From Phycisphaerales bacterium (GTDB lineage: Bacteria; Planctomycetota; Phycisphaerae; Phycisphaerales; UBA1924): a DNA stretch of 64,000 nt. A model generated the notes under the pieces. It ran no database searches and was not told where the DNA came from. It was given only the letters and a program-made list of their open reading frames with translations. The translations under genes and the position numbers were made by a program. The DNA is taken from the NCBI GenBank assembly GCA_029260295.1, contig JAJDDN010000003.1, positions 1 through 64,000 on the forward strand, given 5' to 3'. This document shows positions 1-64,000 of this stretch, piece by piece; within the stretch, counting starts at the first letter, position 1, and every line of letters begins with the position of its first letter.

Positions 1-318
1 CCAGAGAGAATAATTTTCATGTTCGCTCTTGCACCAACAACTCGCGAACATGGTTTCGCGGACAAAATCTTCATCCCTGCTTGGAATTGTTGACAAAACC
101 GAACTCTCACTTTGTTTCTTCCAATGGGCAATCATTTTCTCTTTTAATTCTGAAGGAATGCACCCTTCAAAATTATCTTCCAGCCGATCTAGTCGACACA
201 TATAAAGCCTAGATGTCAACAGCAAATGCACCATCTTGATTGGATCCAAATACCTCCAAACAACAGTATTCACATCCGCTGGTTGACGAAAACAATGATG
301 AGTTGTGCAAGTTTCCAC
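1..318 (-). CDS. DUF2971-like protein, N-terminal part (runs off the left edge)
   Basis: Read by hand on the minus strand: open from GTG at 318 to base 1: METCTTHHCFRQPADVNTVVWRYLDPIKMVHLLLTSRLYMCRLDRLEDNFEGCIPSELKEKMIAHWKK...FVRETMFASCWCKSEHENYSLW. The 'WRYLD..K...LL....L...R.D.L.D.FEG' and 'SCW...E.EN..LW' pattern resembles DUF2971. Absent from the ORF track because it has no stop inside the window. Confidence 0.6.
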   Translation of the reverse strand, partial: METCTTHHCFRQPADVNTVVWRYLDPIKMVHLLLTSRLYMCRLDRLEDNFEGCIPSELKEKMIAHWKKQSESSVLSTIPSRDEDFVRETMFASCWCKSEHENYSLW

Positions 319-324
319 GCTCTC

Positions 325-2136
325 TCACTCCCCCGTATCCAGCACCGCCATGAACGCCTTCTGTGGGATGTTCACCGAGCCGATAGACTTCATCTTGCTC
401 TTGCCCTTCTTCTGGGCTTCGAGCAGCTTGCGCTTTCGGGAGATGTCGCCGCCGTAGCATTTGGCCGTCACATCCTTGCGGAAACCCTTGATGGTTTCGC
501 GGGCGATGATCTTGCCGCCGATGGCGGCTTGGAGCGGGATCTCGAACTGGTGGCGGTCGATCTGCTTCTTGAGCTTGCTCAAGAGCAGCTTCCCACGCGA
601 CACCGAGCGGTCGCGGTGACAGATCAACGACAACGCTTCCACCGGCTCATTGTTGATTAGGATCGTCACCTTGCACAACTCGTTCTTCTCGTAGCGGATG
701 ACCTCGTAGTCCATCGTCGCATACCCCTGAGAAATCCCCTTGAGCTTGTCGTAGAAATCAAAGATGATCTCGGCCAGCGGGATCTCGAAGCTCAGCATGT
801 CACGCCCATGGCTCACAAAGACCTGGTTCTTGAAGATCCCACGCCGATCAAGACACAGCTTCATCGTCTCACCGATGTATTTTTCGGGTGTCATGATCTC
901 GACCTTGCAGATCGGCTCTGTAAACTCGGTAATCAAACCAGAATCTGGGAGGTCCGCTGGGTTGTGGATCTCTTTTTCGAAGATCTCGTTGCCCTTGCCC
1001 CGCATTTTGATCTTGTAAGACACAGTCGGCGCGGTCTGCACAACCTCGACGCCCGCTTCGCGTTCCAAGCGTTCTTGGATGATGTCCATGTGCAGCAGCC
1101 CGAGGAACCCGCACCGGAACCCGAAGCCGAGGGCTTCACTGTGCACCGCTTGGAACGAGAACGATGAATCGTTCAAAGCCAGCTTCTCCATGCCTTCTCT
1201 CAGTTCTTCGAAGTCATTACCCTTCTTCTCCGTCGTTGACGGATAGAAATCACAGAACACCATCTGCGACGGCGGCTCGTACCCCTCAAGCGGCTCCTCT
1301 GCACGGTCGTGATCGATCGTAATCGTATCACCAACACGCACATCACCCAGCGTCTTGATCGCCGCGACCAGATAACAAGTTTCCCCAGCACCGATCGATT
1401 TGTGCTTCTCTTGCTTGGGGTTGTATTTGCCGAGCTCGGTGATCGTGAAGGTCCGCTCCAAACCCATCATCAGGATCTTGTCACCAACCGTCAGCTTCCC
1501 ATCAAACACCCGGCAGTACACAATCACGCCACGGTAATCGTCATAGATCGCATCAAAGATCAACGCCCGTGTCTGCGAAATCTTCGAAGGCTCCGGCGGC
1601 GGGAACCGATCACAGATCGCATCAAGCAACTCCGGAATCCCCTCGCCGGTCTTTGCAGAAACCGGGATACATTCCATCGCGTCAATCCCAAGAACTTGTT
1701 CCACCTCGTCGGCAATCTCATCGGGACGCGCACCGGGCAGATCAATCTTGTTAAGCACCGGTACGATTTCGAGATTCTGTTCAACCGCGAGATAAGTGTT
1801 TACCACCGTCTGCGCTTCGACCCCCTGCGACGCATCGACAATCAGCAGTGCACCTTCACACGCTTTGAGCGCACGCGACACTTCGTACCCGAAGTCGACA
1901 TGCCCGGGCGTGTCGATGAAGTTGAGCATGTAGTCTTCGCCATTGTGATGGTGATGCACCGTCACGGCCGACGCTTTAATTGTGATCCCCCGCTCGCGCT
2001 CTAGATCCATCGAGTCCAGAAGCTGGGCCTTGGCCTCGCGGTCGGAGACGGCGTTGGTCGCTTGGAGCAAGCGATCGGCAAGCGTGGACTTGCCATGGTC
2101 AATATGAGCGATGATTGAAAAATTGCGGATCTGCAC
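325..2136 (-). CDS. lepA: Elongation factor 4 (LepA) GTPase
   Basis: 603 aa; MQIRNFSIIAHIDHGKSTLADRLL, DTPGHVDF, NKIDLP and the LepA C-terminal domain (GDISRKRKLLEAQKKGKSKMKSIGSVNIPQKAFMAVL). Confidence 0.98.
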   Translation of the reverse strand: MQIRNFSIIAHIDHGKSTLADRLLQATNAVSDREAKAQLLDSMDLERERGITIKASAVTVHHHHNGEDYMLNFIDTPGHVDFGYEVSRALKACEGALLIVDASQGVEAQTVVNTYLAVEQNLEIVPVLNKIDLPGARPDEIADEVEQVLGIDAMECIPVSAKTGEGIPELLDAICDRFPPPEPSKISQTRALIFDAIYDDYRGVIVYCRVFDGKLTVGDKILMMGLERTFTITELGKYNPKQEKHKSIGAGETCYLVAAIKTLGDVRVGDTITIDHDRAEEPLEGYEPPSQMVFCDFYPSTTEKKGNDFEELREGMEKLALNDSSFSFQAVHSEALGFGFRCGFLGLLHMDIIQERLEREAGVEVVQTAPTVSYKIKMRGKGNEIFEKEIHNPADLPDSGLITEFTEPICKVEIMTPEKYIGETMKLCLDRRGIFKNQVFVSHGRDMLSFEIPLAEIIFDFYDKLKGISQGYATMDYEVIRYEKNELCKVTILINNEPVEALSLICHRDRSVSRGKLLLSKLKKQIDRHQFEIPLQAAIGGKIIARETIKGFRKDVTAKCYGGDISRKRKLLEAQKKGKSKMKSIGSVNIPQKAFMAVLDTGE

Positions 2137-2227
2137 GGATAAAGCCCTTCGGGTTAGCCGAGCATGGTACGCATTGGTCTGTGTAAAGGTCTGCTCAGAG
2201 GGCTCTTAGAACCCGGATTCGAGCGAA

Positions 2228-2632
2228 TCAGTCGCACCAATCTTCTTCCCACCAAGGACGATCGCAGCACCCGTGTCCGGTATGGCGATGCCCGCTTCGG
2301 TGGGATGATCGCCTGGAGCTGTATCCATACCCATAATCACGATCACGCCGCGACCCGTACTCGCGATCATGGCGGTTGGCATCACCAATAATCGCTCCGC
2401 CGGCCGAGCCGATGATCAACCCGGTCAGGGCACCCTCGCCAGCATTGCCATCGAGCGAACCGAGCGCCAGCCCGGTCAGTGTCCCAAGAACTGCCCCGGT
2501 AAAGAGCCCCTCGCCGGCCGTCTCGCAGCCGCCCAGCGTGCTTGTGCCCAGAACAATCGCTGTGGTCAGCATTGCTTTGGTAAACATCCCTTTGGAAGTC
2601 AGCCAGGATCGTTTGGTGTTGAGTGCGTTCAT
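2228..2632 (-). CDS. Small glycine-zipper lipoprotein-like protein with H/R/G/Y-rich tail
   Basis: 134 aa; signal/lipobox-like 'LGGCETAG', Gly/Ala zipper repeats, low-complexity C-terminus ending HTGHGCCDRPWWEEDWCD. Confidence 0.7.
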   Translation of the reverse strand: MNALNTKRSWLTSKGMFTKAMLTTAIVLGTSTLGGCETAGEGLFTGAVLGTLTGLALGSLDGNAGEGALTGLIIGSAGGAIIGDANRHDREYGSRRDRDYGYGYSSRRSSHRSGHRHTGHGCCDRPWWEEDWCD

Positions 2633-2823
2633 TGTGAGCTCCTGTAAGAGAGACTGGTGACAGATCTCATGGTCATACCGCTCGTTGTCTACCGGCCTGA
2701 CACCTGATTCTGAACCAGATCCAAGAAATCAGCCGGGAACACAAGTAAGCGTACACTTACTATATTGAAGAATCATCGTCCCGGTTGCAACACAATTCAC
2801 TCTTCTGTGCGTATTTTTCTGTA

Positions 2824-4614
2824 ATGAATCAGTTTTCACGATATTTCCGGGCCTTCTTGGTCGCCCTGAGCACCCTCTCGGCCCCTGCGCTGTCACAATC
2901 GATCCGCCCACTGACCGACCGGATCGATGCAATTGTCGCCCATCCGTTGGTGCTCCCGATCCTGGTCGAAAATCCGAAGTCCATCAAATCCGATCTCCGC
3001 GTCCGCCTAGACGATGGCCGATCCGTTGAAGCCAACGCCTACTTTGTCTGGGCATCCAATACCGGATCCAACACCGGGTGGACACGCGGGACGCCGCTCT
3101 GGCACCTGCAGACCAGCGACCAGTTCGCCAAATCTCCGCCGGCATCATCAGGCACATGGATCGCGATGATCGATCTCCCGATCGACGCGGTCGGCCAAGG
3201 GATCTGGATCGACGAGACCCGCTACGCGCCCAACTGGCTCCCCTCCCCTATGCGTGTGATCCTCGAAACCAGCTCCCGCGCACACGACGGTTTCTGGGAC
3301 CCCGCACTGTCTGAGACCCAGCAAAGCTCGCCATACATCAACAACGCCATCTCCAATCTCCGCGCCGACCCCTTCAACCGCTGGCGCGCCCGGCTCATGG
3401 CCAAAGGGTTCAATCCCACTCTTTCAACAGATACCAACCCAATCACCACCGACCGCGACCTGACGGCGATCCACACCGAACTGCTCCAATCAGACACCTC
3501 CCATGTGCTCGATGACATCGCAGAGCACTTCGCGGCCCGCTGGCAGATCATCCTCGGACGCATCTGGCTCATCGACCCGGAAGTTGCGCTCCGGCTCAAG
3601 CACCAGCTTTCGCGGACAGCATCAGCAGGCAACAACATCATCCCGCTCTGGACCGACGACACCACCCAACTCAGCGCATTGGCCCATGATCTGCTCTCAC
3701 CCTTTGTGAATGACGAACTCCGTGTCGAGCGCGTTGTGGCATGGCTCGATACACAACCAAGCTCAATGAGCTGGATCATCGACGATTCCGGGCACCCATC
3801 ACGCGACCCGTTCGAGCTCACCCCGGAGATCGGGCTGTTCCAGATGTCGGATCAACCAGACGACGACGCTGGGGGGCTCGTCCGAATTCAGAGCCAAGGC
3901 ATCGCCCCGCATGTGCTCACCATCACTTCAAACACACTGACCCAGACTTCGCTGGTCACCCCAACGGCCGCGGTTGCAAACTATGCGCAGGCCAGCGATC
4001 ACAGACAGATCAATGTCCAGATCGGCCGTCAGCGTTCAACCCTCAAATCAAACGCCAATATCCCGCTGGCCATGCCGCCGGGAGTTCTTGTTGGCCCGCT
4101 GCTTTCGGACTGGACCCTAGCCGCCTTTGGATCACACCAATCCGGGCTCGGGGCACTCCCCCCACTGAACCGCCGCGTCGCGGGCCTCGTCCACCGGATC
4201 GCGGATATCAACGAGCCCAACCCACGCGTTGGTTGGCGTCTCTATCTTGAATGCGTGATTGATCCCGATGCCGGCTCTACAGATTCGACGGTGCAGGTCT
4301 GGATCGGCCCGATGGGCTCGACCCGGGTATCGTGGACCATCTCGAAGCTGATCGGGCTCGTCGAAACAAGTTCCGATCGAGATATTGAACTCAGCTCAGA
4401 CTTCTCGGCCATCACCGCCAACGACCGCTGGATCTTCGAACTCAAAATCCCGCCCAACGCCATCTCGCCCGACGGTTTCCTCACACTCGGGCTCGAACGG
4501 ACCGACGGGGACGCCCATTCGAGCTGGCCACGGCGCATGATGCCCTGGCAATCTGAGCCTGGCCGATTCACGATCGATGTCACCGGCTGGACCGGTTCTG
4601 ATCAATCGAACTGA
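2824..4614 (+). CDS. Hypothetical secreted protein
   Basis: Signal peptide MNQFSRYFRAFLVALSTLSAPALSQS from the ATG at 2824; long ORF; no recognised family. Confidence 0.75.
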   Translation: MNQFSRYFRAFLVALSTLSAPALSQSIRPLTDRIDAIVAHPLVLPILVENPKSIKSDLRVRLDDGRSVEANAYFVWASNTGSNTGWTRGTPLWHLQTSDQFAKSPPASSGTWIAMIDLPIDAVGQGIWIDETRYAPNWLPSPMRVILETSSRAHDGFWDPALSETQQSSPYINNAISNLRADPFNRWRARLMAKGFNPTLSTDTNPITTDRDLTAIHTELLQSDTSHVLDDIAEHFAARWQIILGRIWLIDPEVALRLKHQLSRTASAGNNIIPLWTDDTTQLSALAHDLLSPFVNDELRVERVVAWLDTQPSSMSWIIDDSGHPSRDPFELTPEIGLFQMSDQPDDDAGGLVRIQSQGIAPHVLTITSNTLTQTSLVTPTAAVANYAQASDHRQINVQIGRQRSTLKSNANIPLAMPPGVLVGPLLSDWTLAAFGSHQSGLGALPPLNRRVAGLVHRIADINEPNPRVGWRLYLECVIDPDAGSTDSTVQVWIGPMGSTRVSWTISKLIGLVETSSDRDIELSSDFSAITANDRWIFELKIPPNAISPDGFLTLGLERTDGDAHSSWPRRMMPWQSEPGRFTIDVTGWTGSDQSN

Positions 4615-4629
4615 CTTACATGAGAACGA

Positions 4630-6405
4630 CTAAATGACGCGCCGCCGGAGCAGATCCAGCGTCCATTCAAGGGTCAGCACCACAAGCCCCGCCAGCACGA
4701 ACCACCGCCAGAGCTCAACGCGCCCCCCGCTGCTTGCGCCAGCAAACCCATCGGGAGTATCCACGCTTCGGTTGGTCAGCGTTTGCCCCGCCCTGACGGT
4801 CTGTTCCCGATCAAGCAGGGACACCCCGACCTCTTCACCATCGACTATTGCCAGCCCTACCCGGTCGATCACCGTGCCGTTCTCTCCGATCGGATTACCT
4901 GTACGATGAATCACCGCCGACCCGCTTGTGCCCGGGAGTAGATACTGAACCGCATTGGCGAAGAACATCGGCATCGAAACCTGCACGCCCCAGTTTGAAT
5001 CTGCGAGCGCAAACCCGACCGCCAAATGCCGAACACCAGACTCGGCGGTTTCGGTGATCATCGCCCCCTGCTCGCCAGAGGCCAGCGCATCGCCATCAAC
5101 AACTTGCCCGCCTGCAAAGCTCAAACCGCTCAGATCAACATCACGCATCACAGGATGTGACCGATCCCAGGTCAAGACCCGGCGCAGGACACTGTCATCT
5201 TCAGCCCCGCCCGCCCCGATCTCAACAGTCGGGATTAACACACGCGGATCTCTCTGAACTCGATCATAAATCATCAGCCCCGTGCCAGAGACTACCGACT
5301 CACCAGGCGCAACAACCGCGACAACCCCGCCCGTCACTGCGGAGAGCACATCAACCAAAAGCGGATCGGCCAATCCGTCTGGAGCCACGATTGTTGTCAC
5401 AATGGGCAACGGGTCGGGCATCATGACCCAGACCCTGCTGTCGGTATCGAGCACATCGTGACGCGAGATTGATACTTCGATCAGTGCTGCCGAATCGAGA
5501 CGCAATGAGAGCGTGGCCGCAGATTCAGTTATTCCATTCTCATCGGGTACCAGCTCGATCGCCTTGCTCGCCAGCACCGCTCCGTTGACCATCAGCTTCA
5601 CTTGCACGCCCGTCGGGTGCTCAACAACCCCTGCAACGGTTACAAATATTCTGCAATCGACCGGATCAACTTGATCCCGTTGCCCACCAACAAGCACAAT
5701 CCCAAGATTCCCGCGCACATCTCGTCTTTCGTTATCAACCAAGGGCCGACGGACAATCACGCCGCCGTCATCAAATGCCGCATCGGTAAACACGAATGTC
5801 TGCACGGCACTGTCCTGCGATCCATCCTCCGAGGCCCCTTGAGTAATGATCGATCCGGCGAGCTCGATAGCTGCATCGAGATCGCTCGGAGTGTCGGTCC
5901 CTTCGATAGATTCGATCGCCCCGCGCGCCTGCCGCCACGATCCCGAAACTCCTGAGACCATCTGAGCCGTGGCTCCCGCGCGGATCACACGGAACTTTGT
6001 GGTTGATGACCGCCCCGCGATTGTACGGACCAGTTTGATCGCTTCACGCTTAGAAATATCCAGCCTGGTTTGGCCCTTCAGATCACCGAGTGCATTCATC
6101 GACGCCCCCGCATCAATCACCACCACAACCTCCCCCCCCCCAATGTGAAGATCAGCGTTTCGGGTGGGTCTAGCGATTGCGATGGCGAGCAAGATCACAG
6201 CGATCAGTTGCAAGAACAAAAGCATCGACGGGCGGATCATCTGCCAAGGGATATTGCCCTCTACATCCCGGATCGCCCGCTTCCAGAGCAGTGTCGAGGA
6301 CACCCGCACCGGCCGTCGCCTGAGCCGGAGCATCCAGTACAGGAGCACCAACACCGAACCGACCCCGCCAGCGATCAATCCCGCTATGGGCGCAAGAAAG
6401 TTCAC
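4630..6405 (-). CDS. BatA-type membrane protein with VWA-like domain
   Basis: N-terminus LAPIAGLIAGGVGSVLVLLYWMLRLRRRPVRVSSTLLWKRAI is typical of BatA/Aerotolerance N-terminal domain; VVVVIDAGASMNA VWA-like start; C-terminal TM helix. Confidence 0.8.
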   Translation of the reverse strand: MNFLAPIAGLIAGGVGSVLVLLYWMLRLRRRPVRVSSTLLWKRAIRDVEGNIPWQMIRPSMLLFLQLIAVILLAIAIARPTRNADLHIGGGEVVVVIDAGASMNALGDLKGQTRLDISKREAIKLVRTIAGRSSTTKFRVIRAGATAQMVSGVSGSWRQARGAIESIEGTDTPSDLDAAIELAGSIITQGASEDGSQDSAVQTFVFTDAAFDDGGVIVRRPLVDNERRDVRGNLGIVLVGGQRDQVDPVDCRIFVTVAGVVEHPTGVQVKLMVNGAVLASKAIELVPDENGITESAATLSLRLDSAALIEVSISRHDVLDTDSRVWVMMPDPLPIVTTIVAPDGLADPLLVDVLSAVTGGVVAVVAPGESVVSGTGLMIYDRVQRDPRVLIPTVEIGAGGAEDDSVLRRVLTWDRSHPVMRDVDLSGLSFAGGQVVDGDALASGEQGAMITETAESGVRHLAVGFALADSNWGVQVSMPMFFANAVQYLLPGTSGSAVIHRTGNPIGENGTVIDRVGLAIVDGEEVGVSLLDREQTVRAGQTLTNRSVDTPDGFAGASSGGRVELWRWFVLAGLVVLTLEWTLDLLRRRVI

Positions 6406-6408
6406 CCG

Positions 6409-7131
6409 TTAGTTGCCCCACCCGGGCGGCGGCGTCAAAGGCTTCACTTTCTCTTCGGCTTCATTATGAATCCGAGCCCGCTTGGGGATAAACCCGATCC
6501 CAAAGATATAAGTCTCCCGCGATACATCCCGGCACGCATCGGGCTTGATCGCACCCGCAGTGCGGAACTGCTTTTTAACACGCGAAAGCAACTCCGGAAA
6601 CGATTCGCCCTCGAGGACCTTCATCGTGCAGTTGCCGTTCTTCTTGAGCAGCTTGGGGAACTCATCGACAATTGATTGGCACAAACGCTCGGAGAAGAAG
6701 TCGTCGCCGTGCCCGGTTGTTGACGGGGCCATGTCCGACATGACGACATCAAACAACGGCTGAACAAGCTGTGCTTCGGGCTGCTGATCATCGGGCAGAT
6801 CAAACACCACCTTCTGCTCCATCACCATCGGAGGCAGCAGGTCCGCCACATCGGTCTTTGTAAAGTCACCAGTAATCGTCCGACTGTTGGGACCCAGCTC
6901 GATCCGCATTTCCTGCAGATCGATCCCCACCACCAGCCCGTCCTCCCCAACGAGCCTCTCGGCTACCTGCATCCACGACCCAGGGAAACATCCCAGATCC
7001 AGCACCCGGTTCCCCTTGCGGATCAGATTGCGACGCTGCTGGATCTCCAGCAGCTTGTACGCCGATCGCGCGGCATAGCCGTCGCGTTTGGCCATCTTGA
7101 AATACTTATCGTGGAGTTTGCGTTGAGCCAT
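6409..7131 (-). CDS. rlmE: RlmE-like 23S rRNA 2'-O-methyltransferase (FtsJ family)
   Basis: KRDGYAARSAYKLLEIQQ...VLDLGCFPGSWMQVA...DVVMSDMAPSTTGH...SFPELLSRVKKQF...SRETYIFG. Confidence 0.93.
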   Translation of the reverse strand: MAQRKLHDKYFKMAKRDGYAARSAYKLLEIQQRRNLIRKGNRVLDLGCFPGSWMQVAERLVGEDGLVVGIDLQEMRIELGPNSRTITGDFTKTDVADLLPPMVMEQKVVFDLPDDQQPEAQLVQPLFDVVMSDMAPSTTGHGDDFFSERLCQSIVDEFPKLLKKNGNCTMKVLEGESFPELLSRVKKQFRTAGAIKPDACRDVSRETYIFGIGFIPKRARIHNEAEEKVKPLTPPPGWGN

Positions 7132-7159
7132 TCGTTCTTATCCGTTCACTTGTAACTAA

Positions 7160-8725
7160 CTATTTGTAGAAGACCACGACCGCATCAGTCCAGTGGTGCG
7201 GTGCCCAAGTCTCGCCCCGTCCCTCATTGAGGTACTCGTCGAGCTCGTACTCAATGGTAATCGTCTCACCCAGCATAAACTCAGCCTGCACATCAACAAT
7301 CCAAGGCTCCACCTTCGACCCCGGGGCCCACCCAGACCGGTCAAACTTCCAGGTCCCCCCCTGAGGGCGGCACGGATTCAGGTACACATCGGTCTTCCAG
7401 AGATGATCCCGGGCCGACATCGTAATGAAATCCTGTTCCAGCACATCCCCCTCGTTGGGCTCAGAGCCGATCATCAGCGTCCGCCAGATCGGCATGAACT
7501 CCCCGGCATTCTTGGAGTTGGGGAACATCCCGTGTCCGGTAACCGTCGCACGCACCCGAGCATGGGTCGCCCCAGCGGGAACCGCCAACTCGCGTGCCTT
7601 GTAAAAATCAACCACTGGCTTGTCCGGATCGCCAATATCCGCGTTCCCGTTCCACAGATTCACCACCTGGATCGGCAATCGCTCCGGCTCACCCGGGTAG
7701 AAATCCAGCGTAAACGAGACCAGCCATCCCTTCATGTAGGTCCCGATGTGGGCGTCGAACTCGCGCTGATCCGCGAACAAAGGCAGCAGATCCGTCACAT
7801 CCATATGCCAGGTCCATCCACGACGGAACGGCGTAATAAATCTGAACACCTCAAACCGCTCACCAGCTTCTTCATCTTCCCCAGGTATCGAAATGCCAAT
7901 AGTCCCCTTCTTGTCCCAGTGGTCGTACCCAACCTCAGGCTCCCCGAGCGTCAGGGTCGCGATCACCCGCCCCACTTCTTCTGGAACAGTTGAGAAATCC
8001 ACATCGGACTTGAGCCGCTTCGCGTTTGCGAGGAACTCCGCATCAAACACCTCAACCCGAACCGGTTCAGAGAGTGGTTCGTCGAGCAGCGTCACACTCG
8101 AGATAGCAACATCCTTTACATCAATCGAATCCCCTTCAACCCCCGCCATCGCGTGCAGCTTCATCGGACGCACATCCCAGATTTCCTCATCGATCACCGT
8201 CTGCCCATCGATCAGCACCATCACATGCGCCCCGCCGAGGATGTAGCGGAGCTGGACCATCACATCCATCCATTCCCCGGTGCGGAACTCGACATCGCTC
8301 AAGGCATTGATCCGCTCTCGCCCGTTGGCATGCACCGAAATCTCCCGCTGGGGGCGGTCGTACCAGTTGCCAGAGCTGTCAAACCACCCCATCACCCGCC
8401 CCTTCTCGTCGGGCTCAAGATCCGTCGGCTGCGGGTTGTGCACATCAAACCCGATCGCGATCGAATGATCCGTGTTGGGCTCGTCCCACACAAAGCCCTC
8501 TTCGAGTTGCCCGCGATCAGGATCGATCAGCACCAATCCGAATCCCTTCGCATCCCCAAGTGACTCAGAGGTCGGCACTTTGATCCGCATCGACACCCAA
8601 ACCGACTCAACAACCCCCTCGGTCGGACCAGTCCGCCCCTTGAGTGGTCCGGCGCTGCACACAGAAACCAATGCCATGAGCACTGAAATGGTCACACACT
8701 GAACGATCTGAGATTTGTGGATCAT
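7160..8725 (-). CDS. Hypothetical secreted protein
   Basis: 521 aa ORF with signal peptide-like N-terminus (SVLMALVSVCSA); lamin/LamG-like 'VMVQLRYILGGAHVMVLIDG' stretch is only suggestive. Confidence 0.65.
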   Translation of the reverse strand: MIHKSQIVQCVTISVLMALVSVCSAGPLKGRTGPTEGVVESVWVSMRIKVPTSESLGDAKGFGLVLIDPDRGQLEEGFVWDEPNTDHSIAIGFDVHNPQPTDLEPDEKGRVMGWFDSSGNWYDRPQREISVHANGRERINALSDVEFRTGEWMDVMVQLRYILGGAHVMVLIDGQTVIDEEIWDVRPMKLHAMAGVEGDSIDVKDVAISSVTLLDEPLSEPVRVEVFDAEFLANAKRLKSDVDFSTVPEEVGRVIATLTLGEPEVGYDHWDKKGTIGISIPGEDEEAGERFEVFRFITPFRRGWTWHMDVTDLLPLFADQREFDAHIGTYMKGWLVSFTLDFYPGEPERLPIQVVNLWNGNADIGDPDKPVVDFYKARELAVPAGATHARVRATVTGHGMFPNSKNAGEFMPIWRTLMIGSEPNEGDVLEQDFITMSARDHLWKTDVYLNPCRPQGGTWKFDRSGWAPGSKVEPWIVDVQAEFMLGETITIEYELDEYLNEGRGETWAPHHWTDAVVVFYK

Positions 8726-8758
8726 GCCAGAGGATATGTCACCCGGCAGACAGATGCC

Positions 8759-9160
8759 CTAGTGAGGCACTTCCTTGACAGCGTTGCGGTTCCATGACGG
8801 AACGCGGATCACGATCGGCCCCTCGCCCGTCACCTCGCACTGGCACGCCAAGCGGGAGTTGATCTGGAGCCCTGGGGCCTCCTCAACTCGGTCTTCCTCG
8901 TCTTCCTCGGCCTCGGTCAGCGATTCCATACCCTGCTCCACATACACATGGCAGGTCGAGCACGCGCAGACCCCGCCGCAGGAGTGCTCGATGTTGATAT
9001 GGTGCCGAAGCGCCAGATTCAGCAGATGCTCACCCTGAGCGGCCATCAGCTCATGCTCGGCCTTGTCAGACCCATCCTCGTTGAGTTCCTCGGGGTTCTC
9101 GAGGATGATCCGGACGGGAACGGTCTGCGGGCCAACATTATCGTCTTCATGAAAGTGCAT
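8759..9160 (-). CDS. fdx: [2Fe-2S] ferredoxin, ISC/adrenodoxin type
   Basis: From MHFHEDDN; HSCGGVCACSTCHVYVEQG...EDRVEEAPGLQINSRLACQCEV cysteine spacing. Confidence 0.9.
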   Translation of the reverse strand: MHFHEDDNVGPQTVPVRIILENPEELNEDGSDKAEHELMAAQGEHLLNLALRHHINIEHSCGGVCACSTCHVYVEQGMESLTEAEEDEEDRVEEAPGLQINSRLACQCEVTGEGPIVIRVPSWNRNAVKEVPH

Positions 9161-9251
9161 GTACGAGGATCTCCGTCTGTATTCGCTTCTCTGCAGCCAA
9201 GACTCTAGGATAGACGCTGAATCAGCTTCGCGCTGTGCCACAGGAACACAG

Positions 9252-10121
9252 ATGGACAAGAACGACCACACACCAAATCAAGACCCCGCGATCTCAAATA
9301 CCTCGAATATCGAGCTCACTGTCCTTGCGCCCGCTCACAATGAAGAAGAGAATGTCGATCTGCTCATCGAGGAGATCGAAGCCGCGATCGAGCCGTTGGG
9401 GATCACCTTCGAGTTCATCCTCGTCGACGATGGTTCAACCGACACCACCAAATCGCAAACCCTCGCCCACCAAGCATCCCGCCCATGGGTCCGCTGCGTC
9501 TCGATGACAGGCACCCCGAAGGGTTCGGGCAACGGCCAGTCCGCCGCGTTCCACGCCGGATTCCGCGCCGCTCGCGGGCGCCTCATCGCAACACTCGATG
9601 CGGATCTCCAGAACGCTCCATCGGACTACCCCGCGATGCTCAAGCTCCTCGAATCCTCAAAGGCCGATTTCGTCCAGGGCGATCGCTCCGCCGCACGCAG
9701 CCAGGGCGATGCCAAGATCCGTCAGATCGGCTCATGGGTCGGCCGTAAGTTCAGACTCATGGTCCTCGGTGACACCATCACCGATACCGGATGCTCGCTC
9801 CGCATCATGAAACGGGAGATCGCCATTCGGCTGCCGCTTGAGTTCAAGGGGGCCCACCGGTTCATCCCCGCGACCGCCAGGCACATGGGATACACGGTCA
9901 TCGAGATGCCAGTCGCCCACCGAAACCGCCACGCGGGGGAACCCAAGTATGGCATGGGCATCACCAAACGCGCCCTCCCCGGGCTTATTGATCTCTTTGC
10001 GATGCGTTGGATGCGGAGCCGCCGCCGCCCGGTGACCTCGGTTGAAATCACAAACGATCAATCCCCACTGATTACAAGCAAAGCCCCGGCACCCGAATCC
10101 ACCGAGACCACGAGCGCATGA
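9252..10121 (+). CDS. Family 2 glycosyltransferase (dolichol-phosphate mannosyltransferase-like)
   Basis: LTVLAPAHNEEENVDLLIEEIEAA...ILVDDGSTD...IATLDADLQNAPSDYPAML...HRFIPATA. Confidence 0.9.
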   Translation: MDKNDHTPNQDPAISNTSNIELTVLAPAHNEEENVDLLIEEIEAAIEPLGITFEFILVDDGSTDTTKSQTLAHQASRPWVRCVSMTGTPKGSGNGQSAAFHAGFRAARGRLIATLDADLQNAPSDYPAMLKLLESSKADFVQGDRSAARSQGDAKIRQIGSWVGRKFRLMVLGDTITDTGCSLRIMKREIAIRLPLEFKGAHRFIPATARHMGYTVIEMPVAHRNRHAGEPKYGMGITKRALPGLIDLFAMRWMRSRRRPVTSVEITNDQSPLITSKAPAPESTETTSA

Positions 10122-10726
10122 AAGCAGGCCCAATCATCGCGATGATCGTCCTTGTGTTTCTGGGTATGTGGCTTGTTCTCCAGCCCGCACTTGCACGCTC
10201 AGCGACCGACCTGACCATCTCCGTCGGCGCCATCGAGATCATGCTCGATCGCACCCAGACCGACAACGGGCAACTCCAATACAAGATTATCGCTCCCGAA
10301 CTCCTCCGGTCTTCAAAGGTCTACAACCCGACGGAACTCGATGCGTTCATCTCACTCCAGGTCGAGAAATGGAACGACCGCCCCGCGTATGAACGCCACC
10401 TGCTGGGCTTCTTCAACATCACCACCTGGGGCACCTTCTGGTGGGTCTTGATTGGGCTTGTGGGTCAAGCCGCGTTCTTTGGACGCATGTTCGTCCAGTG
10501 GATTGTCTCGGAACGATCACAGGTTTCAACGGTGCCCGAGATCTTCTGGTGGTTCAGCTTCATCGGAGGCATCTGCCTCTTCGTCTACTTCGTTTGGCGC
10601 GTTGACATCGTCGGCGTCATGGGACAGTCCACCGGCATCGTCATCTACGCCCGAAACCTCCGTCTGCTCCACAAAGAAAAAAACAAACAACCAGCCCCTC
10701 AAGGCACCCAACCAACAACCTCCTGA
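10118..10726 (+). CDS. Lipid-A-disaccharide synthase N-terminal (LAB_N) domain membrane protein
   Basis: WWVLIGLVGQAAFFGRMFVQWIVSERSQVSTVPEIFWWFSFIGGICLFVYFVWRVDIVGVMGQSTGIVIYARNL; ATGA overlap with the upstream GT2. Confidence 0.88.
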   Translation: MKAGPIIAMIVLVFLGMWLVLQPALARSATDLTISVGAIEIMLDRTQTDNGQLQYKIIAPELLRSSKVYNPTELDAFISLQVEKWNDRPAYERHLLGFFNITTWGTFWWVLIGLVGQAAFFGRMFVQWIVSERSQVSTVPEIFWWFSFIGGICLFVYFVWRVDIVGVMGQSTGIVIYARNLRLLHKEKNKQPAPQGTQPTTS

Positions 10727-10740
10727 GACAGGATTCACCC

Positions 10741-11343
10741 ATGCATATCTGGATTGACAACACTCAACTCACCGACGCACCGGACCTAAACGCGGCCCTC
10801 GAACAAGCCCGCGTCCACGCCGAAACCGGGGGACGCCTGATCGTCGACATCCTCGTCGATGGCCAGCCCGCACCCGATGAGATCTTTGACGACGAGCCGG
10901 AGGGTCTTGGCGATATCAACGAACTCCGCTTCACCACCGCTGACACCAACGAGCTGATCATCGAGACCGCCCAGACGGCGATCGAGTCGATCGAACTCCT
11001 CAAGGCCGATCTTGAAGCGGGCGCTGGGCAGATCAGAGCCGGCGATCTTCAGGACTCCATGGAGACCATGCGATCAATCTTGGAAGGCTGGCAGGCAATG
11101 CGGGACATCGTTGACCAGATTACCCAGATTGCCACCATCGACATCCAGACACTCAAGGTCGGAGACCAAACCGGGTCCGAGATCATTGATTCGTTGTCAA
11201 AATCGCTCTCAGAAGTACGAGAAACGCTCCAAAACGAAGATTGGTCTTCGCTTGGGGATGTAATCGAGTATGATTTGAACGAGCTGGCCGTGAAATGGTC
11301 CGCGATGTTGTCGGCCTTGATTGAGGCCGTGAATCCATCCTGA
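10741..11343 (+). CDS. Hypothetical protein
   Basis: 200 aa ORF immediately downstream of the LAB_N gene; no recognised family. Confidence 0.7.
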   Translation: MHIWIDNTQLTDAPDLNAALEQARVHAETGGRLIVDILVDGQPAPDEIFDDEPEGLGDINELRFTTADTNELIIETAQTAIESIELLKADLEAGAGQIRAGDLQDSMETMRSILEGWQAMRDIVDQITQIATIDIQTLKVGDQTGSEIIDSLSKSLSEVRETLQNEDWSSLGDVIEYDLNELAVKWSAMLSALIEAVNPS

Positions 11344-11401
11344 TCCGTTCAAATCACTGCAACGGCCGGGGCGAATTGTAGAGAAGGGAACGAGCCCAGC
11401 C

Positions 11402-12136
11402 GTGTCATCCATCCCAAAGACATCCGGGATCGGGGCTCCACCAAGCCCCAACGAGATCGACACGATCATGGGCCATGCGAGTGTGTCCCTCGCAGCAGGC
11501 TCATCCCTCCACGCCGCGATGCTTAGCCGCGACGCCCTTCATCTTGCTCGTTCTCGTGGCGATTTCGAGCGCATGAACCGCATCTGCATGCCCTTGCTTG
11601 AAGCCCAGCGTGCTATCCGCCTCGACGCCCTCGCTGCTGGTCCCGCCAAACTGATCTCAACGGGAGATGATCTCCCGGGACTCCCCGAGACGGGCTGCTA
11701 TCTCTTTGCCCCGATGCTGGTGGGGGCTGACGCCAAGCAGTTCCGAGCCGCGGCCAATGCCGCGGGTGTTTCTGTCTTTGTCCTGACCCGCGAGCCTCAG
11801 ATGAAGAACGGGCTCTGGCCAGTGTGCGGCGTTGGCGAACGCGTCGTCCGTATCCGCATCCAGCCACCCACCAATCCTGACCTGATCGACCCACAGTGGT
11901 TCAGCTACGCCAGCGAGCAGCTCGGCGATCAAGCGATCGAAGACGCGCAGAACGCCGCCGAGCCTGAAGATCCGGCCGCGTGGCGTGTTGATGATCTCCT
12001 CGACCGGATCGATGCGTGCCCCGAGCACGAAAAATTCATCAAAGCCCTCGCCGATGCGTGCAGAGAAGCCATGGCGATGCCGATCCCAACGATCGTCCGC
12101 CGCCGGGCGTTGATCAACGATCCGTATTCGTTCTAG
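11402..12136 (+). CDS. Hypothetical protein
   Basis: 244 aa ORF, same codon style, no recognised family. Confidence 0.65.
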   Translation: MSSIPKTSGIGAPPSPNEIDTIMGHASVSLAAGSSLHAAMLSRDALHLARSRGDFERMNRICMPLLEAQRAIRLDALAAGPAKLISTGDDLPGLPETGCYLFAPMLVGADAKQFRAAANAAGVSVFVLTREPQMKNGLWPVCGVGERVVRIRIQPPTNPDLIDPQWFSYASEQLGDQAIEDAQNAAEPEDPAAWRVDDLLDRIDACPEHEKFIKALADACREAMAMPIPTIVRRRALINDPYSF

Positions 12137-12152
12137 TTTAAATACCTGCGGA

Positions 12153-12980
12153 TTACCTTCGTCTGCGTGACGACCCGATCAATCCCGCGCCGACCAATGC
12201 AACCATTGATCCCGGTGCCGGGACATAGTTGACATTGTCGATCGTTGCCATATTCCCGACAGTGCCGGGGTTGGTCCCCATCTCGCCGTCATTCACAGAG
12301 ATCAGATCATACTGACCGAACGCGCTGTTCCAACCCGAGTAAGCCCGTGTTCTTTCGGTCAACACAGCCCCTGATTCAAGGTTGATGATCGACACATCGA
12401 AAACTCCGGACTCGGTATCAACTTCGAGTGCGAGCCTGTACCATGTGTCAAACTCCCATGTATGGGCCCCGAGCCCGAAGTCTCGGGCCGCACTACCTCT
12501 GCCGTCGGCGTTCTGAACGAACAAACGGAACCGCCTGGAGTTGCCCGTCGAGTAGACCACCGCTTGGGGTGACCAGTTAAAATCGGTTTGATCAGTTTCC
12601 TGAAAGAAACCCGCGGCCGAGATCCAGTTCGGGCTGCTCCCGTTTCCGGCACGATCCAATCTCAGATCTGTTTCAAATCTTTGGATATTGGTGTGCTCGA
12701 CGCGTCCCATGATCCCGCCAGAGGTCCCGATGTTGTCGCCGCTGATCTGGACTGCTTGCGTCGCGTTGCCCTGCGCGTTGGTCGTGTTGATCACCGAAAC
12801 CGTCGGACCTGGATTGGTCGGGTTATCAATAAAGCTCGAAGCATCGTGCCAGATCCCACCCGGAGCACCGCCCACGGCGTATCCCTCAAAGTTATCAACC
12901 ACATCGCCCCATGCTGGTGTCCCCAACAGCATGAGCGCACCGATCGCGCATCGTTGCAACATAAACTCTCTCCTATACAT
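12153..12980 (-). CDS. Secreted protein with PEP-CTERM-like C-terminal sorting tail
   Basis: N-terminal signal peptide; C-terminus VPAPGSMVALVGAGLIGSSRRRR (short motif + TM + Arg cluster). Confidence 0.75.
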   Translation of the reverse strand: MYRREFMLQRCAIGALMLLGTPAWGDVVDNFEGYAVGGAPGGIWHDASSFIDNPTNPGPTVSVINTTNAQGNATQAVQISGDNIGTSGGIMGRVEHTNIQRFETDLRLDRAGNGSSPNWISAAGFFQETDQTDFNWSPQAVVYSTGNSRRFRLFVQNADGRGSAARDFGLGAHTWEFDTWYRLALEVDTESGVFDVSIINLESGAVLTERTRAYSGWNSAFGQYDLISVNDGEMGTNPGTVGNMATIDNVNYVPAPGSMVALVGAGLIGSSRRRR

Positions 12981-13119
12981 ATCTGATTGTCCCCGAGACG
13001 AACCGATCGCCCCGTTGTTGACGCAGCATCCACACGATGCTGTCGGCCAGCAGTAGTTATCCGCAACGGATCACAGATGAGTTCCCTGATTTCAAATCAA
13101 TCTATCGCTCTGCAAAGAA

Positions 13120-14175
13120 CTATGAGCCCGCATCGCGAGGGAGCGTCTCTACGATGTTCCGGACAATCCCGTCCGCATCGACCTGTTCTGCTGTCGCTTC
13201 GAAGTTCAGCATGATCCGGTGACGCAGCGCGGGGAGTGCCGCGCGTTGGATGTCTTCGATTGAAACCGTCGCCCGACCATCCAAGAGTGCTCGGCATTTG
13301 CCGGCAAGCATCAGCGTCTGGGCCGCGCGTGGTGAAGCACCCAAATGCACGAACCGCGACACCATCGGGGTGGCAAACTGCCCGTCGGACAACTCGCCGC
13401 GTGGGTGCGTCGCCAGCACGCAGCGGATCGCGTAATCCTGCACATGGGGCGCAACGGGAACACGGCGGACAAGCTGCTGGTGCTCGATCAAGCGATCGGC
13501 GTCGAGTACTTTGTTGATTTCTGGCTTGGCCGAGCCCGTCGTCAGCGCGACGATCTCGCCCATCTCTTCGCGTGACGCATACCCGACACGGAGTTTGAAG
13601 AAGAACCGGTCGAGCTGTGCTTCGGGGAGCGGGTAGGTGCCCTCTTGCTCAACGGGGTTCTGGGTCGCGAGGACAAAGAACGGGTTGGGGAGTTGATGGG
13701 TCATGCCCTCGTTGCCACCGATCGTGACGGTGCGTTCTTGCATCGCTTCGAGGAGTGCGGACTGGGTCTTAGGCGTCGCGCGGTTGATCTCGTCAGCCAA
13801 GACAATGTTGGCAAAGATCGGACCGGGCTGGAAACGGAAGGTCCGCTTTCGATGCCCCTTCTCATCCTCGACCTCATCAACGATCGTCGTCCCTGTGATG
13901 TCGGCGGGCATCAGGTCGGGCGTGAACTGAACGCGCCCGAAGCTCAGATCCACGGCCTGGGAAATCGTCCGTACAAGCAGGGTCTTGCCGATCCCGGGTA
14001 CGCCCTCGAGCAGCGCGTGTCCACCGGCAAAGAGACAGGTCAGAAGATCCTCAACGGCTTCGCGTTGCCCGACGACCGCTTTGGCGATCTCCGTTTGGAC
14101 GGCTAAAAAGTCCGCCCGGAACTGGTCCGCTGCTTGCTGGGTCTCTTGGGTATTCATCTGGGATTGATCGCTCAT
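13120..14175 (-). CDS. MoxR family AAA+ ATPase
   Basis: VVGQREAVEDLLTCLFAGGHALLEGVPGIGKTLLVRTISQA...FQPGPIFANIVLADEINRATPKTQSALLEAMQE...ATQNPVEQEGTYPLPEAQLDRF. Confidence 0.95.
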   Translation of the reverse strand: MSDQSQMNTQETQQAADQFRADFLAVQTEIAKAVVGQREAVEDLLTCLFAGGHALLEGVPGIGKTLLVRTISQAVDLSFGRVQFTPDLMPADITGTTIVDEVEDEKGHRKRTFRFQPGPIFANIVLADEINRATPKTQSALLEAMQERTVTIGGNEGMTHQLPNPFFVLATQNPVEQEGTYPLPEAQLDRFFFKLRVGYASREEMGEIVALTTGSAKPEINKVLDADRLIEHQQLVRRVPVAPHVQDYAIRCVLATHPRGELSDGQFATPMVSRFVHLGASPRAAQTLMLAGKCRALLDGRATVSIEDIQRAALPALRHRIMLNFEATAEQVDADGIVRNIVETLPRDAGS

Positions 14176-14211
14176 TGTCCGATGGTAGTGGATGTATGAG
14201 CTCAGGGCATG

Positions 14212-14243
14212 AAAAAACCGATCCAGACTGGTCTGGATCGGTC
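14212..14243 (-). terminator. Rho-independent terminator downstream of tRNA-Cys
   Basis: Minus strand: GACCGATCCAGAC-CA-GTCTGGATCGGTTTTTTC, near-perfect stem followed by a T run. Confidence 0.85.
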
Positions 14244-14250
14244 ATTCAAG

Positions 14251-14335
14251 AGGCCGCAGTGGGATTCGAACCCACGATTGGCTTTCGCACAACGGATTTG
14301 CAATCCGTCCCCTTAGTCCACTCGGGCACACGGCC
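14251..14335 (-). tRNA. tRNA-Cys (anticodon GCA) with long class II variable arm
   Basis: Minus strand GGCCGTGTGCCCGAGTGGACTAAGGGGACGGATTGCAAATCCGTTGTGCGAAAGCCAATCGTGGGTTCGAATCCCACTGCGGCCT; 7-bp acceptor (two G:U), 3-bp D stem, anticodon loop TTGCAAA, 16-nt variable region, T stem GTGGG/CCCAC, U73, no encoded CCA. Confidence 0.9.
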
Positions 14336-14502
14336 TTACCTCATTGCCCCCTCATTACCTCATCACTGAGAAACAGGGGAAGATGACGATAGAACACTCC
14401 CCCTCCAAAGGTCAACAACTCGGGCCCCAAAGCACGATAGGATATACAGAACCTATCACATATCCCCCCCAACACCCCCCAACACCACCCAGCAGGACTT
14501 CA

Positions 14503-15549
14503 ATGCAGACCACCTCCCAAGCCACCCTCTTGATCCTGCTCGCCGGCTCTACCATTCAATCGGCTGCCCGCGCCCAAGACGCCTCCCAATCCGATGAACC
14601 CAAGCACCAGCAGATCATCATCATCGACCAATCTCAAGACCATCTCCCGACCATGGGGACCAACCAGACACCCATCGAACCCACCGCTACAGAAACCTCC
14701 ACCCCGCATCAGACCGGGCTCACAGAAGGCCAGGACTGGATGCAGGTGGTCAATAACACCATCGGATCGGTCACCAAACCCTCAGCTCTGGCGGAAGGAT
14801 CCTTTGTTCTGGCAAGATCCGGGAGACTGGTTCCCGCGCCAAACGATCGGGTTATCTTTGTGCCGGCCCCCGACCAACGGCTTCCCGGCGAAGGCCCGGT
14901 CCTGCTGCTCCCGTGTGCTACGCTCGAGAACCTTGAGAATGTATGGGCCAATCAACCCGTAACAGTTTCTGGTGAGATCCTGACCTATCACGGGCGGAAC
15001 CAGCTGCTCATCTCCGATTTTTCACTCGGGTTTGCATTTCAAGAGTTCACAAGCCCTGTCAAACTCAACTCCCAACCTGAAATAGATCCCGATACAGTCC
15101 CAGAACTCGACGAAGATCCCGATGTCATGGATCTACTCAATGAGCTGAACAAAGAAAATAAGACCGACCCGGCATCACAGTTCGAGAGCCAAAGGACCAT
15201 ACAAAGCAATGCTCGCGAATCCGACAGACTCCAGACCGCGCCGCCTGAGCTTGGACCAGGTCTGAGAGAAGGCAAACTCTTGGTGCGTCGACCGGCGCGG
15301 CTCGACCGTGCCGCCGATGGGTCATGGATGGCGATATTTGACAATGATGACCAGAGTTCTCCAGGCGGAATCGATTTAACAATTCTCCCCTGCTCGCTAT
15401 TGATGACTATGGAGAGACAGGCGATCCAGTTTGGAGATACCGCCCGATTTATCGTTTCGGGTCGGATCTATATTCACAACGGGCGCGGCTACCTGCTTCC
15501 GACATTCTATCAACGCCTGCGAACCTCAGACATCAAGCCCTGGCAGTGA
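14503..15549 (+). CDS. Hypothetical secreted protein
   Basis: Signal peptide MQTTSQATLLILLAGSTIQSAARA from the ATG at 14503; no recognised family. Confidence 0.7.
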   Translation: MQTTSQATLLILLAGSTIQSAARAQDASQSDEPKHQQIIIIDQSQDHLPTMGTNQTPIEPTATETSTPHQTGLTEGQDWMQVVNNTIGSVTKPSALAEGSFVLARSGRLVPAPNDRVIFVPAPDQRLPGEGPVLLLPCATLENLENVWANQPVTVSGEILTYHGRNQLLISDFSLGFAFQEFTSPVKLNSQPEIDPDTVPELDEDPDVMDLLNELNKENKTDPASQFESQRTIQSNARESDRLQTAPPELGPGLREGKLLVRRPARLDRAADGSWMAIFDNDDQSSPGGIDLTILPCSLLMTMERQAIQFGDTARFIVSGRIYIHNGRGYLLPTFYQRLRTSDIKPWQ

Positions 15550-15621
15550 TTCTTCAACAGAACCCGGCACCCAAAGTGAAGATCACGCAATGACAGCGGT
15601 TCTTTGATTTTTTCGAACGGT

Positions 15622-17007
15622 TTATACTGGTGCGTCGTGGCGGGCCATCGGGTGTGATGGTGCGGGCTGCACATGCGTGCCCTCGACAGGCGAGAAGCGC
15701 GAGCCGTACATCGGGATCTTGTGATTCACCACTGCACGCCCGAACATCGACGCGAGCACCTTGCGGCCAACCATGATCACCACGAGCATGAACACATTGG
15801 CACCAAGCATCGGCAGCAACCCGGTCCAGCCCATGTGCACCATGATCGAAGTCACAACGATCATCAGCATGCCTGCAGGGATCATCGCACCCCACCCGAG
15901 CATCATGACCTGGTCGTATCGAACACGAGGGATCGTCCAGCGGAGGGCGATTGCGAAGCACACCATCAGCATGGTTTTGCCAATGAAGACACCGAACTTG
16001 AGCCCCACCGCCATGATGCCGGTGGCATCAGCACTCAGTGCACCGACGAGTGGCAGGTCGTATCCACCAAGGAACAGGAGCACAAAGAACGCGCTGCCGG
16101 TCACCATGTGGAGGTATTCGGTCAATGGGAACAGCAGGTATCGCATCGAGGAGTACTCGGTGTGGTATCCACCAACCAGTTCCTGCTCGGCCTCTGCGTT
16201 ATCAAACGGGGCACGCCCGGCTTCAGCGAGTACACAGATGTAGAAGAGGATCGCGGGCAATGGGAGTGACAGGATCAACCAGCCAGACTCACGCTGGTGC
16301 ATGACGATCTCGTTGGGCATGAATGAACCGGCGATCAACAGGCAGCACAGGAGCGCGAGGCCCATTGGGATTTCGTAGGAAATCATCTGGGCTGTGGCGC
16401 GTAGGCCGCCGAGCATGGAGTATTTGTTGTTTGAGGCCCAGCCGCCGAGGGTCACGCCGTAGGCGCCGACCGATGCGACTGCGAGCAGATAGATGATCCC
16501 GATTGAGACTTCAGCACCCGCAAATGAAACCACCTGAGGCTGCAGGTCAGCAAAGACAAAGGTAAAGAGTCCGCCTCCCAGGAGCACAGGCAGGCCCATC
16601 AGGAACTGGAAGAACGCCATGTCCTGAGCGGCCGGGATCTCGAGGTATCCGCCCCAAGGCAGAATTACAAAGGTGATCAATGCAGGGACCACCGCGATCA
16701 TGGGAGCTAGGGTAAAGAGCACTTTGTCAACATTCGGGGGCGTGTAGTCTTCTTTGGTGACCGCTTTGATGCCGTCGGCGAGCACCTGACCGAGCCCCAG
16801 CATCCCCTTAAGCGGCGCTAGGAACGCGAGTCCAAAGTCAAACCCGGCGCGGTTGGGACCGATGCGGTCTTGGATGTATGCTGAGAGTTTCCGCTCGATC
16901 CAGATCGAGATCGCAGCACACCCAAGCACGGCGTGTACGCCGACAATAAGTGCAATGCCGGAAACAATAAACTGCCAGTCGATAAGTTCATGGAGGAAGT
17001 CGGTCAT
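15622..17007 (-). CDS. nuoH: NADH-quinone oxidoreductase subunit H
   Basis: IWIERKLSAYIQDRIGPNRAGFDFGLAFLAPLKGMLGLGQVLADGIKAVTKEDYTPPNVDK...AEAGRAPFDNAEAEQELVGGYHTEYSSMRY. Confidence 0.96.
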   Translation of the reverse strand: MTDFLHELIDWQFIVSGIALIVGVHAVLGCAAISIWIERKLSAYIQDRIGPNRAGFDFGLAFLAPLKGMLGLGQVLADGIKAVTKEDYTPPNVDKVLFTLAPMIAVVPALITFVILPWGGYLEIPAAQDMAFFQFLMGLPVLLGGGLFTFVFADLQPQVVSFAGAEVSIGIIYLLAVASVGAYGVTLGGWASNNKYSMLGGLRATAQMISYEIPMGLALLCCLLIAGSFMPNEIVMHQRESGWLILSLPLPAILFYICVLAEAGRAPFDNAEAEQELVGGYHTEYSSMRYLLFPLTEYLHMVTGSAFFVLLFLGGYDLPLVGALSADATGIMAVGLKFGVFIGKTMLMVCFAIALRWTIPRVRYDQVMMLGWGAMIPAGMLMIVVTSIMVHMGWTGLLPMLGANVFMLVVIMVGRKVLASMFGRAVVNHKIPMYGSRFSPVEGTHVQPAPSHPMARHDAPV

Positions 17008-17115
17008 GGTGCCTCTACTGTAGCATCCCGGCCCCCTCTGGGTCACACGAATGGATGATTCAACACAGTCTCTCAGCACCATTCATCGGATCATCGCCGA
17101 TCGAATCTTGCGAAT

Positions 17116-18780
17116 TCAGTCGATCCCGGAGGCCTTGACGATTTCGCCGAGAATCTCCCGGTGATTCGCACACCGTGGGCACTTGTGCTGCCCCCCAAGC
17201 TTGCCCTTTTCTTCGAGCCAGCGATGAAAGGTCCCGCCGGGAAGAACAGTGATCGTTGGCTCGGTCATCCCCAATGAATCCGACCGCTTGGTGTTGTAAT
17301 CCACATTGGCGGCCTTGATGTTCTCATCAAATGCCCTACCAAAGACCCTGAGCTGCTCGGGATCGGGCTGGCAATCAAACTCCACCGCCACTTCGAGCCC
17401 CGCACGATTCGATTGGCTCGGGTACACCGGCGCGGCGGTAAACTCGCCGATGGTCAGTCCTGATGCTTGTGATCCGGCGCTCACGCCGTCTTCGATGTGC
17501 TCGCCGATCAGGTTCTCGCCAAATGCATTGATGAAATGACGATGCCGACCGACGATCCGCAATCTTGCAGGCCCGTCGCCGCCACGACCATCGGGGCTGT
17601 TTGGGATCGAATCAAACTCAACCACATCCCCGATGATGTACCGCCACAGACCGGCGTTGGTACTCATCACCACGACATACTGCTTGCCTTTCTCGACTTC
17701 CCAGCATGAGAGCACCTCGGGGTTCTCGTCATCAATCTGATCGCGGGGCACGAACTCATAAAAAGTCCCATTATCGACCAGCAGTCGCATACCAGGCTCA
17801 TCCGCGTTGTCCTGCATCGCGATGAACCCCTCCGACGCGGGATATAGCTCCTGGCGGCACGGGAAATCGATTTTGGGATCTCCAGAGAACGCGATCGCCA
17901 TCCGCTCAATAAACGGCGTGTAGTTCACACCGCCATGGACAAAGACTTCAAGGTTCGGCCAGACATCGCGGGCGCACTTGGCCTTGATCCCGCGTTGATT
18001 GGCGAGCTCGATCACGCGATCAATCAGCACCAGCGCCCAGCTGGGCATCCCCGAGATAAACCGGATGTCCTGATCGATCGCCATCTGAGCCATCGCTTCG
18101 ATCTTGTCGGGCCAGTGGCTCATCAATGCAACCTCAGGACCCGGCGAATAGATCGTTGACAACGGCCATTTAATCAATGGCGTAACTAGCCCCGACAGAT
18201 CGCCCGTCGCGATGCCGACCTCGTTGTACTCCAGATCCGTCGAGCCCCCTAAAAACAAGCACCGGCCACCCATCATCCGCTCAGGGTGCACGCCTCTATT
18301 GATCAAATGGGCGAAGATATCGAGCGACGCAAGATAGTTGGAGCGGAACATCTCGGGACTCACCGGGATGTACTTATCACCCGCCGTAGTTCCTGAAGTC
18401 TGGGCAAAGTGTCCAACCCGACCGGGCCAGAGCACATCGGGCTCGCCGCGTTCCCGCATCGCCTCGATGTGGTCTTTGAAGACATACCAATCGTTGATCG
18501 GCATGGACTTGCGGAACGCGTTGATCATCTCTTCGTCGTCTTCAATTGCAGCGATCGCTCCGAAGCCGTGCTGCTTGCCGAACACTGTCTGGGCACTGAC
18601 GCGGAGATTCTTCCGGAGTTGTGCGGCTTGAATCGCAGCGGTCGACTCTTTCCAGTACTCAAGATCGTTGAGCAATCGCCTTCGACGCTCTACGCGTGCA
18701 CGCAATCCCAGCCCGACCAGACTCGTGAGCGAATACCCGGCATTTGGTGTTGGTGCTCGTTGGATATCGCCACCGCTCAC
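17116..18780 (-). CDS. GH3 auxin-responsive promoter family protein (acyl-adenylate-forming amidosynthetase-like)
   Basis: GRVGHFAQTSGTTAGDKYIPVSPEMF, GGRCLFLGGSTDLEY, YPASEGFIAMQ, LWRYIIGDVVEF; GH3-like length and motif order. Confidence 0.85.
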   Translation of the reverse strand: MSGGDIQRAPTPNAGYSLTSLVGLGLRARVERRRRLLNDLEYWKESTAAIQAAQLRKNLRVSAQTVFGKQHGFGAIAAIEDDEEMINAFRKSMPINDWYVFKDHIEAMRERGEPDVLWPGRVGHFAQTSGTTAGDKYIPVSPEMFRSNYLASLDIFAHLINRGVHPERMMGGRCLFLGGSTDLEYNEVGIATGDLSGLVTPLIKWPLSTIYSPGPEVALMSHWPDKIEAMAQMAIDQDIRFISGMPSWALVLIDRVIELANQRGIKAKCARDVWPNLEVFVHGGVNYTPFIERMAIAFSGDPKIDFPCRQELYPASEGFIAMQDNADEPGMRLLVDNGTFYEFVPRDQIDDENPEVLSCWEVEKGKQYVVVMSTNAGLWRYIIGDVVEFDSIPNSPDGRGGDGPARLRIVGRHRHFINAFGENLIGEHIEDGVSAGSQASGLTIGEFTAAPVYPSQSNRAGLEVAVEFDCQPDPEQLRVFGRAFDENIKAANVDYNTKRSDSLGMTEPTITVLPGGTFHRWLEEKGKLGGQHKCPRCANHREILGEIVKASGID

Positions 18781-19697
18781 GCTTGGCCACCGACCGGTGC
18801 AAAGCCGTGCTTGTCAAAGAACGCGTGCATCGCTTGAGCGAACGGCCCCGGCGCTTCGATCATCGGGGCATGCCCACACAAGTCGATCCAGAACAACTCC
18901 GCGTTGGGCATCAGCTCCGTGAAGCCCTGCCCAGCGCTCGGTGGGGTCACCACATCTTCCTTGCCCCAGATTAGCAGCGTTGGGTGATCGATCTCGCCAA
19001 GATCGTCTGCCATGTTGTCCCGGCGGGCACTCTTGGAGAGCTTGACCATCGCCCGCGCCCCGCCCCGCTCATTGAGCAATGCAAAGGCTCGATCAACATC
19101 GCCCGGATCCATAAACGATTTGTCGTAGAACAACTCGCCGATTTTTTCGACCAACCATTCGCGAGTCGGGCGCACGGGAGCTCCCTTGACCACTGTGCGT
19201 TCGATCAAGCCGCTCGATCCTGCCAGGACCAGAGAGCTGACCAGTTCTGGGCGTTCGTGGGCAACCCGCAGGGCGACATGTCCGCCGAAGGAGTTGCCGA
19301 CCAATACCGCGGGTTCATCAAAGTATTTATCGAGGAACTGCATCGTCATCGCTGAGACCGCTTGGATCGAGCAATCCGACTTGCGGAGCGAGAGCAGCGG
19401 CATCTCGAGAGTCACACACCGCGCCCGTTTGGACAACGATTTGACCACCAGTTCCCAGTGCTCGTTGAGCCCGACCAATCCGTGGAGGAAGACGATCGGC
19501 ATACCGGAGCCGCACTCGACGACATCGGCCACGATATTGCGGCCACTCATCCCGATCAGCGAGACCTCGGATTTGGTCAGAGCCGAGTTGTGGCTCGGAT
19601 CAGAAGAGTTGGCGTGTGCGGTACTCAAAATAACAATCTCCAATACGAAACAATGGGCATCATTGCCCATCCCCTCGTATTCCAACGATGCTCCCAC
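18777..19697 (-). CDS. Alpha/beta hydrolase
   Basis: PIVFLHGLVGLNEHW...AVLVGNSFGGHVALRVAHERPELVSSLVLAGS...LLIWGKEDVVTPP...GHAPMIEAP; start codon uncertain. Confidence 0.9.
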   Translation of the reverse strand: MGASLEYEGMGNDAHCFVLEIVILSTAHANSSDPSHNSALTKSEVSLIGMSGRNIVADVVECGSGMPIVFLHGLVGLNEHWELVVKSLSKRARCVTLEMPLLSLRKSDCSIQAVSAMTMQFLDKYFDEPAVLVGNSFGGHVALRVAHERPELVSSLVLAGSSGLIERTVVKGAPVRPTREWLVEKIGELFYDKSFMDPGDVDRAFALLNERGGARAMVKLSKSARRDNMADDLGEIDHPTLLIWGKEDVVTPPSAGQGFTELMPNAELFWIDLCGHAPMIEAPGPFAQAMHAFFDKHGFAPVGGQA

Positions 19698-19788
19698 TTG
19701 TTAGGAAACACTTGCTTAGAGTTTAATCCTAGAACCTGCGTCCGACTCAGCCAACCTGAACGATCGATTCACATGCCAGAAATGTACT

Positions 19789-20538
19789 TTAGACGCTGCC
19801 AACGCCGGTTTGCTCGACCACACGCCCGTCGATGAGACGAATGACGCGGTCGGCGCGGGCGGCGATCCGTTCGTCGTGGGTCACCATGACCATGGTCAAT
19901 CCGCTGCTCAGACGGAGCTCGGCAAGAACATCGAGAATCGATTCGCCGGTCTTGAGGTCCAGGTTTCCAGTTGGCTCGTCGGCAAGCAGCAGCGCCGGCT
20001 CGTTGATCAACGCCCTAGCAATAGCGACCCTCTGTCGCTCGCCGCCCGAGAGTTCCGCGGGCCGGTGCTTCATCCGGTCGCTGAGGCCGAACCGATCGAG
20101 GAGTTCCTTGGCTCGCGACTCGACGCCCTTGCGTTGCGACCTGTACCCAAACCGCCCGTAGCGGATCATCGACCCGATGCAGATGTTCTGGAGGATATCG
20201 AGTTCTGGGAGCAGGTGGTAGAACTGGAAGACGAACCCGACTTCTGTCGACCGGTATGCGTTGAGAGCCCCGGCACCCATGTCGGTAATGACACGATCTC
20301 CGTAGGTTATTGATGCCGGATTTTCAGGATGCCTATCTGGTCGATCGAGCCCGCCGATGATGTGCATTAGGGTGCTCTTGCCCGATCCTGATGCGCCCAG
20401 GATCGTGATCCATTCCTTGTGATGAACCGTCAGATCCACCCCGTGCAACACAGGGACCTTCACCCGTCCAAGGTGATAGGTCTTGCGAATATTCTCGACC
20501 TGCAGCATGGGAGTTTGATCACTTTGGGGGGGCATCAC
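19789..20538 (-). CDS. lolD: LolD-like ABC transporter ATP-binding protein
   Basis: GASGSGKSTLMHIIGGLDRP, LSGGERQRVAIARALINEPALLLADEPTGNLD. Confidence 0.9.
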   Translation of the reverse strand: MMPPQSDQTPMLQVENIRKTYHLGRVKVPVLHGVDLTVHHKEWITILGASGSGKSTLMHIIGGLDRPDRHPENPASITYGDRVITDMGAGALNAYRSTEVGFVFQFYHLLPELDILQNICIGSMIRYGRFGYRSQRKGVESRAKELLDRFGLSDRMKHRPAELSGGERQRVAIARALINEPALLLADEPTGNLDLKTGESILDVLAELRLSSGLTMVMVTHDERIAARADRVIRLIDGRVVEQTGVGSV

Positions 20539-22100
20539 TCAAACCTCAACGCTTTGACCGGGTCCATCCGAGCACTGCGGAATGCGGGGATCAGTGATCC
20601 GAGCACGCAGGTCAGGACGCCGACGATGAAGACGATGATCGCTTTGTCCGTTTCGACTTCGCTTGGGATCTCGATGAAGTAGTAGGTCCGCGGATCCCAG
20701 ATAACGAGATTGAACGCACGCCCGAGCCAATCGTGGATCGAGTTAATATTGATGACCACCGCGTACCCCGCCGCGGTCCCCAGTGACGCGCCGATGAGCC
20801 CGATCGCGGTCCCGTAGCGGATCCAGAGCCACGCCACACCGGTTGTTGATGCCCCGAGTGCACGCAGGATCCCGATGTCCTTGGTCTTCTCTGAGATCAT
20901 CGACCAGAAGATCGCAAGCACAAGGAATACAGAGGTAAACGACACAATCCCGAAGATGAACAGCACCAAGCCGGTCTCTTTTTTGACCGCGTTGATCATC
21001 GTCGCGTTCAGATCTTCCCATGTGCGGATCTGGTTCTCCATCGAGAACGAGCTGGGCACCTCGCCGTGATGCTTGGCTTCAAACTCCTGATAAATCTGGT
21101 ATACACGATCGCGGACTTCACCGAGTTCCGCGCCATCGATTGACCGCACCAGCAATGTTGTCACCCGTGCCGGATCAATCCCGACGACCTCGCTCATTTT
21201 GGGACGGCGTTTGCCCGTCACCGGATCGATCTCGGTCGCAAACGGATTCTCGACGAGTTCGACCTTGCGGGCTTCATCAAGCCGCAGCATCTCTTGCATC
21301 ACTTCGAGAGGCACAAAGATCGTTGACTTATCAATCTCAAAGATCCCCGACTGGAACTCGTTGGCGATCGGGATCGTCCGCGTCACCGGGTCCACAGGCT
21401 TGCCCGTCGAATCCAATGACAACACCGTCAGCCCGACGGATCCGCCCGCGGGCATGAACCCGGGCACCCGCTCGACGCTTCCATCAGGAGTCGCCCGGAA
21501 ACCAAACGCACGCGGGTCGTAGATCCCGTCTTCGGTTCTGATATTGAGCCCGGTCACCTCAACGCCCAGCACTCCAGCTCGCTCGGTCTGACCCGATTCC
21601 TGATTAAACCGCGTAAGGGTCACAGCATTGGATTCAAACATTGCCATCGCGCCGGTGAACTGCGGATCGAGGCGAACATCGGAGCCGTCGCGGTCTTTGG
21701 CCGTGGGCTCGTCGATTGGTTTCCACCAGATGGTGTCGGTGTAGTTGGTCACGCGGTCGTAGCTGACCGGGTCAATGCCCTTGATTGTAATAAGCTCGAT
21801 GCGGTCATCGGGGAGCTGAATAAGCCCGAAGGTCTCGATGATCGGGGTCGCCCCGTCGATCATCTCGTCCTCTTCGAGCATCGCGATCAGCTCTTCGTAG
21901 TGTGCGAACCCGACATTTGGCCAAGAAACCGTCACATCACCGATCAGCGACCGCCCGGAGTTGACCAGAGTCTTGAGAAACCCGCCCATGACCGACCAGG
22001 TGATCAGGATCGTCGCGACCGACAGCATGACCGCGAGCATCGCCAGGATTGGCATCAACTTGCTCGTCAGGTACTTTTTGGTCAGCAGTGATTGGTACAC
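20535..22100 (-). CDS. LolC/E-like ABC transporter permease
   Basis: 521 aa; MacB/LolC core: N-terminal TM, large periplasmic domain, C-terminal FtsX-like TMs (KTKDIGILRALGASTTGVAWLWIRYG); 4-bp overlap with lolD. Confidence 0.88.
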   Translation of the reverse strand: MYQSLLTKKYLTSKLMPILAMLAVMLSVATILITWSVMGGFLKTLVNSGRSLIGDVTVSWPNVGFAHYEELIAMLEEDEMIDGATPIIETFGLIQLPDDRIELITIKGIDPVSYDRVTNYTDTIWWKPIDEPTAKDRDGSDVRLDPQFTGAMAMFESNAVTLTRFNQESGQTERAGVLGVEVTGLNIRTEDGIYDPRAFGFRATPDGSVERVPGFMPAGGSVGLTVLSLDSTGKPVDPVTRTIPIANEFQSGIFEIDKSTIFVPLEVMQEMLRLDEARKVELVENPFATEIDPVTGKRRPKMSEVVGIDPARVTTLLVRSIDGAELGEVRDRVYQIYQEFEAKHHGEVPSSFSMENQIRTWEDLNATMINAVKKETGLVLFIFGIVSFTSVFLVLAIFWSMISEKTKDIGILRALGASTTGVAWLWIRYGTAIGLIGASLGTAAGYAVVININSIHDWLGRAFNLVIWDPRTYYFIEIPSEVETDKAIIVFIVGVLTCVLGSLIPAFRSARMDPVKALRFE

Positions 22101-22133
22101 AGAGCGAGTGTAGCAGCATCACCGCTCAGGCGT

Positions 22134-24212
22134 TCACCGCTTCCATGTGTTGTTGGACCGATCGATGTCCGGGAGGATCTCGTTGGGATCGATCGTCACC
22201 GATTCGATCCGCCGCCCGCCGGTGCTGACCCCGACATTCCAGCGGGTCGTCACATGCCAGACTTCGACTGGCAGCGTCCGCTCCTCGACCTCGCCATCGT
22301 CATAGACGATCTCTAGATGCACGGGCATTACCATGTCGCCATGAGATTGGAGCACGATGACCACCGCATCATAATAGTTTGCCTTCGCATCTTCTCTGAC
22401 CGGTTCGACGGCCACGATCCCGAGATCCAACGCCATCGGCTCAGCAAACCAACCCCGCCAGAACCACGACAGATCCGTTCCCGACGCATCCTCGATTGTC
22501 CGGAAGAAATCGCTCGGCTGCGGGCTCTTAAACGCCCACCACTCGATGTACTGAGCAAAGGCCGGATCGAACCGCTCGCGGCCGAGGATAAACTCGCGGA
22601 GCAAATACAAGCCGAGGCCCGTTTTGCGGTACATCAGCTTCCCAACCCAGCGTGGCCATGCACGGTCGGGAGCGGTGATGATCGGCTGAGGGTTGCTGGC
22701 ACTACAGAGCTCGGAGGTCTGCCGAGAGTGCTCTTTGAATTTGGGCTCCTCGTCGTACCACGCGGCTTTCGAGTAGATGTTGATAAAGGTATTGAACCCT
22801 TCATCCTGCCACATGTAGCGCCGCTCGTCGGAGTTGACGAGCATCGGGAACCAGTTGTGCCCGATCTCATGATCCGTCACGCCGAACAATCCCTTGGGGT
22901 TTGTCCGTCCGCCGCAGAAGATAATCCCGGGGTATTCCATCCCGCCTTCTGGGCCGTTGATATTGCTCATGACCGGGTAGGGGTACGGATGCAACCAGTC
23001 GGAGTAGAACTCGATCGAGTGCTTGATGTACCGGGTCGATCCGCCGTCCTCATCATCATTCCCCCAGACCTCGGCCTCGACCGGGAAGAACGACTGGCAC
23101 CGTACGGTTCTGTCTGCGCCATTGAGTCCGGTGATGGTCGCGCCAACCGCGTCCCACATGAATGCATCGGAGGCGGCCCACGCGAAGGTGCGTGAGTCGT
23201 CGATGAAGAAATCCCATGTAAAGGATTCAGCATCTCCTGGGCGGATTTCGTCGGTACCGATCTCTTCTTCCGTGACAATCCACACGGGTTCATCGCTCGC
23301 ATCGGCCTCGGTCAATCGTGACTGTTGCTCGCTGGTCAAGACATCTTCCGGGTTGGTCAACATTCCCGACCCGGCAACCAGATAGTTCCGTGGCACTGTG
23401 ATCGAGACATCAAACGAACCGAAATCGGTATAAAACTCGCCCGATCCAAGATACGGGAGCGTGTTCCAACCATTGACATCGTCGTACTTGCACACATGCG
23501 GGAACCACTGCGCAAGCTCGTAAATCTTCCCGCCTTCGACTTCTTCCATCCCCATCCGGCGAAGATCCGGCGGGACTGGGAATGAATAGTCGATCTCAAA
23601 CTCGAACACCTCGCCGGGCTTGATGGTTTCATCAAGATCGATCTTCCCGAGCGTGTCGTAGCGTGCCAGCGGCAAGTCCTCCCCGCCGGACTGCACCCGC
23701 GAGATGGTGTACCCGCCATCAAAGTCGTACTCGAGCATCTTCATCACCGAGCCGGGCGTGCGACTCTGCGAACCTATCGAATCGAGCCGGAACAGGTTCT
23801 GCTCAAGGTTCAGCCAGACATAATCGAGCTCGTGGGGTGAATTGTTCGTGTAGCGGATGGTCATCGTCGCGCTGACCGAATCGTTCTCGTCGTCGAGCTT
23901 CGCGTCGATGACATAGTCGCACCGCTGCTGCCAGTATTCTGGACCGGGCTTGCCCGACCCGAGACGCTGATCGTTGGGCGTCGGGAAATCCATCGCGCGG
24001 AATACATTGTTCCCGTTCTCGCCTCCGGTGCGCCGGTAGCGATCATCGACGGCCCCCACCGAATCGGCGATCACCGAGTTGCTCCCGAGCGACCAGTTCA
24101 CATCAGTTGAGCACCCGCCCAGAACGACCACAGCCGCGGTCAATCCAAGACCCAAGACTTTACAACACGATACACGGATAGAGTTCAACAAGACCATCGA
24201 CGCACTCCTCAA
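22134..24212 (-). CDS. M1-family metallopeptidase (aminopeptidase-like), lipoprotein
   Basis: GGMEYPGIIFCGG, DHEIGHNWFPMLVNSDERRYMWQDEGFNTFI (HExxH-18-E pattern); lipobox VVVLGGCST. Confidence 0.9.
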   Translation of the reverse strand: MRSASMVLLNSIRVSCCKVLGLGLTAAVVVLGGCSTDVNWSLGSNSVIADSVGAVDDRYRRTGGENGNNVFRAMDFPTPNDQRLGSGKPGPEYWQQRCDYVIDAKLDDENDSVSATMTIRYTNNSPHELDYVWLNLEQNLFRLDSIGSQSRTPGSVMKMLEYDFDGGYTISRVQSGGEDLPLARYDTLGKIDLDETIKPGEVFEFEIDYSFPVPPDLRRMGMEEVEGGKIYELAQWFPHVCKYDDVNGWNTLPYLGSGEFYTDFGSFDVSITVPRNYLVAGSGMLTNPEDVLTSEQQSRLTEADASDEPVWIVTEEEIGTDEIRPGDAESFTWDFFIDDSRTFAWAASDAFMWDAVGATITGLNGADRTVRCQSFFPVEAEVWGNDDEDGGSTRYIKHSIEFYSDWLHPYPYPVMSNINGPEGGMEYPGIIFCGGRTNPKGLFGVTDHEIGHNWFPMLVNSDERRYMWQDEGFNTFINIYSKAAWYDEEPKFKEHSRQTSELCSASNPQPIITAPDRAWPRWVGKLMYRKTGLGLYLLREFILGRERFDPAFAQYIEWWAFKSPQPSDFFRTIEDASGTDLSWFWRGWFAEPMALDLGIVAVEPVREDAKANYYDAVVIVLQSHGDMVMPVHLEIVYDDGEVEERTLPVEVWHVTTRWNVGVSTGGRRIESVTIDPNEILPDIDRSNNTWKR

Positions 24213-24329
24213 AGATGGGTGATCCCCCTACAGATCACCCGGATAGTGAAGTCACACGATAGCGTAATCAGACCCCAAACGCAAAGTCATTCCCAAAGCC
24301 CGTTTCCAAACGGACCTCGATACCTTCTT

Positions 24330-25913
24330 TTATACCCGCCGATCAAGCAATCGGTACTGCACCGCCTCGCCAATATGCTCGGGTTTGACATCAACACTTC
24401 CCGAAATATCCGCGATCGTCCGCGATACCCGCCTGACCTTGTCGTATCCACGGGCGCTCAGGCCCAGCTGCGTCATTGCTTGCTCAAGAAGTATCCGCGC
24501 CGGCTCGCTGAGTTGCATCATCTCGTCGAGCTGTGTGCCTCTGAGTTGTGAGTTGACAGTTGTTCCCTGCCGATCGTGCATCATTGATCGAGCATCGAGG
24601 ACCAGCTTTCGCATCATTTCCGTCGTCGAGCCCGTGGCCTTTTTGCTCAGTTCCGACCAGGGCACCCCCGGGGCCTCGACATGCAGATCAATCCGGTCCA
24701 TCAATGGCCCAGAGATTTTCGACAGGTACCGGTCCATCTCCCGCTGCCCGGCTTCGCCCGGCGCGACATCGCCGCGGGGTGTCGGGTTCATCGCGGCGAC
24801 GAGCATGAACGAGGCGGGGAACTGCACCGTTCCGTGCGCCCTCGCGATCGTCACAATCCGGTCTTCGAGTGGTTGACGCATTGTTTCGAGTACATTCTTC
24901 GAAAACTCTGGAAGCTCATCCAAAAACAGTACCCCATGATGCGCCAGCGAGATCTCCCCGGCGCGGGGAACGATCCCGCCGCCGACAATCGCCGGGCTGC
25001 TGGCCGTGTGGTGAGGCATCCGTACCGGACGACTCGTGATCAATCCCGCCTCAGAATCCAGCAATCCCGAAGACGAATAGATCCGCGTCACCTCAACCGC
25101 TTCTTCTGGTGAGAGCGGGGGCAGAATCCCGGGCAATGCCTTGGCCATCATCGTTTTACCCGTTCCCGCAGGACCGATCATCACAATGTTGTGCTGGCCC
25201 GCCGCCGCGATAATGAGCGCCCGCTTGACCGATTCCTGTCCTTTGATCTCACCGAAATCTACTGTTGCCGATGACCGCTGGAGCATCGCACCGACATCCA
25301 ACGGAGGAGTCGGCTCCAGCGCAAGCCCGCCGTTGAACAGCCCCACCACTTGCGCCAAAGACGACACCCCGAACACCCGTACCCCATCAACCACCGCCGC
25401 CTCAGACGCATTGGCATCCGGCACGATCACCGCATCGAGCCCCATGGATTTGGCAAGCGACACCATCGCGATCACGCCCCGGATCGAACGCACGCGACCA
25501 TCGAGCGCAAGCTCTCCCGCGATCAACACCGACCGAGGATCAAGCCCGAACAGCTCCTCAGAGGATTCCCCGGCCCCGCCTTTCCAACTCTCACCACCAC
25601 CCACTCCTACGGGCACCCGCTGCTGGATCACACCCTGCGCAATCAGTACCCCCACCGCGATCGGTAGGTCGTAAGCCGGGCCCTCTTTGCGGACGGCCGC
25701 CGGGGCGAGGTTGATCAGCGTCCGACCCCGAGGCATCGGGTACCCGGAGTTGCCCATCGCGGATCGGACCCGCTCGAGCGACTCGCGGACAGCCGCGTCT
25801 GGGAGACCCACCACGGTCTCCTTCTGGAGCTGCGTGTCGTCGAGATCTGTCTCGATTTCGCAGATCGACGCGTCAATACCCGAGAGAATGAAGCTGCGTA
25901 CTTTGGGAATCAT
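24330..25913 (-). CDS. comM: YifB/ComM family Mg-chelatase-like AAA+ ATPase
   Basis: DDTQLQKETVVGLPDAAVRESLERVRSA, GPAGTGKTMMAKALPGILPPLSPEEAVEVTRIYS, LSARGYDKVRRVSRTIADISG. Confidence 0.95.
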   Translation of the reverse strand: MIPKVRSFILSGIDASICEIETDLDDTQLQKETVVGLPDAAVRESLERVRSAMGNSGYPMPRGRTLINLAPAAVRKEGPAYDLPIAVGVLIAQGVIQQRVPVGVGGGESWKGGAGESSEELFGLDPRSVLIAGELALDGRVRSIRGVIAMVSLAKSMGLDAVIVPDANASEAAVVDGVRVFGVSSLAQVVGLFNGGLALEPTPPLDVGAMLQRSSATVDFGEIKGQESVKRALIIAAAGQHNIVMIGPAGTGKTMMAKALPGILPPLSPEEAVEVTRIYSSSGLLDSEAGLITSRPVRMPHHTASSPAIVGGGIVPRAGEISLAHHGVLFLDELPEFSKNVLETMRQPLEDRIVTIARAHGTVQFPASFMLVAAMNPTPRGDVAPGEAGQREMDRYLSKISGPLMDRIDLHVEAPGVPWSELSKKATGSTTEMMRKLVLDARSMMHDRQGTTVNSQLRGTQLDEMMQLSEPARILLEQAMTQLGLSARGYDKVRRVSRTIADISGSVDVKPEHIGEAVQYRLLDRRV

Positions 25914-25995
25914 GTTTGCATGCTACCAAACATTACCCGCACTGTCAAGTTATTTGTTCGGATTTTGCTTTGGCCGAATAAATCCCGTATTTGGG

Positions 25996-26472
25996 TCATT
26001 TCAACTCAAACCACGCCTCGGTACACGCCATAAACCGATCGCATGCTTCGGAAACATGCTCGCCGGTCTTCACGAATCCACACCGCTCAAGGGCCCGTAT
26101 CGAGCCAATATTCTCTGTCGCAACCCTCGCAAACATCGACCTTTGTTCAGCGATCTCCAGCATCACAGCGAGCGCCCGTGTCGCGATCCCCTTCCCCCAA
26201 TGCGTGCGGTCAATCCAGTACCCAACAAACCATTCCTCTTCGACCCGAAACACATTGATATTCCCCACGGCTTCGGAATCGAACACAATCGTGCGTGCGA
26301 TCACCGACGGATTCTTCAGAATACGATCCCAGTGTGCATCGAAATCTGCCCGCTCGCGTGGGTACACCTTTGCCAGTTCATACGCTTCAGTGTCCTGCTG
26401 ATGGTGAAAGAACACTACAAGATCACGCGGCAGGATTTCACGCAATCCGACTGAGCCTTGCCGATCAATCAC
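25996..26472 (-). CDS. GNAT family N-acetyltransferase (RimJ/RimL-like)
   Basis: LREILPRDL...GYWIDRTHWGKGIATRALAVMLEIA...IGSIRALERCGFVKTGEH; GTG start overlapping the stop of the upstream gene (GTGA). Confidence 0.88.
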   Translation of the reverse strand: MIDRQGSVGLREILPRDLVVFFHHQQDTEAYELAKVYPRERADFDAHWDRILKNPSVIARTIVFDSEAVGNINVFRVEEEWFVGYWIDRTHWGKGIATRALAVMLEIAEQRSMFARVATENIGSIRALERCGFVKTGEHVSEACDRFMACTEAWFELK

Positions 26473-27995
26473 GCCGCAGACACCGCTGAACCAGAAGGAA
26501 TGTTCATGGTCGGGATCATCGTCGCGATGGCCTTGATGACTTCCTGGCGAGAGGTTGAGGTTCGGGCATGGTCCAGTCGAGCGATAAGTTTGTCCATCGA
26601 GTCGATGAACCATGCGGAATCTTCGTTGAACCGTGCGATGCCTGGGTGGGCGGTCGCGGTGAGTTCCTCGGCGTCATAGCTGAGCTGCTCGTGCAGTTTT
26701 TCGCCCGGACGCGACCCCATCAAAATGATGGGCACTTGGTCTGGAGACTGCGACCCATTGGGAGCCCCGATCAAAGGCGAATACCCGCACGCGCGAACAA
26801 ACCGCTGGGCAAGTGTAAAGATGTTAATGGGCTCGCCCATATCTAGGACAAACACCTCGCCGCCACTTGTTGTATTTTGTCCGCTCATCGAACCGGCTTG
26901 CAACACCAGCGTTGCCGCTTCTGGGATGGTCATGAAATAGCGTGTCATGCGTTCGTCGGTGACGGTGATCGGGCGGCCTGCCGAGATCTGGTCCGCCCAG
27001 ATTTCAAGGACGCTGCACGCCGAGCCAAGGACATTACCGAACCGAACCATACTGAGTTTGGTTTCGCTGCCGACCATGTTTGTGACCTGAGCGGCAAGTG
27101 ACTGGGTGTACATCTCGGCGATGCGTTTGGTCGCGCCCATGACATTGACGGGATTGACCGCTTTGTCCGAAGAAATCAGCACGAAACGGTCCACGCCCGT
27201 CGCGACGCACGCGTCGGCGATTGCTTTGGTGCCGAAGACATTATTGGTGACCGCGTGGGCCGGATGGTCTTCCATCAAAGGCACATGCTTGTGAGCCGCG
27301 GCGTGAAGCACAACATCAGGACCCCACCGCTCAAGATGCGAGAGCGTCGTAGAAGCATCAACAACATCGTGCATAATCGCGACGCGTTCGATTTCTGGAT
27401 GGATCTCTTTGAGCCAGCGATCGACGCCGAAGAGGGCGTTTTCTGCTCGTTCCATCAGGATTATGCGTGACGGGCCAAAGCTGGCGATCTGCTTGACGAG
27501 TTCTGAGCCGATCGAGCCGCCGGCACCGGTAACGAGCACGCATTTGTCGGTGATGTTTTCGCCGACGAGATCGCGGTCGATGCTGTGGGCTTGGCGTCCG
27601 ACGAGCTTACCGAGGTCGATTCTGGCCGAGGGGAGTTGGACGCTCGCGCTGTGCCCCCCCCCCACGGATGGGGCGCTGTTGAGGAGTTCGTCCATCGGGG
27701 TCACGAAGCGTTCGATCACGCCCGAGCGTTGGAGTTCGGTGCTGATTGATCGCCATTGATCGCGGTGCGCGGCAGGGAGCGAGACGATTGCTTGGGAGAC
27801 GCTGGCCGCGCTGCAGATCTGGCCGAGGGCTTCGATGGAGCCCAGAACAGCGAGCCCATTGATCTCACGGATTCCCGGATCGGCGTCGATCAGAATCAGG
27901 CCAATCAGCTTTGGGGGGTCGGCGACCATCCCGACCTGCTTTGACAGTAAATCCGCGCTCTCGGGTGTTCCGATGATCAAGGTCCGTGTATTCAT
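26469..27995 (-). CDS. CapD-like nucleoside-diphosphate sugar epimerase/dehydratase
   Basis: CVLVTGAGGSIGSELVKQIASFGPSRIILMERAENALF...HAAAHKHVPLMEDHPAHAVTNNVFGTKAIAD...RMTRYFMTIPEAATLVLQAG...GEKLHEQL. Confidence 0.92.
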   Translation of the reverse strand: MNTRTLIIGTPESADLLSKQVGMVADPPKLIGLILIDADPGIREINGLAVLGSIEALGQICSAASVSQAIVSLPAAHRDQWRSISTELQRSGVIERFVTPMDELLNSAPSVGGGHSASVQLPSARIDLGKLVGRQAHSIDRDLVGENITDKCVLVTGAGGSIGSELVKQIASFGPSRIILMERAENALFGVDRWLKEIHPEIERVAIMHDVVDASTTLSHLERWGPDVVLHAAAHKHVPLMEDHPAHAVTNNVFGTKAIADACVATGVDRFVLISSDKAVNPVNVMGATKRIAEMYTQSLAAQVTNMVGSETKLSMVRFGNVLGSACSVLEIWADQISAGRPITVTDERMTRYFMTIPEAATLVLQAGSMSGQNTTSGGEVFVLDMGEPINIFTLAQRFVRACGYSPLIGAPNGSQSPDQVPIILMGSRPGEKLHEQLSYDAEELTATAHPGIARFNEDSAWFIDSMDKLIARLDHARTSTSRQEVIKAIATMIPTMNIPSGSAVSAA

Positions 27996-28084
27996 GCATG
28001 ATGTATCGACCAAGTCCGCCCATGAAAGCCACCAAATCACCCGTACCCACTACAGACCGGCCTGATCGCGTGTATGCTCATGAC

Positions 28085-28732
28085 ATGATCACCCGTTTGA
28101 CCGCCAACCTCGAATCCATCACCCGCGGCTCCATCCCCATTGCGACCCTCCTCCCGAATCCCTCTATAGCCATCGAAGCCCTCATCCCAACCTACCTCGC
28201 CGATGCGCTCGAGCCCAAAATCAACACCACAATCACCCTCCACACCAAAACCCTCCTCGAAGCCCAGGGCCAAGGAACGAGCTTTATCCCGCGATTGATC
28301 GGCTTCGGATCCGCCGACGAACGGGCGTTCTTCGAGACCTTCACCTCCGTCAAAGGCGTGGGCACCCGCAAAGCCCTCAGGGCTCTGACCGAGCAACCCT
28401 CGACCATCGCGGCCCTGATCATCGCTAAGGACGCCAAGGGGCTCACCAAGCTGCCCGAGATCGGCAAACGCACCGCCGAAACCGTCATCGCCGAACTCAC
28501 CGGCAAGGTCGAAAAATTCGCCGGAGACGCGATCATCGCTGGCTCATCCCTCCCCGCATCGACCATCGAGCCCATCTTCGCCTCTGGACCCGCCGCCGAA
28601 GCCGTCTATGCACTGATGTCGCTGGGGGAATCCCGCCCAGAAGCGGCAAGAAAGGTTGAGATCGTGCTGGGACGCCTCGGCCAAGACGCCGATACGGATA
28701 CCATCGTCCAAGCCGTCTTCGCGGGCGGCTGA
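28085..28732 (+). CDS. ruvA: Holliday junction branch migration protein RuvA
   Basis: RAFFETFTSVKGVGTRKALRALTEQPSTIAALIIAKDAKGLTKLPEIGKRTAETVIAELTGK (tandem HhH) and C-terminal domain III. Confidence 0.9.
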   Translation: MITRLTANLESITRGSIPIATLLPNPSIAIEALIPTYLADALEPKINTTITLHTKTLLEAQGQGTSFIPRLIGFGSADERAFFETFTSVKGVGTRKALRALTEQPSTIAALIIAKDAKGLTKLPEIGKRTAETVIAELTGKVEKFAGDAIIAGSSLPASTIEPIFASGPAAEAVYALMSLGESRPEAARKVEIVLGRLGQDADTDTIVQAVFAGG

Positions 28733-28743
28733 TGAAGAGAGCC

Positions 28744-28823
28744 ACTAGGGACTAGCCATTAGCCACTAGGGGTAAGAAAAGATTTCAATAGCGAACCCTA
28801 GTGGCTAATGGCTAGTCCCTAGT
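28744..28823. repeat. Perfect 28-bp inverted repeat with 24-nt loop
   Basis: ACTAGGGACTAGCCATTAGCCACTAGGG (28744-28771) / CCCTAGTGGCTAATGGCTAGTCCCTAGT (28796-28823) are exact reverse complements. Confidence 0.95.
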
Positions 28824-28842
28824 CCCTGTCCGAAGGACTCTT

Positions 28843-29943
28843 ATGCGATACGCAATGATTATGGCCGGCGGCTCCGGCACCCGGCTCTGGCCGATGTCCC
28901 GAGACGGGCAACCCAAGCAACTCATCAAGTTCATCCATGAAGACGGCAAGACGGTTTCCCTACTCGAAATCGCTGCGGGCCGCGCATCGAAACTCGTCCC
29001 CGCCGACAAGCAATACATCTGCACCGGCGAGCGATACCGCTCCCAAATCCGCGAGGGGCTGCCTTCATTTGATGATGCCCATATCCTCGGCGAGCCCCAA
29101 CCACGCGACACCGTCAATGCCATCGCATTCGCCGCAGCGGTCTTTGCCAAAGAAAGCCCAGACGCGATCTTCAGCGTATTGACCGCCGACCAGCTCATCG
29201 ATCCGGCCGATGTGTTTCACAAAGCGATGGACCTGGGATACAAGCTCGTCGAGGAAGACCCCTCCCGACTCGTCACCTTCGGGATCAAGCCAGACCACCC
29301 CGCCACCGGCTACGGCTACATCGAACACGGACAACCACTCGATGGCACCGACAAACAAGCCTTCCATGTCGCCCGTTTCATCGAGAAACCACCGCTCGAA
29401 AAAGCCGAGGCGTACTTTGAATCAGGACGCTATGACTGGAACGCAGGGATGTTTGTGTTCCATGCAGGGACATTCCTCAAGCTCTACGAACGGTTTATGC
29501 CGGAGAACGCCAAGTTGATCAAAGAGCTCGCCGCTGCGTGGGGCACTGACAAACAGCAGGCCGTGCTTGATGACATTTATCCGAAGCTCGAAAAAACATC
29601 AGTGGACTACGGCATCATGGAACCGGCCGCCGGGGAGTCTGATGTTTCAATCGTTGGGGTCAAGATGGAGATCAGTTGGCTCGATGTCGGATCATGGCCC
29701 GCCTACGGCGAGACGCTTGATGCCGATGCAAACAACAACAAAGCCGCGGGCGTGAAGATCGCGGCTCACGAATCAAGCAACAACATCGTCATCGGCGAGT
29801 CTGATTCAGATCACACCATCGCCCTCATCGGCTGCGACGATTTGATTGTCATCCGCACCGACCGGGCGACATTGGTCGTCCCTAAGGACCGCGCCCAGGA
29901 CATTAAGAAACTCCACGACGAGCTGCCCGACGGGTTGAAGTGA
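28843..29943 (+). CDS. manC: Mannose-1-phosphate guanylyltransferase
   Basis: MIMAGGSGTRLWPMSRDGQPKQLIKF, EKPPLEKAEAYFESGRYDWNAGMFVF, YGIMEPA. Confidence 0.93.
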   Translation: MRYAMIMAGGSGTRLWPMSRDGQPKQLIKFIHEDGKTVSLLEIAAGRASKLVPADKQYICTGERYRSQIREGLPSFDDAHILGEPQPRDTVNAIAFAAAVFAKESPDAIFSVLTADQLIDPADVFHKAMDLGYKLVEEDPSRLVTFGIKPDHPATGYGYIEHGQPLDGTDKQAFHVARFIEKPPLEKAEAYFESGRYDWNAGMFVFHAGTFLKLYERFMPENAKLIKELAAAWGTDKQQAVLDDIYPKLEKTSVDYGIMEPAAGESDVSIVGVKMEISWLDVGSWPAYGETLDADANNNKAAGVKIAAHESSNNIVIGESDSDHTIALIGCDDLIVIRTDRATLVVPKDRAQDIKKLHDELPDGLK

Positions 29944-30333
29944 TTACAACTTGGGTTCGATGAGGTCCCACTTGTTGCCATAGAGATCGAGGAAGACGAC
30001 GACCTTTCCGAAGCTTTCATCGCGCGGATCGCCGGCGAACTCAACGCCATGCGATTGGAGCTGCGCGTAGTACGCATCGAAGTCATCGGTGTGTATAAAC
30101 AGCAGCACCCGACCGCCGGTCTGGCTCCCGACACAGGCCTCTTGTTCTGGAGTCACCGCCTTGGCGAGCAACATGGCGCAGCCACCCCCAGCCGGCGCAA
30201 CCCGGACCCATCGCTTGGTCGGACTCCGCTTGGTGTCTTCGAGCAGGTCAAACCCGAGCACCCGGCAATAAAAATGGATCGCCTCGTCGTAGTCCCGCAC
30301 GAGCACCATGATCTGTACTATCTGCTGATTCAA
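29944..30333 (-). CDS. VOC (glyoxalase/bleomycin-resistance) family protein
   Basis: IVQIMVLVRDYDEAIHFYCRVLGFDLLEDT...RWVRVAP...VVFLDLYGNKWDLIEP; TTG start inferred. Confidence 0.88.
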   Translation of the reverse strand: MNQQIVQIMVLVRDYDEAIHFYCRVLGFDLLEDTKRSPTKRWVRVAPAGGGCAMLLAKAVTPEQEACVGSQTGGRVLLFIHTDDFDAYYAQLQSHGVEFAGDPRDESFGKVVVFLDLYGNKWDLIEPKL

Positions 30334-30401
30334 ACCAATCTCCCTTTCATTCCACCCGGCAACCCACCATTCTACCCGCCACCTTTCACCTACCATCGCC
30401 C

Positions 30402-30899
30402 ATGCGCATCCTCGCAATAGACCTCGGCGACCAACGCACCGGACTGGCCCTCGCCGACCGGGTGACCAATATCGCCTCACCAGCCGGATTGGTCGAAGTC
30501 CCGATCCACCACGACGAGGGCAACCGCCTCATCGAAGCATTGAGCGAACATATTCCGCCGATGCCCGCCCAAATCGAGATCGTCATGGGGATGCCTCTGA
30601 ATATGGACGACACCGTCGGCCCCCGCGCGGTGCTGGTCAAAGAGTTCGCCATCCGGCTTGCCGAGCACATCGGTCGTCCGATTGTGCTCGTAGACGAACG
30701 CCGGACCTCGGTGGCGGCCGATGCACGGATGTCCCAGACCGGGCTGACGCACAAACAGAAGAAAAAACGCCGTGACGCGATCGCCGCCGCTGCCATTGCT
30801 GAGGCGTTTTTAAGTGATCCGGATTCAATCATTGAGACGATCAATCCATCAATAGATCCGTCAGGAACGCAACAAAACGGCGGTTCACCCGTTGAATAA
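30402..30899 (+). CDS. ruvX: Putative pre-16S rRNA nuclease / Holliday junction resolvase RuvX (YqgF)
   Basis: MRILAIDLGDQRTGLALAD...VMGMPLNMDDTVGPRA...IVLVDERRTSVAADARM...KKKRRDAIAAAAIAEAFL. Confidence 0.93.
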   Translation: MRILAIDLGDQRTGLALADRVTNIASPAGLVEVPIHHDEGNRLIEALSEHIPPMPAQIEIVMGMPLNMDDTVGPRAVLVKEFAIRLAEHIGRPIVLVDERRTSVAADARMSQTGLTHKQKKKRRDAIAAAAIAEAFLSDPDSIIETINPSIDPSGTQQNGGSPVE

Positions 30900-30929
30900 G
30901 ATGTAGGCACCTCCTCAAAGGATTCATTC

Positions 30930-31805
30930 ATGTTTCAAGCCGTGTTCATTCTCTGTGCCCTTGTACTGCAGCCCGCCGCGACAGCTCAGGTCGACCCTGC
31001 CCGCGCGTTCATGGATTCGCTCGCCTACTCAGACTCCAAAATCAGCTCCATGACCGGCGATATCCAGTACACCATTATCCAGGCCCTCGAATCGGATCTC
31101 CAGAAACGCAACGGGCAGCTCTATCTCAGAACGCTGCGTGACGATCAGTACAACGCTGAGCACCGCGACTACGCGGTGCGTTTCGACACGCTCCAGCTCG
31201 ATGACCGCGAGTCGGACATCCGCGAGCACTATATTTTCGATGGGCGGTGGTTTGTCGAACGCCTCCCGGATCAAAAGCAGTTTAATAAGCGTGAGCTTGT
31301 GGCCGCCGATGAGGAGCTTGATCCGATGGAGCTGATGCGAGAGGCCCCGTTCTGGGTTTCGCTCGGACGCAATACCGATCGGGTCTTTGAGTCCTACGAC
31401 ATTGAGTTGCTCGATCATCAGCTCGGGCTCGCGGACAACCCGGACTTCCCCGAGCTCTCGTTCTTGGTTGAAACCGTCGAGGGCACCCAACAGATCATGC
31501 TGACCCCGAAGCCGGGGTCTGGGTTTGAGGATGACTGGGAATGGGTCCGTATCTGGTTTGATGCTGATTCCTTACTGCCACAGCTCTATGTCAAAGCGGA
31601 CTGGACCGGTGATTTGCAGATCGTCCAGCTCTTTGATGTCCAGACCAATACTGAACTGAACCCCTCGCTCTTCGATACCACCACGCCTCCCGCTGAATCT
31701 GGCTGGCGTGTGCAGATTTCCCCTTGGCGTGGTCAGGCCCATGCCAATGCGGATCAGGTTGATACCCAGCCGCTCGAAGAGCGTCTCAACGAGAACACCC
31801 CATGA
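30930..31805 (+). CDS. LolA-like outer-membrane lipoprotein carrier-type secreted protein
   Basis: Signal peptide then SKISSMTGDIQYTIIQALESDLQKRNGQLYLRTL...REHYIFDGRWFVERLPDQKQFNKREL; fold assignment by pattern only. Confidence 0.6.
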   Translation: MFQAVFILCALVLQPAATAQVDPARAFMDSLAYSDSKISSMTGDIQYTIIQALESDLQKRNGQLYLRTLRDDQYNAEHRDYAVRFDTLQLDDRESDIREHYIFDGRWFVERLPDQKQFNKRELVAADEELDPMELMREAPFWVSLGRNTDRVFESYDIELLDHQLGLADNPDFPELSFLVETVEGTQQIMLTPKPGSGFEDDWEWVRIWFDADSLLPQLYVKADWTGDLQIVQLFDVQTNTELNPSLFDTTTPPAESGWRVQISPWRGQAHANADQVDTQPLEERLNENTP

Positions 31806-34465
31806 TTCTGAATCGGGCGGCGTTCATCATCGTTGCACTTGCGGGCTCTGCGAATGCTCAGCCCATCGAGCCTGTTGAGCCGCAAGACCGGGCCGTTGAA
31901 CTTGCTCGGCCCCACCCACAAAGCCAAGAGCAGACCATCCGGGCCGTGCTTGAACGCATCAACGCGGAGTTCCTCACCGATGAAGAACGGGCCGCCCTCC
32001 GTGTTGTTCATGGCCAGTGGAATGACGAAGATCTGAACAACCCCGCACTGACCTATCAGATCGCGCTGGACATCGGCGACCTTGCCAATCCGATTTTCGA
32101 CGATGAGTCCACGCCGATCCACGCACGCGCCTGGTCCAAACTCAATCAAGGCCACTCGCAACAAGCACTCGATCTCATAGGCAAGCTTGACACCCAAACC
32201 ATCGAAACCACCCTTATCTCCGCTCGCGCACAAGACATGCTCGGCAACCGCGATGAAGCCATCACCCAACTCGAATCCATCGAGGCGCAACTCGCCAAAG
32301 AACAACTGACCGATGCCGATCAACTCGCCTTCGGGTGCGAGGCCCTGATCGAACTCACCCGCCTGCGGGCACCCGTGGTCAACGCCAAGGCGGACTACGA
32401 AGCAATCAACGCGCTGATTTCCCACGCCCGCGACCGTGTCGATCGCCTGAACTGGCGTATCCGCAATGTGGAGGCACACCTGCTCTACGAGCACCACAAC
32501 CTCGGCGATGCCCACACCGCGGCGATCGAGGCGCTCCGCCTCAACCCACGAGCCGCGGCTCCGATGCTTCTGCTGGGGCACATTGCTGTTGACGGATTCG
32601 ATTTCGACAACGCTGAGAAACTTGCCAACGGGCTTGATCAGATCGCGGCGGCGTTCAACGAAACCCAGGACTCGCCCCCAGCAGTTAGCAGTGGCGGCGC
32701 GATCCTCCGTGCCCGGGTTGCTCTGCGTCGCAAGGACCCCGAGGGGGCCGAGCAAGCACTCGATCCCGCGATTGATCGTTACCCGAACCACCCGACGCTC
32801 CTAGCTCTTGAAGCCTCGGCTGCTGCGGGTGGGTACCGGATCTCATCAACCAATCGGCTGTTGACCAAATACAACGAGCTCTTCCCGGATTCGGCCGTGG
32901 CGGCGGTCTGGGTTGGACGGACTTTGTCAGACTCGCGGCAGTACACCTACGCCGCCGAAGTCCTGAGAAGAGCGATCCAGTTTGCACCCAACTGGGGCGA
33001 GCCGCGACTGCAGCTCGGGCTGATGCTCGTCCAGGCGGGGTACGACACCCACGCTCGGGACACGCTCACCGAAGCGATCAAGCTCGATCCGTTCAATATC
33101 CGCGCCCAGAACTCGCTGACGATGCTCACCGAACTGGCGACCTACAAAACTATTGAAACCGACCACTTCATCATCCGCTACAAAGAAGGCCCCGATGAGA
33201 TCCTCGCCAACGAGATGCCCGAGATCCTCGAAGCGATCCACACAAGGGTCTGCTCGGATCTCCCCGGGGGCATGAACCACGAGCCCAAACGCAAGACCAT
33301 CATCGAACTCATGCCCAACCACGAATGGTTCGCCGTCCGAATCGGAGGCATGCCCTCGATCCACACCATGGCAGCCTCGACCGGGCCCGTCATCGCATTC
33401 GAGTCGCCAAGAGAAGGACCAAAGTCCACCGCAGGACATTACGACTGGGCCCGCGTTCTCCAGCACGAATATACCCACACCGTCAATCTATCGCGCACTA
33501 AAAACCGCGTCATCCACTGGATGACCGAGGCCAACGCCGTCTTCAATGAGGACGGCCCGCGCGATCAACGCCAGTGGGACCTGCTCGCTGGTGCGATGCG
33601 GACCGATGCGTTGTTTGATCTCGAATCCATCAACATCGCCTTCGTTCGGCCCAAGAAACCGACCGATCGGAGCCTGGCGTACGCTCAGGGCGCATGGATG
33701 TTTGAGTTCCTCATCGAGTGGTTCGGACCCACGGCTCCGCGCGACATCATGGACGCCTCGACCACTGGACGATCCGCACCCGAAGCATTCGAGCTCGTCT
33801 TGGACCTTACACAAACTGAGTTCATGAAACTCTTTACTAAGTGGGCCCGTGAAGACCTCCGTGCTCGCGGACTCCTGACTCCCAAAGACCTCCCCACACT
33901 CAACGATCTCCTCGGCGACCCTGCAGCCGGACTTCCCTCTGCATCCAAACTCGACGAACTCCTCGAGCGTCATCCAACCCATCCCGACCTGCTGAAACTG
34001 AGATTAGGCATCGCCCTTGCCCTTGAAGGAGACCGTCTCAGCAACGAACAACTCACTCTGCTCACTGACTTGCTCCTTGTTCGCCCGGTCGACGAGATGC
34101 CCCACAAACGCCTCGCTCGGCACTACCTCGCGAGCGAATCCGTGGACGACCAAGCCCGCGCCATCCCCCATCTTGAGTTCTTGGATGCCCGCGAGATTCA
34201 CTCGGTCGCGTACGCGGATCAGCTCGCCGAGTTGTACGCGATCTCGGGGAACAACGAGCTGGCACTGGCTAAGGCGATCCGCACGACCCGCATCGCTCCA
34301 TTTGATGCCCATGCAAGAGAGCAAGCCGCCCGAATGGCACTCTTAGTCAATGACCTCGACATGGCAGAGCACCAGCTCGGATCACTCATCAGCATCGAGC
34401 CAGATCGTGATGTGCACAAGCGCCGGCTTGAAGCTCTCAAGTCAATGCGTGACGCGTCAAACTAA
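31802..34465 (+). CDS. TPR-repeat protein with MA-type (gluzincin) metallopeptidase domain
   Basis: 887 aa; multiple TPR-like helices; ARVLQHEYTHTVNLSRTKNRVIHWMTEANAVFNED zinc-protease motif; ATGA overlap with upstream gene. Confidence 0.85.
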   Translation: MILNRAAFIIVALAGSANAQPIEPVEPQDRAVELARPHPQSQEQTIRAVLERINAEFLTDEERAALRVVHGQWNDEDLNNPALTYQIALDIGDLANPIFDDESTPIHARAWSKLNQGHSQQALDLIGKLDTQTIETTLISARAQDMLGNRDEAITQLESIEAQLAKEQLTDADQLAFGCEALIELTRLRAPVVNAKADYEAINALISHARDRVDRLNWRIRNVEAHLLYEHHNLGDAHTAAIEALRLNPRAAAPMLLLGHIAVDGFDFDNAEKLANGLDQIAAAFNETQDSPPAVSSGGAILRARVALRRKDPEGAEQALDPAIDRYPNHPTLLALEASAAAGGYRISSTNRLLTKYNELFPDSAVAAVWVGRTLSDSRQYTYAAEVLRRAIQFAPNWGEPRLQLGLMLVQAGYDTHARDTLTEAIKLDPFNIRAQNSLTMLTELATYKTIETDHFIIRYKEGPDEILANEMPEILEAIHTRVCSDLPGGMNHEPKRKTIIELMPNHEWFAVRIGGMPSIHTMAASTGPVIAFESPREGPKSTAGHYDWARVLQHEYTHTVNLSRTKNRVIHWMTEANAVFNEDGPRDQRQWDLLAGAMRTDALFDLESINIAFVRPKKPTDRSLAYAQGAWMFEFLIEWFGPTAPRDIMDASTTGRSAPEAFELVLDLTQTEFMKLFTKWAREDLRARGLLTPKDLPTLNDLLGDPAAGLPSASKLDELLERHPTHPDLLKLRLGIALALEGDRLSNEQLTLLTDLLLVRPVDEMPHKRLARHYLASESVDDQARAIPHLEFLDAREIHSVAYADQLAELYAISGNNELALAKAIRTTRIAPFDAHAREQAARMALLVNDLDMAEHQLGSLISIEPDRDVHKRRLEALKSMRDASN

Positions 34466-34473
34466 ATATCCGT

Positions 34474-35265
34474 TTAAGCAATCTGCCGTGAATCATCCGA
34501 AATCGAATGCACAACATCGTCCCCAGCTTCATCAGCCGCACTCTCGCGAGCAGGCCGTGAACCCATCTCCCACCCCGTCCAGTCCAAGAACCGCTGCTCG
34601 AGATCCTTGGCGATCTCCGCGCTCCCCAGCCCGAGTTCGTTGTAATCAATCGGCTTCATGACCCGCACCCGAGCGTTCGAGCTCGTGTAAATCGAATCCC
34701 ACGCCGTAGGAACATCCGGCGTCCCATCGATCACCACAGGCAGCACCCGAGCACCGGTCCGCTTGACAAGCACACCTACCCCCGGAGCGAAAGGCAGCAA
34801 CTTCCCATATGGCCGCTCAATATGACCTTCCGGGAAGATCCCGATCATCCCACCATCTTTGAGGTGGGCCCGAGCCTTTCGGATGCCGGACTTGCCGTGG
34901 CGGTTCCGAGCGACGAAAATGATCCCCGCCCAGTTCCAGAACCATTCCAGACACCGCACCCGCATGTCCTCGGCCATCAACCAGCACACACGCCTCGGAA
35001 TCACTGCAGAAACCAAAAACGGATCGATCCCGCAGGTGTGATTGCACACCACGATCATCGGCCCATCAATATCTTCAAAGACCCCGTCCTCAACCACAAA
35101 CTCCGCCCGATGGATGACCCGCGAATACAAGTATCCGACCAGGAACATAAACCCATCAAACACACCGACTTGTGGCTTTTTTGCCCGCCCGTGCTGACCC
35201 CCGGCGATCATCAAACCGGCCACGACACAAGCCGCGGCTATCAATATGAGCCAGAAGAGAGACAT
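34474..35265 (-). CDS. 1-acyl-sn-glycerol-3-phosphate acyltransferase family (PlsC)
   Basis: VCNHTCGIDPFLVSAV (NHxxxxD), GIFPEGHIERPYGKLLPFAPGVGVLV. Confidence 0.9.
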   Translation of the reverse strand: MSLFWLILIAAACVVAGLMIAGGQHGRAKKPQVGVFDGFMFLVGYLYSRVIHRAEFVVEDGVFEDIDGPMIVVCNHTCGIDPFLVSAVIPRRVCWLMAEDMRVRCLEWFWNWAGIIFVARNRHGKSGIRKARAHLKDGGMIGIFPEGHIERPYGKLLPFAPGVGVLVKRTGARVLPVVIDGTPDVPTAWDSIYTSSNARVRVMKPIDYNELGLGSAEIAKDLEQRFLDWTGWEMGSRPARESAADEAGDDVVHSISDDSRQIA

Positions 35266-35386
35266 ATGGATAATGTTAGCATATGCAAAGCTAGTGATCC
35301 CATTGATCTCAGAAAAAATGGAAATTCACCACCCCGCCTACACATCGAGCGTTCTTCTCGGACTCCGACACCCGTACACTTCCCGT

Positions 35387-36745
35387 ATGACCGATCTCTG
35401 GAAAGCGAACCGTGACACCGCACTCAAGGCCGTCGAACCGCTGGCGGCTCGGGTGCGTCCGCGTTCGCTTGATCAGGTCGTCGGGCAAACCCATTTGCTC
35501 GGAGAGGGCAAGCTCCTCCGCCGGATGATCGACGCCGACGCGCTCACCTCCGTCATCCTCCATGGCCCGCCCGGCACGGGCAAGACCACGCTGGCCGAGG
35601 TCATCGCCAAAGCGACCAGCCGAAGGTTTATTCGCGAGAACGCCGCGTCGGTTGGCGTCAAACGAATCCGCGAGATCATCGACGACGCGCACCGGATCTT
35701 GGGGGACTCGGGCAAACGAACCATCCTCTTCCTCGACGAGATCCACCGCTTCAGTAAATCACAACAAGATGTCCTCCTCGCCGATGTCGAACGCGGCCTC
35801 ATCACCCTCATCGGCGCGACGACTGAGAACCCGCTCTTCGCCGTGAACTCGGCGCTGATTTCTCGATCAACCTTGTTTCGCCTCGAATCACTCAGCGAAG
35901 ACGAAACCAAGCAACTCCTCACCAATGCGATCCATAACAAAGCCGCGTATCCGAACCTCGAAATCACCATCGACGACGACGCACTTGCGGTCTGGGCCAT
36001 CAAATCCGAAGGCGACGCGAGAAGGGCATTGACCGCACTGGAAGTCGCGGTTCTCTCCTCAGAGACCGCTACAAACACACTCGACATCACCAAGCAGATC
36101 GCTGAGGATTCCATTCAGCAAAAGGTCGCCAACTACGGCGCTGACGGCCACTACGACGCCGCCTCCGCCATGATCAAATCTGTACGAGGCTCCGACCCAG
36201 ACGCCGCCCTCTACTGGATCGCCCGGATGCTCGACGCCGGCGAAGACCCACGATTCATCGCCCGCCGCCTAGCCATCCTCGCCAGCGAGGACATCGGCAA
36301 CGCTGATCCGCGCGGGATCATGGTCGCTCAGGCCTGCTGGGATCTCGTCGAACGCATCGGGATGCCCGAGGCGCGGATCACCATCGCCCAGTGCGCGACC
36401 TACTTAGCCTGCTGCCCCAAATCCAACGCCGCCTATGTCGCCATAGACGCGGCCCTCGACGATGTCCGCAATGACCGCGTCATTCCTGTACCGATGTACC
36501 TGCGTGACAAAAACACCTCGCCGATCAGTTCAGAGGACGGCACAGGAGATCGTGTCCGAGACTTCGAAACCGAGAAATACCAATACTCCCACAACAGCGA
36601 CCACCAACTCTCTGGCCAAGACTACCTCGGGGTTGACAAGCGTTACTACGAACCCAAGGACATCGGGGCCGAAAAAATTCTCAAGCAATACCTCGACGAA
36701 GCACGCACGAAAAAACGACAACACAACGAGCAAGCCAATCAGTAG
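35387..36745 (+). CDS. rarA: Replication-associated recombination protein A (RarA/MgsA AAA+ ATPase)
   Basis: LAARVRPRSLDQVVGQTHLLGEGKLLRRMI...HGPPGTGKTTLAEVIA...FLDEIHRFSKSQQDVLLADVERGLITLIGATTENP. Confidence 0.95.
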   Translation: MTDLWKANRDTALKAVEPLAARVRPRSLDQVVGQTHLLGEGKLLRRMIDADALTSVILHGPPGTGKTTLAEVIAKATSRRFIRENAASVGVKRIREIIDDAHRILGDSGKRTILFLDEIHRFSKSQQDVLLADVERGLITLIGATTENPLFAVNSALISRSTLFRLESLSEDETKQLLTNAIHNKAAYPNLEITIDDDALAVWAIKSEGDARRALTALEVAVLSSETATNTLDITKQIAEDSIQQKVANYGADGHYDAASAMIKSVRGSDPDAALYWIARMLDAGEDPRFIARRLAILASEDIGNADPRGIMVAQACWDLVERIGMPEARITIAQCATYLACCPKSNAAYVAIDAALDDVRNDRVIPVPMYLRDKNTSPISSEDGTGDRVRDFETEKYQYSHNSDHQLSGQDYLGVDKRYYEPKDIGAEKILKQYLDEARTKKRQHNEQANQ

Positions 36746-36749
36746 CTGA

Positions 36750-37946
36750 TCACGGACATCCGGCTGAAAATGCCCCGAGAAAAGCGACGATATCAAAGAA
36801 GTCAAACCCGCCGTCTCCGTTGAAATCACTTGCCGGCTGCTGGCTTGATAATGCGGTCAAGAATGCCGCAATATCAAAGAAGTCCAACGCGCCGTCTTGA
36901 TTCATATCCGGAGGGCAATCAGCACACTGGTTGTGTACATCAAAGATGGACATCCCCGTGCCAGATGCGGCTACATACGCAACATCATCCAAGACAACCA
37001 CTCTGCCAAGTTGTTCAACCGATCCGATCGAACCGAGCGTTGCTGGGTTTGTTGGATCGGTGACATCAAGAATCAGCAAGCCACCCAAGTTATCCAAAGT
37101 GAGATATGCTGTTGATCCAACCACATCCACACTCTCTACACCGAGTGGCTCCGGAAAGTTATTGAGAAGCTGAGGCGATGTTGGATCGCTTGCATCAATG
37201 ATCCAAAGCCCAGAGTTGAACCCATTAATGCTAAAGCCATTCACAAAAACTGTCGTCCCAACGACATCAAGCCCTCCGACATACCCGGCTTCAGCAGGGA
37301 ACACAAATGTCCCTAGCGGGACAATGTTTGCAGGATTGCTGATATCAAAAATTTTGAGACGATCATCGCCGCTTGCATAGAGTTTGTTATCCAAAACAAC
37401 CACTTCAATGACATCAGCTCCGTCAGCCGGCAGGCCAACCATAAACACGGGGTTCGCCGGGTCGGCTAGATCAACCGGTAAAACTTCTCCCTGACTGAAA
37501 GCAAGATACCCGGTTGTGCCCGAAAGAGCAAAGTCAGATGCAAAAGTAATGGCTAGAAGTTGAAAGGCAATACTCCCTACTAATCCTGGGCTGGCAGGAT
37601 CGCTGACATCAATCAAAGTAAGAGTAGGATTTACACCTGTAGCATAAGCCATGTGGTCAATGACGGAAATACTTAGGGGAAGAAAGCTTGCAAACTGGAA
37701 CGAGTTGATGAGCACAGGTCCGGATGGATCATGAACATCAACGATATCGAGTATTGCATCACTCGCAGAGAAATGCCGAAGGATGTATGCCATGCCATTC
37801 TGAACATCAATATCAACCACCTCGCTACCAGCTAGGTATGACCCCAGCTCGCCCCCCGGCACACAGTCATTCCCAATCGCACCACCAGAAAAAACAGCCG
37901 TCATAAAGCCGCAAAGCAATCCGAGTACGCATCGATTCATATTCAT
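36750..37946 (-). CDS. LVIVD/beta-propeller-like secreted protein with C-terminal GC-type dockerin-like domain
   Basis: Repeated 'xLxIVDVSDPxxPxxxGS' units; C-terminus CPPDMNQDGALDFFDIAAFLTALSSQQPASDFNGDGGFDFFDIVAFLGAFSAGCP (two EF-hand-like repeats bounded by Cys). Confidence 0.88.
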   Translation of the reverse strand: MNMNRCVLGLLCGFMTAVFSGGAIGNDCVPGGELGSYLAGSEVVDIDVQNGMAYILRHFSASDAILDIVDVHDPSGPVLINSFQFASFLPLSISVIDHMAYATGVNPTLTLIDVSDPASPGLVGSIAFQLLAITFASDFALSGTTGYLAFSQGEVLPVDLADPANPVFMVGLPADGADVIEVVVLDNKLYASGDDRLKIFDISNPANIVPLGTFVFPAEAGYVGGLDVVGTTVFVNGFSINGFNSGLWIIDASDPTSPQLLNNFPEPLGVESVDVVGSTAYLTLDNLGGLLILDVTDPTNPATLGSIGSVEQLGRVVVLDDVAYVAASGTGMSIFDVHNQCADCPPDMNQDGALDFFDIAAFLTALSSQQPASDFNGDGGFDFFDIVAFLGAFSAGCP

Positions 37947-37964
37947 TTGTAATCCTCCAACTGG

Positions 37965-38170
37965 TCACCTGATCGCGAATGCTGTCAGGAATATTAAAAT
38001 ATCAAAGAACCCTATTGTCCCCGTCGCCCACAACACTCTGGCGAGTATCTTGAACTCCTCATTGATCTCCTGCACACAGCCGCAGGAACCGCAAGAAAGT
38101 CGGCGGCGAGTGCCGCGATGACAGACCAGGCGGCGTGATGATCCCTGTACACCTTTCGATCTCCAATGGA
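37965..38170 (-). pseudogene. Possible remnant of a dockerin-like C-terminal domain
   Basis: Minus-strand reading ends ...CGSCGCVQEINEEF...ATGTIGFFDILIFLTAFAIR*, resembling 'GDGGFDFFDIVAFLGAFSAGCP' of the neighbouring gene. Confidence 0.4.
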
Positions 38171-38310
38171 ATCGATGACTCAGTTTCAACAAACTAACAT
38201 ACCAAAATATTCACAACTGCACAAGATATAAATTACACCTTCCTGATTGGCATTCAGGACCCCTAGGTCTTTAATGCCGCCAGGCGGATCGCTCCACCTA
38301 TCATGAACCC

Positions 38311-38907
38311 GTGCCCAAGCCCTCTTCAAAGCCCGATCTCCGAGATTCACTCAAAGCTGCCATTGCCGCCATCACCCCCAATTGTAGAACACACGCCAGC
38401 CAGCAACTCTGCGACCAAATAACACACACGGACCTCTACCAATCCGCCACCACCATCCTCGCCTACGCATCGCTCCCAACCGAAGTCTCCCTCGACCCCC
38501 TCATCGACCACGCGCTCCAAAGCAACAAAGCGGTCTGCATCCCGGCTATTGATTGGGATAAAAAAACCATGCATCCTGTCCAAATTCGATCACTGGACAA
38601 AGATCTGCAGATCGGCCGATACGGTCTCAGATCACCCACCAGCCAGTGCAATCCGGTCCCCGATGCCCAGATCGCCCTTGCCCTGATCCCGGGGCTCGGT
38701 TTTGATCCATTGGGACGACGACTCGGACGCGGCGCGGGGTTCTATGATCGCTGGATCGAAGCCCGCTGCCGATATACTGAGCCTTTGACGCTCGTCGGCG
38801 TATGTTTCGATGAACAAATCATCGAGCGTGTCCCAACAGACCCGCATGACCAAACCTTGGACCTGGTGCACACACCAACGACCCAATACGAGAGAAGCAA
38901 CCGATGA
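38311..38907 (+). CDS. 5-formyltetrahydrofolate cyclo-ligase
   Basis: AYASLPTEVSLDPLI...LALIPGLGFDPLGRRLGRGAGFYDRWI...LVGVCFDEQIIERVPTDPHDQTLDLVHTP. Confidence 0.92.
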   Translation: MPKPSSKPDLRDSLKAAIAAITPNCRTHASQQLCDQITHTDLYQSATTILAYASLPTEVSLDPLIDHALQSNKAVCIPAIDWDKKTMHPVQIRSLDKDLQIGRYGLRSPTSQCNPVPDAQIALALIPGLGFDPLGRRLGRGAGFYDRWIEARCRYTEPLTLVGVCFDEQIIERVPTDPHDQTLDLVHTPTTQYERSNR

Positions 38908-40178
38908 GTCTCCCAAGCCAATCAGGACGCGCCTCCCGCTCCTCATCTGTCCATTACCGTCGCAACCAGGGCTCACCCCTCCGAAAGTTCTTTCCCGCTA
39001 TTCTTGTCTTCGGTGCCCTCGCCCTCATTCTCTGGTACGCACTCCGTCGTCCCTCTGACGAAACCGAGCTCCAAGCCGCAAACGACACGCCCCAAACCAA
39101 CAGCATGGCCGAACCTGTTGTCATCAACAACTCCCCCCAAACTTCAAACCAAACACCCGCGCGTGCCCTCCCAGGGTCTGGCGATCGCCCCGATACACAG
39201 AACGAGGTCGAGAACTCACTCGCCTCAAGCAACGAAGCACTCAACACACTGACATCAAGAACACAAAACTCCCCAACCAACAGCTCCTCGAACAACCCCA
39301 GCACAAACTCATCCTCCCTGCTTGATGCCACCCGAAATCAAACCACCGCAGCAACCAATCCCAACTCCCAACCAGTCGAATCCCGGCCCATTGGCACCGA
39401 CCGTGTCCGCCTGCAACTTGACACGGCTCAACGAATGGTTAACCAGAACGACCGTGTCGCCGCCCGCAGGCTCCTCTCCCAAACCCTCAACACCCCCAAT
39501 CTCTCGGCCAGTGATGGCCAGCGTCTCCGAGACGAACTCACCCAGATCAACAATGTCCTCGTCTTTGGCCCGGTCGTCGCCCCCAGCGACCCCATGTGCG
39601 AGGAATACAAGATCCAATCCGGCGACTCCCTCTCACGCATCGCCGCAAGGCAAGAGCTGGCGACCCACTGGAAACTCATCCAGCGTGTCAACAGGATCTC
39701 CAACCCCTCCCGCATTCGGCTCGGGCAGAACCTCAAGCTCGTCCACGGGCCATTCCACGCTGTGGTCTACAAACGCGAGCACCGGATGGACATCTACCAC
39801 GGCTCCCCAAACGACCCCGCAAGCTGGCTCTTCATTCGCTCACTGAATGTCGGGCTCGGCGCTGACAACGGCACGCCTTTAGGCACCTTCACCGTCTCGA
39901 CCAATAAGCTCGAAAACCCGGGCTGGGTCAACCCGCGGAATGCCTCTGAGTCGTACGGCCCCAACGACCCGGCAAACCCGATCGGCGAGTTCTGGCTCGG
40001 GCTCGACGGCGTAGGCCAATACGCCACCCTCACCGGCTACGGCATCCACGGCACCATCGACCCATCCTCCATCGGAGGCGACCAGTCCATGGGCTGTGTC
40101 CGTCTCGCAGACGACGACATCGCTGTTGTCTATGAACTCCTCGCAGAGCGTGTTTCAGTTGTCGAAATTCGCCCGTAA
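38904..40178 (+). CDS. LysM-containing L,D-transpeptidase (YkuD)
   Basis: N-terminal TM, Ser/Asn-rich linker, LysM 'YKIQSGDSLSRIAARQELATHWKLIQRVNRISNPSRIRLGQNLKL', catalytic GYGIHGTIDPSSIGGDQSMGCVRLADDDI. Confidence 0.93.
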   Translation: MSLPSQSGRASRSSSVHYRRNQGSPLRKFFPAILVFGALALILWYALRRPSDETELQAANDTPQTNSMAEPVVINNSPQTSNQTPARALPGSGDRPDTQNEVENSLASSNEALNTLTSRTQNSPTNSSSNNPSTNSSSLLDATRNQTTAATNPNSQPVESRPIGTDRVRLQLDTAQRMVNQNDRVAARRLLSQTLNTPNLSASDGQRLRDELTQINNVLVFGPVVAPSDPMCEEYKIQSGDSLSRIAARQELATHWKLIQRVNRISNPSRIRLGQNLKLVHGPFHAVVYKREHRMDIYHGSPNDPASWLFIRSLNVGLGADNGTPLGTFTVSTNKLENPGWVNPRNASESYGPNDPANPIGEFWLGLDGVGQYATLTGYGIHGTIDPSSIGGDQSMGCVRLADDDIAVVYELLAERVSVVEIRP

Positions 40179-40421
40179 ACTGCCTCTCATAAACAGCCTT
40201 CCTGCAAGCTCTTAAAGGCATCCCAAACCGTCCATTTCAGACGGCGAATTACGGGATTTTTTCAACCTGCCCACCTACTATTACTATCCCTGATACGAGC
40301 ATAAAAACCCCGTTCCATGGGCTCTGAATTCTGACTCAACTCCGCTGGCCAGATCGTGTTAAACACAACACGAGTTACGACCAAACGGAACGCAATGCTC
40401 GATGGACCAATCCCCACCATG

Positions 40422-43088
40422 ACCGACCAAAACACTCCATCGACACCACCCTCGACCGCCCCAAAGTCCGGCGAGTACTCCTCCGATCAGATCAAGGTCC
40501 TCGAAGGCCTCGAAGCCGTCCGCAAACGCCCAGGCATGTACATCGGCGGCACAGGCATCGGCGCACTCCACCACCTCGTCTACGAAGTCGTTGACAACTC
40601 CATCGACGAAGCCATGGCCGGCTTCGCAACCTATGTCTCCGTTGTCATCCAGCCCGACGGCTCCGTTAAAGTCTCCGACGACGGACGAGGCATCCCCACC
40701 GACCCCGTCAAGAACAGCGACGACCCCACAATCAACGGCAAGTCCGCCGTCGAAGTCGTCCTCACCAAACTCCACGCCGGCGGCAAGTTCCAGCAAGAAG
40801 ACTCCGCATACAAAGTCTCCGGCGGACTCCACGGCGTAGGCGTCTCCTGTGTCAACGCACTCTCCTCCCTCCTCGAAGTCGAAGTCTGGCGCGATGGCAA
40901 AATCAAAGGCATCGTCTTCGAACGAGGCGTCGTCACCAAAGACATCCACGACATCGGCCCCATCCCCGCAAACTCCGACATCGAAACAGGCACCATCGTC
41001 ACCTTCAAGCCCGACACCGAAATCTTCGAAGACATCAACTTCGTATACCAGACCCTCTCTACCCGTCTCCGCGAACTCTCGTTCCTCAACCCGGGCATCA
41101 CCATCAAGCTCACCGACGAACGCGTCGGTGCCGATGGCAAAATCAAGCACGAGATTTTCAAGGCTGAGAACGGGCTCCTCGAATATGTTACCTACCTGAT
41201 GAAGGGCAAGAATACCGTCTCCTCGACGGTCTACCTCAACAAAGAAGTCCCCGAGGACTCCATGATCTGCGAGGTCGCCCTCCAGTACCACGACGGGTAC
41301 AACGAAACACTCCTCACCTTCGCCAACAACATCAACAATGTCGACGGCGGCACCCACGGCCAAGGCTTCAAAACCGCACTCACACGCACGCTCAACGGCT
41401 ACGCCAAACGCGCCGGCATTCTCAAAGAGAAAGACACCAACCCATCGGGCGACGACCTCCGCGAAGGAATGATCGCTATCGTCTCGGTCAAACTCCCCGA
41501 CCCCCAGTTCAACAACCAGCCCAAAGAGAAGCTCCTCAACCCTGAGATCGAGAGCTTTGTCTCCTCGGCTCTCCAGGAAGCCCTCAACAACTGGCTCGAA
41601 GAACACCCCGCAGAAGCCAAGAAGCTCTGCCTCAAGGGCATCATGGCCGCCCAGGCGCGAGAGGCCGCACGCAAGGCCCGCGAGCTCACACGGCGTAAAT
41701 CCGCGCTCGACTCGGGCTCGATGCCCCACAAACTCCGCGACTGCAAAACCAAGGACATGGACCGCTCAGAAATCTTCATTGTCGAAGGTGATTCTGCGGG
41801 CGGCTCGGCGACCCAAGGCCGCGATGTCGAGACCCAAGCGATCCTGCCCCTCAAAGGTAAGATCCTCAATGTAGAGCGTGCCCGCATCGATAAGGTGCTG
41901 GGATTCGAAGAAATCCGTACCCTCATCGCTGCCCTCAAGTGCGGCATCGGCGCGGACTTTGACATCACCAAACTCCGCTACGGCAAGGTCATCATCATGA
42001 CCGATGCGGATGTTGACGGGTCCCACATCCGAACACTCCTCCTCACCTTCTTCTTCCGCCAGATGCCCGAGCTCATCCGTCGCGGCCATGTCTACATCGC
42101 CCAGCCCCCGCTCTACCAAATCACCCGAAACAAAAAATCCAAATATGTCCTCAACGAACGAACCCTCGACAACGCACTGACCGACCTTGGACTTGAGGGC
42201 TCTGTGCTGCAGGTCCGCGATATCGAAGACGCACAAGCTGGAATCGAACCAAGGGTTATCCAGTCCATCGCGGGCCCAGACGCCCGCCGTGCTGTCCAGC
42301 AGTTAACTCGACTCGCCGATCTCGTCGAGATCGCCGAACGCCGGGGCGTCAAGTTCCTCGACCTGTTAGAGACCCGCAAGGACAACAAGCTCCCGACCCA
42401 CAAACTCTCGACCCAGACCGAAGATGTCTATGCCTGGTCAGAATCCGAAGCCCTCGAACAACTCGAAGCCAAAAGTTGGCGATTGACGCAGGATGCTGCT
42501 GATATTGAAGAAACCGAAGCCGCAGATTCCACGCCCACGCTCGATCCGGATTCCCCGGAGTATGCCGAGCAGTTCAAGGAAGATTCATCTCCGCAAGCGA
42601 CCCTCCGCGAACTCCACGAGAACCGCGAACTAGACGCGATATTCTCCCAGCTCAACGAAATCGGCCTCAGCATCAATGACTACGGGCTCACCCAAGAAGA
42701 ATCCGTAACGGGTGAGAACATCCCCGCACGCTTCGCATGGGTCACGGAAAAAACATCGTCCGTCAAATCAGAGAATGAGTCCGCGATCCCAGCATCGCAG
42801 TCCAAGGTCGTCGAAGCCGCCAACATCCCATCGATCCTCGAAGCCCTCCATCAGATCGGGCGGCGGGGGATGGAGATCAAGCGGTTCAAGGGGCTGGGCG
42901 AGATGGACGCGATCCAGCTGTGGGACACGACCATGGATGTCACCCGGCGAACCCTCTTCCGGGTTCAGTGGGAGCACGCTTCTGAGGAAGCAAGCATGCT
43001 GTTCTCGTTGCTGATGGGCGAGCAGGTCGAACCAAGGCGGAAGTTCATCGAAGACCATGCGTTGGAAGTCAAGAACCTCGATGTCTAA
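40422..43088 (+). CDS. gyrB: DNA gyrase subunit B
   Basis: SSDQIKVLEGLEAVRKRPGMYIGGTGIGALHHLVYEVVDNSIDEAMAG, FIVEGDSAGGSATQGRDVETQAILPLKGKILNVERARIDKVL, MTDADVDGSHIRTLLLTFFFRQMPELI; start among in-frame ATGs uncertain. Confidence 0.97.
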   Translation, partial: TDQNTPSTPPSTAPKSGEYSSDQIKVLEGLEAVRKRPGMYIGGTGIGALHHLVYEVVDNSIDEAMAGFATYVSVVIQPDGSVKVSDDGRGIPTDPVKNSDDPTINGKSAVEVVLTKLHAGGKFQQEDSAYKVSGGLHGVGVSCVNALSSLLEVEVWRDGKIKGIVFERGVVTKDIHDIGPIPANSDIETGTIVTFKPDTEIFEDINFVYQTLSTRLRELSFLNPGITIKLTDERVGADGKIKHEIFKAENGLLEYVTYLMKGKNTVSSTVYLNKEVPEDSMICEVALQYHDGYNETLLTFANNINNVDGGTHGQGFKTALTRTLNGYAKRAGILKEKDTNPSGDDLREGMIAIVSVKLPDPQFNNQPKEKLLNPEIESFVSSALQEALNNWLEEHPAEAKKLCLKGIMAAQAREAARKARELTRRKSALDSGSMPHKLRDCKTKDMDRSEIFIVEGDSAGGSATQGRDVETQAILPLKGKILNVERARIDKVLGFEEIRTLIAALKCGIGADFDITKLRYGKVIIMTDADVDGSHIRTLLLTFFFRQMPELIRRGHVYIAQPPLYQITRNKKSKYVLNERTLDNALTDLGLEGSVLQVRDIEDAQAGIEPRVIQSIAGPDARRAVQQLTRLADLVEIAERRGVKFLDLLETRKDNKLPTHKLSTQTEDVYAWSESEALEQLEAKSWRLTQDAADIEETEAADSTPTLDPDSPEYAEQFKEDSSPQATLRELHENRELDAIFSQLNEIGLSINDYGLTQEESVTGENIPARFAWVTEKTSSVKSENESAIPASQSKVVEAANIPSILEALHQIGRRGMEIKRFKGLGEMDAIQLWDTTMDVTRRTLFRVQWEHASEEASMLFSLLMGEQVEPRRKFIEDHALEVKNLDV

Positions 43089-43315
43089 CTCAACTCCAAG
43101 CGGCCACAACCCCGTTTAACCTGCATTTACCACAATATTGACACCCCCCGCTGGTTCCTTTGGAATTATCGGTCTGCGCGATCCCGACTTCAACGCCAGA
43201 GCGTTATTGCACTGATTAACCACGCTCAATCCCCCGATATGAGAAGCACAGGAGTCTTCGATTCAGACTCGAAGCCCGATGTTTCATATGGCACCCTACT
43301 TACTAGGAACGATCA

Positions 43316-44449
43316 ATGGACCAAAGCAATTCCAACACACTCCGAATCGGCATCCGTGAGCTCAATGCTTTGCTGAATCGTATCGAGGAATCACAGCCTG
43401 AGAAAAAAAATCCAAACCGAGAGTTCGTTCGGTGGAACTTCCGAATCGTCCGGGCCGATCTTACAATTGAACACGCCACCGGATCGAAAGTCGTCCTTCC
43501 AGTCGCGACTCGGAATATTTCCAGAGGCGGGATCTCTGTTCTGCATTCGTCATTTGTATATCCGAACTCGCGTTGCCATGTCACCGCGATCCTTGAAGAC
43601 GGACGAAAGCTCGATATGGACGGGCTGGTCATGCGTTGCAACCACATCGGAGGGAAGGTTCACGAACTTGGTATCAAGTTTGATCAAGAGATCTCCACCA
43701 AAGAACTCCTCGGACTCGATCCGATGCAAGAGGCCTACTCGCTTGAATGCATCGAGCCAGACGGTCTGCACGGCACAGTCCTAATCGTTGCCTCTTCGGA
43801 ACTCGATCAGCAACTGCTTGTCAAACTCCTTGAAGACACCAGCCTAACAATTTCCGTCGCCGACAACTCTGAATCAGCTCTCAAACGAGCCCAGAAGGGG
43901 TGCGAACTTATCCTGACTGATTTTTCTGTTGGCGAAGAATCTGCTGCAGACATCCTCATGACACTCCGCGCTGAAGGGATCGATGCCCCTGTGCTTGTGA
44001 TGACATCTGATTCTTCTAGTGAGTTCCGTGATGAAATGCGGATGGCCGGTGCCTCCGGCTTGATCTCAAAGCCGTATACACGGGACAAACTTCTCCAGGC
44101 GCTCGCCGAGTTTCTCCTCGGAGACGGGGATGGTGGCCCGCTGTATTCGACACTTACAATATCCGATCCTGCGTACGAGATTCTTCCCAAGTTCCTTAAA
44201 GAACTCGCCAGGATGATTCTCACACTCGAAAAATCGCTCCGCGAATCTGATTATGATTCCTGCTTATCAATCTGCCAATCACTCGCCAACTCCGCGGCTC
44301 CTTTGGGGTATGAATCCATCGGGCATATCGCAGCCCAAGCAAACCGCGCCCTATCCAAGGGCAGCGGTGTCAGAGATGCTGCGGCAGATGTTCGACAGTT
44401 AATTATCGCGTGCCGTCGTATTAAAGCCAATCCGAAGGCCGCCGCATAG
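43316..44449 (+). CDS. PilZ domain + response-regulator receiver-like protein
   Basis: PilZ motifs RWNFR (RxxxR) and NISRGG (NxSxxG); receiver-like VLIVASS...LILTDFSVGE...VLVMTSDS...SGLISKPYTRDKL. Confidence 0.85.
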   Translation: MDQSNSNTLRIGIRELNALLNRIEESQPEKKNPNREFVRWNFRIVRADLTIEHATGSKVVLPVATRNISRGGISVLHSSFVYPNSRCHVTAILEDGRKLDMDGLVMRCNHIGGKVHELGIKFDQEISTKELLGLDPMQEAYSLECIEPDGLHGTVLIVASSELDQQLLVKLLEDTSLTISVADNSESALKRAQKGCELILTDFSVGEESAADILMTLRAEGIDAPVLVMTSDSSSEFRDEMRMAGASGLISKPYTRDKLLQALAEFLLGDGDGGPLYSTLTISDPAYEILPKFLKELARMILTLEKSLRESDYDSCLSICQSLANSAAPLGYESIGHIAAQANRALSKGSGVRDAAADVRQLIIACRRIKANPKAAA

Positions 44450-44483
44450 ATCCATTTATTTCATTATCGCAATTACCTGAAAC

Positions 44484-45644
44484 TTGAGATCATTTATGGC
44501 CAGTAACCCAATCCTCAACCCAGCGTCCGACCCAACGATCCGCAATAGCCTCTTGCTCGATGGGATCCTCTATCAACGGATTCTTTCAAAGCTCGATGAA
44601 TCCGGACGGAAACAAAATCCGAGCCCGGAGCGGATCTTCCGAAGACTTTCTTACGCTCACGCAAAGATCGCGGTCAACATCGAATCTGAGGGCCACAACC
44701 AGCGAACCCTGATTGTGGCGACCCGGAATCTCTCTCAGGGGGGAATCTCAATTCTCCACTCGAGCTTTATGTACACCGGCACGCAGGTCACTGTAGATCT
44801 CATCACCAACACCGGTACCACCACCCCTTGTCATGGATCCGTAACCCGTTGCGAACACCGGGGCGGACGCGTTCACGAGATTGGTATCAAGTTCGATGAC
44901 GAGATCGTGCTGCGAGAGTATCTAAATCCAAACCCCAAGAGCCTGCTTTATTCTCGAGAGAAAGTAGATCATGAAGGCATGGACATCAAGCTTCTTGTCG
45001 TTTCTCCAAACACTGATTTCTCGTCGATCATGAGACAGTTTCTTCAACCAACCAGCATGGTTTACAAGTTTGTCAAGTCGGATGCCGAAGCAATGGATCT
45101 CTTCAAGGCACAAGACATGGTCTTGCTCCAGTTAGACAAGCTCACAATGGAGACTCCTAAGACAGTCCTCAAAATGCGCGACCAAGGATTCACGAATCCA
45201 ATCATTATCGCCGGCCGCCCCGCGAGCGAGATCGATACCCATGTCGTTGGCGCATGCGGTGCTGATATGATCCTGCCTTGGCCTTGCGATGAGCAAACCA
45301 TGCTCTGCTCGATCGGGGAGTATATTTTCAACCCATGGACTGCGGAGTCACTGGAGAATATCCGGTCGTGTATTTCGCCTGAGACTCGCCGTGTGTTGTT
45401 TGTTGAGCTCTCCAAGATCGGGATTACGCTCGATCAGTATGTCCGCACAAACAACCAGGAGGGTGCCCACACATCGTGCTCCCAGATCCGAATGATTGCC
45501 CCGCTTCTCAATTTAGTCGCTCTCAAATCAGCGATTAATGAGCTCACCGAGCGGGTTGCGACCGCGGACTCGCTTGAATCGCTCGCCCCTGAACTCAGTC
45601 AAATTTCACTCGCATGCAAAGGGATGAACCAGAAAGCCGCGTAA
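44484..45644 (+). CDS. PilZ domain + degenerate receiver-like protein, paralog of the preceding gene
   Basis: RIFRR...NLSQGG PilZ motifs; co-linear with 43316-44449; receiver-like half IKLLVVSPNTDFSSIM...MVLLQLDKL...PIIIAGRP...ADMILPWPCDEQ. Confidence 0.82.
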   Translation: MRSFMASNPILNPASDPTIRNSLLLDGILYQRILSKLDESGRKQNPSPERIFRRLSYAHAKIAVNIESEGHNQRTLIVATRNLSQGGISILHSSFMYTGTQVTVDLITNTGTTTPCHGSVTRCEHRGGRVHEIGIKFDDEIVLREYLNPNPKSLLYSREKVDHEGMDIKLLVVSPNTDFSSIMRQFLQPTSMVYKFVKSDAEAMDLFKAQDMVLLQLDKLTMETPKTVLKMRDQGFTNPIIIAGRPASEIDTHVVGACGADMILPWPCDEQTMLCSIGEYIFNPWTAESLENIRSCISPETRRVLFVELSKIGITLDQYVRTNNQEGAHTSCSQIRMIAPLLNLVALKSAINELTERVATADSLESLAPELSQISLACKGMNQKAA

Positions 45645-45664
45645 CTTTTGGGTACTAGCTCACT

Positions 45665-47590
45665 ATGAATGACCGTTCAACTCATCACAGAATTCTTCGC
45701 CTCGTCAAGGCTGTTGGGGTATGGACCAGCGGTTGTTTGGTACTCAGCGCAGTCATCCTTGCGGTCTCGTATGTTCGCGTAGGATCAATCATTAATACGG
45801 AAGCTGTTGAACTTGTAGAACTTTCTGCCCATCAACAAATGCTTACTGAGAAGTTGACCAAGGGCGCTCTTCAGATCAAGGTTGCCATCAGCTCGGACGA
45901 CTGGAAAACTGTCGAATCGTCGCTCGGTCAGATTGCGATCGACCATCGAACTTGGGATGAGATTCACCAGACGCTCCGTAACAATCGGCACAACTCGTTT
46001 AGCGGAGAAAATGATTCACACACTATTCAGGAATACTTCGACCGGATTCACTATCCACATACTCAAGTTTCTCAAGCGATCGACGAAATCGAGCTTGTAG
46101 GCCGCAGCATTGTCCGCCGTGCCCCTTACATTGATCAGGCAACACACGATCGGATGATCGTAGCGACTGGTCTAGTCATCGAGCAGGAGCCCGCATACCT
46201 CCAGAGCATGAACGAGATCGTCTCACTCTATGTGCTCTATGCTTCGAAAAACTCGACCCAGGCGGTCGCTTCGGTCCGCAGTTCGCTCTGGTTGCTACTG
46301 GCGACTCTGAGCATCGCGTTCATAATCGGCGTGGTCCCTCGATACTGGCTTTTGGCCTCCAAATCCGTCAGGCTCGAGGAGAGTTTAACCCGGGCCAATG
46401 AAGCCGTGAGTTCCCGCTGGCATTTCCTGGCATCGCTGGGGCATGAGTTCCGGACCCCAATGAACTCGATCATGGGATTCGCGGGATTGCTAGCCAACGA
46501 AGACCAAGACAAAGCCACTAAAGAAGAACACGCCAAAATGATCCTTGGATCTGGGAGCGGGCTCATGTCGCTGATTGAGGACATCATCGATATGTCCGCT
46601 ATCGAAGCGGGCGGGCTCAAGGTCTCGCCATGCGTGACAGCCCCCCGCCAAATCATTGAAAAGCTTGAGAGCACATTCACTCCACTCGCTCAAGAAAGAG
46701 GCCTGGAGTTCAATGTGTTTATCGACAACACATGCCCGGCCTCAATTACCACCGACGAGGTGCGACTCAAGCATGTCATTTCAAAGATCGTCGAGAACGC
46801 TCTCAAGTTCACCAAGGCAGGGTCTGTAGAACTGCATGCCGCTCTTGAAGAAATCAGCGGGAAGAATATGTTTGTTATCCGAGTTGTTGATACCGGGATC
46901 GGTATTGATTTCAATGATGTAAGCAGGATGTTCGAGCCTTTCGAGCGAATCGAGAACGGGATGAATCGAGAGCATGACGGGGCGGGACTCGGACTCACGG
47001 TGGCCCGTGCATTGGCTTGCCAACTCGGTGGTGATATCACGATCGAGACCGCGAAGGGCGCGGGGAGCTTTGTCACCATCTCGGTGGATCCGGGCCAATA
47101 CATTGTTCAATCCGAATCAGGGCCTGTGACAACCAAGAAAGAAATCGTTGCAGATTTAGAGGTTCTCGAATCGAAACTGGTATTACTCATCGAAGATGGG
47201 AAGGACAATCAGCGATTGATCTCTCACCACCTCACCAAGGCTGGGTGCATGATCCAGCTTGCCGAGAACGGGCAGATTGGTATCGATCGGTATATGGCCG
47301 CAGAGGGATCGGAGAAGCCAATCGATATCATCCTCATGGATATGCAGATGCCCGTTATGGACGGGTTCGAAGCGACCTCCATCCTTCGAAAGCACGGAGC
47401 CAAAATCCCGATCATCGGGGTCACCGCGCACTCATCGGCAGATGATCGCACCCGGTGCTTAGAAGCGGGATGCGATGAATTCCTGACCAAGCCTATCAGC
47501 AAATCTCTTCTGCTCGACACCTGTGCAATATGGATTTCTAGGCATGATGCAACCGAATCCGATGAACTTCAGCCGTCCCAGGCCGCGTAA
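45665..47590 (+). CDS. Hybrid sensor histidine kinase with PilJ-like sensor and C-terminal receiver
   Basis: VELSAHQQMLTEKLTK (PilJ_N-like), SLGHEFRTPMNSIMGFAGLL (HisKA), DTGIGIDFNDVSRMFEPFERI...GAGLGLTVARAL (HATPase), VLLIEDGKDNQ...IILMDMQMPVMDGFEA...TKPIS (REC). Confidence 0.95.
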   Translation: MNDRSTHHRILRLVKAVGVWTSGCLVLSAVILAVSYVRVGSIINTEAVELVELSAHQQMLTEKLTKGALQIKVAISSDDWKTVESSLGQIAIDHRTWDEIHQTLRNNRHNSFSGENDSHTIQEYFDRIHYPHTQVSQAIDEIELVGRSIVRRAPYIDQATHDRMIVATGLVIEQEPAYLQSMNEIVSLYVLYASKNSTQAVASVRSSLWLLLATLSIAFIIGVVPRYWLLASKSVRLEESLTRANEAVSSRWHFLASLGHEFRTPMNSIMGFAGLLANEDQDKATKEEHAKMILGSGSGLMSLIEDIIDMSAIEAGGLKVSPCVTAPRQIIEKLESTFTPLAQERGLEFNVFIDNTCPASITTDEVRLKHVISKIVENALKFTKAGSVELHAALEEISGKNMFVIRVVDTGIGIDFNDVSRMFEPFERIENGMNREHDGAGLGLTVARALACQLGGDITIETAKGAGSFVTISVDPGQYIVQSESGPVTTKKEIVADLEVLESKLVLLIEDGKDNQRLISHHLTKAGCMIQLAENGQIGIDRYMAAEGSEKPIDIILMDMQMPVMDGFEATSILRKHGAKIPIIGVTAHSSADDRTRCLEAGCDEFLTKPISKSLLLDTCAIWISRHDATESDELQPSQAA

Positions 47591-47715
47591 CCAATGAATC
47601 CGAGTATGAATAAAGCCAAAGCCCCATCCACAAACAACCCGACCCACCAAACTCGACAAGTTTGGGAGCTGGGTAATACCAGCAACAATGGCCTAATTGG
47701 GGGGTCGAGAGAAAG

Positions 47716-47789
47716 GGTGAACGACGGGGCTTGAACCCGCGACATCCTGGATCACAACCAGGTGCTCTACCAACTGAGCTACGTCCACC
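47716..47789 (-). tRNA. tRNA-His (anticodon GTG)
   Basis: Minus strand GGTGGACGTAGCTCAGTTGGTAGAGCACCTGGTTGTGATCCAGGATGTCGCGGGTTCAAGCCCCGTCGTTCACC; includes G-1 opposite C73. Confidence 0.95.
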
Positions 47790-48011
47790 ATACAGAAAGT
47801 CCGTTCAAAGACTCCGAGCAGTAAGGATAGCCAACAATGACCCCGAAAGTCACCCCCAACTCCACACCTTTTGAACCACTTTCCGGGTCTCAATGTCTAC
47901 AATTCGTACCAATTGAGTGACGCGAGCCGCTGCGACGGATCCCCCGGCATCAGGCGCCACAACAACTCAAGGCAAAGTACCCCTTTGCCACACTCCAGCA
48001 GGAGCAGATCA

Positions 48012-49607
<1,596 letters not shown>

Positions 49608-49631
49608 CCCCCCGATCATCCCGATCCACCA

Positions 49632-49657
49632 AACCGACCCAACAGGGTCGGTTTTTT
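49632..49657 (+). terminator. Rho-independent terminator of pckA
   Basis: AACCGACCC-AACA-GGGTCGGTTTTTTT. Confidence 0.92.
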
Positions 49658-49674
49658 TATGGACATTCTTCTCT

Positions 49675-49772
49675 GGGTGCCATGGTTTGACCGTCTTCGG
49701 CAAACCATGTCTTAGAAACTATCAACACACCACAAGACACTGCTTGCCGAAGACGGTCAAGCAGTGGCACCC
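49675..49772. repeat. REPIN-like element: two inverted hairpins with complementary loops
   Basis: Outer 39-nt imperfect inverted repeat 49675-49713/49734-49772; hairpin 1 CATGGTTTG-ACCGTCTTCGG-CAAACCATG (49681-49709); hairpin 2 CACTGCTTG-CCGAAGACGGT-CAAGCAGTG (49738-49766). Confidence 0.9.
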
Positions 49773-49788
49773 GGCACCCGGAAAGGAT

Positions 49789-50511
49789 TTATCCGAATCG
49801 AACCCGGTTGGTAAGCGTCCCGATCTTCTCGATCTCCACTTCAACCACATCCCCATCGGTGAGCCAGACCTGTGGCTCCCGCGCCATCCCAACCCCGCTC
49901 GGTGTCCCCGTCAAGATCACCGTCCCCGCAGCCAGAGTAGTCCCCGAACTCAGCAGCGAGATCAGCCGCGCCACGGGGAACATCATCTGATCCGTATTCG
50001 CATCCTGCATCACCGCCCCATTGACCCGGCACACCACCCGCAAATCCTGCACATCCCCAACCTCCGACGCCGGGACAACCGCTGGCCCCATCGGACAAAA
50101 AGTATCAAACGACTTCCCACGATTAAACTGCCCCCCCGACCCCTTCTTCTGCCACCATCGAGCAGAAACATCGTTGGCGCAGCAGTACCCAAGCACATAT
50201 TCCAATGCTTCATCCTCTGAAACATTCAGTGCATCCCGCCCCAAGATCACCGCAAGCTCCGCCTCAAAATCAGTCTGGTTCCCACCAAACCGTTCATCAC
50301 GCGCGATCGGCGGGATCACAATCTCATCCCCATCGAGTCCCGCCGCATTGATGTTCTTCATAAACACCATCGGATGCTCCGGAACATCCGCCCCCTGCTC
50401 GATCGCGTGGGCCGCGTAGTTGCGACCTATACCGATGATCTGCCGGATCGGCAGCACCGAGCCATCAACTTCAACACCGACGCCATATTCAATCTTCTTG
50501 AGTGTGTGCAT
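49789..50511 (-). CDS. Fumarylacetoacetate hydrolase family protein
   Basis: IIGIGRNYAAHAIEQGADVPEHPMVFMKN, DFEAELAVILGRDALNV, GKSFDTFCPMGPAVV, GTVILTGTPSGVG. Confidence 0.93.
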   Translation of the reverse strand: MHTLKKIEYGVGVEVDGSVLPIRQIIGIGRNYAAHAIEQGADVPEHPMVFMKNINAAGLDGDEIVIPPIARDERFGGNQTDFEAELAVILGRDALNVSEDEALEYVLGYCCANDVSARWWQKKGSGGQFNRGKSFDTFCPMGPAVVPASEVGDVQDLRVVCRVNGAVMQDANTDQMMFPVARLISLLSSGTTLAAGTVILTGTPSGVGMAREPQVWLTDGDVVEVEIEKIGTLTNRVRFG

Positions 50512-50561
50512 GAATACACGATATCCTCGATTTCCCCCCCGAGACGGTCTACAACTTTAGA

Positions 50562-52010
50562 GTGCCTAATTCACCCAACGAACCAAGCAACTCTGGGGGG
50601 CCTGAGGGGGATGCCAACGGATCTCCGCGCAACCTACTCGCGCGTGTTTTCTCCAGAACAGCTTCCCCCGTCAAGTTCGTCCTCCTCGGGTTCCTCTCAT
50701 TCCACCCCAGCGCCATGCCCTGGCTCGCACGCGCCAACTACGCGCGAGAGCTCAGAGCCGCCTTCTTCCTCCCATGGGCAATAGCCGCCACCGAGGGCTC
50801 CGTCATCGGATTCATCGTCCGAAAGCTCTATGACGGCATCGTCGACGACACCCTCCTCAACTACCTCGTCGCCGCCCTCATCGCCGCCCCAGCACTCGCC
50901 AACATCACCTCCTTTGGCTGGGCCATCGCCGTCTCAGGCAGACGCAAAATTCCATTCATCACCGGGCTTCAGTTGATGGTCCTCATCGCCATCACCGTCA
51001 TCGCAGCCGCCCCAAGAACCCCCAACGGCCTCCTCCTCCTCGTCACCGCCGCCTTCGTCGCCCGCACCTGCCTCGCCGGGATCATCACCATCCGCGCCAC
51101 CGTCTGGGGCGTCAACTACCCCACCGAACGCGCGAGAATGACAGGCAAGTTCCAAGCAGTCTCCGTGACCATTTCGTCGCTCATCGCCATCGGGCTCGGG
51201 TACGCGATGCAACTCTCCGAAGAGTCCTACCGATTCCTCATTCCCATCTTCGGCCTCGTCGCCCTCGTCGGCGTCGGGTCCTACGCAAGAATCAAAGTCC
51301 GCTCCGAGTCCACCATCCTCGCCCGCGAACAAGCCCAAACCAAAAAATCCACCAACTCAATCCAAGCAGTCTCCGCGCTCCTCAAATCCATCACCCGCGT
51401 CATGGTTGATGACCGCGACTACCGACGCTACCAGACCTGCCAGTTCCTCATCGGGATCGGCAACATGATGTCCTGGGCCCCCTTCGTCATCATCGCCAAA
51501 GAACAGTTCGGGCTCGACTACCTCCCCGGACTCCTCCTCACCCAGGTCGTCCCTCTCCTCATGATGCCCATCTTTATCCCCTTCTGGGCAAGGTTCATGG
51601 ACCGTGTCCACATCGTCACCTTCCGATCCGTCCACTCCTGGGTCTTCATCCTCACCTTCATCCTCTCGCTCATCGCCGCCCAGTCCCATTCCATCTGGCT
51701 CCTCTACGCCGCATCAGTCACCCGAGGCATCGCCTTCGGTGGCGGTGCCCTCGCGTGGAACCTCGGACACCTGCAATATGTCAAGCCCGAACGCTCCACA
51801 GATTACATGGCCGTCCATGTGACGCTTACTGGAGTCCGCGGGCTCACCGCCCCGTTCCTCGGCGTAGGCATCTACTCAATGTACGAAACCATGTGGCCCG
51901 GAGAAGGATCATGGGTCTTCGCCGTCGGCCTCGTCATCACCTTGTGCGGCACCATCGGTTTCCGCTCCCTCTCCCGAGGCGTACTCAAAGAACAGTCACT
52001 CGAAACCTGA
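50562..52010 (+). CDS. MFS transporter
   Basis: 482 aa, about 12 hydrophobic helices; GFLSFHPSAMPWLARANYARELRAAFFLPWAIAATEGSVIGFIV, ARMTGKFQAVSVTISSLIAIGLGYAM. Confidence 0.8.
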   Translation: MPNSPNEPSNSGGPEGDANGSPRNLLARVFSRTASPVKFVLLGFLSFHPSAMPWLARANYARELRAAFFLPWAIAATEGSVIGFIVRKLYDGIVDDTLLNYLVAALIAAPALANITSFGWAIAVSGRRKIPFITGLQLMVLIAITVIAAAPRTPNGLLLLVTAAFVARTCLAGIITIRATVWGVNYPTERARMTGKFQAVSVTISSLIAIGLGYAMQLSEESYRFLIPIFGLVALVGVGSYARIKVRSESTILAREQAQTKKSTNSIQAVSALLKSITRVMVDDRDYRRYQTCQFLIGIGNMMSWAPFVIIAKEQFGLDYLPGLLLTQVVPLLMMPIFIPFWARFMDRVHIVTFRSVHSWVFILTFILSLIAAQSHSIWLLYAASVTRGIAFGGGALAWNLGHLQYVKPERSTDYMAVHVTLTGVRGLTAPFLGVGIYSMYETMWPGEGSWVFAVGLVITLCGTIGFRSLSRGVLKEQSLET

Positions 52011-52019
52011 TTCTTCTCT

Positions 52020-52065
52020 CCTCCCCCGCGCCTGCGGGGGAGGTGTCGCGCAGCGACGGAGGGGG
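52020..52065. repeat. REP-like palindromic element
   Basis: CCTCCCCCGC-GCCT-GCGGGGGAGG followed by GTCGC-GCA-GCGAC and GGAGGGGG, then a pyrimidine-rich stretch. Confidence 0.8.
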
Positions 52066-52119
52066 TCTTTCTTCTCTTACTCATTCACGCCCGCGCCCCC
52101 ATCACGCCGATACCTCAGC

Positions 52120-53181
52120 GTGGTTAAATACATCGGATCCAAAAGAACACTCATCCCCAACATCCTCGAGATGATCGAGTCGCTTGACGGCGTCCGCTCG
52201 GTCGTCGATTACTTCTCTGGCACCTCTCGCGTAGGACATGCGCTCAAGGCGCAAGGATATCAGGTCACCGCAAACGACTACGCAAGTTATGCGCACTGCA
52301 TCGCCCGCTGCTATGTCCAGACCGACCGCGACACGGTTCTCCACCACGCCGACCAGCTCGTCACCGAGTTCAACGCCCTCCAAGCCGACCCCGGCTACTT
52401 CACCAAGACATTCTGCGAGGACGCACGCTACTTCAAGCCAGACAACGGGGCCCGCGTCGATGCGATCCGCGAGTCGATCGAATCCAAAGACCTGAGCCCA
52501 GACCTCAAAGCCGTGATGCTCGTTTCGCTGATGGAAGCCGCCGACCGGGTCGATTCGACCACAGGCGTCCAGATGGCCTACCTCAAATCATGGGCCCCAC
52601 GCGCCCACAACCCCCTCACCCTCCGCGTCCCAAATCTCCTCGAACGCCCAGCCGCCGGCAAGTGCAAGGCGACGAACCTCGAAGCCCAAGACGCAGCACG
52701 CACACTCACCGCCGATCTTGCCTACATCGACCCACCCTACAACCAACACTCCTACCTAGGCAACTACCACATCTGGGAATCACTCGTCAAATGGGACAAG
52801 CCCGAGACCTACGGCATCGCAAACAAACGCATCGACACCCGCACCCGCAAATCAGATTTCAACTCCAAACCCAAATCCATCCTCGCGATGCAGGACTTCA
52901 TCAATAAAGTCCGCTGCCCCTACAAACTCATCTCCTTCAACAACGAAGGCTACCTCGACAAATCCACCATGGAATCAATCCTCGCCCCCCACGGCAACAT
53001 CTACACCATCGGGCACGACTACAAACGCTATGTCGGCGCCCAGATCGGCATCCACAACCAATCAGGCACCAAAGTCGGCAAGGTCACCCACCTCCGGAAC
53101 ACCGAATACCTCTTCCTCGTCACCCCGCACGGCGTCGAATGGAAAGGTGTCGGAACCCCCGCTGCTGCTGTGGTCGCCTAG
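52120..53181 (+). CDS. DNA adenine methylase, D12 class (N6-adenine)
   Basis: VKYIGSKRTLIPNILEMIE (SAM motif region), VVDYFSGTSRVGHALKAQGYQVTANDY, catalytic DPPYNQHSYLGNYHIWESL; GTG start. Confidence 0.9.
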   Translation: MVKYIGSKRTLIPNILEMIESLDGVRSVVDYFSGTSRVGHALKAQGYQVTANDYASYAHCIARCYVQTDRDTVLHHADQLVTEFNALQADPGYFTKTFCEDARYFKPDNGARVDAIRESIESKDLSPDLKAVMLVSLMEAADRVDSTTGVQMAYLKSWAPRAHNPLTLRVPNLLERPAAGKCKATNLEAQDAARTLTADLAYIDPPYNQHSYLGNYHIWESLVKWDKPETYGIANKRIDTRTRKSDFNSKPKSILAMQDFINKVRCPYKLISFNNEGYLDKSTMESILAPHGNIYTIGHDYKRYVGAQIGIHNQSGTKVGKVTHLRNTEYLFLVTPHGVEWKGVGTPAAAVVA

Positions 53182-53208
53182 ACACTCTGGACCGCAACCA
53201 AATACCCT

Positions 53209-53246
53209 ACCAATCGGTTTGATATGAACCCATTGGTCTTTTTTTG
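53209..53246 (+). terminator. Rho-independent terminator after the methylase gene
   Basis: ACCAAT-C-GGTT-TGATATG-AACC-C-ATTGGTCTTTTTTTGG. Confidence 0.85.
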
Positions 53247-53300
53247 GACTATGGTTCCTCTCCCATCGCGGCATCACCCAGCCGATCCCGGAGCCAATTC

Positions 53301-54500
53301 ATGAACGCACCATCTATATACACACTCGCCATCTCCGCGATCCTCTTATGCACCCAGTCAGCCCTCGCCCAAGGTGGACCACCGCCGGCCAAGGTTTACC
53401 TAGAAACCGCCAAACTCGAGCTCCTCGCCGACGCAAGACCAGTCACCGGCGAGATCCGCTCTCGCCGCACCGCCGAGCTCGCCTCCCAGGTCGCCGGGCT
53501 TGCTATCGAAGTCCTTGTTGAAGACGGCGATGAGGTCCAAGAAGGCCAAATCATCGCCAAGCTCGACGCCCAGCGCGCCGACCTCCTCTTCAAACGCTCC
53601 CAAGCCGAACTCGTCTCCGCCCAGGCCATCGTTGACCAACGCCACGCAGATCTTCAGCAAGCCAAACGCGACCTGAGCCGAATGGAGCAACTCCAAGAAC
53701 GCGGCTCCGTCGGTCCCGCACAGCTCGACCAAGCCCAAACCCTCGTCGCTTCCCGCGCTGCCCAGCTCGCAGAAGCCAAGGCCGATCACTCGATGAGCAT
53801 GACCAATGTCGCCATCGCCAAAGTCGAACTCGACGACATGACCATCACCGCCCCCTTCGCAGGCCGCGTCATCTCCAAGCAAGCCGAGATCGGGCAATGG
53901 GTTGACCGTGGCGATCCAGTCTGCACCATCGTCTCGATGACCGAGCTCGAAGCCCGCATCGATGTCCCCCAGTCCCTTCTTCTCGCCCTCGAATCGGCCA
54001 ACGGCAGTCCCAGCGACCGCCCAGAGATCCAGATTATCCTCCCGAGCATTCCAAAGCCGCTCACCGCTCGCCTCCATACGGTTGTTCCTCAGGCCGATAC
54101 ACTCAGCCGCCTCTTCCCGGTCCGGCTTGCGGTCGATGATCCCGAACACACACTGCGCCCCGGCATGTCACTGACCGCGATGGTCCCCACGGGTTCCAAA
54201 TCAAAGCTTCTGACCGTCAGCAAGGACGCGATCCTCCGCAACGCCGCGGGGGAGTATGTCTATTACAACAACAATGGTGCCGCGGCCCTTGCGCCCATCA
54301 CCCGCCTCTTTAGCGTTGGCAGCCGCGTCGTCATCCGCTCACCGATGATCCGCCCCGGTGTACAAGTCGTCGTCGAAGGCAACGAACGCATGTACCCCAC
54401 CCAGCCCATGAAAATCATAGAAATCGACGGCACCGCCCAAAGTGAAGACCCTGCCAACACAGGGCAACAGCCATCCTCAAAAACCGGATCGGAAGGCTAA
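53301..54500 (+). CDS. RND efflux periplasmic adaptor (HlyD/MFP family)
   Basis: GEIRSRRTAELASQVAGLAIEVLVEDGDEVQEGQIIAKLDAQRADLLFKRSQAEL...TITAPFAGRVISKQAEIGQWVDRGDPVCTIV. Confidence 0.93.
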   Translation: MNAPSIYTLAISAILLCTQSALAQGGPPPAKVYLETAKLELLADARPVTGEIRSRRTAELASQVAGLAIEVLVEDGDEVQEGQIIAKLDAQRADLLFKRSQAELVSAQAIVDQRHADLQQAKRDLSRMEQLQERGSVGPAQLDQAQTLVASRAAQLAEAKADHSMSMTNVAIAKVELDDMTITAPFAGRVISKQAEIGQWVDRGDPVCTIVSMTELEARIDVPQSLLLALESANGSPSDRPEIQIILPSIPKPLTARLHTVVPQADTLSRLFPVRLAVDDPEHTLRPGMSLTAMVPTGSKSKLLTVSKDAILRNAAGEYVYYNNNGAAALAPITRLFSVGSRVVIRSPMIRPGVQVVVEGNERMYPTQPMKIIEIDGTAQSEDPANTGQQPSSKTGSEG

Positions 54501-54503
54501 CCA

Positions 54504-57500
54504 ATGGGCATGCTCGCGTGGTGCATCTCTCGTCCGGTGACCGTCACCGTCGCCGTCTTTCTTCTGGTCATGGCCGGGCTCATCTCCGTGCGCGAGATCC
54601 CCATCCAGCTCACCCCAACAGTCTCACGCCCGATCGTCACCGTCACCACAAGCTGGCCCGGACGCAGCCCCCAAGAAATCATCGACGAGATCACCAAAGA
54701 GCAAGAAGAGTTTCTCAAAAACACCTCCAAACTCGACACCATGTCCTCGACCACCTCCGAGGGCACCACCGCCATCACCCTCGAGTTCGCCGTAGGGTCC
54801 GACATCTCCCGCGCCCTCCAAGAAGTCTCCGACGCACTCCGCCAGGTCCCGGATTATCCAGACGGCGTCACAGAACCTCAGATAGTTGAATCCAGCGGCA
54901 GCGGCGCCTCGGGCGCCATCGCGTGGATCATCATCGACTTCAACGACGAGAACCTCAAAAAACACGCCGACTATGACCTCACAACACTCTTCGATGCCCT
55001 CGATAAAGAAGTCAAACCCTACCTCGAACGAATCGACGGCGTCGCACAAGTCAATGTCATCGGAGGACGAGAACGAGAAGCCAGAGTCCTCACAGACCCC
55101 ATCGCCCTCGCCCAGCGCGGACTCAACCATGTCGATGTCATCCAAGCCCTCCAAGGCGAGAACCAGAATGTCTCGGCGGGCTCGATCTCCGAAGGTAAAC
55201 GCGAATACCGCGTCCGCCTCCTCGGTCGGTACACCCGTCCCCAGCAGGTCCTCGACACCATCGTCGCCTACCGCAACGGGCTCCCCGTCTATGTACGCGA
55301 TGTCGCCACCATCGAGATCGGATACACCAAACAACGCGGCTTCGTCCGCTCGCTCGCCCGCCCCGCCATCGCGATCAATGTCATCCGCCAGACCGACGCC
55401 AATGTCATCGACATCATGGTTGATCTCAAGTCCCGCCTCGACGAGATCGAAACCGACATCCTCCCCAACATCGGCGGGTCATCCGCAGCCGGCCCCATCG
55501 GCCCGGACCTCCGCCTCCGCCAGGTCTACGACGAGACTATTTACATAACGAGCGCCATCACCCTCGTCACCCAGAACCTCTGGGTCGGCGGGATCATCGC
55601 CGCCCTCGTCCTCATGGTCTTCCTGCGTTCTTGGAGAGCTACGGGCATCATCGCCATCGCGATCCCCATCTCCATCATCGGCACCTTCCTCGTCCTCCTC
55701 GCCCTGGGACGCACACTCAATGTCGTCTCCCTCGCAGGACTCGCCTTTGCAGTCGGCATGGTCGTGGATAACTCCATCGTCGTCCTCGAAAACATCGACC
55801 GCCGGATTGCACTCGGCGAAAGACCAATGCGAGCCGCCCTCAAAGGCGGCGGCGAGGTCTGGGGCGCCATCCTCGCTTCGACCTTGACCACCGTCGCGGT
55901 CTTTATTCCGGTGCTCACCATCGCCGAGGAAGCCGGGCAGTTGTTCCGCGACATCGCCATCGCGATCGTCGTCTCGGTATCCCTTTCACTCTTGGTTTCC
56001 ATTTTCGTCATCCCCACGGCATGCTCCCGCTGGCTCAAACCGCACACAAAGTCAGACTCCGCGTTCTTCAGATCCATTGACACCCTCTTCGGGCTCACTG
56101 TCATTGGCACCGCCGCGGTTGATCTGCTTGGAAACTCCATCCGCTTCCTCGTCACCGGCTCGCGCGGCTGGACACTCCGCCCCGCGATCATCATCGTCAT
56201 GGCGGGCGGATCCGTCATCGGTGCCCTCTGGCTCACGCCCCCGATGGACTATCTCCCCGCGGGCAACCGCAACCTCGTCTTCGGCGGGCTGCTCATCCCG
56301 CCGGGGCTCTCGTTGAACCAGCGTGTCATCATCGCCGAGCGCATCGAAAGCCAGATCGGCCCCTACGCCATCGCCGATATCAACGATCCCGATTCAATGG
56401 CAAGCCTCGACCGGATCCAAGAATCGTGGTCCCCTGGCAGCTTTGACCCTGTCCCATTAGAAAACTTCTTCATCGGCGCCTTCGGAACCGGCATGTTCAT
56501 CGGCGCTACAAGCCAGGACCCCGAAGTCGTCATCCCCGTCGGTCACCTCTTAACCAACGCGATGAACTCCATCCCGGACTCCTACGGCGGAGCAGGACAA
56601 ACATCACTCTTCGGACGCTTCAACTCAGGCGGATCCATCAGAGTCGAAATCCTCGGCCCAAACTTGGGCCGCGTCAACAACGCCGCCAAGCACATGCTCA
56701 AGCTATCGCAAGACAAGTTCGGCCCAACACAAGCATCACCAAACCCCGCAAACTTCGCCATCCAACAACAAGAAATGCAGGTCGTCCTCAACGACCTCGG
56801 ACGCGAGCTCGGTCTCACCAACCAAGGGCTCGGAATCGCCATCCGAGGGCTCTTCGACGGCGCATTCGTCGGAGAATACGCGCTCGGATCCGACACCATC
56901 GACCTCGTCGTCGTCCCCATCGGAGGAGAGCTCGACTACCTCGAACAACTCGCCGACATCCCCATCGCGACCCCAGCGGGACCGGTTGTTCCTGTACGGA
57001 GCATCGCTGATTTCATCCCCGCGACCTCGCCGCAGGTCATCAACCGCATCGAAGAGCTCCCCAGCATCTCGATCAACATCACCCCGAATGAAGCCACGCC
57101 CCTCCAAGAAGCCATGGACTGGATCCGCTCGGATGTCATCCAAGAGTCCAAAGATTCCGGATACATCGATTCCTCCATGCGTGTCAAGCTCGAGGGCAGT
57201 GCCGCGGATCTCCAAAAAATCCAAGAATCCATGTTCGGGATCTCTCAAGACAAATCCAATAAGAGCAATACCAACCTAGTCATCGGTGCCGCCCTCGCAA
57301 TCGCCACCCTCCTCATCGGGATCCCCCCACTCCTCCGCTCACGCAAAGCAAACAACAAAAAACTCCCCTACGCCATCGCCGGGCTCATCATCATCGCCGC
57401 GATCCTCGGGGTCCTCTCCTTCACTGCCGTAGGAAACCCACAGCTCCTCACCGCGCGCATGGTCTGGGCGATCCTCGTCACCTACCTCCTCATGTGCGCC

Positions 57501-58049
57501 CTCTTCGAGAGCTTCCTCTACCCATTCGTCATCCTCTTCACCGTCCCCCTCGCCATCGTCGGCGGGTTTGCCGGTCTCAAAATCGTCCACGAGATCACCC
57601 TCGCCGACCCCACCAAAGCGCCCCAGCAACTCGATGTCCTCACCATGCTCGGTTTCGTCATCCTCATCGGTGTCGTCGTCAACAACGCCATCCTCCTGGT
57701 CCACCAAGCGCTCAACTTCATGCGTGGAGAAGCAGAATCCGGCGAGGCAGCAATCGATCCCATGAACCCCATCGACGCCATCGTCGAATCCGTCAAAACC
57801 AGAACCCGGCCAATTCTGATGTCCGTCCTCACCTCAGTAGGCGGGATGCTCCCACTCGTCATGGTCCCAGGCTCAGGCAGCGAAATGTACCGCGGTTTAG
57901 GCTCAGTCGTCGTCGGTGGATTGCTGGTTTCGACCATATTCACCCTTCTCCTTGTCCCCCTCCTATTCTCCCTAGTCATGGACATGCGCCAAGGCCTGTC
58001 TCCACAACCCCCCAAACCATCATCCGATTCATTGACCCCCAACGGATAA
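54504..58049 (+). CDS. RND efflux permease (HAE1/AcrB-like)
   Basis: 1181 aa; WCISRPVTVTVAVFLLVMAGLISVREIPIQLTPTVSRPIVTVTTSWPGRSPQEIIDEIT, AFAVGMVVDNSIVVLENIDRRIALGE, ILIGVVVNNAILLVHQALNFMR. Confidence 0.95.
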   Translation: MGMLAWCISRPVTVTVAVFLLVMAGLISVREIPIQLTPTVSRPIVTVTTSWPGRSPQEIIDEITKEQEEFLKNTSKLDTMSSTTSEGTTAITLEFAVGSDISRALQEVSDALRQVPDYPDGVTEPQIVESSGSGASGAIAWIIIDFNDENLKKHADYDLTTLFDALDKEVKPYLERIDGVAQVNVIGGREREARVLTDPIALAQRGLNHVDVIQALQGENQNVSAGSISEGKREYRVRLLGRYTRPQQVLDTIVAYRNGLPVYVRDVATIEIGYTKQRGFVRSLARPAIAINVIRQTDANVIDIMVDLKSRLDEIETDILPNIGGSSAAGPIGPDLRLRQVYDETIYITSAITLVTQNLWVGGIIAALVLMVFLRSWRATGIIAIAIPISIIGTFLVLLALGRTLNVVSLAGLAFAVGMVVDNSIVVLENIDRRIALGERPMRAALKGGGEVWGAILASTLTTVAVFIPVLTIAEEAGQLFRDIAIAIVVSVSLSLLVSIFVIPTACSRWLKPHTKSDSAFFRSIDTLFGLTVIGTAAVDLLGNSIRFLVTGSRGWTLRPAIIIVMAGGSVIGALWLTPPMDYLPAGNRNLVFGGLLIPPGLSLNQRVIIAERIESQIGPYAIADINDPDSMASLDRIQESWSPGSFDPVPLENFFIGAFGTGMFIGATSQDPEVVIPVGHLLTNAMNSIPDSYGGAGQTSLFGRFNSGGSIRVEILGPNLGRVNNAAKHMLKLSQDKFGPTQASPNPANFAIQQQEMQVVLNDLGRELGLTNQGLGIAIRGLFDGAFVGEYALGSDTIDLVVVPIGGELDYLEQLADIPIATPAGPVVPVRSIADFIPATSPQVINRIEELPSISINITPNEATPLQEAMDWIRSDVIQESKDSGYIDSSMRVKLEGSAADLQKIQESMFGISQDKSNKSNTNLVIGAALAIATLLIGIPPLLRSRKANNKKLPYAIAGLIIIAAILGVLSFTAVGNPQLLTARMVWAILVTYLLMCALFESFLYPFVILFTVPLAIVGGFAGLKIVHEITLADPTKAPQQLDVLTMLGFVILIGVVVNNAILLVHQALNFMRGEAESGEAAIDPMNPIDAIVESVKTRTRPILMSVLTSVGGMLPLVMVPGSGSEMYRGLGSVVVGGLLVSTIFTLLLVPLLFSLVMDMRQGLSPQPPKPSSDSLTPNG

Positions 58050-58052
58050 ATC

Positions 58053-59015
58053 ATGCACAGAATCATCACAACCGCCATCGCCCTTGCCGCCTTCACACTC
58101 ACAGGTTGCGAAACCACACAATCCACCAACGCGGTCTTCCCAGAAGCCGCGACCCCAGGATACGACGACGGCTTTGATGCCACTGCCGTCACCATCCACA
58201 AGGGCGATGTCTCAGGCACCGCCACCTTCCAAGACATGATCGATGATCTGGCCGATGCCGATGTCATCCTCGTCGGTGAAATGCACGGCCACACAAAGGG
58301 CCTCGATTTCATCGCCACCACCTTCGAAGCCCTCGTTGAACGCAACGAGAATCTCATCCTCTCCATGGAGTTCTACGAACGCGACCAACAGAACGCCCTT
58401 GACGACTACCTCACCGGTGTCACCGACTACGCCAAGTTCGTCAAAGCCGCAAATCGGAACAAGGGCAACAACGCGATCGGCCACCTCCGCATGGTCCAGC
58501 TCTGCAAAGAGAACGGCCGAGCAGTCATCGCCGCGAACTCACCGCGACGCTACACCACCATGGCCCGCAAGCAAGGCTACGAAGCCCTCGCGAATCTCAG
58601 CCAAGAACAACAAAGAAACTTCGAAATCCCCCGCCAGCTCCCCGTTGGCTATTACGCCGACACCTTCCGTGGTTTCATGTCCGGGATGGCCGGCCACGAC
58701 GACAGCGAAGAAATCATCAACGGCTTCCTACGATCACAATCCCTCTGGGACCAAACAATGGCCGCCAGTGTCGCTAGACCCGTCCTCCAATACAACGCCG
58801 ATGTCTTCCATGTCGTCGGACACTTCCATGTTGACAACAACATGCGTAAAGGCGGCAGCCCGATGACCGACGCCATCCGCGATCGCCTCGGTGACAATGT
58901 CAAAATCCGTTCATTCGTCATCCACGGCTCAGACGCCACATCCGTCCTCTCAGACGACGCCCAGAACGACGAAAAAAGCGCCGCCGCCAACTACATCATT
59001 TATCTCCCCCACTAG
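58053..59015 (+). CDS. ChaN-family (haem-binding uptake, Tiki-like) lipoprotein
   Basis: Lipobox LAAFTLTGCE; DADVILVGEMHGHTKGLDFIATTFEALVERNENLILSMEFYERDQQNALDDYLTG...VFHVVGHFHVDNN. Confidence 0.88.
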   Translation: MHRIITTAIALAAFTLTGCETTQSTNAVFPEAATPGYDDGFDATAVTIHKGDVSGTATFQDMIDDLADADVILVGEMHGHTKGLDFIATTFEALVERNENLILSMEFYERDQQNALDDYLTGVTDYAKFVKAANRNKGNNAIGHLRMVQLCKENGRAVIAANSPRRYTTMARKQGYEALANLSQEQQRNFEIPRQLPVGYYADTFRGFMSGMAGHDDSEEIINGFLRSQSLWDQTMAASVARPVLQYNADVFHVVGHFHVDNNMRKGGSPMTDAIRDRLGDNVKIRSFVIHGSDATSVLSDDAQNDEKSAAANYIIYLPH

Positions 59016-59063
59016 ACAACCTGTGAGCGTGTCAAATACCCGATGTGAATCTCTGAGCCCTCA

Positions 59064-60935
59064 ATGCCGTATAATAGAGGCGTGAACATACTCCCAATCA
59101 TCCCGAACTGGCTCCGCTCGACGATGCTCATCGCCATCGTTCTCCTTGCATCCATCTCATTGGCCCAAATATCGCCCCCGCCGCCTGTTTCGGTCCCGGC
59201 ATCACGACAAGCCGATCGCGTGGCCATTATCACGATCGAGGGCCCCATCGATGGCATCACCGCGATGAGTGTCCGTCGGCGCATCGCAGAAGCCGAGGCA
59301 GGGGGCTACAACGCAATCGTCTTTGAGATCAACTCTCCCGGTGGTGGGGTCGGCGCTGTTCTCGACATCACCAACACGATCAAGTCTTCGTCCATCACCA
59401 ATACCATCGCATGGGTCAATACCGACGCGTATTCGGGCGGCGCGATCATCGCACTGGCCTGCCACGAAATCGTCAGTTCCTCACCGGCCGCGATGGGCGA
59501 TGCCTTTCCCGTCATTATGACCACCGTGACCCAGGGCAACAAAACCCGGGGCGGGCTCCGAGGGCTCACTGCCGACGAACGAACAAAAATACTCCCCCCA
59601 CTGCTCGCCGATGTCACCGACTCGGCACGCCGCAACGGCTACGACGAATACCTCGTCCAAGCAATCGTCATCGACGGCATCGAACTCTGGCAGATTCAAG
59701 ACAACACCACCGGACAGCGGTTTGCGATCAACGAATCCGAATACAGAACCATCTTTGGTGAAGACGCCCCAAGAGGCATGCCCCTGATCGCGCAGGTCAC
59801 CGGAGGCCGACCCACCGGAGTCACCGACGAATCGATTCCCGATCCAGAATCGGAGACCGAAGATTCAGATGAGCAAGCGGCCCCTTCCTCCAGTCCCCCT
59901 ACTCCTACACCCGCACCGACAGATACAACGAGCTTCCGCCCTGCCAGTGACACCCTCGACGATGTCGTCCGCGAGTTCAGTGACTCAGAACGCGAGCTCG
60001 AACTCACACTCGAAACACACACCGCCCGCCCGATCTTCACCGCTGACGACAAAGACCGTTACTCTCCAATCGCTTACATCACCGATGGCTCGGCCCCAAT
60101 CGTTATGCGGGAACAACAACTCATCGACCTCGGATTCTCTTCAGGGCTCATCGCTGACGATCCTGCATTGATGGCCTTCATGGGGGCCACTTCGATGGAT
60201 CGCGCCGACGAGAGCTGGTCCGAAGGGCTTGTCCGCTTTATGACCTCGATGACCGTACGAGGCTTCCTCATCGCCATCTTCCTCATCGCGATGTTTGTCG
60301 AACTCATCACCCCGGGCACCGGCATTGGGGGCACCATCGCTGTCCTCACACTCATCGCCATGATCGCCCCGCCCGCGATGATCGGGCTTGCGGGCTGGTG
60401 GGAGATCATCGCCATCATCGCCGGGCTCATCCTCCTCGCCATCGAAGCATTCGTCCTCCCAGGATTCGGAGTCTTCGGCATCCTCGGTCTCATCTCACTC
60501 TTCGCCGGGATCCTCTGGTCCTTCATCCCCGCCGGATCATCACTCTCAAGCCCGGGCACCCAGCAAGACCTCCTGGGCGCCCTGGTCACCATCATGCTCG
60601 GATCATTCTCTGCTGGGGTTGTCATCTGGCTCATCAGCCGGAACCTCGAACGCCTCCCCATCTTCGACAAGTTCATCCTCTCGGCAGTCTCCGGCGTCAC
60701 CGAGTCAGGCACCCAATCAGTCTTCAGCGCCATGTCCCACGACCACATCCTCCGCGTAGGCGAAACAGGCACCGCCACCACCGACCTCCGCCCCGCCGGA
60801 CAAGCCGACATCAACGACAAACTCGTCGATGTCGTCGCCGAGTTCGGATACATCGAAGCCGGCACCCCCATCAGAGTCACCAGCGTAGAAGCCATGCGGA
60901 TTGTGGTTGACCGAGTAAATCAGGAGAACGCATAA
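59064..60935 (+). CDS. NfeD1-type membrane-bound serine protease (ClpP class)
   Basis: VAIITIEGPIDGITAMSVRRRIAEAEAGGYNAIVFEINSPGGGVGAVLDI...AWVNTDAYSGGAIIALACHEIV; C-terminal TMs and NfeD OB-like domain. Confidence 0.93.
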   Translation: MPYNRGVNILPIIPNWLRSTMLIAIVLLASISLAQISPPPPVSVPASRQADRVAIITIEGPIDGITAMSVRRRIAEAEAGGYNAIVFEINSPGGGVGAVLDITNTIKSSSITNTIAWVNTDAYSGGAIIALACHEIVSSSPAAMGDAFPVIMTTVTQGNKTRGGLRGLTADERTKILPPLLADVTDSARRNGYDEYLVQAIVIDGIELWQIQDNTTGQRFAINESEYRTIFGEDAPRGMPLIAQVTGGRPTGVTDESIPDPESETEDSDEQAAPSSSPPTPTPAPTDTTSFRPASDTLDDVVREFSDSERELELTLETHTARPIFTADDKDRYSPIAYITDGSAPIVMREQQLIDLGFSSGLIADDPALMAFMGATSMDRADESWSEGLVRFMTSMTVRGFLIAIFLIAMFVELITPGTGIGGTIAVLTLIAMIAPPAMIGLAGWWEIIAIIAGLILLAIEAFVLPGFGVFGILGLISLFAGILWSFIPAGSSLSSPGTQQDLLGALVTIMLGSFSAGVVIWLISRNLERLPIFDKFILSAVSGVTESGTQSVFSAMSHDHILRVGETGTATTDLRPAGQADINDKLVDVVAEFGYIEAGTPIRVTSVEAMRIVVDRVNQENA

Positions 60936-61433
60936 ATGGAAACCCTCCTCATGGCCGGGCTCGGGCTCATCCTCCTGGGCGCCATCCTCCTCATGGTCGA
61001 AGCTCTCGTTCCCTCCGGCGGTATCATCGGGCTCACCGCAGGCGCGTGCGCCATCGTCGGCATCGTCCTCCTCTTCAAGCACGACACCACTTGGGGCGCT
61101 ATCGGCCTCCTCACCACCATGGTCCTGGGACCGATGATCTTCATCTGGGGCCTCAAAATGCTCCCCAACACCCCCTTCGGCAAAAGCATGTTCGGCGACT
61201 CCGCCGAAGAAATCGCCGCCAAACAAGACCTCGCAAACTCACACTGGCGAGAAGAACGCAACGCCCTCATCGATCAATCAGGCACCGCCCTCACAGACCT
61301 CCACCCCGTCGGAGTCGTTCAAATCAATGGCGACCGCCACGACGCAATCGCCAAGGGGAAAATCATCGACAAAGACGCCCCAATCCGGGTCGTCTCCGTA
61401 GACGGCCTCCAAATCGAAGTCCGCCCAGCCTAG
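60936..61433 (+). CDS. NfeD family membrane protein (short form)
   Basis: LILLGAILLMVEALVPSGGIIGLTAGACAIVGIVLLF...GQSGTALTDLHPVGVVQINGDRHDAIAKGKIIDKDAPIRVVSVDGLQIEVRPA-type NfeD C-domain. Confidence 0.88.
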   Translation: METLLMAGLGLILLGAILLMVEALVPSGGIIGLTAGACAIVGIVLLFKHDTTWGAIGLLTTMVLGPMIFIWGLKMLPNTPFGKSMFGDSAEEIAAKQDLANSHWREERNALIDQSGTALTDLHPVGVVQINGDRHDAIAKGKIIDKDAPIRVVSVDGLQIEVRPA

Positions 61434-61450
61434 CCCTACCATCAAACACC

Positions 61451-61915
61451 ATGAATCCAATACTCATCACAGCCCTCGCCGTCTTTGTGCTCTTCGCATT
61501 CCTACTCTGGCTCCTGGTCCTCCCGATGATCAATCTCTGGCTCCAAGCCTTCTTCTCCAAAGCAGACATCACTTTCGCAGAAATCGTGGGGATGAGATTC
61601 CGGAAAACGGATGCCGCGGTCATCGTCGTCAACAAAATTCGATTACTCAAAGCAGGCATCCAAACCATCGACGCACAAACCCTTGAGATCCTCGCCCTCG
61701 CCGGAGGGGATGTCTCAAATGTCGTCTCCGCGTTCATCGCCGCAGATCACGACGGCAAACCCCTCGACTGGAAAGCCCTCACCTCCTACAACTTGGCAGG
61801 CCGAAACCCCCTAGATCTCGTCAACGACGCCATCGAATCAGGCGACTACTCAGACCTCGCCCCTCTCCTCGTATCCACCAACCCCGAAATCGATTCCCCC
61901 CAGCCAGCAATATAA
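61451..61915 (+). CDS. FloA N-terminal-domain-only paralog
   Basis: 154 aa from ATG 61451; WLQAFFSKADITFAEIVGMRFRKTDAAVIVVNKIRLLKAGIQTIDAQTLEILALAGGDVSNVVSAFIAADHDGKPLDW aligns with the first ~120 aa of the downstream FloA. Confidence 0.85.
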   Translation: MNPILITALAVFVLFAFLLWLLVLPMINLWLQAFFSKADITFAEIVGMRFRKTDAAVIVVNKIRLLKAGIQTIDAQTLEILALAGGDVSNVVSAFIAADHDGKPLDWKALTSYNLAGRNPLDLVNDAIESGDYSDLAPLLVSTNPEIDSPQPAI

Positions 61916-61976
61916 AGCACAATCAACGATCATGGCATAGAATCGGTGGCATGAGAGCCCCAAACGGAGATAGACA

Positions 61977-62969
61977 ATGAGCAATACACTTATCTGGATC
62001 GTAGTCGGAATCGTCGCATTCGTACTCTTCATCTTCGCGATCATCCTCTTCAACTACTTCCAGCTCTGGCTCCAGGCCTACTTCTCAAAGACCAAGGTCA
62101 GTCTCTTCGCCATCGTCGCGATGCGGTTCCGGAAGGTCAACTCCAGTGTCATCGTCATCAACCTCATCCGCCTCGTAAAAGCAGGAATCGTAGGGATCAC
62201 CACTGACGACCTCGAAAGCCACTACCTCGCAGGCGGCAATGTCGGGAATGTCGTCTCCGCGATCATCGCGGCAAATAAAGCCCGCATCGAGCTCGACTGG
62301 AATGTCGCCACCGCGATCGACCTGGCGGGCCGCGACATCCTCGACGCCGTCAATACCTCGGTCAACCCGAAGGTCATCGACTGCCCAGACCCAGGACTCG
62401 GACGACCAACAATCGACGCCGTAGCAAAGGACGGCATCCAGCTCAAAGCCCGCGCCCGCGTCACCGTCCGCACAAACCTCGCCCGCCTCGTCGGTGGTGC
62501 CACTGAAGAAACCATCGTCGCCCGCGTCGGCGAAGGCATCGTCTCCTCCATCGGCTCCGCAGATACCCACAAGGTCGTCCTCGAAAACCCAGACGGCATC
62601 TCAAAGGCAGTTCTCGCCAGAGGCCTCGACTCGGGCACCGCATACGAAATCCTCTCCATCGACATCGCCGACATCGATGTCGGCGTCAACATCGGCGCCA
62701 AGCTCCAAGAAGACCAGGCCCAGGCCGATATGAAAGTCGCCCAGGCCAAGGCCGAGCAACAACGCGCCCACGCCGTCGCCAAAGAACAAGAACACAAAGC
62801 CGATGTCCAGAAGAACCGAGCATTGGTCGTACTGGCAGAAGCCGATATCCCCAAAGCAATGGCCGAATCCTTCCGTTCGGGAAACCTCGGCATCATGGAC
62901 TTCTACCGAATGAAAAATATCGAATCCGATACTTCTATGAGAGATTCCATCGCAGACGACAAAGACTAA
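61977..62969 (+). CDS. floA: Flotillin-like protein FloA
   Basis: [44 protein letters not shown]...[47 protein letters not shown]...[31 protein letters not shown]. Confidence 0.96.
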
Positions 62970-63019
62970 CGAGACCTTCAAAAGCATAAACCCTGAACAA
63001 AGCAACACATACAACCACC

Positions 63020-63046
63020 AAGCCCCTCTTGAAAGAGGGGCTTTTC
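63020..63046 (+). terminator. Rho-independent terminator of floA operon
   Basis: AAGCCCCTCTT-GAA-AGAGGGGCTTTT. Confidence 0.9.
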
Positions 63047-63145
63047 ATATCCAATGCCACTTGCACATGATGGACAATCTGGTATGCTATTGATTCACAA
63101 ATCCATTCGGATCCATTTGTGCATTCAATATTATGTAGGGGCATC

Positions 63146-64000
63146 ATGAGCGATATAGAAAAACCGATCGAGAAACAGTGCGTTATCTGTGGCCAATCCT
63201 GCGCCGGTAAACCCCGAATCAAAGACGCCTCGGGAAACTACGCCCACAGAACCTGCGCCGACAAACACCAATCCAAGAAGAGCACCGAGCCTGTTCAACC
63301 CGAGATCGAACCCCTTGATCTCTCCCCAGAAGATGAGCCAGAAATGGCTGCCTTCTTGGACGATCTCCCCTCAGACTCCGCTGATGAACCATCTGCCATG
63401 CGAGCCGCATGCCCCGGATGCGGAACTTCGGTTTCATCAGACTCCATGGTCTGCATGTCCTGTGGCTGTAATATCAAAACAGGACGGGGCAACAAAACAA
63501 AGTCCACAAAAGTCAAAGCAAAGAAATCAGGTCCAAGCCTTGGAGCCAAAGCTGGCTCAATGGCCGTCGCCCCATTCCTTCCCATCATCGGCGCTGTTCT
63601 CGCTGGCGCGATAGGCGCGGGCATCTGGGCGGCCGTCTCACACTTTACGGGTTACGAAATCGGATACATCGCAATCGGCATCGGATTCATTTGTGGCCTG
63701 GGCGCTGTCATCGGTTCTGGCGGAGAAGGCGGCGCATGGTCAGGCGGCGTTGCTGTCATCATTGCACTCCTCTCAATTGTCACCGGTAAAGCAATCGTCA
63801 ACTCCATCTATGTTGACAACCTGCAGCAACTCCAAGCCGCCGTCCAAGCCGGTGTCGAAGACAAGACCACCCTGGAAGAATACTCCCAAGAGGAGGCGAT
63901 CATGGGTATCGCCAGCGATATTGCATGGGACCGAGAAGAAGCCGGTCAGGAAATCGATTGGCCAAACCCAGAAATAGATCTGTACGAAACACTTGATCTC
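63146..64000 (+). CDS. Zinc-ribbon membrane protein, partial (runs off the right edge)
   Basis: Hand translation from ATG 63146 stays open for 285 codons: MSDIEKPIEKQCVICGQSCAGKPRIKDASGNYAHRTCADKHQ...AACPGCGTSVSSDSMVCMSCGCNIKTG... followed by 2-3 TM helices; absent from the ORF track because it has no stop in the window. Confidence 0.85.
   Translation, partial: MSDIEKPIEKQCVICGQSCAGKPRIKDASGNYAHRTCADKHQSKKSTEPVQPEIEPLDLSPEDEPEMAAFLDDLPSDSADEPSAMRAACPGCGTSVSSDSMVCMSCGCNIKTGRGNKTKSTKVKAKKSGPSLGAKAGSMAVAPFLPIIGAVLAGAIGAGIWAAVSHFTGYEIGYIAIGIGFICGLGAVIGSGGEGGAWSGGVAVIIALLSIVTGKAIVNSIYVDNLQQLQAAVQAGVEDKTTLEEYSQEEAIMGIASDIAWDREEAGQEIDWPNPEIDLYETLDL

Follow-up and report, generated by a model that had tools for sequence, protein, structure and literature searches.

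The window analysed here, i.e. the first 64,000 nucleotides of contig JAJDDN010000003.1 of a Phycisphaerales bacterium (assembly GCA_029260295.1), carries three forward-strand genes that the initial annotation had proposed as a signalling operon and that are found where it placed them. Gene A (43316..44449) encodes a protein of 377 amino acids ending in PKAAA, in which a PilZ domain is followed by a (pseudo)receiver and a pseudo-HPt domain. Gene B (44496..45644, 382 amino acids) is its paralogue, the two profiles aligning over their full length (24% identity, E 5e-61), and gene C (45665..47590) encodes a membrane hybrid histidine kinase of 641 amino acids. Orthologues favour the ATG at 44496 over the TTG at 44484 as the start of B; the gaps of 20–34 bp originally given therefore hold for B and C (20 bp) but not for A and B, where 34 bp presupposes the TTG start and becomes 46 bp with the ATG.

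Related loci show the order gyrB-A-B-C-PEPCK in most members of the genus, with A lost in one (G006) and B in another (G018). Outside the genus, only A still adjoins gyrB, and A occurs without C. The co-conservation of the trio, on which the initial annotation had made its reading depend, is thus real within the genus, where gene order is kept, but does not extend beyond it. By gene order and domain content, the locus can be regarded as a co-conserved, putative c-di-GMP/two-component operon. A sigma-54-like site just upstream of A (TGGCACCCTACTTAC, at 43289) was dropped as a candidate, as the stretch ahead of A in 18 other loci shows no conservation of it.

Against the PilZ profile (PF07238), A scores 29.1 bits (amino acids 34–129, 43415..43702; Pfam 1.3e-6) and B 26.1 bits (amino acids 54–135, 44655..44900; Pfam 1.1e-5), both above the cut-off of 22.5. 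The RxxxR and NxSxxG motifs reported for both domains, which read RWNFR and NISRGG in A and RIFRR and NLSQGG in B, are both conserved in 18 of the 19 A proteins and all 18 B proteins of the genus; RxxxR together with the form [DN]xSxxG is present in A, B and 36 of 37 genus sequences. These motifs suggest that the PilZ domains of A and B are c-di-GMP-binding sites. The genome encodes at least four PilZ family members, which is a lower bound because the profile search missed A and B; a literature search on PilZ in Planctomycetes yielded nothing relevant.

Receiver and HPt-like domains of A and B

The second domain of A (amino acids 155–263, 43778..44104; Pfam 5.6e-14) is a receiver fold, matching CheY4 with a TM score of 0.90, which answers the objection, raised with the initial annotation itself, that this half of the PilZ proteins might not be a receiver at all. 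D202 is retained in nearly all A proteins of the genus and K252 in all of them; the acidic pair has become A159/S160. In the pseudo-receiver of B (amino acids 167–270, 44994..45305), the alignment shows the acidic pair, the Asp and the Lys to be lost, and the REC profile (PF00072) reaches 0.079 in the window protein and up to 9.4e-8 in the best orthologue. The receiver-like domain expected on each PilZ protein is therefore present, directly in A and via orthologues in B, but it is degenerate in both, the set of acidic pair, Asp, Thr/Ser and Lys being incomplete. Complete receiver sites occur in a few distant members (L036, L044, L046, L050 and L051).

The tail of about 100 amino acids that follows had been described as helical, and in A four helices are indeed predicted (285–309, 313–326, 333–348 and 352–366); by sequence it is an HPt domain, an identity that had been missed. 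In A, this domain (amino acids 288–370, 44177..44425; Pfam Hpt 1.8e-4) scores 22.1 bits, slightly below the cut-off of 24.6, but the tail matches solved HPt chains, 3myf at 4.6e-9, and the Hpt profile (PF01627) detects 22/25 A-type proteins, with a best value of 5.1e-7. The corresponding tail of B (about amino acids 290–375, 45363..45620), which has no Pfam match of its own, was assigned by profile alignment to A and has no His. In A, Gln321 (44276–44278) occupies the phospho-His site, and the phospho-His is absent from every aligned family member or relative examined. The earlier statement that no HPt lies nearby is thus wrong for the fold and right for the function.

The kinase C and the question of a phosphorelay

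C was correctly recognized as a hybrid kinase, with HisKA and HATPase_c (46424..47089; Pfam 2.5e-13 and 3.7e-23) as well as an intact receiver (47180..47518; Pfam 6.2e-25) all scoring well over cut-off and with H260 (at 46442), D559 and K609 in place. Its sensor (45716..46354) consists of two membrane helices flanking a helical-bundle periplasmic domain, probably of the PilJ class to judge by its orthologues. The resemblance of the N-terminus to PilJ_N (PF13675) finds no profile match in the window's own C and emerges via the orthologous sensors, 6/16 of which are matched by Pfam PilJ (best 3.4e-10); the structural model of the sensor (pLDDT 83.5) contains five long helices and gives weak fold matches to NarQ and to MCP ligand-binding domains. 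A complete kinase set is missing from 7/19 C orthologues, since the His is lost in three genomes (L059, L073 and L075) and C is cut down to the sensor alone in four (L063, L064, L071 and L074). A and/or B remain in these genomes.

These data bear on the kinase-to-PilZ coupling that the initial annotation had envisaged, of which the c-di-GMP/two-component operon stands, whereas a phosphorelay is at best weakly supported. In an active relay, C would phosphorylate first the receiver that it carries itself and subsequently A (and B), and PilZ output would be gated by both phosphate and c-di-GMP. The catalytic residues and ATP-binding boxes of C, the retention of D202 and K252 in A, the complete receiver sites of the five distant members and the conserved gene order all fit such a scheme, and because the kinase and receiver of the window's C are intact, phosphotransfer is likely to occur somewhere. 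Transfer to A and B is another matter, because their receivers are degenerate (A is without the metal-binding acidic pair, B also without Asp and Lys), because the HPt His is found nowhere and because A and/or B persist beside a His-less or kinase-less C. We therefore consider an active phosphorelay unlikely.

A common Ala-Ala end

A, B and C all end in Ala-Ala, a common feature that had been overlooked. It is encoded at 44441..44446 in A, where it is kept in 18/19 genus orthologues with varying codons, at 45636..45641 in B (16/18 orthologues, the remaining two ending in Cys-Ala) and at 47582..47587 in C, where all 19 orthologues have it, including the four sensor-only and the three His-less versions. 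In B and C the residues ahead of it, -3 to -12, vary, and each of the four Ala codons is used. The background frequency is 10/685 in the genome itself (A–C excluded) and 3/124, 3/152 and 8/551 among neighbouring genes, i.e. 1–2% overall. Chance as the source of Ala-Ala was rejected on these counts and on the codon variation.

The same end is found on other motility and signalling proteins. The flagellar stator protein MotA carries it in 47 of 48 cases across the order (19/19 in the genus, 28/29 elsewhere) and so do 13/13 GGDEF-EAL proteins, proteome-wide scoring having been confined to the order. Within about 57% of the window's own genome, the part covered by the survey, Ala-Ala ends 8/24 signalling proteins other than A–C, as classed by small HMMs made for the present analysis, compared with 12/1296 other proteins (Fisher p=3.6e-10); the classical pairs of kinase and regulator seen in this genome do not have it. 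No other signalling genes were found in the relatives' loci, from which the 8/551 background is taken.

It could be argued that A, B and C are simply decaying two-component paralogues in an ordinary operon, with no special role and with Ala-Ala inherited by chance. Degenerate receiver and HPt domains, truncations of C and the sporadic losses of A and B are what decay would produce; the PilZ motifs, however, are kept, and Ala-Ala is shared by unrelated proteins whose tails and codons both vary. Already unlikely on the conservation counts, decay thus appears very improbable.

A candidate degron set

The tmRNA tag of this species is AKPQYALAA and ends in -ALAA, and ClpX is present (564 bits). ClpX requires an accessible tail and often also an adaptor. 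A literature search on ClpXP in Planctomycetes gave nothing relevant. In sequence, the conserved nonpolar ends of A, B and C qualify as ssrA-like, even if the residue preceding Ala-Ala is often charged or Pro, unlike the Leu of ssrA. With E. coli components in vitro, an ALAA end is essential for adaptor-free degradation by ClpXP (PMC8512704).

We regard it as somewhat probable that A, B and C form a c-di-GMP effector module of a motility programme and belong to a ClpXP-type degron set. C would detect a periplasmic or membrane signal and A and B would bind c-di-GMP, with their receiver and HPt-like domains serving mainly as protein-interaction and conformational modules rather than as phosphate carriers. 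Through their Ala-Ala ends, all three would be made as ssrA-like substrates and removed by ClpXP, or by a protease of similar taste, jointly with MotA, GGDEF-EAL and HD-GYP proteins, further hybrid kinases and an MCP-like receptor; the probable moment would be a swimming-to-sessile or cell-cycle transition. That Ala-Ala is kept even on sensor-only versions of C counts in favour of a degron.

Several proteases take nonpolar C-termini and ssrA tags. For the membrane-bound MotA and C, FtsH and ClpXP are equally plausible. A stricter version, in which FtsH or another ATP-dependent protease reads the degron instead of ClpXP and acts chiefly on carriers in the membrane (C, MotA and GGDEF-EAL), draws on the several membrane proteins among the Ala-Ala carriers and on the finding that eGFP-ALAA was degraded independently of the ClpXP factors tested (PMC8512704), but A and B, soluble by sequence, have the same tail and ClpX is present, so that we judge it improbable. 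Slightly less credit still is due to the idea that Ala-Ala is a common binding motif which, recognized for instance by an adaptor, a polar hub or a protein of the PDZ type, gathers its carriers at one place, with no degradation involved. Such a motif would fit the same conservation data and the functional links between the carriers; however, a hub candidate was not found, and because the species' own ssrA-type tag ends alike, any such tail risks proteolysis.

Most of the detailed knowledge of how regulated proteolysis acts on motility and c-di-GMP proteins comes from Caulobacter and its relatives. If Ala-Ala is indeed a degron, it would be one that can be read from sequence alone and is conserved throughout an order that belongs to a different phylum, and would thus provide a list of likely developmental-switch substrates for mostly uncultured bacteria and make the question directly testable.

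Comparison with known systems

As in PilJ-class sensors (PF13675), the C family has a helical bundle between two transmembrane segments, with a GRMRMLSQR-type motif in several orthologues; the sensor of the window's C, however, has drifted below detection, and some orthologues are a sensor alone. Like the pseudo-HPt and pseudo-receiver domains described elsewhere, A and B have kept the folds without the phosphorylation residues (PMC12632262). HPt domains without His make up about 0.9% of those sampled in that study (PMC12632262), whereas no member of A's order-wide family has the His. With receiver and HPt domains long retained in the absence of their phosphorylation chemistry, this family offers a natural setting in which to study other roles of such domains.

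PixA of Myxococcus xanthus, a response regulator that binds c-di-GMP in vitro and regulates motility, also has an N-terminal PilZ domain with c-di-GMP motifs followed by a receiver (PMC8316039). Its receiver site is complete, it has no adjoining kinase gene and the only domains described for it are PilZ and receiver (PMC8316039), in contrast to A and B with their degenerate receivers, His-less HPt tails and neighbouring kinase gene.

PleC, CckN, PdeA, McpA, McpB, TipF and FliF are removed by ClpXP in Caulobacter (PMC8973945). There, TacA and ShkA are marked for degradation by a C-terminal Ala-Gly (PMC7010744), and PopA serves ClpXP as an adaptor in a c-di-GMP-dependent manner (PMC10212136). 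The G1–S set of ClpXP substrates and factors (CtrA, TacA, ShkA, PdeA, McpA, CpdR and PopA) thus combines, as here, two-component, c-di-GMP and chemotaxis proteins with a C-terminal Ala-type signal (PMC8973945, PMC7010744, PMC10212136), and it resembles the A–C module in having c-di-GMP effectors in the same pathway. MotA, an Ala-Ala carrier in Phycisphaerales, is absent from the Caulobacter substrate table consulted, the phylum is a different one, and the PilZ–receiver–pseudo-HPt architecture is foreign to the Caulobacter system. A more far-reaching and distinctly tentative proposal would be that Phycisphaerales have independently evolved a Caulobacter-like destruction programme, in which a common Ala-Ala degron marks MotA, c-di-GMP enzymes, A/B and sensor kinases for coordinated proteolysis at a change of life style and A or B acts as a PopA-like, c-di-GMP-controlled protease adaptor. 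The putative degron set of A, B and C is best read, by analogy, as convergent with that of Caulobacter.

Results

Genes A (43316-44449), B (44496-45644) and C (45665-47590) all run on the + strand, with gyrB (40356-43088) on one side and a tRNA-His gene followed by a PEPCK-like gene on the other. The orthologue alignment of B begins at the ATG (44496), which makes this a likelier start than the TTG at 44484. Pfam assigns PilZ and a receiver to A, PilZ to B, and HisKA, HATPase_c and a receiver to C; the three genes and the PilZ motifs of A and B are as the initial annotation described them. A profile-to-profile alignment spans A and B from end to end (24% identity, E 5e-61), which makes them diverged tandem paralogues. 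Within the genus the genes usually run gyrB-A-(B)-(C)-PEPCK, whereas a further eight genera of the same family have A next to gyrB without C. Records with names from a second collection are MAGs, mostly labelled Phycisphaerales, that represent the same genomes and are not independent evidence.

The locus also varies. A is gone in genome G006 (locus L075), where B and C are kept, and B is gone in G018 (L072), where A and C are kept. G010 has an additional shortened A copy directly before A (L063 193-1053), which has no HPt-like tail and ends in -SA. In G021, from another genus, three A-like PilZ-receiver-HPt-like genes stand in tandem (L047 7099-10733), only the last ending in Ala-Ala (-AA). 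The source genome holds a third, isolated copy (contig position C7:401969), which ends in -AI.

The initial annotation proposed that kinase C signals to the PilZ proteins by phosphorelay. The receiver-like fold that it recognized stands (the A receiver has a TM score of 0.90 to CheY4), and A retains Asp202 and Lys252, but the metal-holding acidic pair is replaced, by A159/S160 in the window and by TS, TP and similar pairs elsewhere in the genus. In alignment, the B receiver lacks the acidic pair, the Asp and the Lys. Complete sites occur in a few distant members (L036, L044, L046, L050 and L051), and the ancestor was therefore probably phosphorylatable.

That no HPt domain lies nearby, as had been stated, proved wrong: Pfam Hpt extends over residues 288-370 of A (1.8e-4, slightly below the curated cut-off) and is found in 22 of 25 A-type proteins, 5.1e-7 being the best match, and a profile built from the 25 tails matches the solved HPt domains 3myf (4.6e-9), 8rqj (2.1e-7) and LuxU (6.2e-6). 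The AlphaFold model of A gives the tail four helices with good confidence. In alignments to HPt domains, Gln321 occupies the phospho-His position, and a His is absent from this site in every aligned member of genus, family and order. Judged by alignment and predicted structure, the tail of A is an HPt domain minus its phospho-His; HPt domains without His make up only about 0.9% in a published survey (PMC12632262). The B tail, with no Pfam match of its own, is assigned as HPt-like by alignment of B to A.

C itself retains the full set of catalytic residues in the window. Its sensor is predicted to be a helical bundle flanked by two membrane helices; the suggested PilJ likeness holds among orthologues, six of which match Pfam PilJ (best 3.4e-10), though not the window protein, and Foldseek gives only weak matches, including NarQ and MCP ligand-binding domains. 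Within the genus, C is complete in 12 genomes, lacks the phospho-His in three loci (L059, L073, L075), is cut to the sensor alone in four (L063, L064, L071, L074) and is absent from one (L058); A and/or B persist in genomes whose C has no working kinase. The absent phosphorylation residues, together with this kinase loss, contradict the proposed coupling.

What the three proteins share is their end. -AA terminates A in 18/19 genus members (exception -VA), B in 16/18 (exceptions -CA) and C in 19/19, sensor stubs included. Because the residues preceding -AA in B and C vary freely and the Ala codons are mixed (GCC 39, GCG 25, GCA 19, GCT 17), selection acts on the protein. Background frequencies are 13/688 ORFs in 860 kb of the source genome (A, B and C among the 13), 3/124 for conserved neighbour genes, 3/152 for ORFs beside motA and 8/551 for ORFs beside A-like genes.

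Across 1.66 Mb of this genome, 23/1323 ORFs end in -AA: 11/27 encoding two-component, c-di-GMP or chemoreceptor domains versus 12/1296 of the rest (p=2.9e-14), or 8/24 of the signalling proteins when A, B and C are left out (p=3.6e-10). These eight are two GGDEF-EAL and two HD-GYP proteins, one MCP-like protein, two hybrid-kinase ORFs and one further HATPase protein; none of the listed classical kinase and regulator pairs has this end. Among the twelve others, Pfam identifies a PilZ-DnaJ protein and the flagellar stator MotA, and reading identifies an HDOD-GGDEF protein. For MotA, the -AA count is 19/19 within the genus and 28/29 for sequences of the order's other genera and families, 47/48 across the order in all, after tails that vary, also in length (L182 5075-5893 (-) and L209-L256); E. 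coli MotA ends in -EEA. The GGDEF-EAL family has -AA in 13/13.

Among individual proteins, the PilZ-DnaJ fusion (L162; G000 C2:193069-195105, -; Pfam 1.1e-8 and 2.2e-16), which unusually joins a c-di-GMP domain to a chaperone domain, ends in -AAA. A nucleotide-sugar dehydratase/epimerase-like ORF in the window (26469-28040, -), probably for polysaccharide synthesis, ends in -AA (SAVSAA).

Discussion

The simplest reading is that -AA marks a putative degron set of the motility and c-di-GMP programme, one that this order uses independently and that includes A, B and C. The tmRNA tag peptide of the source genome is AKPQYALAA (L092 1501-1852; G000 C7:150527-150881), ClpX is present, and in E. coli the ClpX pore binds the ALAA end (PMC8512704). 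We infer that the -AA tails cause degradation, and the protease and timing likewise. From their PilZ motifs, A and B are predicted to bind c-di-GMP; that either may be a protease adaptor is speculation.

In the Caulobacter cell cycle, ClpXP removes kinases, the GGDEF-EAL protein PdeA, chemoreceptors and flagellar proteins (PMC8973945), TacA and ShkA being removed through C-terminal Ala-Gly signals (PMC7010744), and PopA is a c-di-GMP-dependent adaptor (PMC10212136). A receiver-GGDEF protein of the source genome (L164; G000 C8:4361-5314) ends in -KAG, which recalls that Ala-Gly signal. Here, -AA is found on the same protein classes that ClpXP removes in Caulobacter.
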